Assembly: GCA_903875555.1 (NCBI GenBank)
Contig: CAIQWN010000033.1
Span: forward strand, 1 to 39,832
Length of the DNA stretch: 39,832 bases
Reading direction: 5' to 3'
Source of the DNA: an uncultured bacterium
Lineage (GTDB): Bacteria; Patescibacteriota; Minisyncoccia; Phycocordibacterales; UBA5272
Shown: positions 1 to 39,832 of the stretch, piece by piece
Layout of the letters: every line of letters begins with the position of its first letter
Numbering within the stretch: position 1 is the first letter of the stretch
Notes under the pieces: model-generated
Told to the model about the DNA's origin: nothing
Seen by the model: the letters and a program-made list of their open reading frames with translations, nothing else
Database searches by the model: none
Position numbers and translations under genes: made by a program

Positions 1-116
1 ATAAAACAAGTTTTAGGAAAAATAGTTTCAAAAATTAAATTGATAATCCACATAAATATAAGTTTATTGTATTTATAAGAAAAATATAGTGTATAATTAA
101 TTTATAAATAATAAAT

Positions 117-1172
117 ATGTTCTCAATTTTTAATAAAACAAATAAAAAAGATGCAATCGGTATAGATATAGGTCCTTCATCTGTTAAAGTTGTTCAATTA
201 AGAAAGGAGGATGAAAGGATAGTGCTTGTTACTTATGGAGAAATAGAACTTGGTCCTTATGCTGGACTTGCACCATCTCAAGTTGCTATTTTAGGGGAAG
301 ATAAGATGACAGAAGTAATAAAAGATCTTTTAAAGGAAACAAAAGTAACTTGTAAAGAAGCTGTTATGGCTGTTGATTCTTCAGCTGCCTATGTTTCTAC
401 TATAACGGTTCCAAAACTTCCTCCAAATGAAGAGAAATTTATGATACCAATAGAAGCTAGGAAATATATTCCTATACCAATATCTGATGTTAAATTAGAC
501 TGGTGGCAAATACCAAGTAAAGAAGAAAATGACAGAACTAAGGAAATAGTTTTGGTTGCAGTAAAAAATGAAACATTAGAATCGTACGCTCGTATTGCTA
601 AGAATTTAGGTTTTGTTAATTTGGAAGTAGAAATAGAAGGTTTTAGTTTGGTTCGTAGTTTATTAAATAACAATCAAGGATTTTTTATTTTTGTTGATCT
701 TGGATCTATATATACAACAGTTAATGTGATTAAAGACGGTGTTGTTATCGATATGAATATTATAAATCATGGATCACAAGAAGGCACAGTACAACTTTCT
801 AAATCACTTTCCCTAACTGTTGAAACAGCAGAAGAAACAAAAAGAACTTTTGGATATGTTGGTGATAGTTCTAATGAGTATGTTAAAGAAATTTTAAAAC
901 TTTCGAGTTATCCACTGTTTGGTGAACTTGCTAGGCTTTTACTTATGTATGAAAGAAAGTATAATCAAGTAATAGAAGGAGTAGTTCTTTCTGGTGGAGG
1001 AGCAAAGGTCGCAGGTGTACTTGATGTATACAAAGATACAGTTCATAGTGATGCAGTTATTGCAACACCTTTTGATAAAATAGTTTATCCAGATTTTTTG
1101 AAAAATATAATTTCAAAAGTTGGACCAACTTATTCTGTGGCTGTTGGTCTTGCTCTTAAAAAACTACTATAA
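117..1172 (+). CDS. pilM: Type IV pilus assembly protein PilM (actin-like ATPase fold)
   Basis: N-term AIGIDIGPSSVKVVQL, FVDLGSIYTTVNV, VVLSGGGAKVAGV; first gene of a pilM-N-O order. Confidence 0.9.
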   Translation: MFSIFNKTNKKDAIGIDIGPSSVKVVQLRKEDERIVLVTYGEIELGPYAGLAPSQVAILGEDKMTEVIKDLLKETKVTCKEAVMAVDSSAAYVSTITVPKLPPNEEKFMIPIEARKYIPIPISDVKLDWWQIPSKEENDRTKEIVLVAVKNETLESYARIAKNLGFVNLEVEIEGFSLVRSLLNNNQGFFIFVDLGSIYTTVNVIKDGVVIDMNIINHGSQEGTVQLSKSLSLTVETAEETKRTFGYVGDSSNEYVKEILKLSSYPLFGELARLLLMYERKYNQVIEGVVLSGGGAKVAGVLDVYKDTVHSDAVIATPFDKIVYPDFLKNIISKVGPTYSVAVGLALKKLL

Positions 1173-1177
1173 TATTT

Positions 1178-1948
1178 ATGTCTTTTTCTGATCCAAATAT
1201 AAATAACACTAAACAACCCACCGAAGAGGCTTCGTATAACTTCGTTAATCGTAAAAAAGATGAGGGAATGGGTTTAGTACAGCTTTTACTTGTGATAGTA
1301 ACAGTTTTTGTGATTTTATTATCTCTTGGTTTGTATGGATATTCTTTTTATTTAAAAACAGAAATAGCTAAAGATACAGATATTTTAAAAAATAATGGAA
1401 AAGCATTAGATAAATTTAATTTATCAGAAATAAAATCACTCTCTTATCGCCTTAAAATGGCAAATGGTTTAATTGCTGAACATCAATATATTGGATCTTT
1501 GTTTAATATTTTAGAAAAAAGCATTGAGGGCAGGATCGTTTATAATAGTTTCAATTTGTCTTTCGATGACTCAAAAAATAAGTACAATCTTTCTTTACAA
1601 GGTGAAGGAGCAAATTATGAGTCTGTGATTAAACAAATTGATATTCTTAAATCAAAAACTTATTCAGATTATTTTTCTAATCTTGAAGTTAGATCAATTG
1701 TAAACAAACCAAACAGTATTAGTTTTAGTTTGAATATGGATGTAAGTTTAACAGGAGAAGATAAAATGAAAGACAATCCTTTGTTTAATTTGAATAATCA
1801 ACCATCTAATTCAAGTATAGATACTGGTACATCATCTATACCAATAGCAACATCTACACAAGATATTTTTAATATAGACACCTCAAATACAGTAAAGAAA
1901 AGTAATCTAAAGGTCGAGAGTATTAATTCGGGAAGAACTAATAATTAA
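1178..1948 (+). CDS. pilN: PilN-like type IV pilus membrane protein
   Basis: Single N-terminal TM plus coiled/ferredoxin-like region; position directly after pilM. Confidence 0.6.
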   Translation: MSFSDPNINNTKQPTEEASYNFVNRKKDEGMGLVQLLLVIVTVFVILLSLGLYGYSFYLKTEIAKDTDILKNNGKALDKFNLSEIKSLSYRLKMANGLIAEHQYIGSLFNILEKSIEGRIVYNSFNLSFDDSKNKYNLSLQGEGANYESVIKQIDILKSKTYSDYFSNLEVRSIVNKPNSISFSLNMDVSLTGEDKMKDNPLFNLNNQPSNSSIDTGTSSIPIATSTQDIFNIDTSNTVKKSNLKVESINSGRTNN

Positions 1949-1952
1949 TAAT

Positions 1953-2543
1953 ATGTCAAAATCAATCGCTAATCTATTTTTAATAATCATAATTACCGCT
2001 TTATATATATTTGTAATTAATCCTTTACAGAAAGGCGATGGAACTATAGTTGGTCTTGATAAAAGTATAAGTGAACTTTCTTTTCAAAGAAACGATCTAA
2101 TAAATAATCAAGAACAAGTAAAAAATTTAACAGATAAAGCTAGTAAGTATGAATCAGAATATGAAATACTTAAAAAAGTAGAGTTAGGGAAAAGTGAAAG
2201 TGCAGAGCAGTCATTGCTGGCTATGATACCAAAATCAGTTGACCCTGTTAGAGTAGAGGAAGAGGTTTCTCGTATTTTGATAAATAGAGGATTTTCTTTG
2301 GATTCAATTTCTTATTCGCAAAATGGACAAACAATAAATAACAGGTATGGTTCTTATAATATTATTTTTACAACAAAAGGGGACTATAAAAGATTCAAAG
2401 ATCTTATAAATGATTTTGAAACAAGTAAGAGAATATATGTAATTAAATCAGTATCTTTTTCTTCACCTTCAGTATTAGATAGTAAGGCATCAACTGATAG
2501 CATGCCTTTCCAAGTTAAATTAGAAACCTATTATATGAATTAA
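1953..2543 (+). CDS. pilO: PilO-like type IV pilus protein
   Basis: Single N-terminal TM, coiled coil and C-terminal alpha/beta region; position after pilN. Confidence 0.6.
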   Translation: MSKSIANLFLIIIITALYIFVINPLQKGDGTIVGLDKSISELSFQRNDLINNQEQVKNLTDKASKYESEYEILKKVELGKSESAEQSLLAMIPKSVDPVRVEEEVSRILINRGFSLDSISYSQNGQTINNRYGSYNIIFTTKGDYKRFKDLINDFETSKRIYVIKSVSFSSPSVLDSKASTDSMPFQVKLETYYMN

Positions 2544-2547
2544 TTTT

Positions 2548-2883
2548 ATGAAATCAGAAGATATATTTAGTGGTAAAAAAGAAATAATAGTTGAATTTTT
2601 TATAGGAATATTATTTGTCGTTGGTGTTTATTATTTGTTTAATATAGTTAAGGATAGTTCTTCACCAGTAACAACAAATACAGCTGGTGCAAGTTCTGGT
2701 TCCAGTTTTAATAATCTTTTGCAAGATTTGGACAAAGACAAGATTAATTTAGATGAAAAGACTTTTCAACAGAGTAATCTTTTTGGACAAATGAAAGATT
2801 TTTCTAGAACGATTTTGCCAAGTAACACCCCAGGTCGTGACAACCCATTCAATATATATGTTACTCCTAGATCTTCTAATTAG
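2548..2883 (+). CDS. Small membrane protein in the pilP position (TM plus C-terminal GRDNPF motif)
   Basis: 111 aa, one TM, ends PGRDNPFNIYVTPRSSN; lies between pilO and pilB. Confidence 0.55.
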   Translation: MKSEDIFSGKKEIIVEFFIGILFVVGVYYLFNIVKDSSSPVTTNTAGASSGSSFNNLLQDLDKDKINLDEKTFQQSNLFGQMKDFSRTILPSNTPGRDNPFNIYVTPRSSN

Positions 2884-4612
2884 TCAAAATAGAATAAGTG
2901 AAGATATTGCGAAAGAAATAAAAAATGACCTTGAAAAAAATAATGACGAGGTCATTGATAATTTACTTTCAAAACTATATATCACAGGTGAAGAATTAAC
3001 ACAGATTAGATCTGTTCTATATGGTTATCCAATTTATAAAGGTGAAATAAAAAAAGATGCTGAATTGTCTAAATTTATTAGTACAATACAAGCAAAGTCT
3101 TGGATGGCTCTTCCCCTTGAAGTAAAAGACGATGTTGTTTATGTTGGGGTTGTTGATCCAGACAGGGGAAATATTTTAAGTAGTTTGCAATTTTTATTTG
3201 GTGGCGAGCATCGTGCATATAAAATATTTTTAATTTCCTTTGATGATTTTAAAAATTATTTAGGTGGAGATTTTATTATTTCTGATGTTAAAGATAATGT
3301 AAATGGTAAAAATAATATAGACGATAAAGTAAAACTTTCAAAAATTAATGAGAAAGACGCCAATGAAGTTGATTTAGGTAATAATGACACTGTTGATTTA
3401 ACAGACGTAGATGCAATACTTGACGATAAATTAGAAAAGAAGGCTGTACCAATGATTTTAAATATTTTACTTCGTTATGCAATAGATCATAATGCCTCAG
3501 ATATTCATATAGAAGATTCAGGAAGCTCAGTAAGAGTAAGGTGTCGTGTCGATGGTGTTTTAAATACAGTTATTTCTTTACCAATAAAAGTTCATTCAAT
3601 GATTGTTGCTAGAGTAAAAATTCTTTGCGCAATGAAACTTGATGAAAAAAGAAAACCACAAGACGGTCGTTTTAGTACAAAATTAAATGATAGAAATATT
3701 GACTATCGTGTTTCTACTTTCCCTGGATATTATGGTGAAAAAGTCGTGATAAGAGTGCTTGATAGTTATAAAGGTGTTAGAGAATTAAAGTCTCTTGGTT
3801 TTTCTATTTCACAAATAGCACAAATTAGAGATGCCCTAACTAAACCTTATGGTATTGTTTTGATCTCTGGTCCAACAGGTTCTGGTAAAACAACAACGCT
3901 TTATTCTATGCTTAATGAAATAGATAGAGATCATAGAAATGTTGTTTCTCTTGAAGATCCGATAGAATATAACGTTCCAAATATGAATCAGTCACAAATA
4001 TTTCCAGAGATTGGTTATACTTTTGCAACAGGTCTTCGTTCTATTTTGCGTCAAGATCCAGACGTGATAATGGTTGGAGAAATTCGTGATGCAGAAACAG
4101 CAGAACTCGCAATACAAGCTGCGCTTACAGGTCACTTAGTGTTCTCGACAATTCACACCAATACAGCGGTGGGAGTTATTACTCGTTTACTTGATATGGG
4201 TGTTGAGCCGTTTTTGATTGCACCAACACTTATTTTAACTATTGGACAAAGATTAGTTAGAAAAATAGATGATACTTGTGCGAGTCCTCTTCCTATGGAT
4301 GTAGGTATGAAGGCAATGATCGATGAAGAATTTAAAGAGTTAGGCGATGAATTCAAATCAAAATTAAAATTAGACAGACCATTTAATAATGCTGTGGGTA
4401 ATGAAAATAATCCAAGTGGTCTTAAAGGAAGAATACCAGTTTTGGAAGTTTTGGAATTAAATAATGAGATACAGGAATGTATTGTTGCTAAGAAGGGTGA
4501 AGATGAAATTACAGATGTTGCTAGAAAATTTGGAATGATAACAATGAGACAAGATGCGATGTTGAAGTCTATGGAGGGTATAGTACCTTTCTCAGAAATC
4601 CACGAGTTATAA
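2858..4612 (+). CDS. pilB: Type IV pilus assembly ATPase PilB/GspE
   Basis: Walker A GPTGSGKTTTLYSML, Asp box VVSLEDPIEY, Walker B DPDVIMVGEIRD, HTNTAVG. Internal ATG at 2858 preferred over the GTG at 2837. Confidence 0.93.
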   Translation: MLLLDLLISQNRISEDIAKEIKNDLEKNNDEVIDNLLSKLYITGEELTQIRSVLYGYPIYKGEIKKDAELSKFISTIQAKSWMALPLEVKDDVVYVGVVDPDRGNILSSLQFLFGGEHRAYKIFLISFDDFKNYLGGDFIISDVKDNVNGKNNIDDKVKLSKINEKDANEVDLGNNDTVDLTDVDAILDDKLEKKAVPMILNILLRYAIDHNASDIHIEDSGSSVRVRCRVDGVLNTVISLPIKVHSMIVARVKILCAMKLDEKRKPQDGRFSTKLNDRNIDYRVSTFPGYYGEKVVIRVLDSYKGVRELKSLGFSISQIAQIRDALTKPYGIVLISGPTGSGKTTTLYSMLNEIDRDHRNVVSLEDPIEYNVPNMNQSQIFPEIGYTFATGLRSILRQDPDVIMVGEIRDAETAELAIQAALTGHLVFSTIHTNTAVGVITRLLDMGVEPFLIAPTLILTIGQRLVRKIDDTCASPLPMDVGMKAMIDEEFKELGDEFKSKLKLDRPFNNAVGNENNPSGLKGRIPVLEVLELNNEIQECIVAKKGEDEITDVARKFGMITMRQDAMLKSMEGIVPFSEIHEL

Positions 4613-4639
4613 GCAAAAAATTACCACATATGCTTCGTT

Positions 4640-4699
4640 AAAAGAAATTTTTATTTCGTCGCCGTACTAAATGTACGACTTCTTATAAAAATTTCTTTT
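4640..4699. repeat. Nested palindrome (15-bp outer stem, CGTAC/GTACG inner stem)
   Basis: aaaagaaatttttat (4640-4654) / ataaaaatttctttt (4685-4699); core resembles 36357-36395. Confidence 0.75.
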
Positions 4700-4788
4700 G
4701 CCTTGCCTCTGCTGTATTTTAATGTTTGTAAAATTCTAATTTTTGTGTTTCAATTCTAAATGAACTAACTTTGTTGAAAGGATAGAAT

Positions 4789-4926
4789 GTGAAATCTTAC
4801 GAGTGGAGTAAACCAAAGTTTGTTTCTTACTGGCCGATCATACTTGTTTATGGTTTTGCTTTGGTTGGATTGATAGACATGCTTACGATGATTCCATTTA
4901 AGTGGTTATATCATTTGTTTTTTTAA
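4789..4926 (+). CDS. Small membrane protein, 45 aa, GTG start (not in the ORF track)
   Basis: VKSYEWSKPKFVSYWPIILVYGFALVGLIDMLTMIPFKWLYHLFF; SD-like GAAAGGA upstream and a hairpin plus T-run downstream (aaaggtg...caccttttt). Confidence 0.5.
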   Translation: MKSYEWSKPKFVSYWPIILVYGFALVGLIDMLTMIPFKWLYHLFF

Positions 4927-4949
4927 TTTCAATATTCAGATGATAAAAA

Positions 4950-4977
4950 GGTGGTGTCGCCCGCATCACCTTTTTGT
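4950..4977 (+). terminator. Rho-independent terminator of the 45-aa ORF
   Basis: aaaggtg-gtgtcgcccgcat-caccttttt. Confidence 0.6.
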
Positions 4978-5061
4978 ATTTTGTATTTTTTCTGCGTTGT
5001 TCTGCGTTCCGTCTGCGAGTGTCCGCACTTTGATTGTCCACAACTGACATTTCATAATGAG

Positions 5062-5070
5062 TGTTATAAT
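5062..5070 (+). promoter_or_regulatory. Extended -10 TGTTATAAT, 6 nt before the pilT ATG
   Basis: tgttataat then tttatt then ATG 5077. Confidence 0.7.
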
Positions 5071-5076
5071 TTTATT

Positions 5077-6135
5077 ATGAATTATGAAACTGAACTCGAT
5101 GATTTAATAATGACTTTAGTTAAAGAATCTGGATCGGATCTACATCTTACTGTGGGGACATTTCCAACTGTTCGTATTAACGGTGAACTTATTTCTTTAA
5201 CAAGAAAAAATGAAGTTACAGCAGAAGATAATGTTGGTTATCTTAATGCTATGATTTCTGAAAAATTATTTACTAATTTTGTTATCAAACAAGAATTAGA
5301 TTTTTCTTATGAACATAAAAAGGAGTATCGTCTTCGTTGCAATGCTTCTTTCCAAAAAGGTGTTATTTCTATAGCGATGCGTTTGGTTGTTAAAGCAAAA
5401 AGTATAGAAGAATTAAATCTTCCAACACAGTTACTTGATTTTGCATCAAGAAAAGAAGGTTTCTTTTTGGTTGTTGGTCCTGTTGGCCAAGGAAAATCAA
5501 CAACATTGTCAGCAATGATTTCTCATATTAATACTTTAGAAAAAAGACACATTGTAACCATTGAAGATCCAATAGAATATGTTTATACACAAGACAAATC
5601 TTTAATAGAACAAAGAGAAGTTGGTATAGACACAGAAAGTTTCCACGAAGCTCTAAGACGTGCCTTTAGACAAGATATGGATGTGATCATGGTTGGAGAA
5701 ATGCGTGATAAAGAAACAATGGCGACCGCTGTTACCGCAGCTGAGACAGGGCATTTAGTTTTGGCTACACTTCACTCAAATTCAGCAGCGCAAACAATAG
5801 ATAGAATAATAGATACATTCCCAGGTGATCAACAAAATCAAATTAGATCACAATTAGCAGCAACTCTTATCGGCATCTTGTCACAAAGATTACTTCCAAG
5901 TATTTCAGGTGGGATGATTCCTGCTTGTGAACTTTTACTTAACACAAAAGCCGTAGCGAACCTTATTCGTGAAAACAGAACTTATGAAATAGATATGTTA
6001 ATAGAAACTGGTTCATCAGAAGGTATGATTGATATGGATAGACACTTAGCAGAACTTGTAAAGAGTGGGCAAGTTTTGAAAGATGTCGCTCGTAAATATT
6101 CAAATAAGACAAGTTTATTTGATAAACTTATTTAA
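5077..6135 (+). CDS. pilT: Type IV pilus retraction ATPase PilT
   Basis: GPVGQGKSTTLSAMI, IVTIEDPIEYV, DMDVIMVGEMRD, TLHSNSAAQTIDRIID. ATG 5077 preferred; the 5' extension in the ORF track crosses the promoter. Confidence 0.93.
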   Translation: MNYETELDDLIMTLVKESGSDLHLTVGTFPTVRINGELISLTRKNEVTAEDNVGYLNAMISEKLFTNFVIKQELDFSYEHKKEYRLRCNASFQKGVISIAMRLVVKAKSIEELNLPTQLLDFASRKEGFFLVVGPVGQGKSTTLSAMISHINTLEKRHIVTIEDPIEYVYTQDKSLIEQREVGIDTESFHEALRRAFRQDMDVIMVGEMRDKETMATAVTAAETGHLVLATLHSNSAAQTIDRIIDTFPGDQQNQIRSQLAATLIGILSQRLLPSISGGMIPACELLLNTKAVANLIRENRTYEIDMLIETGSSEGMIDMDRHLAELVKSGQVLKDVARKYSNKTSLFDKLI

Positions 6136-6140
6136 TTATT

Positions 6141-7361
6141 ATGATTTTTAAATACATTTGTATAAATCAAGAAAATAATCGCGTTGAGGGTACTATTGAT
6201 TCCAAAAATTTAGATACAGCAATTTCAGAATTACAAAAGAAAGACCTAACAGTTATTTCTATTAAGGAAGGAATACAAAAAGGAAGGAATGAAAAAAATG
6301 TTTCGGTTGATAGTGCTTTGTTTAAACAAAAAATAACAGTAAAAGACGTTGTTATTTTTTCAAGACAGATAGCTATCTTGTTTGAGGCTGGTGTTTCTGC
6401 TCTTAAATCTTTTAGATTGCTCGCTACAGAAAACACAAATAGAACATTCGCATTAGAGTTAACAAAAATTGCAGATTTTATTGAGTCTGGTACATCTCTT
6501 TCTAATTCACTTGGAAAAAATCCAGATCTATTTCCTCCTTTTTATGTGAATATGGTGAAGGCTGGCGAAGAAAGTGGAAAATTAAATGATACTTTTATGT
6601 ATTTGGCGGATCATCTTGATCGTGAATATGAATTATCACAAAAAATTAGAAAAGCGGTAACATATCCGATATTCGTGGTCGCAACATTTATAATAGTGCT
6701 AACGATAATGCTTCTTTTTGTTGTTCCAAAAATTTCTGGTATGTTTGCTGAACAAAACATGACGCTACCTTTAGTGACTCGTATAGTTATTGGGCTATCA
6801 AACTTTGTTGTCGATTATTTTATCTACGCTTTTCCTTGTTTGATTTTCTTTTTATGGGTTTGTTATAAATATAATAAAACAGAAAACGGCAAAAGATATT
6901 TTGATTCTCGTAAATTGGAAATTCCTCTACTTAATGATTTTTATAAAAAAGCATTTCTTACAAGACTCTCTGATAATATGAATACAATGATAACATCAGG
7001 TGTGCCAATTGTTCATGCTCTAGAAATTACTGCAAATGTTTTAGATAATTTAATATATAGGGATATGGTTATTCGTATTTCTAAAAAAGTAGAATCAGGT
7101 GTTCCTTTTTCTAAAGCTTTGTACGACGAAGAAGAGATACCAAATATTTTAGTGCAAATGGTTAGAATTGGTGAGGAGACTGGTAAGATTGGTTATGTTT
7201 TGAAAAATTTAGCGAACTTCTATAAAAGAGAGTTGGATAATAGTATTGATAATCTGATTTCTCTAATTGAACCTATAATGATTGTAGGGTTAGGTATTGG
7301 TGTTGGTGGGCTTGTAGCGGCGATTCTTCTTCCAATGTATAGTTTGGCCTCGAATCTATAA
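6141..7361 (+). CDS. pilC: Type IV pilus inner-membrane platform protein PilC/GspF
   Basis: Two T2SSF-like repeats (FSRQIAILFEAGVSALKSFRLL; LSDNMNTMITSGVPIVHALEI), MVKAGEESGKL / MVRIGEETGKI. Confidence 0.93.
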   Translation: MIFKYICINQENNRVEGTIDSKNLDTAISELQKKDLTVISIKEGIQKGRNEKNVSVDSALFKQKITVKDVVIFSRQIAILFEAGVSALKSFRLLATENTNRTFALELTKIADFIESGTSLSNSLGKNPDLFPPFYVNMVKAGEESGKLNDTFMYLADHLDREYELSQKIRKAVTYPIFVVATFIIVLTIMLLFVVPKISGMFAEQNMTLPLVTRIVIGLSNFVVDYFIYAFPCLIFFLWVCYKYNKTENGKRYFDSRKLEIPLLNDFYKKAFLTRLSDNMNTMITSGVPIVHALEITANVLDNLIYRDMVIRISKKVESGVPFSKALYDEEEIPNILVQMVRIGEETGKIGYVLKNLANFYKRELDNSIDNLISLIEPIMIVGLGIGVGGLVAAILLPMYSLASNL

Positions 7362-7400
7362 CTAGTTAATAGCCAATAGCCACTAGGGTTTAGGAAATAC

Positions 7401-7443
7401 AAATTCAAACGCGGTTTCGCGAAGCGAAACCGCGTTTGAATTT
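7401..7443. repeat. Perfect 20-bp hairpin, loop GAA (copy 1 of a family)
   Basis: aaattcaaacgcggtttcgc gaa gcgaaaccgcgtttgaattt. Confidence 0.85.
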
Positions 7444-7608
7444 CACTATTGGTTATTAACACATTCGGCTTGCTAGCCTCAGTGTCTTCGTCATCTTCAT
7501 TCCTCGACCTATTGGCTAACAACTAGTCCAGATATCCACCTTATTCCTTTGCTTTTATTTGTGTAGGTTATATACTGTATTTAATTACTAAACAAGTAAA
7601 AACAAATT

Positions 7609-8226
7609 ATGAATATATTTAATTACTCAAATAAACAAGTTCGCGGTTTTACACTTATCGAATTGCTAGTGGTGATTGCTATTATAGGTCTTCTATCAAC
7701 TGTTATTGCACAACCAGTTACACAAGCATTTAAAAAAGCTCGTGATGGTAAAAAGATTTCAGATATTCACGCAATAGAAGCAGCTCTTCAATCTTACGCA
7801 ACAGCAAATGGTGGTTATTACCCTAATACTTTAGCGGATCTTGTTACATCTAAAGATTTACCAAAATTACCAACAAATGCAGATGGTGCGACTGTATTAA
7901 GAGATAAATATATGTATGTGGTTTATCAAAATAGTGATGTTCCACCTAAAAATATGGGTTATCATTTAGGTGTTAAATTAGAAGTAAATGGACCAGCTCT
8001 TGATGATGACAAAGATTGTACTGGTTTATCTGGAACTACTCCTTGTTTGGTTTATTCAGGTACAGCAGTTGCTACAAATGTTGGTTCTACTGGTTTTTCG
8101 ACAGGTGCTAATGTGGCTTACAGTGGTTCTGCTGATTTTGATGGTGCGGATCTTGGTTCTAAAGAAAATTGTTCATCTACAGTTTTCTTTGGTACAGGTG
8201 CTTGTATCTACGATTTAACACAATAA
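7609..8226 (+). CDS. Type IV major pilin-like protein
   Basis: Class III signal RGFTLIELLVVIAIIGLLSTVIAQPV. Confidence 0.85.
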   Translation: MNIFNYSNKQVRGFTLIELLVVIAIIGLLSTVIAQPVTQAFKKARDGKKISDIHAIEAALQSYATANGGYYPNTLADLVTSKDLPKLPTNADGATVLRDKYMYVVYQNSDVPPKNMGYHLGVKLEVNGPALDDDKDCTGLSGTTPCLVYSGTAVATNVGSTGFSTGANVAYSGSADFDGADLGSKENCSSTVFFGTGACIYDLTQ

Positions 8227-8237
8227 TAATTGTCCCT

Positions 8238-9014
8238 GTGTTTTACTTTCTTTCGTTTATTTTTGGATCAGCTATTGGGAGTTTCGTTAATGTGATAGTT
8301 GCGAGACTTGGTGTTTCGTCAATAGTTAAAGGTAGAAGCAAATGTCTTCACTGTAATACAACTCTTTCTTGGAAGGAGTTGTTTCCAGTTTTGTCTTATG
8401 TTATTCAAGATGGTAAGTGTAAAACATGTGATTCTAAATATGGATTTGAGCATTTAGTTGTAGAAATATTTTTTGGCCTATTATTTATTTGCGTCTATTA
8501 TTTCATTTTACTTGGACAAATTGATAAAACTCATCAATTATTTTGGCTTATTTATTATACTTTGTTTTTTATCACATTAGGCACTGTTACTCTCTACGAT
8601 CTTAAACATAAAGTTATCCCAATAAATTATTTTCTAGGTTTTTTTACTCTAACTCTTATTGAATTGTTTTTGAGATATCAAAGTGAGGGAAATTTAGTTG
8701 TTTTTTTGTCTCCACTTGTTGTTTCTTTCCCATTTCTTTTACTTTTTGTTATGTCTCGTGGAAAGTGGCTTGGCTTTGGTGATGTACTTATGCTTATTGC
8801 TGTGGGTTCGTTTTTTGAATTGCTTCAAGGTATCACTGTGTTTTTCTTTTCTGTTTGGATAGGGGCGATAGTTGGTTTGATTTTGAAGTTTATAAATAAA
8901 AAAGTAAAAATGAAGACAGAGATACCGTTCATTCCATTTATTGCGGTTGCGATAATAATTGTTTTATTTACAGATACTGATGTTTTTGGTTTGATTAATG
9001 GACTGTCTTTATAA
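8238..9014 (+). CDS. pilD: Prepilin peptidase PilD (A24 family)
   Basis: GSAIGSFVNVI, CxxC pairs (CLHC, CKTC), TLYDLKHKVIP and GFGDVLMLIAVG aspartates. GTG start at 8238 inferred. Confidence 0.85.
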   Translation: MFYFLSFIFGSAIGSFVNVIVARLGVSSIVKGRSKCLHCNTTLSWKELFPVLSYVIQDGKCKTCDSKYGFEHLVVEIFFGLLFICVYYFILLGQIDKTHQLFWLIYYTLFFITLGTVTLYDLKHKVIPINYFLGFFTLTLIELFLRYQSEGNLVVFLSPLVVSFPFLLLFVMSRGKWLGFGDVLMLIAVGSFFELLQGITVFFFSVWIGAIVGLILKFINKKVKMKTEIPFIPFIAVAIIIVLFTDTDVFGLINGLSL

Positions 9015-9040
9015 TTTTATTACGAGATTTGTATTCTAGG

Positions 9041-9398
9041 TGTCATTCCCGTGAAAACGGGAATCTAGGTTAGAATTAAATAATGAAAATGTATTATGTA
9101 TATTTGCTCGCAAGTGGAAGAAACGGAACTTTATATATTGGAGTTACAAATGATTTGAAAAGAAGAGTATATGAACATAAACAAAAGATTATAAAAGGAT
9201 TTACAGAAAAGTATAATGTAAATAATTTAGTTTGGTATGAACAAACAGAAGATGTAAACTCAGCAATTCAAAAAGAAAAAGAAATAAAAAAGTGGAATCG
9301 TAACTGGAAAATAGAGTTAATAGAGAAAGATAATTACGAGTGGAAAGATTTGTATGATGATTTATAGAACCTAGATTCCCGTTTTCACGGGAATGACA
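9041..9398 (+). mobile_element. Putative GIY-YIG-encoding repeat element with 31-bp inverted repeats
   Basis: tgtcattcccgtgaaaacgggaatctaggtt (9041-9071) / aacctagattcccgttttcacgggaatgaca (9368-9398), perfect reverse complements around one ORF. Confidence 0.75.
9083..9367 (+). CDS. GIY-YIG nuclease domain protein (YhbQ/COG2827-like)
   Basis: MYYVYLLASGRNGTLYIGVTNDLKRRVYEH. Confidence 0.9.
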   Translation: MKMYYVYLLASGRNGTLYIGVTNDLKRRVYEHKQKIIKGFTEKYNVNNLVWYEQTEDVNSAIQKEKEIKKWNRNWKIELIEKDNYEWKDLYDDL

Positions 9399-9446
9399 AT
9401 ACAGTTTTCCACCTAAATTTAATTTTTCGTGTGTTAAAATTAAATA

Positions 9447-10043
9447 ATGAAGCCGTCTCTAAAAAAAATGAAAGCGTTTACTTTGATTGAGCTTTTGATG
9501 TCCACTTCTATATTCGTTCTAATGACAACTATTTTAATGGCAAATTATCCGAATTCTTTGGTTAGATCAAATCTATTTAATTTATCAAACAACACCGTAC
9601 TTCTCCTTCGAGAAGCACAAGTTAAAGGAAGTTCGATCGATGCACAAAGAAATGCTTTGGGTGTAGATACTGTTACTGGTTATGGTATTTATTTTGATAA
9701 AATAAATAATAAAATAATTTATTTTAATGACAAAGGAAATATGTCCAGTCCTGGAAATAAAGTTTATGACGCGGGTAACGGAGAAGCTATCTCTACTGTA
9801 AATATTGTGTCTGGATATCTCATAAATAAATTACGTATTAAAAATAACGATAGTTCAAATTCATACAGTGACACAGATTCACTAACCGTAACGTTTACAA
9901 GACCATCAGTAAAAGCTTTTTTTACCCCAATAACAAAAGAAGTTTGTGTAGAATTAACAACTAAGAAAAATCCAGCTTTAGTTAGAAGTATACAAGTTTA
10001 TAGTTTGGGGAGAATAGTTTCTGGTCCAAAAGAATGTCCATAA
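9447..10043 (+). CDS. Pseudopilin (prepilin-type N-methylation motif)
   Basis: KAFTLIELLMSTSIFVLMTTILMANY. Confidence 0.8.
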   Translation: MKPSLKKMKAFTLIELLMSTSIFVLMTTILMANYPNSLVRSNLFNLSNNTVLLLREAQVKGSSIDAQRNALGVDTVTGYGIYFDKINNKIIYFNDKGNMSSPGNKVYDAGNGEAISTVNIVSGYLINKLRIKNNDSSNSYSDTDSLTVTFTRPSVKAFFTPITKEVCVELTTKKNPALVRSIQVYSLGRIVSGPKECP

Positions 10044-10044
10044 T

Positions 10045-10689
10045 ATGAAAAATATATTTTTAAAAATTAAAAATACGAAATATAAAGTAAACACAAAAGG
10101 ATTTACATTAATCGAACTCCTTGTCTCTCTTAGTATTTTTTCTTTTGTTGTTGTTATGGCAATTGGAGCATTGTATTCTGCTCAAAATTATTCAGCAAAA
10201 GCACAAGGTTCACAAGTTATTTTAGATGGACTTAATTTTACAATGGAAACAATGTCTCGTGAAATAAGATATGGAACAAATTTTTATTGTGACACAAATT
10301 CTAGTATTACTCTTCCTGGTAATAGTGAAAAGAAAGATTGTTCAGATTTAAATAATTTAGGAAAAACTCTTTATTTTTTACCAAACGGTAACACAGACAG
10401 GGTTTATTATTATTTATTTAAAGATCCTTTTACTGGAAATGGGATAATTAAAAGAATGCAAATAGGTAGTAGTGGACCAGAAGACGTTACCTCTCTTGAA
10501 GATATAGATGTAGAAACATTTAGTTTTTATGTTGAAGGAGCAAAATCAACAGGTCTTTCAGATTATGATCAACCAAGAGTCACTATAATCATTGCAGGAA
10601 AGACAATACCTAATAACGTGAATATTAAACCAACAATATTTAGAATTCAAAATACAGTAACTCAAAGAGTTTTAGATACGGTTCAATAA
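10045..10689 (+). CDS. Pseudopilin (PilW/GspJ-like)
   Basis: KGFTLIELLVSLSIFSFVVVMAIGALYS. Confidence 0.8.
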   Translation: MKNIFLKIKNTKYKVNTKGFTLIELLVSLSIFSFVVVMAIGALYSAQNYSAKAQGSQVILDGLNFTMETMSREIRYGTNFYCDTNSSITLPGNSEKKDCSDLNNLGKTLYFLPNGNTDRVYYYLFKDPFTGNGIIKRMQIGSSGPEDVTSLEDIDVETFSFYVEGAKSTGLSDYDQPRVTIIIAGKTIPNNVNIKPTIFRIQNTVTQRVLDTVQ

Positions 10690-10702
10690 ATATATCAAAT
10701 TT

Positions 10703-11347
10703 ATGTTAAAAACTTTTACAAAAAATAAAAATCAAAAAGCTTTCACATTAGTAGAAACACTAACGGCTATGACTATTATTATTTTGGCCATACTTGGTCC
10801 ACTTACGGTGGCTGTTTATTCTTTTTCTTATGCCACAGAAACACGAGATAATATAACAGCAACATATTTGGCTGGGGAAGCGATTGAATTATTAAGATAC
10901 AAAAGAGATTCAATACATATTGATGGAACATTTAAAACTGGAAGTATTTATGCGGTAAATCCTTGGAGTAGTTTTAAAAATATATTCGGTACCCAATCAC
11001 CAGTAGGGGGATGTTATATAGATCCGACAACACATATTGGAAATGGTTGTGCTTTTGATATTTTTACTATAGATGATCCGTCACCAATAGTTGCTTGCCC
11101 ATTTTTGTATCGTAATGAAGCAGTAACTAATCCAACATATTTATATAGTTGTAATAGTGGTTTGTATAGTAGTCCTGATAACGTAAAGACATCTTTTTCA
11201 AGAAATGTAAAAATGGAAAATATTGTGCAAGTAAATAATCCAATACCAGACGAAGATGATATTCGTGTAACTTCTACTGTTACTTATAAAAAAAGTAATG
11301 GTCTTTCTAAAAATATTACTGTAATTGACTTCATACACAGAAGATAA
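10703..11347 (+). CDS. Pseudopilin (PilV/GspI-like)
   Basis: KAFTLVETLTAMTIIILAILGPLTVAVYS. Confidence 0.8.
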   Translation: MLKTFTKNKNQKAFTLVETLTAMTIIILAILGPLTVAVYSFSYATETRDNITATYLAGEAIELLRYKRDSIHIDGTFKTGSIYAVNPWSSFKNIFGTQSPVGGCYIDPTTHIGNGCAFDIFTIDDPSPIVACPFLYRNEAVTNPTYLYSCNSGLYSSPDNVKTSFSRNVKMENIVQVNNPIPDEDDIRVTSTVTYKKSNGLSKNITVIDFIHRR

Positions 11348-11350
11348 AAT

Positions 11351-11944
11351 ATGAAAACAAAATTATTTAAAATTAAACTTATAAAAGAACAAATAAATAA
11401 GAGGGGTTTCGTGATACCTTTCTCTCTTCTCATTTCTACTATTATTTTAAGTATCTCTTTAGGGGTGTCTCTTATCTTAGTTAAAGAGATTTTCTTTTCA
11501 AAATTAAATAGTGATTCATTGCTTGCTTATTATGCTGCTGATGAAGCCCTTGATTGTGCAATATATTTAAATAATAAATACGTTACAACTGGAAGTGGTA
11601 ATAGTTATGGTCTCTTCCCACATACAAATGAGTCCGAGATTAGTAATACTCTTGGGTTACCTATATATGGTTTAAGTAAAGATAATATAGTTTGTAATAC
11701 ATCACATATTTTTACAAGTCCTAATTATAAAGGGGTTGATAGTGTTAATTGTAGTAACAATATATGTGAAACAAAATATGATATGAAAATGGATTTAGGT
11801 GACGGATCTTTTAGATGTGCAAGTGTAAAGGTTACAGCTAACCCTGATGTAAATGATCCAACAATATTTAATTATTCTTATGTTGCAACAGGATATAGTA
11901 GTTGTGATTCTAGGAATAGAATAGAAAGAAGTTTATTTAAGTAA
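11351..11944 (+). CDS. PilX-like minor pilin/membrane protein
   Basis: RGFVIPFSLLISTIILSISLGVSLILVKEI; last gene of the pseudopilin run. Confidence 0.6.
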   Translation: MKTKLFKIKLIKEQINKRGFVIPFSLLISTIILSISLGVSLILVKEIFFSKLNSDSLLAYYAADEALDCAIYLNNKYVTTGSGNSYGLFPHTNESEISNTLGLPIYGLSKDNIVCNTSHIFTSPNYKGVDSVNCSNNICETKYDMKMDLGDGSFRCASVKVTANPDVNDPTIFNYSYVATGYSSCDSRNRIERSLFK

Positions 11945-11968
11945 TTTTCTGCTTGTTAATCGCTGTGA

Positions 11969-14092
<2,124 letters not shown>

Positions 14093-14188
14093 ATATTTTG
14101 TTTTAATCTTAAGCGAACTTTATATACTTTTACCGCTGTACCACTCGTTGCTACTCGCGGTATCTTCCTCGCTCTTCGCTTCGTCGAA

Positions 14189-14205
14189 CTATCACGGAAT
14201 ATTTT
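14189..14205 (-). repeat. Duplicate of the tRNA-Asn 5' end (ctatcacggaatatttt)
   Basis: Identical 17 nt at 14083-14099 and 14189-14205. Confidence 0.75.
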
Positions 14206-14235
14206 AGTTTTTATTTTAAAAAACAGTTACTACAT

Positions 14236-14282
14236 AATACACAGAAAATAACACCTTTGCAAGGTGTTATTTTCTGTGTATT
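14236..14282. terminator. Perfect 22-bp hairpin terminator, loop TGC
   Basis: aatacacagaaaataacacctt tgc aaggtgttattttctgtgtatt. Confidence 0.75.
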
Positions 14283-14509
14283 TAATTTTTTGGTTTATAT
14301 GCATTTGCGAGACCGATGAGTAGTGCAAATACAGATATTGTTAATGCTTCTAGCTCATATCCACCTAAGAAAGTGAATGTTTGATTTATATACCAACGTA
14401 CATAAGTTTGTCCTGCAATTAAAACTAAAATAATAATTGAAGATATAATCGCTATTGTTAATGAAAATCTGTAAACAGTTTTTTCGTGTTTTTCTAAATT
14501 TTTATTCAT
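14282..14509 (-). CDS. Small membrane protein (two TMs)
   Basis: MNKNLEKHEKTVYRFSLTIAIISSIIILVLIAG...; TGTTAAAAT upstream on the minus strand, 8 nt before this ATG. Confidence 0.55.
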   Translation of the reverse strand: MNKNLEKHEKTVYRFSLTIAIISSIIILVLIAGQTYVRWYINQTFTFLGGYELEALTISVFALLIGLANAYKPKN

Positions 14510-14611
14510 ATTATGTAATTTTAACACAGTATTTGTAAGTCTTTAGTTATTGTGGTGGATAAGTATATTGTTGTGTTATACTTAAATATATCAAGTAATT
14601 AAATTAAATAT

Positions 14612-14968
14612 ATGCACATAACAATAACTGGGGTTCATATTGAAATTACAGAAGCAATTAAATCTTATACGGAAGAAAAAGTTAGTAATCTTGAAAAATA
14701 TATCGGAAACAGAAACACAAAAGTGGATGTATTTTTGTCAAAGACTACAGAACATCATAATCATGGAGACATTTTTAAAGCAGAGGCTAATATGCATATT
14801 GATGGCAAAGCTCTTTCTGCAAAAACAACAGAAGACGATCTATATAAAGCTATTGATGGGTTAAAAGATATACTTGCCAGAGAATTAACTCATCATAAAG
14901 ATAAAAAGATTTCTGTTTTTAGAAGAGGCGCACACAAAATTAAAAATTTATTAAAAAGAGGTAATTAA
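14612..14968 (+). CDS. raiA: Ribosome hibernation promoting factor / RaiA
   Basis: MHITITGVHIEITEAIKSYTEEKVSNLEKY...VDVFLSK. Confidence 0.88.
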   Translation: MHITITGVHIEITEAIKSYTEEKVSNLEKYIGNRNTKVDVFLSKTTEHHNHGDIFKAEANMHIDGKALSAKTTEDDLYKAIDGLKDILARELTHHKDKKISVFRRGAHKIKNLLKRGN

Positions 14969-14974
14969 ATAGTT

Positions 14975-15748
14975 ATGTATAACGAGTCAAAATCAATTTA
15001 TATCATCGTTGCATTTTTTATAGTAGTTCTAAGTGTTTCTGCATTTTTTTTGCAAGATAAAGTTGGAAATAAAACAAATACACCTGTTGCAGAAGAAGTG
15101 AAAGAAGCAACAAGTACTAATGTGTCAACGATCTCAAAAATTTTTAGTACAAAAACAGTGACAACTAAAATAAAAAGTACAACAATATTAACAGACAAAG
15201 CAAGTACAACATTAGCAACAACACAAATAACATCTATGAATGGAGAAAAGATAGAAATACCAGCAAACGTAAGTGGGGCAATATTAAAAACAAATTTAGG
15301 TGATATTGAAATTCAATTTTTAGATGCAACACCAAACACTGTTACAAATTTTATTTCCCTAGCAGCTTCAAAGTTTTACGATGGAGTTCGTTTTCATAGA
15401 GTTATCAGAGATTTTATGATTCAAACAGGCGATCCACTTTCAAAAGATATAAACAAAAAAATATATTGGGGAACTGGCGGACCAGGATATAAATTTCCTG
15501 ATGAAATAAGTGGCAAAGAAGAATATACTCAGGGGATAGTGGCCATGGCGAACTCAGGACCTAATACAAACGGTAGTCAATTCTTTATTATTACTGCTTA
15601 TCCTGGTTATCCGCTTCCTGTAAGTTATACTGTATTCGGTAAAGTTGTAAAAGGTATCGACACAGCTCTTAATATACAAAATGTAAAAACAGATAATGCA
15701 GATAGACCAATTACTGATGTAATATTGAAGGAGGTGATATTGAAATAA
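14975..15748 (+). CDS. Membrane-anchored cyclophilin-type peptidyl-prolyl isomerase
   Basis: FYDGVRFHRVIRDFMIQTGDP, NGSQFFIITA, YTVFGKVVKGID; N-terminal TM. Confidence 0.93.
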   Translation: MYNESKSIYIIVAFFIVVLSVSAFFLQDKVGNKTNTPVAEEVKEATSTNVSTISKIFSTKTVTTKIKSTTILTDKASTTLATTQITSMNGEKIEIPANVSGAILKTNLGDIEIQFLDATPNTVTNFISLAASKFYDGVRFHRVIRDFMIQTGDPLSKDINKKIYWGTGGPGYKFPDEISGKEEYTQGIVAMANSGPNTNGSQFFIITAYPGYPLPVSYTVFGKVVKGIDTALNIQNVKTDNADRPITDVILKEVILK

Positions 15749-15791
15749 TAGTTTAGTAATTAGCCACTAGGGTATAGTTAATAGTAGATCC

Positions 15792-15836
15792 AAATTCAAT
15801 ACAGGGTTTCGCTTTGCGAAACCCTGTATTGAATTT
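15792..15836. repeat. Perfect 21-bp hairpin, loop TTT (copy 2 of a family)
   Basis: aaattcaatacagggtttcgc ttt gcgaaaccctgtattgaattt. Confidence 0.85.
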
Positions 15837-15871
15837 TAGTTTCTTAGTCCCTAAAATCTATCACCTAAAAT

Positions 15872-16747
15872 CTAGTTAATATATCCTCTTTTAAAACTCT
15901 CGAAATTTATTTCCTTTTTCCCTTCTGGGATTACAGATAAAATAATTTTTTCTGATGTGTCATTGTTTTCTATTTCCGAAACAAGATCTATTTTTGTAAT
16001 TTTTACTCTCAAGTTTCTTTCATTGTGTTTAATAAAAAAATAAAGTAGAGGCCAAGGTGATAGTGCACGGAATTTATTTCTTACAATTAGTGCGTTGTCT
16101 TCTAATTTAATTTCTCCTAATTCTTTTCCTATTATTTTACAGAATGTTGCTTTCGAATGATCTTGTTCTTTTGGAATAAGTGTTCCATCAATAAAATGAG
16201 GAATTATTTGAGTCAGAAGTTCACCACCTAGTTGCCCGCAAGTTACTTTAAGTGTGCCTGCTGTTGCTTCCTTGTCGATTAAAAATTTTGTTTGTGCAAG
16301 AATTGGTCCATGATCCATTTCTTTATCTAATTTCATTATTGAAATTCCTACTTCTTTTTCTCCATCAAGTAAAGCACTTTCAATAGGGGAAGGTCCACGA
16401 TATTTTGGAAGTAGTGATGGGTGAACATTTAGTGTTCCATGTTTTGCTAAATTTAAAATTTCTTCTGGAATTATTTTCCCATATGAGGCAACGATAAATA
16501 GATCATATACATTAGGTCTTAAACTGTTAGAAAATTCAGAATCTAATTTTATTGGTTGTAATACAGGAATATTTTTCATTTCACACCAGGTCTTGATATG
16601 TGGTGCAATAAGTTCCATATGACGACCCTGTTTTGAATCAGGTTTTGTCACTAAAAGTTTTGGTATATAGCCGGCACGTACAAGTGAAGCAAGTACAGAT
16701 TCTGCAAGCGGCCCTGTTCCAAAAAAAGCAAAAGAAATATTATTCAT
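15872..16747 (-). CDS. fmt: Methionyl-tRNA formyltransferase
   Basis: FFGTGPLAESVLASL, LNVHPSLLPKYRGPSPIESALLDGEKEVGISIM. Confidence 0.92.
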   Translation of the reverse strand: MNNISFAFFGTGPLAESVLASLVRAGYIPKLLVTKPDSKQGRHMELIAPHIKTWCEMKNIPVLQPIKLDSEFSNSLRPNVYDLFIVASYGKIIPEEILNLAKHGTLNVHPSLLPKYRGPSPIESALLDGEKEVGISIMKLDKEMDHGPILAQTKFLIDKEATAGTLKVTCGQLGGELLTQIIPHFIDGTLIPKEQDHSKATFCKIIGKELGEIKLEDNALIVRNKFRALSPWPLLYFFIKHNERNLRVKITKIDLVSEIENNDTSEKIILSVIPEGKKEINFESFKRGYIN

Positions 16748-16749
16748 AA

Positions 16750-17292
16750 TTATTTTTTGTCTGTCTTGTTAGCCTCTCTAATTTCTTCTTCTGTAAATTC
16801 TTCGAAATCAAAACCAATATCAGTAAAAAGTACACCATCTAAGTGATCCATTTCGTGTTGAAAGATGTGAGCGATAAGACTAGATGCTCCATAGGAAAAT
16901 TTATTTCCATTTTCGTCGTAAGCCTCAATGGTTACATTCGTTGCTCTTTCTGTCTTTCCATATATCCAACGAACAGATAGGCATCCTTCTTGAACGATAG
17001 CTTTCTTTTTTGAAGCTTTTGTTATTTTTGGATTTATAAAAACCAAAGGTTTCCATTTTGCGTCAGTAGGGTACGATTTTTCTGCAACAACGAAGATGCG
17101 TTTATCAATTCCGATTTGCGGAGCAGCGATAGCCACACCATCATCTTCTTTAATGAGAGCTTTCTTCATTGCAGAGATTATTTCTTTCAGTTCTTTGTTT
17201 CCGAATTCATTCTTTTTAATATCACGAGAAATAATACGGAGAGGGTTATCTTTTTTATCATCGATCTGAACTATTTTATTTGAGACAGTCAT
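16750..17292 (-). CDS. def: Peptide deformylase
   Basis: GVAIAAPQIG, EGCLSVR, QHEMDHLDG motifs. Confidence 0.93.
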   Translation of the reverse strand: MTVSNKIVQIDDKKDNPLRIISRDIKKNEFGNKELKEIISAMKKALIKEDDGVAIAAPQIGIDKRIFVVAEKSYPTDAKWKPLVFINPKITKASKKKAIVQEGCLSVRWIYGKTERATNVTIEAYDENGNKFSYGASSLIAHIFQHEMDHLDGVLFTDIGFDFEEFTEEEIREANKTDKK

Positions 17293-17306
17293 ATCTATAA
17301 TCTATC

Positions 17307-17342
17307 AATAAAAAACATAAAACACAAGGAAGTCAATGGTTT
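17307..17342 (+). repeat. 36-bp direct repeat, copy 1
   Basis: aataaaaaacataaaacacaaggaagtcaatggttt, identical to 18049-18084. Confidence 0.95.
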
Positions 17343-17416
17343 AAATATGAATGATTTACAAAATATCTGGTATGTTGTAGTGTATTAATTGAGGTTTTTA
17401 TTTTTTGGAGGACGTT

Positions 17417-17983
17417 ATGTATATAGACTTATCTGATATGGATACATTCAACTCCTTGCCAATAGACGACAGTGTTCTTTGCGATAGGGTTGTTGAATAT
17501 TTACAAAAGTATCATTTGATTAAGGGTGACGCAACTAACTGTTCTACTCTTGCAAGATTTTTGTTTGATGGTAAGTTCGTAGAATGTTCATCTGGTAATG
17601 AATATTTTTCTTTTGAAGAAAGTTTTGTTTTTTATTCTAATCAAGAAATAAACACAGGAGACACTATATGTTTTTTATTTCACAGAAGAATTGTAAATGA
17701 TCACGAAGATATTATTACAAGGCTTTATCTTGAGATGAAAGATTCCCTCGCTAAACATTTGTTTTGTGGTGGTGGTTCTGTTTTAGTTTCTTCGTCTGAT
17801 ATAAGAACAGCTTTTAAAAATTCTCAATATGACGAGTTTCATCTTGTTGTGTGTTTGGATGGTGAGAAGAAAATGTTTATTCACCAAGATGGAATTGACG
17901 GCACGTGTTCTATTTTTACATTGAAAGATGTAAGTGGTTTTTCAAAAATCCCAGCAACTATATTATTAAGGAGGAAAAAATAA
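17417..17983 (+). CDS. Orphan protein with canonical SD
   Basis: GGAGG (17407-17411) then ATG 17417 (MYIDLSDMDTF...); followed by a terminator. No family recognised. Confidence 0.65.
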   Translation: MYIDLSDMDTFNSLPIDDSVLCDRVVEYLQKYHLIKGDATNCSTLARFLFDGKFVECSSGNEYFSFEESFVFYSNQEINTGDTICFLFHRRIVNDHEDIITRLYLEMKDSLAKHLFCGGGSVLVSSSDIRTAFKNSQYDEFHLVVCLDGEKKMFIHQDGIDGTCSIFTLKDVSGFSKIPATILLRRKK

Positions 17984-18003
17984 AAGACGATGTTTTTCGC
18001 AAG

Positions 18004-18047
18004 GTGCCACGAAGTAAATATTTATTGCGTGGCACTTATCATTTTTG
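18004..18047 (+). terminator. Rho-independent terminator
   Basis: gtgccacg (18004-18011) ... cgtggcac (18028-18035) ttatcattttt. Confidence 0.75.
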
Positions 18048-18048
18048 T

Positions 18049-18084
18049 AATAAAAAACATAAAACACAAGGAAGTCAATGGTTT
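18049..18084 (+). repeat. 36-bp direct repeat, copy 2
   Basis: Identical to 17307-17342. Confidence 0.95.
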
Positions 18085-18119
18085 TAAGTTGATTGCCATG
18101 GTGTTATAATGCGCTCACT

Positions 18120-19133
18120 ATGAGTTTTTTCTCTAAAAAAATTGGTATAGATTTGGGGACGGCAAATACTTTAGTTTTTGTTCCAGGAAAAGGAATTGTT
18201 CTTATTGAACCTTCTGTGGTGGCTGTTTCTCAAACAGAAAATAAAATATTAGCTGTTGGAAGTGAGGCGAAAGATATGATTGGAAAAACCCCTGATTCAA
18301 TTATTGCTTATCGTCCAATGCGTGACGGAGTGATCGCGGATTATCGTGTCACAGAAGCCATGCTTCGTTATTATATAAATAAGGCACTGGGCTCTTATAA
18401 TTTTTGGAAGCCGGATGTGATGATTTCTGTGCCTGCGGGTGTGACAGGAACAGAACGTCGTGCCGTTATTGAAGCTGCTATAAACGCCGGAGCAAAAAAT
18501 GCTTATGTTGTAAAAGAACCAATACTTGCAGCTATTGGTGCAGGTATTCCTATTCATGAAGCAAAAGGAAGAATGATTGTAGATATTGGAGGAGGAACAA
18601 CTGATGTGGCCGTAATTTCTCTTGGTGGTATTGTTTGTTCTACATCTGTTAAATGTGCTGGGGATAAAATTGATCAAGCGATAATTGATTATATAAAAAA
18701 GACTTATAATCTTGCAATTGGAGATCAGACAGCTGAAGAAATAAAAATAAAAATTGGATCAGCTCTTCCTATTGAAGAAGAACTTGTAATGAAAGTAAAA
18801 GGTAGAGATTTTATTGCTGGACTTCCAAGAACTGTTGAGATAAGAACAAATGAGATTGTAAAAGCTATAGATAAAGAATTACGTTTAATGGTTAAAGCAA
18901 TTAAGGATGTTCTTCAAGAAACCCCACCGGAACTTGCTAGTGATATTATTGATAATGGAATAATTATGTCAGGTGGATCATCAATGCTTGCCAATCTTCC
19001 AGATTTAGTTGAGAGAAGAACTGGTGTAAAGGCAGTACTTGCTCCTGATGCATTTTATTGTGTTGTTAAGGGAACTGGAGTTGCACTCGAACATTTGGAT
19101 ACGTACAAAAAATCTATCTTCACAAAACGCTAA
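18120..19133 (+). CDS. mreB: MreB rod-shape-determining protein (solitary paralog)
   Basis: KIGIDLGTANTLVFVPGKGIVLIEPSVVAV; MIVDIGGGTTDVAVISLGG. Confidence 0.95.
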   Translation: MSFFSKKIGIDLGTANTLVFVPGKGIVLIEPSVVAVSQTENKILAVGSEAKDMIGKTPDSIIAYRPMRDGVIADYRVTEAMLRYYINKALGSYNFWKPDVMISVPAGVTGTERRAVIEAAINAGAKNAYVVKEPILAAIGAGIPIHEAKGRMIVDIGGGTTDVAVISLGGIVCSTSVKCAGDKIDQAIIDYIKKTYNLAIGDQTAEEIKIKIGSALPIEEELVMKVKGRDFIAGLPRTVEIRTNEIVKAIDKELRLMVKAIKDVLQETPPELASDIIDNGIIMSGGSSMLANLPDLVERRTGVKAVLAPDAFYCVVKGTGVALEHLDTYKKSIFTKR

Positions 19134-19136
19134 TAA

Positions 19137-19247
19137 GGGTGTCATTCCCGCGAAAGCGGGAATCCAGTGTTAAGAATTTTAAATTTGTAATTTTTTAATG
19201 AAATACAAAATGAAACCTAGATTCCCGCTTTCGCGGGAATGACACCC
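19137..19247. mobile_element. MITE-like gene-less relative of the 9041-9398 element
   Basis: gggtgtcattcccgcgaaagcgggaat (19137-19163) / attcccgctttcgcgggaatgacaccc (19221-19247), perfect 27-bp inverted repeats. Confidence 0.75.
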
Positions 19248-19395
19248 AAAATAGTGACACAAAAATAATTTTCTGACAACAACATTTTTTAATGCTTTGT
19301 GAACTGTTTTTAAATTTTTGTTTAAGATAAACTTTCGATTAAAGTAGTTTTCGTAATTTACAGCAGTTCGTTAATTAATTATTTGGGAGATCGTC

Positions 19396-19902
19396 ATGGC
19401 AAAGATACAAGAGTTTCAAGCGCCTAAAGATGATCTCTTTGGGTTTGATAGCAAGACAGTGAGTGTTGTTCCTGTTAGTGAAATGTTTTATGGAAAAGTA
19501 GTTGATGAAGTAATTAAAAATTATCAATCATTAATTAAAAAAATAACTGTCGACGTTGTCACAAAATATTCCATTTTATCTGGAGTGATTTTTGTTCGCA
19601 GGGGAAAGAATAGTTTTGCTTTTTATGTTCATGTTGAAACAATAAGTAAAGAAGGTATTGTAAAGTTTTCTTTCACCACTAATCGTCTTTATGGTGAGAC
19701 ATTAAGATTAAATGAATGCCTATCTTTTGTTTTACAAGAATGTGGTTTGTGTGATTTACACCAACCTCTTTCCATACACAATGGACATCTTTCTGGTTTT
19801 ATTAATATATCTGACGCTGTTTATATTCAGGAGTCAGAAAAAAGTATTGGTATGTATTATTTGAAGGATGAGATAAGTACAAAGCAAGAAGGTTTGTTTT
19901 AG
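19396..19902 (+). CDS. Orphan protein with canonical SD
   Basis: GGGAG (19385-19389) then ATG; terminator follows. No family recognised. Confidence 0.6.
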   Translation: MAKIQEFQAPKDDLFGFDSKTVSVVPVSEMFYGKVVDEVIKNYQSLIKKITVDVVTKYSILSGVIFVRRGKNSFAFYVHVETISKEGIVKFSFTTNRLYGETLRLNECLSFVLQECGLCDLHQPLSIHNGHLSGFINISDAVYIQESEKSIGMYYLKDEISTKQEGLF

Positions 19903-19946
19903 AGTGTGGTTCGATATTATGTGTCGTCCACACTCTGTTTGTTTTT
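19901..19946 (+). terminator. Rho-independent terminator
   Basis: agagtgtgg (19901-19909) ... ccacactct (19928-19936) gtttgttttt. Confidence 0.75.
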
Positions 19947-19960
19947 GTTATACTTAAAAA

Positions 19961-20614
19961 ATGAAATTAAAGGACTTACCAAATAGTCAGGTGATATTGA
20001 TTGTCGATGATGCAAGGCAAGACCTTGCAGAAAATTTTTGGAGTGAGATAAAAAATGAACACTCTCCAAATATTTTTATAAACAAAACTGTGGTTGATAT
20101 GGATACGGGTAGGAATATTATTTCTTGGGCGAATACACCTTTTAATGGAAACAAAACTTGTATAATTTCTTTTCATACAATAACTCTTCCAACCCAGAAT
20201 TCATTACTTAAGGTTTTAGAAGAAGTTAAAAACGGTATTGGTTTTATTTTAATAACAAGCAATGAAGAGGCCTTGATTCCAACAGTTCTTTCAAGATTAC
20301 ATAAAATCAAGAAGCAAGAATCAAGAAGCAAGAATCAAGAAGACGCACAAAAATTCTTTGAAACTAAATCAACAGAAAGGATGAAATTAAAAAGTGTAGT
20401 GGGGCTTTTAAATCAAGAAGATGAAGAGGGGAGAAAAGACAGAGAAGCAGTTAAAAGTTTTATTTCAGATTTAATTAAATTTGGCAGAGAAAATAATTTA
20501 GAAAGTAAAAAATTAATTAAATTAATTGAAATGGAAAATTATGCAGGTGATCCGTCAGCCAGTGGAAAAACCATCGTAGAATTTATTTCACTTTACTTGC
20601 CCGTTATACGTTGA
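19961..20614 (+). CDS. DNA polymerase III delta'-like (HolB-like), no Walker A seen
   Basis: TCIISFHTITLPTQNSLLKVLEEVKNGIGFILITSNEEALIPTVLSRLHKIKK resembles clamp-loader SRC region. Confidence 0.65.
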   Translation: MKLKDLPNSQVILIVDDARQDLAENFWSEIKNEHSPNIFINKTVVDMDTGRNIISWANTPFNGNKTCIISFHTITLPTQNSLLKVLEEVKNGIGFILITSNEEALIPTVLSRLHKIKKQESRSKNQEDAQKFFETKSTERMKLKSVVGLLNQEDEEGRKDREAVKSFISDLIKFGRENNLESKKLIKLIEMENYAGDPSASGKTIVEFISLYLPVIR

Positions 20615-20634
20615 TATACTTTTGTGTATTCCTT

Positions 20635-21105
20635 ATGAAAAATAAAGCAACATATATTGTAATTATTACAGTTATTATTATCGGGTGTGTGGTATTTTTT
20701 ACACAAAAAAAGAAAAATGATTTATTAAAATCAAATTTAAATATTAATTCAACAACATCTATGACAACAGAAACATCAGGACTTATTATCGAAGATAAAA
20801 TTATTGGAACAGGGACAGAGGCGAAAGCTGGAGATAGTGTGACAGTTCATTATGTTGGCTCACTTTTAAATGGAACTATTTTTGATGCCTCAAGGAATCA
20901 CGGAGATCAAGGATTTACTTTTTTACTAGGTGCAGGACAAGTAATTAAGGGTTGGGATCAAGGTGTTGCTGGTATGAAAGTTGGCGGAAAAAGAAAACTT
21001 ACAATTCCTGCTGATCTTGCATATGGTAGTCAAGCTGTTGGAGGTGTGATTCCAGCTAACTCAACACTTATTTTTGAGGTAGAACTTTTGAAAGTTGGGA
21101 AATAA
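20635..21105 (+). CDS. FKBP-type peptidyl-prolyl isomerase, membrane anchored
   Basis: GDSVTVHYVGSLLNGTIFDASRN...QVIKGWDQGVAGMKVGGKRKLTIPADLAYGSQAVGGVIPANSTLIFEVELL. Confidence 0.95.
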   Translation: MKNKATYIVIITVIIIGCVVFFTQKKKNDLLKSNLNINSTTSMTTETSGLIIEDKIIGTGTEAKAGDSVTVHYVGSLLNGTIFDASRNHGDQGFTFLLGAGQVIKGWDQGVAGMKVGGKRKLTIPADLAYGSQAVGGVIPANSTLIFEVELLKVGK

Positions 21106-21148
21106 AGGTAACTACCCCTATGCAAAGCATAGGGGTAGTTACCTTTTT
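21104..21148 (+). terminator. Perfect 20-bp hairpin terminator overlapping the FKBP stop codon
   Basis: aaaggtaactacccctatgc aaa gcataggggtagttaccttt tt. Confidence 0.85.
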
Positions 21149-21332
21149 AACTCCTCAACTCGAAAAAGAAAAAGATTACTTTTAAATTAGTCTACGGCCA
21201 AGCCGCGAATCTGTTGATTCGTTTACGTCGTCAATAAAAAATATTTCAGAAATTAATTTTACTTGTTATAAATTAAATAGTGTGGTATTGTTTGGTGTAA
21301 GTTTCCCTAATTAATTTTTAATGGAGAAAAAA

Positions 21333-21548
21333 ATGAGCAAAGGAGAGTTTAGTGATGAGAGTGGTCTTTTTGATTCTTTTCCGGAAATTGATTTTAATCG
21401 CTTGCGTGCAAGTAAAGAAAAAGGACCTGATAACTTTTTTAGCAGAGGTGATGAGACAGATTTTGTCACACTGCCTCAGTTGTTACCAAGAAAAAAACAA
21501 GAACCATTGGATCTTGACACGATACCTTTTCTTGTGAATTTTAAGTAA
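21333..21548 (+). CDS. Orphan small protein (71 aa) with SD
   Basis: GGAG (21323-21326), 6-nt spacer, ATG 21333 MSKGEFSDESGLF...; hairpin 21573-21593 follows. Confidence 0.5.
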   Translation: MSKGEFSDESGLFDSFPEIDFNRLRASKEKGPDNFFSRGDETDFVTLPQLLPRKKQEPLDLDTIPFLVNFK

Positions 21549-21572
21549 TATTGTGTGGTCTGTTTTTTAGTT

Positions 21573-21600
21573 CCGCTGCCCTTTGGGTGGCGGTTTGTGT
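21573..21600 (+). terminator. Rho-independent terminator-like hairpin
   Basis: ccgctgccc ttt gggtggcgg tttgtgt. Confidence 0.65.
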
Positions 21601-21632
21601 TATAATCTAATTTATAAATTAAAAATTACACT

Positions 21633-22181
21633 ATGTATAATTTCAATCAAGTAAAAGAAAGTAAAGAGAAAATAATTGAATGGTTACTAAAAGAGTATTC
21701 TTCTATTTCAACAGGTAGAGCTTCTCCACAAATTTTAGATATCATATCTATAAATATGTATGGATCAAGAACTCAAATCGCTCATTGTTCAGCGATTTCT
21801 ATAGAGGATGCTAGAACACTGCGCGTTTCTCCTTGGGATAAAAATATAATCCACGATATCGAAAAAGCAATTAATGAAGCAGATCTTGGACTCTCTGTTT
21901 CTTCAGATGATCAAGGTTTACGTGTTCATTTTCCTATGCTTACAACAGAGACTAGAGCAAAACTTGTAAAAGTTTTAAAAGAAAAACTTGAAGATGCTCG
22001 TGTGAAGATACGTTCTTTACGTGAAGATACAAATAGAGACATTGATGCTCGTGGTAAAGATTCAGAGTTTGGTGAAGATGAAAGAATGAAATATCGTGAA
22101 GAGATGCAAAAAATAACTGATGAAGCAAATGCCGAATTTGAAAATTTATTTGAAAGAAAAGAAAAAGAAGTAATGGGTTAA
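21633..22181 (+). CDS. frr: Ribosome recycling factor
   Basis: STGRASPQILDIISINMYGSRTQIAHCSAISIEDARTLRVSPWDKNIIHDIEKAI. Confidence 0.96.
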   Translation: MYNFNQVKESKEKIIEWLLKEYSSISTGRASPQILDIISINMYGSRTQIAHCSAISIEDARTLRVSPWDKNIIHDIEKAINEADLGLSVSSDDQGLRVHFPMLTTETRAKLVKVLKEKLEDARVKIRSLREDTNRDIDARGKDSEFGEDERMKYREEMQKITDEANAEFENLFERKEKEVMG

Positions 22182-22204
22182 AAAGTCAAAAATAAGAAAT
22201 AAAC

Positions 22205-22230
22205 AAGGCGAGCCTATGGCTCGCCTTTGT
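22205..22230. terminator. Bidirectional terminator between frr and the minus-strand orphan
   Basis: aaggcgagcc tat ggctcgcctt tgtt. Confidence 0.75.
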
Positions 22231-22243
22231 TGTCAGTGATATT

Positions 22244-22564
22244 TCAACTGAGAACATCCTTACTTTTTTTCGTTGGTTTTTTGGGATCCTCTGATAATTT
22301 CTTTTTTGCACCGTTTGCACAGTCAATAAACATTTTCTGCGGTATCTTTTCGTATTCGATATCCGCTGAAAAGTTTATTGTTATCATGCTTGGTTGACCA
22401 AATGATTTGCTTGCGACACATACAAGTGGGCCAAGCCTTTCTTCGTGAACCTGAGAAGGTGGATAGGTATATACCTGTGTAGATTGCTGGGCAAATGCTT
22501 GGTCGCCGTTTAGAAAGATCATAACCCAGTATGTAACGAATAAAACTCTAAAGATCATGTTCAT
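22244..22564 (-). CDS. Secreted orphan protein with Sec-type signal peptide
   Basis: MNMIFRVLFVTYWVMIFLNGDQAFA|QQ; SD GGGAG on the minus strand; minus-strand TTGACC-17-TATTAT upstream. Confidence 0.6.
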   Translation of the reverse strand: MNMIFRVLFVTYWVMIFLNGDQAFAQQSTQVYTYPPSQVHEERLGPLVCVASKSFGQPSMITINFSADIEYEKIPQKMFIDCANGAKKKLSEDPKKPTKKSKDVLS

Positions 22565-22685
22565 GTTTTACTCCCGTTGGTGATTTTGAACTTTTAAATA
22601 ATAACACTTATTTAGTTTTTGGTCAAATTAAATTTATTTTGATAAATTTTATGTTTCTTGTAAAGTTTTCTGTTATACTCTTCAT

Positions 22686-23777
22686 ATGTTCATAATTCTA
22701 TTTTTTATAATTTTACTTGCACTTGTTTTTGTTCACGAGTTTGGTCACTTTATTACAGCTAAATGGGTTGGGATGAGAGTTGATGAATTTGCCTTTGGAT
22801 TTCCTCCTCGAATTTTTTCTAAAAAAGTTGGTGAGACAGAATATTCTGTGAATGCTTTACCTCTTGGTGGTTATGTTTCTATTTACGGAGAGAATGGAGA
22901 GAAAGATGATGTTGCAAAAACTGACAAAAGAAGTTTTGGTAATCGTCCAATTTGGTCTCAGCTTTTTGTCTTGTCTGCCGGAGTAATTATGAATATTTTA
23001 TTTGCTTATTTTATTTTTGTTGTTACCTCTATTGGTAATACAGAAATAACTTTGAGTGATAATCAAAAATTTTTAGGTAAAGTTAAAGAAACAAGTGTGA
23101 TTGTTTTAGATACAAGTAAAGGTAGTCCAGTACAAATGGCAGGGATTAAAGCAGGTGACAGACTTTTGAATTTAGAAAGTCGCGGTGCAAAAATAAAAGG
23201 AGATACCGCAGAGAAAACAATTTCTTTTATCGAATCACATATAAATGAACCAATCAAAATAACTTACAAAGATTTAAATAATAAAATAAAAGATACAACA
23301 ATTACAGGTGTTTATGGAATTTTAGAAAACAAAAAAGCTCTTGGTATAGCATTGGATACAGTTGGGGTTATAGATGCTAGTTTCGGTGATGCTATTGTTT
23401 TAGGTAAAGATAAATTAAAAAATATTTTCTTTGCAGTTTTTGGCGGAATGTATCATATAGGGGATTCTGTTTTACATGGAGAAAATGTTATTAATTCTTT
23501 CGTTGGGCCGATTGGTATAGCCAAGATGGTTGATGATACAAAAGCTTTTGGTTTTGTTGCACTACTTACTTTTACTGCAGTTCTTTCTGTTAATCTTGCG
23601 ATATTTAATTCATTACCATTACCAGCACTCGACGGGGGAAGATTTTTAATTATTATTTTAGAAACAATTTTCAAAAAGAAAGTTCCAATAAAAATAATGA
23701 CAATAATGAACAGTTTCTTTTTCTTGTTGTTAATTATTATGTTGATCGCAGTTACTGTGAAGGATATTATAAAGTAG
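22686..23777 (+). CDS. rseP: Site-2 protease RseP (M50 zinc metalloprotease, PDZ domain)
   Basis: FVHEFGHFITAKWVGMRVDEFAFGFPPRI; GIKAGDRLL PDZ; NSLPLPALDGGRF. Confidence 0.94.
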   Translation: MFIILFFIILLALVFVHEFGHFITAKWVGMRVDEFAFGFPPRIFSKKVGETEYSVNALPLGGYVSIYGENGEKDDVAKTDKRSFGNRPIWSQLFVLSAGVIMNILFAYFIFVVTSIGNTEITLSDNQKFLGKVKETSVIVLDTSKGSPVQMAGIKAGDRLLNLESRGAKIKGDTAEKTISFIESHINEPIKITYKDLNNKIKDTTITGVYGILENKKALGIALDTVGVIDASFGDAIVLGKDKLKNIFFAVFGGMYHIGDSVLHGENVINSFVGPIGIAKMVDDTKAFGFVALLTFTAVLSVNLAIFNSLPLPALDGGRFLIIILETIFKKKVPIKIMTIMNSFFFLLLIIMLIAVTVKDIIK

Positions 23778-23863
23778 TTATTTATTAGACAAGTATAATG
23801 TAGTGTGTTAGTGTATTAGTGTGTTGGGTGTGAGTTGTCCTTTTAATCTATTGGGAGAGTGTT

Positions 23864-24289
23864 ATGAAAAACGCCTATGCTACAATCAATGAACTCATTC
23901 TTTTTTTGAAAGAATTGAAAAAAGAATTTGGGGAGGGTCAGTCGTTGTCGCATTTATCTATGTCTCAAATCAAAGATGTTCTATTTCTTGAAGTATTAAT
24001 GGATGCAAAAAACACAGAGAGTATTAAGAAAATTTTTGAACACAGACATCTTTTTGACGACGAGGATTATAAAGTCAAAACGCGAAGATTCTCTTTGTTG
24101 TTGCAAAAATGGGTATCGGTATGTAACACAGAAGAAGAGTTAATTCATTTGCGTTGGGCTAGTGGTATAAATAACCCAGATATGATTACCGATTATCGTG
24201 ATTTTGTTGAAAAATATTACGATCGCCTCGATCAATTTAAAAAAGAAAAAAATAAAAGTGGTCTTGGCTTCAAAGGTGTCCAAGATTGA
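23864..24289 (+). CDS. Orphan, predicted mostly helical protein with SD
   Basis: GGGAGAG before ATG 23864; terminator hairpin after. Confidence 0.55.
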   Translation: MKNAYATINELILFLKELKKEFGEGQSLSHLSMSQIKDVLFLEVLMDAKNTESIKKIFEHRHLFDDEDYKVKTRRFSLLLQKWVSVCNTEEELIHLRWASGINNPDMITDYRDFVEKYYDRLDQFKKEKNKSGLGFKGVQD

Positions 24290-24298
24290 GACACGGTC

Positions 24299-24332
24299 AT
24301 CCCCGTTCGCGTAATTGCGGACGGGGATTTGT
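24299..24332 (+). terminator. Terminator-like hairpin
   Basis: atccccgt tcgcgtaattgcgg acggggat ttgt. Confidence 0.65.
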
Positions 24333-24404
24333 AATTTCTTCCGCGTTATTCTGCGTTACGTCTGCGTGTTTCTGTGGTTTTATTTTTTATGTTAAAATAA
24401 AACA

Positions 24405-25691
24405 ATGAGACAATCAAAATTATTTATAAAAACAAGAAAGGAAGCTCCAGCTGATGAGGTTTCGAAGAATGCAATATTGCTTACTCGCGCAGGGTTTATT
24501 CATAAAGAGATGGCTGGTGTTTATACATTTTTACCACTTGGTCTTAAAGTTTTAAATAATATCGAAAATATAATTCGTTATCATATGGATGAGATTGGTC
24601 GCGAACTTTTAATGTCAGCGTTATCTCCAATGGAAAAATGGCAGAATACAGGCAGACTTGAAACTGTTGATGTTCTTATGAAAACTTCTGGGGCCAATGA
24701 GGTATCAAAAGTAAAATCAACAAATGAATATATTTTAAACTCTACTCACGAAGAAATAATTACTCCGATCGTTGCTGAATATATTCGTTCGTACAAAGAA
24801 TTGCCGGTATCGTTTTATCAAATACAAACAAAATTTAGAAATGAGGCGCGTGCTAAGTCAGGACTACTTCGTGGTCGTGAATTTAGAATGAAAGATTTAT
24901 ATTCTTTTCACAAAGATGAAGAGGATATGAAAAAATATTACGAAGAAGCAAAGAAAGTTTACATGAATGTTTTCAATGATCTTGGAATTGGTGATGATAC
25001 TTATATAACACTTGCTAGTGGTGGAGATTTTACAAAAGAGTATTCACATGAATTTCAAACACTTACAGAGACAGGTGAAGATACAATTTATTTGGATAGA
25101 AAAAATAATATTGCTTATAACAAAGAGGTTGTGAATGAAGAGACAGAGAAAAAATTGGGTGTTAAATTTAATGATATGGAACAAGTGAATGCGTCTGAGG
25201 TTGGAAATATATTTCCACTTAATATTAAATTTAGTGAAGCTCTAAATTATACTTATGCAAATGATAAGGATGAACAATTACCAGTTTATATGGGTTGTTA
25301 TGGTATGGGTCCATCAAGAATTATGGGTGTTATCGTAGAAAAATTTGCAGATGAAAAAGGTTTGGTATGGCCAGAATCAATTGCACCGTATTCACTTCAT
25401 TTAATTTCTCTTGCAAAAAGTGATGAGACAAAAAAGAAAGCAGAAGAAATTTATGAAAAGTTATTATCCTTCGGTGTAGAGGTTTTGTTTGATGATAGAG
25501 ATGAAAGTGCTGGAGCAAAATTTGCTGATAGTGATTTGATTGGTATTCCAATGCGCGTAGTAGTTTCTGATAAATCACTTTCTGCGGGTGGTGTAGAAAT
25601 AAAAGAAAGAGTAGCTGAAAAAAGTGAAATAGTTGGAGTAGAAGAATTTTTGAAAGAGTGGAGTACTGGTGGAAGTTGTGCTTGTTGCTAA
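24405..25691 (+). CDS. proS: Prolyl-tRNA synthetase, short form lacking the INS editing domain
   Basis: RAGFIHKEMAGVYTFLPLGLKVLNNIENIIR, KFRNEARAKSGLLRGREFRMKDLYSFH, GCYGMGPSRIMGVIVE. Confidence 0.93.
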   Translation: MRQSKLFIKTRKEAPADEVSKNAILLTRAGFIHKEMAGVYTFLPLGLKVLNNIENIIRYHMDEIGRELLMSALSPMEKWQNTGRLETVDVLMKTSGANEVSKVKSTNEYILNSTHEEIITPIVAEYIRSYKELPVSFYQIQTKFRNEARAKSGLLRGREFRMKDLYSFHKDEEDMKKYYEEAKKVYMNVFNDLGIGDDTYITLASGGDFTKEYSHEFQTLTETGEDTIYLDRKNNIAYNKEVVNEETEKKLGVKFNDMEQVNASEVGNIFPLNIKFSEALNYTYANDKDEQLPVYMGCYGMGPSRIMGVIVEKFADEKGLVWPESIAPYSLHLISLAKSDETKKKAEEIYEKLLSFGVEVLFDDRDESAGAKFADSDLIGIPMRVVVSDKSLSAGGVEIKERVAEKSEIVGVEEFLKEWSTGGSCACC

Positions 25692-25730
25692 TATAAAATG
25701 AAAACACCTCGCAATGATCTGCAAGAGTTT

Positions 25731-26015
25731 TCATTGTGAGGTGTTGTTGTTTGGTAGAAGATTTTGGTTTTTCCAGACGGTCAATATGGCCCATTCCATT
25801 TCTCCGGTTGTATACTCTACCAAACACTCAGGATGCCTTTTTCTGAGTTTAAGTATAAAATCGTGATTTAGTAAACGTGTAGCAAGCGGAGATAAATCGT
25901 TCCTATTGCGGTGTGTGCGTAGATAACTAGCCATTCTTTCTGGAAGGTCTTGACAATTTTCCAGTAACACATTTGATATCTGTTCTGCTGTTATCTGTAG
26001 TCGAACATTATTCAT
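25731..26015 (-). CDS. Orphan small protein
   Basis: 94 aa, Arg-richer than its neighbours; terminator 25702-25745 on its 3' side; SD weak. Confidence 0.5.
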   Translation of the reverse strand: MNNVRLQITAEQISNVLLENCQDLPERMASYLRTHRNRNDLSPLATRLLNHDFILKLRKRHPECLVEYTTGEMEWAILTVWKNQNLLPNNNTSQ

Positions 26016-26155
26016 GGGTTATCTTTCTTTGTATATGTTAAAGGACAATGTATTACGACAAGTTATCACAACAAACTACTTTCGTCAATGTAAAATGAAA
26101 ACACCTGCATAGAAAAACTTTTACAGATGTTTTTTCTATGCAGGATGTTGAAAGC

Positions 26156-26413
26156 TTACGCAACACCATGTTTCGTTTTCCATGTATTGATGTAAGATGC
26201 CAAGAAACTATGTCTACTTTCATCAGTAAGGAAAAGATCAAGGATGACTTGTAGTGTAATATCTGTCGACATAGTTTTTATTTTTTCAGTGACACGATAA
26301 AGACATTTTTCTGAGCAAACCTTTCGACAGATATCCTTATCGAAAGTAATGTTTGGATTCTGATTTAACAGGCCTTCCACTGCTTCATGATGATTTACTA
26401 TTTTTGTCGTCAT
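26156..26413 (-). CDS. Orphan small protein with canonical SD
   Basis: Minus-strand TCCTGGAGGAAACATG; TTGACA-17-TATGTT upstream; terminator on its 3' side. Confidence 0.6.
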   Translation of the reverse strand: MTTKIVNHHEAVEGLLNQNPNITFDKDICRKVCSEKCLYRVTEKIKTMSTDITLQVILDLFLTDESRHSFLASYINTWKTKHGVA

Positions 26414-26528
26414 GTTTCCTCCAGGATACAACTCATGTTATAGGTTTAGAAACTTTATAATAAAACATATCACTCGACTATATATTTGTCAAGAATACTC
26501 ATATATTTATTTATGTTAAAATAGCCGA

Positions 26529-27590
26529 ATGATTGCTAGTTATTATAAAAACTTTGTGAACAAATTCTCTAATGATATTGGTATTGATTTGGGAACAGCA
26601 AATACTCTTGTGTATCTTCGTGGGCGCGGAATAGTTATAAATGAACCATCAGTTGTTGCATTAAATATAAAAACAAATCGCATTGTTGCACTTGGCAGTG
26701 AAGCGAAAAATATGATGGGTCGCACACCAAATCATATTAAAATAGTTCGCCCTTTAGTAGATGGTGTAATTTCTGATTATGAAGTTACAGAAGAAATGCT
26801 CTCTTATTTAATTAATAAAGCAAATGAGATGACAAAGAAAGTTTTGCGTCCTCGTGTGGTGATTGGTATACCGGTTGGTGTTACAAATGTAGAAATGCGC
26901 GCTGTGTATGATGCTGCTAAGTCTGCTGGGGCACGTGAGGTTTATATTGTTGAAGAGCCAGTAGCAGGAGCGATAGGCGTTAAACTACCAATACATGATC
27001 CAGTTGGAAATATGATTGTTGATATTGGTGGTGGAACAACAGATATTGCTGTGATTTCACTTTCTGGAATTGTTCGTTCAAAAAGTTTGAAGATTGCGGG
27101 AGATAAACTCATACAAGATATCTTGTCTTATATGCGGGACGAATTTAAAATATTAATCGGAGAAAAGACAGCCGAAGAGATAAAACATATTTTAGGATCT
27201 GCAATGCCAAATGATGAAGTAGAAGAAATAAGTATTAAAGGTCGTGACTTAGTAACAGGGCTTCCTCGTGAGGCTGTTGTTACAGATACAGATATTCGTG
27301 AGGCAATGTACTCTTCTATTTCACAGTTAGTTGATGCAATAAGAGAGGTTTTAGAAACAACACCACCTGAGGTTCTCGGTGATATTATGCGCAAAGGTAT
27401 AGTTGTAGTCGGTGGTGGAGCATTAATTAGAAATTTACCAGAGTTACTCCAAACCCAACTTAAAGTTCCAATAATGGTTGCCGACGATCCACTTACTGCT
27501 GTTGCTAGAGGAACAGGCATAATCTTAGAAGATATAGATTTTTATAAACAGGTTTTAATAGAAAATACAAATGACATATCTTTTAGATAG
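26529..27590 (+). CDS. mreB: MreB (mreBC operon paralog)
   Basis: DIGIDLGTANTLVYLRGRGIVINEPSVVAL; NMIVDIGGGTTDIAVISLSG; overlaps mreC. Confidence 0.96.
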   Translation: MIASYYKNFVNKFSNDIGIDLGTANTLVYLRGRGIVINEPSVVALNIKTNRIVALGSEAKNMMGRTPNHIKIVRPLVDGVISDYEVTEEMLSYLINKANEMTKKVLRPRVVIGIPVGVTNVEMRAVYDAAKSAGAREVYIVEEPVAGAIGVKLPIHDPVGNMIVDIGGGTTDIAVISLSGIVRSKSLKIAGDKLIQDILSYMRDEFKILIGEKTAEEIKHILGSAMPNDEVEEISIKGRDLVTGLPREAVVTDTDIREAMYSSISQLVDAIREVLETTPPEVLGDIMRKGIVVVGGGALIRNLPELLQTQLKVPIMVADDPLTAVARGTGIILEDIDFYKQVLIENTNDISFR

Positions 27591-28350
27591 AAATAAAAAA
27601 AGAAAAAATATAAAATTATTTTTTAGTATAGTTTTATTTTTGATTGTAATTATTTTTTGGTCACCAGTTAAAAAGTTTTCTTATCCAATCGTAGAGCCAG
27701 TTTTAACTTTTGTTGTATCAGTAAAAGATTTTATATTTCTTATACCGAAAAATATAGTTATTTATTTTCATTCTAAAAATTATTATGATGAGAGAGTAAA
27801 AAATTTAGAACAAAATGTGGAAGATTTAGAAAATAAATTAGCAATTAATGAAGAAATAATTAGAAGTCAAAATTTACTTAAAGATGTTAAAGATATTAAA
27901 AAAATAATAGTTGCTAATCCAGTATTAAGAGACCCAACATCAATATATAACACAGTTATTTTATCAAAAGGATTTTCTGATGGAATAAATATTTCTTATC
28001 TTGTTTATATAAGAGGGATGGAGCCGGTGGGTAAAATAGAAAAAGTTCATAGTAAAACATCAGAACTTAATTTATTTTCTGCTTCAGGAAATAAAATAGA
28101 TGGAGTTCTTATTAATGAAAAAATAATTCCTCTTGTTGGTACAGGTGGTGGAAATTTTATTGCTAATTTACCAAAAGACTTTGCAGTAAATGTTGGTGAT
28201 AATATTTATTATGCGACAAAAGGTTATGGTTTGCTTGGAACAGTTAGTGATATACAGAATGATATACAGGACACATATTCAAAAGTTTATATAAAAGGAA
28301 CATATAATCCAATGAATGTGAATAATTTTTATATAGAAAAAAATGATTAA
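27571..28350 (+). CDS. mreC: Rod-shape-determining protein MreC
   Basis: N-terminal TM, coiled coil, beta-rich C-terminus; directly after mreB. Confidence 0.85.
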   Translation: MTYLLDRNKKRKNIKLFFSIVLFLIVIIFWSPVKKFSYPIVEPVLTFVVSVKDFIFLIPKNIVIYFHSKNYYDERVKNLEQNVEDLENKLAINEEIIRSQNLLKDVKDIKKIIVANPVLRDPTSIYNTVILSKGFSDGINISYLVYIRGMEPVGKIEKVHSKTSELNLFSASGNKIDGVLINEKIIPLVGTGGGNFIANLPKDFAVNVGDNIYYATKGYGLLGTVSDIQNDIQDTYSKVYIKGTYNPMNVNNFYIEKND

Positions 28351-28486
28351 ATATTTTCTTATTTTTTTAGCTTTTTCTTTTGATGTTATTTTGGGAAATT
28401 TGAAGTATCCTATTTTAACAATTGTGGTTTGTGTTATAGTTTTTATATATGTTTTCATTTCGCAAAATATTAGGTTTAAAAAATAA
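28343..28486 (+). CDS. 47-aa hydrophobic ORF in the mreD position (possible micro-MreD)
   Basis: MIKYFLIFLAFSFDVILGNLKYPILTIVVCVIVFIYVFISQNIRFKK; overlaps mreC 3' end and mrdA 5' end. Confidence 0.4.
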   Translation: MIKYFLIFLAFSFDVILGNLKYPILTIVVCVIVFIYVFISQNIRFKK

Positions 28487-30149
28487 TAAGATTAAATATC
28501 ATGATATAAATCCAGAAGATGTATTTCTGGATTCTTATAATGTTTCAGAAATGAACCTTCATCAAATGGAAGGATCTTTAGAGAAACCTTTACCTTATCA
28601 GACATCAGTTATTGTTTCATTTTTTGTTTTGATCCTATTGTTTTCTTTTTCTTATAGATTATTTAATTTACAAATTGTTCAAGGGAAGAATTATTTAGAA
28701 ATAGCAGATAAAAACCATTTAAAGAGTACTCCTATATTTGCGTTACGTGGAACTATTTCTGATATTAATGGTACTTTACTTGCTTTCAATGAAGGTGTAA
28801 CAGATGATAAAGAGGTACCGCTTAGAAAATATATTAACTTAGGTGGCTTTTCAAATATTTTAGGTTATGTTTCTTATCCTAAAAAAGATAAAGGTGGTTT
28901 TTTCTGGCAAAATGAATATATCGGCAAAGATGGTGTTGAGAAACAATATCAGCAAAAACTTCAAGGTAAATTAGGTGAAAGAATTATTGGTGTTAATGCT
29001 CGTAATGAAATAGAAATAGAAAATATAACTTCTCCAGCGGTGAATGGTGAGAATATTAAATTAACAATAGACGCAGGTGTTCAAAATAAACTTTACGAGT
29101 CAATAAAAAATTTAGCGAAAGACACACCTTTCTTGGCTGGATCTGGTGTAATTATGGATGTGGAGACAGGGGAAATATTAGCCATGACTACATATCCTGA
29201 ATATGATAGTAATTTAATGACTAATGCAAAAACTAAAGAAGAGTTTAATCAGATATCAGATGATTTACAGGATAAAAAACATAAATTTTTAAATAGGGCG
29301 GTTTCCGGTCTTTTTACACCTGGGTCTACCATTAAACCATTTATTGCTATTGCGGCTCTTATGGAAAAAGTTATTACCCCAGAGAAAGAAATTTTATCAA
29401 CAGGAGCTCTTGTTATAAAAAATAAATACGGAGGAGAAGATTCCGTTTTTAAAGATTGGAAAGCTCACGGATTAACAGATATGAGAAAGGCGATAGCAGA
29501 ATCGTCTGACGAGTATTTTTATCAGGTTGGTGGTGGTTATGAAAATCAAAAAGGTTTAGGTATTGAAAGGATAGATAGATACGCAAAGATGTTTGGTTTT
29601 ACTTCTGATTCTGGAATTGATTTACCAAACGAAAATTCTGGAATTATCCCAACACCAGAATGGAAGAAAAAAATTTTTAATGAAGACTGGAAACTCGGGG
29701 ATACTTATCATACATCAATTGGACAGTATGGTTTTCAAATTACACCAATTGAACTTGCTAAGGCTTATGCGTCTATTGCAAACGACGGATATTTTGTAAG
29801 TCCACATATTTTGTTAGATGATAATTTAAATAAAAAGATTTCTCTTAATTTAAATATAGATGATTTAAAAGTAGTTCAAGATGGGTTACGTCAAGGGGCA
29901 ACAATTGGAACAGGACAGGTTTTAAATATACCCGGGGTTAAGGTTGTAACAAAAACAGGAACAGCTGAGCTCGGTGTAAAGAAAGATTTCGTTAATTCTT
30001 GGATAGTTGGTTATTTTCCTTATGATAAACCAAAATATACTTTCGTGGTGATTATGGAAAAAGGACCCAAAACTTATGTCCATGGAGCCATATTTGCTAT
30101 GAAGGATGTACTTGAATATCTTCGCGACAACACAGAATATATGAAATAG
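28449..30149 (+). CDS. mrdA: Penicillin-binding protein 2 (transpeptidase)
   Basis: GLFTPGSTIKPFIAIAAL (SxxK), SSDEYFYQVG, VTKTGTAEL (KTG). Confidence 0.93.
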   Translation: MFSFRKILGLKNNKIKYHDINPEDVFLDSYNVSEMNLHQMEGSLEKPLPYQTSVIVSFFVLILLFSFSYRLFNLQIVQGKNYLEIADKNHLKSTPIFALRGTISDINGTLLAFNEGVTDDKEVPLRKYINLGGFSNILGYVSYPKKDKGGFFWQNEYIGKDGVEKQYQQKLQGKLGERIIGVNARNEIEIENITSPAVNGENIKLTIDAGVQNKLYESIKNLAKDTPFLAGSGVIMDVETGEILAMTTYPEYDSNLMTNAKTKEEFNQISDDLQDKKHKFLNRAVSGLFTPGSTIKPFIAIAALMEKVITPEKEILSTGALVIKNKYGGEDSVFKDWKAHGLTDMRKAIAESSDEYFYQVGGGYENQKGLGIERIDRYAKMFGFTSDSGIDLPNENSGIIPTPEWKKKIFNEDWKLGDTYHTSIGQYGFQITPIELAKAYASIANDGYFVSPHILLDDNLNKKISLNLNIDDLKVVQDGLRQGATIGTGQVLNIPGVKVVTKTGTAELGVKKDFVNSWIVGYFPYDKPKYTFVVIMEKGPKTYVHGAIFAMKDVLEYLRDNTEYMK

Positions 30150-30168
30150 TTTATGTTATAATTAATTT

Positions 30169-30552
30169 ATGTCTACAATTTTTACTAAAATTATAAACGG
30201 AGAATTACCTTCTTATAAAATTTATGAAGATGAAATAGCTGTTGTGTTTTTAGATATTAATCCATTACAAAAGGGTCAAGTATTACTTGTTCCAAGAAAA
30301 GAAATTGATTATATTTATGATTTAGATCCAGACACATATGCGAGTCTCTTAAAAAGAACTCAATATATTGCACAAATATTGAAATCAAAATTAAATTGTA
30401 AACGTGTTTGTATGATTGTTGAAGGTTATGAGGTTCCACATGCTCATATAAAATTGATCCCAACAAACAGTGGTGCTGATTTAGATGTAAAAAATATTTA
30501 TAGTGCTAGTAAAGAAGAATTAGAAGATATTCATAAACTTTTAAATTCATAA
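30169..30552 (+). CDS. HIT-family nucleotide-binding protein
   Basis: LPSYKIYEDEIAVVFLDINPLQKGQVLLVPRKE; VPHAHIKLIP. Confidence 0.88.
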   Translation: MSTIFTKIINGELPSYKIYEDEIAVVFLDINPLQKGQVLLVPRKEIDYIYDLDPDTYASLLKRTQYIAQILKSKLNCKRVCMIVEGYEVPHAHIKLIPTNSGADLDVKNIYSASKEELEDIHKLLNS

Positions 30553-30554
30553 AT

Positions 30555-30911
30555 ATGATTCACCTACATATATTTTTACGTATTGTTGCAATTCTCGTAA
30601 CAAGTTATATAACCAAAGTTGGTGTTCCTATTTCTTTCTCTGTTCATACTTTATGGATTGCACTTGTGTCTGTGATTGTTATTGCAATAATTAATCACAC
30701 AATCAAACCTGTTCTTCATATTATTACTTTGCCGATTAATGCTTTAACTTTAGGACTCTTTTCATTTGTTATAAACGGTGCGATGATTTATTTAGCAAGT
30801 TTAATTGTTCCGGGATTTTATATTCCCAGTTTGATGATGGCAATTTTCTTTTCAATCGTTTTGTCTGCTGTAAACTTCGCTCTCCACATTTTTGGAATGA
30901 AGAGGGAGTAG
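30555..30911 (+). CDS. Small four-TM protein (phage-holin-like family PF04020 type)
   Basis: 118 aa, hydrophobic, TLPINALTLGLFSFVINGAMIYLASLIVPGF. Confidence 0.75.
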   Translation: MIHLHIFLRIVAILVTSYITKVGVPISFSVHTLWIALVSVIVIAIINHTIKPVLHIITLPINALTLGLFSFVINGAMIYLASLIVPGFYIPSLMMAIFFSIVLSAVNFALHIFGMKRE

Positions 30912-30951
30912 TCGTGTTATAATATATTTATTAAAAATTAATTTAATAAAT

Positions 30952-32016
30952 ATGGAACCAAATTTAAATAATCAAGTTTCTCAAAAAGTTATTCCAACAA
31001 CAAAAGATGCAATTGTTTATATTGGTATACTTATTTCGCTTATTGTGAGTGTTTGGAATATTATTAATGTTGTATTTGAAGCTATTAATAAAGCTTTCCC
31101 TGACGCTCTAAATAATAATTACAATTATATTTATTCTTTTGATAGTTTACGATGGTCAATATCAATTCTTATTGTTATTTTTCCAATTTATATAATAATT
31201 TCACATGTTGCAGCGAGAGATATTGAAAAAGATCTTTCTAAAAAAGATTTAGGTATTCGTAAGTTTACTTTATTTGGCGCTCTATTTATTTCAGGTATTT
31301 CTATTATTGGTTCATTAATTACAACAATATATTTTTTCTTAGGAGGAGAGACATCTCCTAGATTTTTCTTAAAAGTTTTGTTTGTAATCCTTGTCTCTAT
31401 TATAATTTCTAGTTACTATTACTATTTAACAAAAAGAGATTACACACAAAAAAGTTTTATCCCAAATATGTTTGCAATAGTTTCAGTTGTTTTAGTTTTA
31501 GGTTCAGTTATTTGGAGTATTTCTATTATTGGAACTCCTTCTGATGTTCGAAAGCAAAAGTTAGATACACAAAGAGTGACGACTTTGACCGCTATCAGTA
31601 ATCAAGTGCTTACGGAATATAAAAATAACAGAGAGTTACCAAAATCATTAAGTGATATAAAAATTAAATTAGGTTATGGTACATCTGTTGTTGATCCTGT
31701 AACTAATGAAGAATATGAATATAAAGTTATAGACAATGGTTTATATGATAATTCAGCAACATTTGTAACAAATGTAACAAATGTTGCAAATTGCAATTAT
31801 TTACTATCTGGTTGTGAAGTTATACAAAAGCCTGCAATATTTAAGTTGTGTGCTAATTTTGAATCAAAAAGCGACACAATGAAAAATGTAAATAATTATT
31901 ATGATAATAGGAATAGTCAAATGAATGATCATGTTGTTGGTAGAAATTGTTACATTGGAACAATTACAGATAAAGTTTTCAAAGGAACAGAATATAATTT
32001 TATGACTAAGGAATAA
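30952..32016 (+). CDS. Multi-TM protein, DUF5671-like
   Basis: Several TMs and a soluble C-terminus; AARDIEKDLSKKDLGIRKFTLFGALF pattern. Confidence 0.6.
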   Translation: MEPNLNNQVSQKVIPTTKDAIVYIGILISLIVSVWNIINVVFEAINKAFPDALNNNYNYIYSFDSLRWSISILIVIFPIYIIISHVAARDIEKDLSKKDLGIRKFTLFGALFISGISIIGSLITTIYFFLGGETSPRFFLKVLFVILVSIIISSYYYYLTKRDYTQKSFIPNMFAIVSVVLVLGSVIWSISIIGTPSDVRKQKLDTQRVTTLTAISNQVLTEYKNNRELPKSLSDIKIKLGYGTSVVDPVTNEEYEYKVIDNGLYDNSATFVTNVTNVANCNYLLSGCEVIQKPAIFKLCANFESKSDTMKNVNNYYDNRNSQMNDHVVGRNCYIGTITDKVFKGTEYNFMTKE

Positions 32017-32025
32017 TTATTTCTT

Positions 32026-32068
32026 AAATACAAAAATGAGTCGCCTATGGCGACTCATTTTTGTATTT
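32026..32068 (+). terminator. Perfect 20-bp hairpin terminator, loop TAT
   Basis: aaatacaaaaatgagtcgcc tat ggcgactcatttttgtattt. Confidence 0.85.
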
Positions 32069-32101
32069 TCTAATTCCTTATATTTTTGATATTATAAATA
32101 G

Positions 32102-35100
32102 ATGTCAGAATATAACTTTAAAGAAATAGAGAAGAAATGGAAAGAGAAATGGATTGCTGAAAAAATCTACAAAACTTCTACCGACAAAGACAAGAAAAAA
32201 ATGTACGTGCTTGATATGTTTCCTTTTCCGTCTGGTGACGGTCTTCATGTTGGTCATCCAAAAGGTTATATTGCTACAGATGTTTACTCAAGAATGAAAA
32301 AGATGCAAGGATATAATGTTCTTCATCCAATGGGTTGGGACACGTTTGGTCTTCCAACAGAAGAGTTTGCTATAAAAAATAAAATTCATCCTCGTGTAGC
32401 TTCAAACAATAATATTAAAAGATTCAAAGAACAGTTAGCTTTAATTGGTTTTAATTATGATTGGGAAAGAGAGATAAATACTGCAGATCCAGAATTTTAT
32501 AAATGGACACAGTGGACAATAAAACAAATGTTTAAAAAAGGTTTAATGTATGAGAGCAATGAACCAATAAATTGGTGTCCGTCTTGTAAAACAGGTTTAG
32601 CTAACGAAGACCTAGAAGATGGTAAATGTGAAAGATGTGGAAGTATTGTAGAAAAGAAACCAATTCGTCAGTGGGTAATTAAAATTACAGATTACGCAGA
32701 AAGATTGGTTAAAGACTTAGATCAATTAAACTGGCCAGAATCAATAAAAGAAAGTCAAAGAAATTGGATAGGAATATCTACTGGATCCGAAATTGATTTC
32801 GTCATTAAAAATTTTTCTGATGAATATAAATTTACAGTGTTTACAACTCGTACAGACACTATCTTTGGTTGTACTTATTGTGTGCTTGCACCAGAACACA
32901 AACTTGTAGAAAAATTATTACAAAAAAATGTTATAAAAAATCGTGAAGAGGTAGAAAAATATATAAAACAAACAGAACAAAAAACTGACATTGAAAGAGG
33001 TGGAATAGGCAGAGAAAAAACAGGGGTGCGTCTTAATTGGGTTAATGCAATTAATCCAGCAAATGGAGAAGAAGTTCCGGTTTATATTGCTGACTATGTT
33101 CTTCCAAATTATGGGACTGGTGCAATTATGGCAGTTCCAGCACATGATGATAGGGATTTTGAATTTGCAAATAAATTTAATATTCCAATAAAGGAAGTTG
33201 TTCGTCCGTATGTTATTGATCATGTAAATGTGCCAAGAGACGATAAACCAACCAAGACAAGAAGAAATGTGCATGCGATAGTATATGATCCAAAGAATAA
33301 GAAATATTTAATATTACGTAACAGTATTCATCATTGGGACACAGTTGTGATTGGTGGTGTTGAAGAAGGTGAAGATTTGATAGAGGCTGCGAAGAGAGAA
33401 TTAAAAGAAGAGACTGGATATGTTGATATTAAATTCAAACGAATATTAGGTAATCCTGTTCAAGCTGGATATTTTGCTCCACATAAAGATGAAAATAGAT
33501 TAGCTATTGCATCAGCGGTTTATTTTGAACTCGTAAGTGATAAGAGAGAAGACATAGCTATTGATGGTGAAAATGAAGGTAACGAAATTTTATGGATAGA
33601 TGAAAGTGATTTTGTTCCAGGAAAAATGATTAATTCAGAATTATCTTTTTGGCTTACCCGTCTAAAAAATGAAAATGATAACACTCATAAAGATGATGGG
33701 ATTTTGGTTAATTCAGGTGAGTACAATGGACTTTCAAGCTTAGACGCTAGAATAAAAATTACAGAAAAAATTGGAGGTAAAATTGTAAAGAAAACAAAAC
33801 TTCGTGATTGGGTTTTTGCACGTCAGCGTTATTGGGGTGAACCATTTCCTATAGTTTTTGATGAAAACCACAAACCATTTATTGTTGCTGATAGTGAACT
33901 ACCAGTTTTACTTCCTGATGTAGAAAATTATGTTCCAACGGGGACAGGTGAGTCACCGCTTGCTAATATAAAAGACTGGGTAGATATTTATGGATATATA
34001 AATAAAGATAATGAATTTATATCATGTGGAAAGAATGAAAAAGGAGCAAGGTTGTTTAAAAGAGAAACGAATACAATGCCAAACTGGGCTGGATCATCTT
34101 GGTATTATTTAAGATATATTGATCCACATAATGATAAGGTTTTAATTGATAAAGATAAAGAAAAAAAATGGTCACCTGTAGATTTTTATGTTGGTGGAGC
34201 AGAACATGCAACTAGACATTTAATCTATGCGCGTTTTTGGCATAAATTTCTTTTTGATATCGGCTTAGTAAATTACGAAGAACCATTTATGAGATTACAA
34301 AATGTTGGTCTAATTCAAGCGGAGGATGGTCGTAAGATGAGTAAACGTTGGGGGAATGTGGTGAATCCAGATGATGTTGTAAATGAATACGGAGCAGACG
34401 CACTTCGTCTTTATGAAATGTTTATGGGTTCATTTGATCAGTCGGCAGCTTGGAATACAAAAAATATTGCAGGAGTGTATAGATTTTTAGAAAGAGTTAA
34501 TAAATTATTAGACAAGGTTTATGGTGAAAAGACAAAACTTTTATTAAAGAGTATTGATCAAAAAAAATCCACAAATAATAAAACAGTAAAAAACAAAGAA
34601 GACGAGTATCTTCAAGAAGAAATATCGTTAATAGTTAATAAAATTAATTTTATTACTAGGGTTAGTGATTCTATTCAAAAAGAAGTATCATCAATTGTTA
34701 GTAAACTTAATTTTTTCTCAAAACAAAAAAAACAAGAAGAAAAAAATGAATTTGAAAGTGATGTTGATGAAGTTTTATTGAATCAAACTATAAAAAAAGT
34801 TAGTGAGGATATAGAAAATTTTAAATTTAATACAGCTATTTCTCAAATGATGATTTTGCTTAATAATTTTGAAGAAGTGAATAACATTTCTAAAAAAGAT
34901 TTTGAAAAGTTTATTTTGATACTCGCACCTTTTGCGCCGTTTATTACAGAAGAACTTTGGTCAAATCTTGGAAATAAAGAAAGTATACATTTGAACAATT
35001 GGCCAGTATTTAATGAGAATAAATTAATAAAAAATACTGTGATTTTGGCTGTTCAAATAAATGGAAAGCTTCGTGGGACTATTGAAATCAATATAGATTC

Positions 35101-35221
35101 TACACAAGATGAGGTTTTGGAAAAAATAAAAAAAGAAGAATTCTATATAAGAAATGTTGATAGTAAAGAGACAAAAAAGGTTATCTTTGTCAAAAATAAA
35201 CTCGTTAATGTCTTAATTTGA
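32102..35221 (+). CDS. leuS: Leucyl-tRNA synthetase with inserted Nudix domain in CP1
   Basis: FPFPSGDGLHVGHPKGY, KMSKRWGNVVNPDDV, zinc-ribbon CPSC...CERC; internal Nudix box GGVEEGEDLIEAAKRELKEETGYV. Confidence 0.95.
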   Translation: MSEYNFKEIEKKWKEKWIAEKIYKTSTDKDKKKMYVLDMFPFPSGDGLHVGHPKGYIATDVYSRMKKMQGYNVLHPMGWDTFGLPTEEFAIKNKIHPRVASNNNIKRFKEQLALIGFNYDWEREINTADPEFYKWTQWTIKQMFKKGLMYESNEPINWCPSCKTGLANEDLEDGKCERCGSIVEKKPIRQWVIKITDYAERLVKDLDQLNWPESIKESQRNWIGISTGSEIDFVIKNFSDEYKFTVFTTRTDTIFGCTYCVLAPEHKLVEKLLQKNVIKNREEVEKYIKQTEQKTDIERGGIGREKTGVRLNWVNAINPANGEEVPVYIADYVLPNYGTGAIMAVPAHDDRDFEFANKFNIPIKEVVRPYVIDHVNVPRDDKPTKTRRNVHAIVYDPKNKKYLILRNSIHHWDTVVIGGVEEGEDLIEAAKRELKEETGYVDIKFKRILGNPVQAGYFAPHKDENRLAIASAVYFELVSDKREDIAIDGENEGNEILWIDESDFVPGKMINSELSFWLTRLKNENDNTHKDDGILVNSGEYNGLSSLDARIKITEKIGGKIVKKTKLRDWVFARQRYWGEPFPIVFDENHKPFIVADSELPVLLPDVENYVPTGTGESPLANIKDWVDIYGYINKDNEFISCGKNEKGARLFKRETNTMPNWAGSSWYYLRYIDPHNDKVLIDKDKEKKWSPVDFYVGGAEHATRHLIYARFWHKFLFDIGLVNYEEPFMRLQNVGLIQAEDGRKMSKRWGNVVNPDDVVNEYGADALRLYEMFMGSFDQSAAWNTKNIAGVYRFLERVNKLLDKVYGEKTKLLLKSIDQKKSTNNKTVKNKEDEYLQEEISLIVNKINFITRVSDSIQKEVSSIVSKLNFFSKQKKQEEKNEFESDVDEVLLNQTIKKVSEDIENFKFNTAISQMMILLNNFEEVNNISKKDFEKFILILAPFAPFITEELWSNLGNKESIHLNNWPVFNENKLIKNTVILAVQINGKLRGTIEINIDSTQDEVLEKIKKEEFYIRNVDSKETKKVIFVKNKLVNVLI

Positions 35222-35273
35222 CTCTTTTAACAAAGTATAGTAGTATAGTATCTATTAAACAAAACCATAAATT

Positions 35274-36305
35274 ATGTCAGTTATTACCTTTAAACCAAAA
35301 GCGGTTTCAACAAAACTGCTAACAACACTTAATCCACGAACACGTGAGATTATTGTTAATCGTTATGGTTTAAATAAACCAGATAGAATGACTCTTGAAT
35401 CAATTGGTAAGAATTATGGTATCACTCGTGAACGTGTTAGACAAATAGAAAATTTTGCATTAGCAACAATTAAAAAGTCAAAAGAATACAAAGACAATCT
35501 TTTTATATTTGATGAATTAAAGAAAGTAATTAAGGATTTAGGTTTAGTCGTATCAGAAGATCATTTAATGAAACATATTTCTAAGGATCCAGTTATTCAA
35601 AATCATATTAATTTATATCTTGCTCTTGGTGATAATTTTATAAAACATAAAGGTGACGATATTTTTCATCCACATTTTTCTGTAAATAAAGAAAATGCTG
35701 AGAATGTTCGTAATGCATTAAATGGTCTTTATGAATCGATCACACCGGAAGAATTAGTAAAGGAAGAAGAAATTTATGAACGCTTCTTGAAGCATTTAGG
35801 AGAAACTTTAAAAGAATATAAAAATAACAAAGAAGTTATTTATAGATATTTAGCGCTTTCTAAAGCTATAGGTAAGAATCAATTAAATGAATGGGGACAT
35901 ACATCTTCTCCACATATTAAAGCTCGTGGTATAAAAGATTATGCATATTTGATTATGAGAAAGAAAGGTGAACCAATGCACTTCAAAGATGTGGCTTCTG
36001 AGATAAACAAAATTTTTGGAAAAAAGGCGCACGTTGCTACTTGTCATAATGAACTAATTAAAGATGATAGGTTTGTTCTTGTTGGACGTGGTATGTACGG
36101 TTTAAAGGATTGGGGACATACAGGTGGTGTTGTTCGTGATGTTATCGAAACAGTTATGAAAGAAGAAAAAAGACCTCTAGGAAAAGATGAACTTGTTAAG
36201 TTGGTTCTTGCAAAGAGAATGGTAAAGCCTAACACTGTGATTGTTAATTTACAGAATAGTAAGGAGTTTAAAAAGAATAAAGACGGCCTTTGGTTATTAG
36301 CATAA
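35274..36305 (+). CDS. Sigma-70 region 4-like HTH fused to HARE-HTH (RpoE/delta-like) domain
   Basis: N-term LNPRTREIIVNRYGLNKPDRMTLESIGKNYGITRERVRQIE; C-term MHFKDVASEINKIFGKKAHVATCHNELIKDDRFVLVGRGMYGLKDWG. Confidence 0.85.
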   Translation: MSVITFKPKAVSTKLLTTLNPRTREIIVNRYGLNKPDRMTLESIGKNYGITRERVRQIENFALATIKKSKEYKDNLFIFDELKKVIKDLGLVVSEDHLMKHISKDPVIQNHINLYLALGDNFIKHKGDDIFHPHFSVNKENAENVRNALNGLYESITPEELVKEEEIYERFLKHLGETLKEYKNNKEVIYRYLALSKAIGKNQLNEWGHTSSPHIKARGIKDYAYLIMRKKGEPMHFKDVASEINKIFGKKAHVATCHNELIKDDRFVLVGRGMYGLKDWGHTGGVVRDVIETVMKEEKRPLGKDELVKLVLAKRMVKPNTVIVNLQNSKEFKKNKDGLWLLA

Positions 36306-36426
36306 AAAAGTCATAAATCATCCCATCTACTTTGTCGCAACTTCATTTTTGTCAGTCGTCGTACAGTTGTACGTCTTCTTCCAAAAATTCGTTGCTTCGC
36401 GTATCTGGAATAATTTCTGACTTTTT
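36305..36426. repeat. 122-bp quasi-palindrome with CGTAC/GTACG centre
   Basis: Outer arms aaaaagtca / tgacttttt, centre cgtac agtt gtacg; core resembles 4656-4700. Confidence 0.65.
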
Positions 36427-36447
36427 AAGTTTTGTGATTAAAGTAAT

Positions 36448-36476
36448 TTCAAACCGCGTCTACGACGCGGTTTGAA
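36448..36476. repeat. 13-bp perfect hairpin, loop TAC
   Basis: ttcaaaccgcgtc tac gacgcggtttgaa. Confidence 0.75.
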
Positions 36477-36526
36477 TCTTTTACTCTCCACTTTCTACTC
36501 TCGACTTTCCTGCTATAATATATCTA

Positions 36527-38068
36527 ATGCAATCGCAATTTTTTATAGATTTAATTTTGATATTATTTTACTCGGGTATACTTTTTTTGTTAATGGTTTA
36601 TGTTTGGCGTTTTTGGATGCTGTATTTACATCAGAGATTTTTAAATGCTTTCAATAAAGATTCTATAATGCTCGAGATTAAACTTCCTCGTGATATTTTT
36701 AAATCTCCAGAAGCGATGGAAAACGTAATTCGTTCTATGTTTCAAGGTGGAGGTGTTGGACATGTTTACAAAAGACATTTTTTAGGTAATCTGCCAGTAT
36801 ATTTTTCTTTGGAAATTGCCTCACTTGAAGGAACGATACATTTTTATATTAGAATGCATAAAAAGTTTAGGCCTCTCGTTGAGTCAAATCTTTATGCGCA
36901 ATACCCAGGGATAGAAGTTACTCTTGCTAGTGATGATTATACAAAATTAGTTCATTATCATCACAAAAGTAAAGATTCAGGTATGTGGGGTATTACTTAT
37001 GGAACAGGAGAAAGTTGGACGCCGTTTGATCCAGAAACTAAACAGCCTTATAAAAAGAAAGACGGTAAAGATTATAAAATGAAAGCAGATTTTTTGCCGA
37101 TAAAAACTTATGTCGATTATAAATTAGATAAAGATCCAAAAGAAGAATATAAAATTGATCCATTAGTTCCATTGCTTGAATTTATGGGTCAAATGGGTAA
37201 AGGAGAATTCGTTTGGTATCAAATTATTATTCAAGACGAAGCAGGGACATTTAATGGTGATAAATTTCCTGAAACTTTTGTTAATGAGCAAACACATAAA
37301 CGATTTACTTTAAAAAAACTTGCAGAAGAAAGGAAAAACCAAATTCGTAAAGTTACAAAAATTAAAAAGGGATCGATTGTTTTTGATCAATACGGTAATG
37401 TTAAAAATGATATGAAAAAAGTTGGAGAAATCTTTGTTCCAACACCCCTTACTTATGCAGAAGATCAAGAAACAAAAATAAAAGAAAACGAATTAACTGT
37501 TGAAGAAAAAGATGAGATTGAATCTATAAATAAAAAAATGTCTAAACCAACAGGTCGTGCTGTTATTCGTTTGATGTATGTCGTAAAAAATGTAAATGGA
37601 AAAAATTCTTTTAATGGAGATCACGTTCAGCATATTTTGAGCATTATGCGTCCATTTAATGGCGGTGATAACAGTATAGGTATTAGAACAATATGTGCTC
37701 CGTACGAACAACCTTGGGAAGATTTAGGTGGAAGAAGAACTAAATGGAGACAAGAAGAAATGTTTGAGGCATACGTAGAAAGAGAAGGTTTTTATCCTCA
37801 TATTCCTCCTATAAAGACAAGAAAATTTTTGGAAAGCATGGAAGATATATATTTTTGGAGATTTTCTATGAGACATAGAAAGATTTGGCGTATGTTTTAT
37901 GAGGTTTTTCTTTATCCTTTTTCTCACCCTGAATCAAACGATATAAGTGTTCTGAATACGGAAGAACTCGCGACACTTTATCACTTCCCAGGACAAGTTG
38001 CTTCAGTGCCAACACTTCCTAGAATTGATTCTGCAAAGGCTGTAGCCCCAATGAATATCCCTAGATAG
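36527..38068 (+). CDS. Conserved-looking membrane-anchored protein of unknown function
   Basis: N-terminal TM (LILFYSGILFLLMVYVW) and large soluble region; extended -10 TGCTATAAT 7 nt before ATG. Confidence 0.7.
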   Translation: MQSQFFIDLILILFYSGILFLLMVYVWRFWMLYLHQRFLNAFNKDSIMLEIKLPRDIFKSPEAMENVIRSMFQGGGVGHVYKRHFLGNLPVYFSLEIASLEGTIHFYIRMHKKFRPLVESNLYAQYPGIEVTLASDDYTKLVHYHHKSKDSGMWGITYGTGESWTPFDPETKQPYKKKDGKDYKMKADFLPIKTYVDYKLDKDPKEEYKIDPLVPLLEFMGQMGKGEFVWYQIIIQDEAGTFNGDKFPETFVNEQTHKRFTLKKLAEERKNQIRKVTKIKKGSIVFDQYGNVKNDMKKVGEIFVPTPLTYAEDQETKIKENELTVEEKDEIESINKKMSKPTGRAVIRLMYVVKNVNGKNSFNGDHVQHILSIMRPFNGGDNSIGIRTICAPYEQPWEDLGGRRTKWRQEEMFEAYVEREGFYPHIPPIKTRKFLESMEDIYFWRFSMRHRKIWRMFYEVFLYPFSHPESNDISVLNTEELATLYHFPGQVASVPTLPRIDSAKAVAPMNIPR

Positions 38069-38112
38069 AGAGTTAGTTGTCAGTGTTTAATTTTGTTATA
38101 ATTATAATAACT

Positions 38113-39003
38113 ATGAAGAATTTTAAATACTTTTTTACTTTTCTGTTTCTTGTGGTATTTATTTATGGTTTTAACGTTGTAAAAAATGTTCCAAAAGATT
38201 TTCCACAAAACGAAACTTTTTTGATTGAAGAAAATGAAAGTTTAAAAAGTGTAAGTGTTCGTCTTGAACAAAAACATATCATAACTTCCGCTCTTTGGTT
38301 TCGAGTCTTTGTTTCTTTCGAAGGTAAAGATAGAAACATGCAAATTGGTTTTTATAAATTTAATGAACCAATCACTCTTGGTGCGGTTGCCAAAAGAATT
38401 TTCCAATCAGGTCCAGATCAACCGCTAATAAAAGTAACAATCCCAGAAGGAAATACAAATGAAGATATCGCAAAAAAAATAAATGAAGCATTACCAAATA
38501 TTTCTGCAAGGTCTTTCCTTGCAAAAATTTCAGAAATGAATGTTTATGGGAAACTGTTTCCAGAGACATACTTCTTACTTCCATCTTATGATGAAAACAG
38601 AATCATAAATAAAATGAATGAATTATTTGATAAAAAGTATTTAGAAAATTTTGGTAACGAAAATATTCCTGTTGTATTGAAAAACAAAGAAGATGTAATC
38701 ATTCTTGCTTCTATTATAGAAGGGGAAGCGAAAACTAAAGAAGATATGCAGATAGTATCAGGTATTCTTCAAAGAAGATTAAAAGAAGGTATGAGATTGC
38801 AGGTTGATGTGGCCACAGAAACTTATAAACAAAAAGGTTTACCAAGTAAACCTGTAAATAATCCGGGATTAAATTCTATTTATGCTGTATTTCATCCAAC
38901 TACAACAAATTATCTTTATTATCTAACTGGTCATGATGGAAATATGTATTACTCAAAAACTTTTGAAGAACACAAGAGGAATATTCAGAAATACCTGAGG
39001 TAG
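38113..39003 (+). CDS. mltG: Endolytic transglycosylase MltG (YceG-like)
   Basis: IPEGNTNEDIAKKI, GKLFPETYFLLPSY, ILASIIEGEAKTKEDMQIVSGILQRRLKEGMRLQVD. ATG 38113 preferred. Confidence 0.93.
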   Translation: MKNFKYFFTFLFLVVFIYGFNVVKNVPKDFPQNETFLIEENESLKSVSVRLEQKHIITSALWFRVFVSFEGKDRNMQIGFYKFNEPITLGAVAKRIFQSGPDQPLIKVTIPEGNTNEDIAKKINEALPNISARSFLAKISEMNVYGKLFPETYFLLPSYDENRIINKMNELFDKKYLENFGNENIPVVLKNKEDVIILASIIEGEAKTKEDMQIVSGILQRRLKEGMRLQVDVATETYKQKGLPSKPVNNPGLNSIYAVFHPTTTNYLYYLTGHDGNMYYSKTFEEHKRNIQKYLR

Positions 39004-39120
39004 CCGTTGGTCGTTAGGAAGTTATTCGTTAGAAAGGTAAAAATTTTCAAAGAAAATTTTTGTGTTATACTTTATGCATCAAAAAGAATTTAACGACCAA
39101 CGAATAACTACCAACTAATT

Positions 39121-39672
39121 ATGAAATTACACAACCTTGCATTTATCGATACCGAAACAACAGGAACAGATCCAGAGAAACACGAGATCATTGAACTTGC
39201 TGTGATTATTGCAAAGCAGGTTGAGAGACCAGGAAAGGGGCCTAAGCTTGAGATAATAACTGAAAAGGAGTGGAAGATCAAACCAGAACATTTGGAAACT
39301 GCAGAGGAGCAAGCGCTACGTGTAAACGGATACAATGAAGTTGATTGGATGTTCGCATCACCACTCAAAGGTGTAATGGAAGAGTTTGCAAAATTAACAG
39401 AAAGTTGTACATTTGTATCCCATAATTTAACGTTTGATTATAATTTTGTCGCGAAAGCTTTCGAAAAAACTGGAGTAGAAAATAGAATGCATTATGGAAA
39501 ATTAGATACGATCTCAATTGCATTTGCTCGTTTGTATGATGCACCACTTGCGGATAGATTTTCTCTTCGCGCACTTTGTGAATTATTAAAAGTAGATAAT
39601 ACAAAAGCCCACACTGCTCTTGCCGACACTCGAGCTTTGGTTGAGGTTTACAGAAAACTAATGGGAGCCTAA
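39121..39672 (+). CDS. DnaQ-like 3'-5' exonuclease (DEDDh)
   Basis: FIDTETTGTDPEKHEIIELAV, VSHNLTFDYNFV, KAHTALADTRALVEVY. Confidence 0.9.
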   Translation: MKLHNLAFIDTETTGTDPEKHEIIELAVIIAKQVERPGKGPKLEIITEKEWKIKPEHLETAEEQALRVNGYNEVDWMFASPLKGVMEEFAKLTESCTFVSHNLTFDYNFVAKAFEKTGVENRMHYGKLDTISIAFARLYDAPLADRFSLRALCELLKVDNTKAHTALADTRALVEVYRKLMGA

Positions 39673-39766
39673 ATAGTTGGTGGTTTGTAGTTAATGGTTT
39701 TAAATACATTAGTGAGTTCAACAAGTAAGTGCAACACTTTAATATATTAAATATAATTAAAAGTGT

Positions 39767-39832
39767 ATGAATTATAAGCATTTTACGATTGAAGAAAGAG
39801 AGAAAATACAAGAACTGTTCTGGCAAAAGAAA
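39767..39832 (+). mobile_element. N-terminus of an IS30-like transposase, truncated by the window end
   Basis: MNYKHFTIEEREKIQELFWQKK resembles the IS30 N-terminal HTH start; atataat lies upstream. Confidence 0.75.

Follow-up and report, generated by a model that had tools for sequence, protein, structure and literature searches.

What brought a single orphan gene between def and mreB in this small genome, probably that of a member of the Patescibacteria, framed on either side by the same 36 bp? The question reaches beyond one locus, as many orphan genes in genomes of this group have entered by a route that is unknown, and a clean, apparently recent scar makes it possible to test how a gene can be gained without a mobile element. 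The window analysed here (39,832 bp) is the whole of contig C33 in a fragmented assembly of 45 contigs and 714,378 bp (G000). The 36-mer (AATAAAAAACATAAAACACAAGGAAGTCAATGGTTT) occurs on the forward strand at 17307..17342, on the def side, and at 18049..18084, on the mreB side, as two copies with 0 mismatches where shuffled sequences led us to expect 0, and the expected number of such exact pairs is about 1e-11 genome-wide, i.e. the pair is far beyond chance. The left edge of the match is sharp and the right edge fades, with 43 of 47 positions identical. No third copy was found in the 714,378-bp genome, in which the closest other site differs at 10 positions, as many as for shuffled 36-mers, and the sequence is absent from the approximately 1.05 Mb of relatives’ sequence searched. 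With only two copies in the genome the 36-mer is not a dispersed element, and an identity as a dispersed regulatory or REP repeat was rejected. The perfect direct repeat of the original prediction is thus exact and a genome-unique pair, and it did not turn out to be the widely scattered regulatory repeat that would have spoken against that prediction.

Between the two copies, the inserted segment (17343..18048, forward strand) comprises 706 bp, lacks terminal inverted repeats, and has a GC content of 0.31 versus 0.33 for the genome. Its sole open reading frame (ORF) encodes an orphan protein of 188 aa from a rare family (17417..17983, forward strand; ATG at 17417, stop at 17983), preceded by the Shine-Dalgarno motif GGAGG at 17407-17411. 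A strong hairpin of 36 nt on the same strand follows the ORF (18002..18037; -20.5 kcal/mol, z -4.2) and is in turn followed by TTATCATTTTTG. It is a probable terminator that a simple terminator scan did not call, owing to the interrupted T-tract behind it. The predicted content of the insert, one ORF led by a Shine-Dalgarno motif together with its terminator, was therefore recovered with this reservation on the scan.

Members of the ORF family were detected in 6 of the 397 genomes of the order, the window’s genome counted, namely in G012 (40% identity), G006 (28%), and three other genomes of the order, always at unrelated loci. A contig scan for the family returned only G012 and G006 within the genus, and a wider class-level search yielded one marginal fragment. 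This rarity and scatter support the view that the DNA is an acquired orphan gene. Flanking repeats comparable to the 36-mer are absent from all homologues, hence the repeat belongs to the event rather than to the gene, and a repeat carried as cargo of the gene family was rejected. Residues invariant in the family include T40-N41-C42, G81-D82, H142, and Q157 (TNC...GD...H...Q), so the product might perhaps be a cysteine hydrolase of the NlpC/P60 or papain type. We treat this residue pattern as a lead only, given that the NlpC/P60-like or papain-like profile match was not significant (Amidase_6, E=0.05, below the cut-off) and a fold search with the structural model (pLDDT 66) gave no match; the PDB held no sequence match either. 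Two more orphan ORFs lie elsewhere in the window (19396-19902 and 21321-21548), with no Pfam match above the cut-off and no homologue in the examined parts of relatives.

The flanking genes are clearly assigned, i.e. def for peptide deformylase on the reverse strand (16750..17292; PF01327, E 1.7e-41) and mreB on the forward strand (18120..19133; PF06723, E 1.1e-133), and both are present in all 16 genomes of the genus. The original prediction started from an ancestral divergent def/mreB intergenic region, and here it failed, as no such region occurs in the genus. Instead, priA separates def from mreB in every relative that has both on one contig (14 of 14, the sister genome G006 included); it is placed upstream of def and divergent from mreB. 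A fifteenth relative (G004) falls outside this count, with priA beside def and mreB not found on that contig. In the window’s genome, priA is intact (616 aa) and follows infC-rpmI-rplT on contig C44 (G000:C44:3399-5249, L062), at a contig end that runs on into many copies of TTACTGG. Trees of both priA and def group this genome with G006 (support 99/98 and 91/94, respectively), and since G006 keeps the ancestral order, priA moved in this lineage and the def/mreB adjacency is derived. The rest of the neighbourhood is conserved, with PPIase, fmt, and def on one side and mreB and a second mreB on the other. Judged from gene order, the cassette fills the slot vacated by priA, and the scar thus coincides with the move of priA, a conserved replication gene. 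An allele with a single 36-mer and no cassette was not found, all 14 testable relatives of the genus having priA in the slot, and the direction of the event is thus one that we infer. No relative without the ORF carries two copies of the 36-mer. In other genomes the interval upstream of def is a hot spot: between priA and def, G011 carries a gene of the Fic/Doc family and G005 an orphan of 318 aa (L074:4165-4832 and L077:2632-3588).

How did def and mreB fare with a cassette between them? An extended -10-like element (TGaTAGATT, 17299..17307, reverse strand), read from the sequence and compared with relatives, lies 6 nt before the def ATG and essentially outside the repeat, and an extended -10 element conserved in the genus (TGtTATAAT, 18102..18110, forward strand) lies 9 nt before the mreB ATG, likewise outside. 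Consequently, each gene keeps its own core promoter and the 36-mer supplies the region upstream, with the -35 (upstream) portion of the def promoter region contained in the def-side copy and the mreB-side copy stopping just upstream of the mreB core promoter. This supports the predicted retention of upstream sequence by both genes, since the promoter-upstream sequence sits in the 36-mer. In a start-codon-anchored alignment the def-side copy resembled the def upstream region of G006 (p=0.02), in one post-hoc test of which other versions were not significant, and the mreB-side copy bore no resemblance to the corresponding mreB sequence of G006 (p=0.99). When all relatives were taken together, the comparisons with def and with mreB upstream regions were both non-significant. 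These alignments faintly suggest that the 36-mer may be native to def, in which case the copy at mreB would be the duplicate. Immediately ahead of def, six relatives (G001, G008, G009, G012, G013, and G014) share a strongly conserved TTTACAAAAATATGATAAAGTAG whose two hexamer-like parts are separated by only about 9 nt, unlike normal -35/-10 spacing.

Our tentative answer, to which we assign a probability of roughly 0.45, is that the locus is a lineage-specific insertion scar, i.e. priA was lost and a cassette then entered with a 36-bp target duplication. The first step is shown by comparison, priA having been lost between def and mreB and re-established beside infC-rpmI-rplT. As a result, the def promoter's upstream portion would have come to lie beside the mreB core promoter. 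A foreign segment of 706 bp, made up of the orphan gene, its promoter region, and its terminator, might then have joined a break in the short intergenic region, where staggered-break fill-in or template switching during repair would have copied 36 bp of target to both sides and thereby left def and mreB each with upstream sequence. Such a scheme would require no transposase or integrase within the segment; the duplication would be a by-product, and the insert might have been tolerated because both genes kept their promoters. That the exact repeat encloses exactly one ORF unit speaks for the insertion scar. Should the duplication stem from repair, the locus would show how a cassette can interrupt a divergent promoter region while both genes go on working.

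In the main alternative, which we consider somewhat less likely, the repeat marks the deletion of priA rather than the entry of the cassette. Here, the orphan gene would already have resided between priA and def, and upon the loss of priA a break by the mreB promoter would have been closed by copying a 36-bp filler from upstream of def, about 740 bp away. Orphan genes occupy the exact priA-def interval of G005 and G011, in the same orientation and without repeats; these orphan genes are unrelated, and the cassette may accordingly have entered before priA left. Moreover, the mreB-side copy sits exactly at the lost mreB upstream region, and a filler from def would fit the alignment of the 36-mer with the def but not the mreB upstream region of G006, with the reservation that its p=0.02 stems from a single post-hoc test that other versions did not reproduce. 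On the other hand, an intermediate in which priA adjoins the cassette is not known. Two repair-type histories thus remain, insertion with target duplication and filler at a priA deletion, and both predict the observations; we slightly prefer the insertion-first history.

Site-specific integration, in which a circular element with one 36-bp core would have been inserted at an identical chromosomal core by a tyrosine recombinase acting in trans, seems improbable. Many integrative elements are bounded by direct repeats of such length, and the genus does have tRNA-linked repeat blocks that enclose small genes (on contig C13 of the window’s genome and C10 of G003). However, the insert contains no integrase, the one tyrosine recombinase of the genome is encoded far away, there is no tRNA at the locus, and homologues of the ORF lack such cores. 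An inverted-repeat recombinase core in the 36-mer was not significant (p=0.29), and a dif/Xer site was rejected, the best dif-arm match covering 12 of 22 positions, below many random genome sites. A tyrosine-recombinase element is therefore unlikely, and so is an insertion sequence or transposon, as the insert has neither terminal inverted repeats nor a transposase. Still more doubtful is a shared operator or promoter element of def and mreB, duplicated and kept for regulation: both copies do lie upstream of the respective -10 elements, but the 36-mer occurs nowhere else in the genome or in the approximately 1.05 Mb of relatives, and the def and mreB upstream regions of relatives do not have this 36-mer in common. 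A chimeric join via a short overlap, conceivable in an assembly of 45 contigs, is least credible of all, because both flanks form one conserved neighbourhood in relatives (PPIase-fmt-def ... mreB ... second mreB) in which only the priA slot differs.

Other genes between repeats were seen in this genome and in relatives; among the latter, the comparison of intergenic repeats present in two copies covered nearly all of G002 and portions of G003 and G006. A Phd/ParE toxin-antitoxin pair (G000:C9:7685-8385, L090) is bounded by two identical 48-bp copies of a sequence that occurs at no other place, a REP-like repeat variant with a unique internal stretch, and is a possible second case of an insertion scar. 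Likewise, a YjdM (PhnA-domain) gene (G000:C18:14617-15029, L099) is enclosed by 39-bp copies of the REP-like repeat, with compensatory differences in their outer stems (CCCG/CGGG and CCTG/CAGG). As both pairs are variants of a dispersed REP-like repeat, they are weak parallels and suggestive only. An inverted pair of such REP-like repeats (gtcattcccgcgaaagcgggaatccag) follows mreB in the window (19141-19243), and about 48 of them are spread over the genome. Further arrangements are of other kinds. A repeat of 110-123 bp on contig C13 (G000:C13:2474-4955, L094) is present three times, starting at the 3' end of a tRNA-Ser; the copies are interspersed with small genes and another tRNA-Ser (anticodon act), and the whole looks like a tRNA-linked array of integrated units. 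In G003 (G003:C10:863-3780, L165), four repeat copies of 71-79 bp start like the 3' part of a tRNA and have small orphan genes between them; ARAGORN detected no tRNA at this block. Finally, on contig C37 (G000:C37:14962-16805), the same 23-bp promoter-like block upstream and the same repeats downstream frame each of two orphan genes that differ from one another (168 and 137 aa) and lie about 1,040 bp apart. A speculative and improbable generalization would be that single-gene cassettes enter genomes of Patescibacteria through a recurrent process that needs no integrase and creates exact target duplications of 35-50 bp, preferably at divergent promoters, such that the flanking genes stay expressed.

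The target duplications of insertion sequences typically span a few to about a dozen bp, and the element has defined ends and a transposase. The locus shares with them a direct repeat at both ends and departs from them in the 36 bp of that repeat and in the lack of terminal inverted repeats and transposase. With tRNA-targeted integrative islands of the tycheposon-like kind it has in common small cargo between direct repeats, but the site lacks a tRNA gene and the insert lacks an integrase. Xer/dif (pdif) modules are similar in carrying one or two genes between short direct sites, whereas the 36-mer fits dif arms at no more than 12 of 22 positions. Alike in anatomy is insertion with long target duplication, reportedly described by Nobusato et al. 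in 2000 (Gene 259:99), with which the locus shares a transposase-free gene unit bounded by a long direct repeat. This type of insertion was recognized from the comparison of two Helicobacter pylori genomes and often involves restriction-modification genes (PMC1643837, PMC3031569). The Helicobacter cases were shown by an empty site in a second strain and concern mainly restriction-modification genes, whereas here no empty site was found and no function is assigned to the gene. Overall, the locus has the look of a scar from gene insertion or repair of an unusual kind that has been described before, and not of a new transposon.
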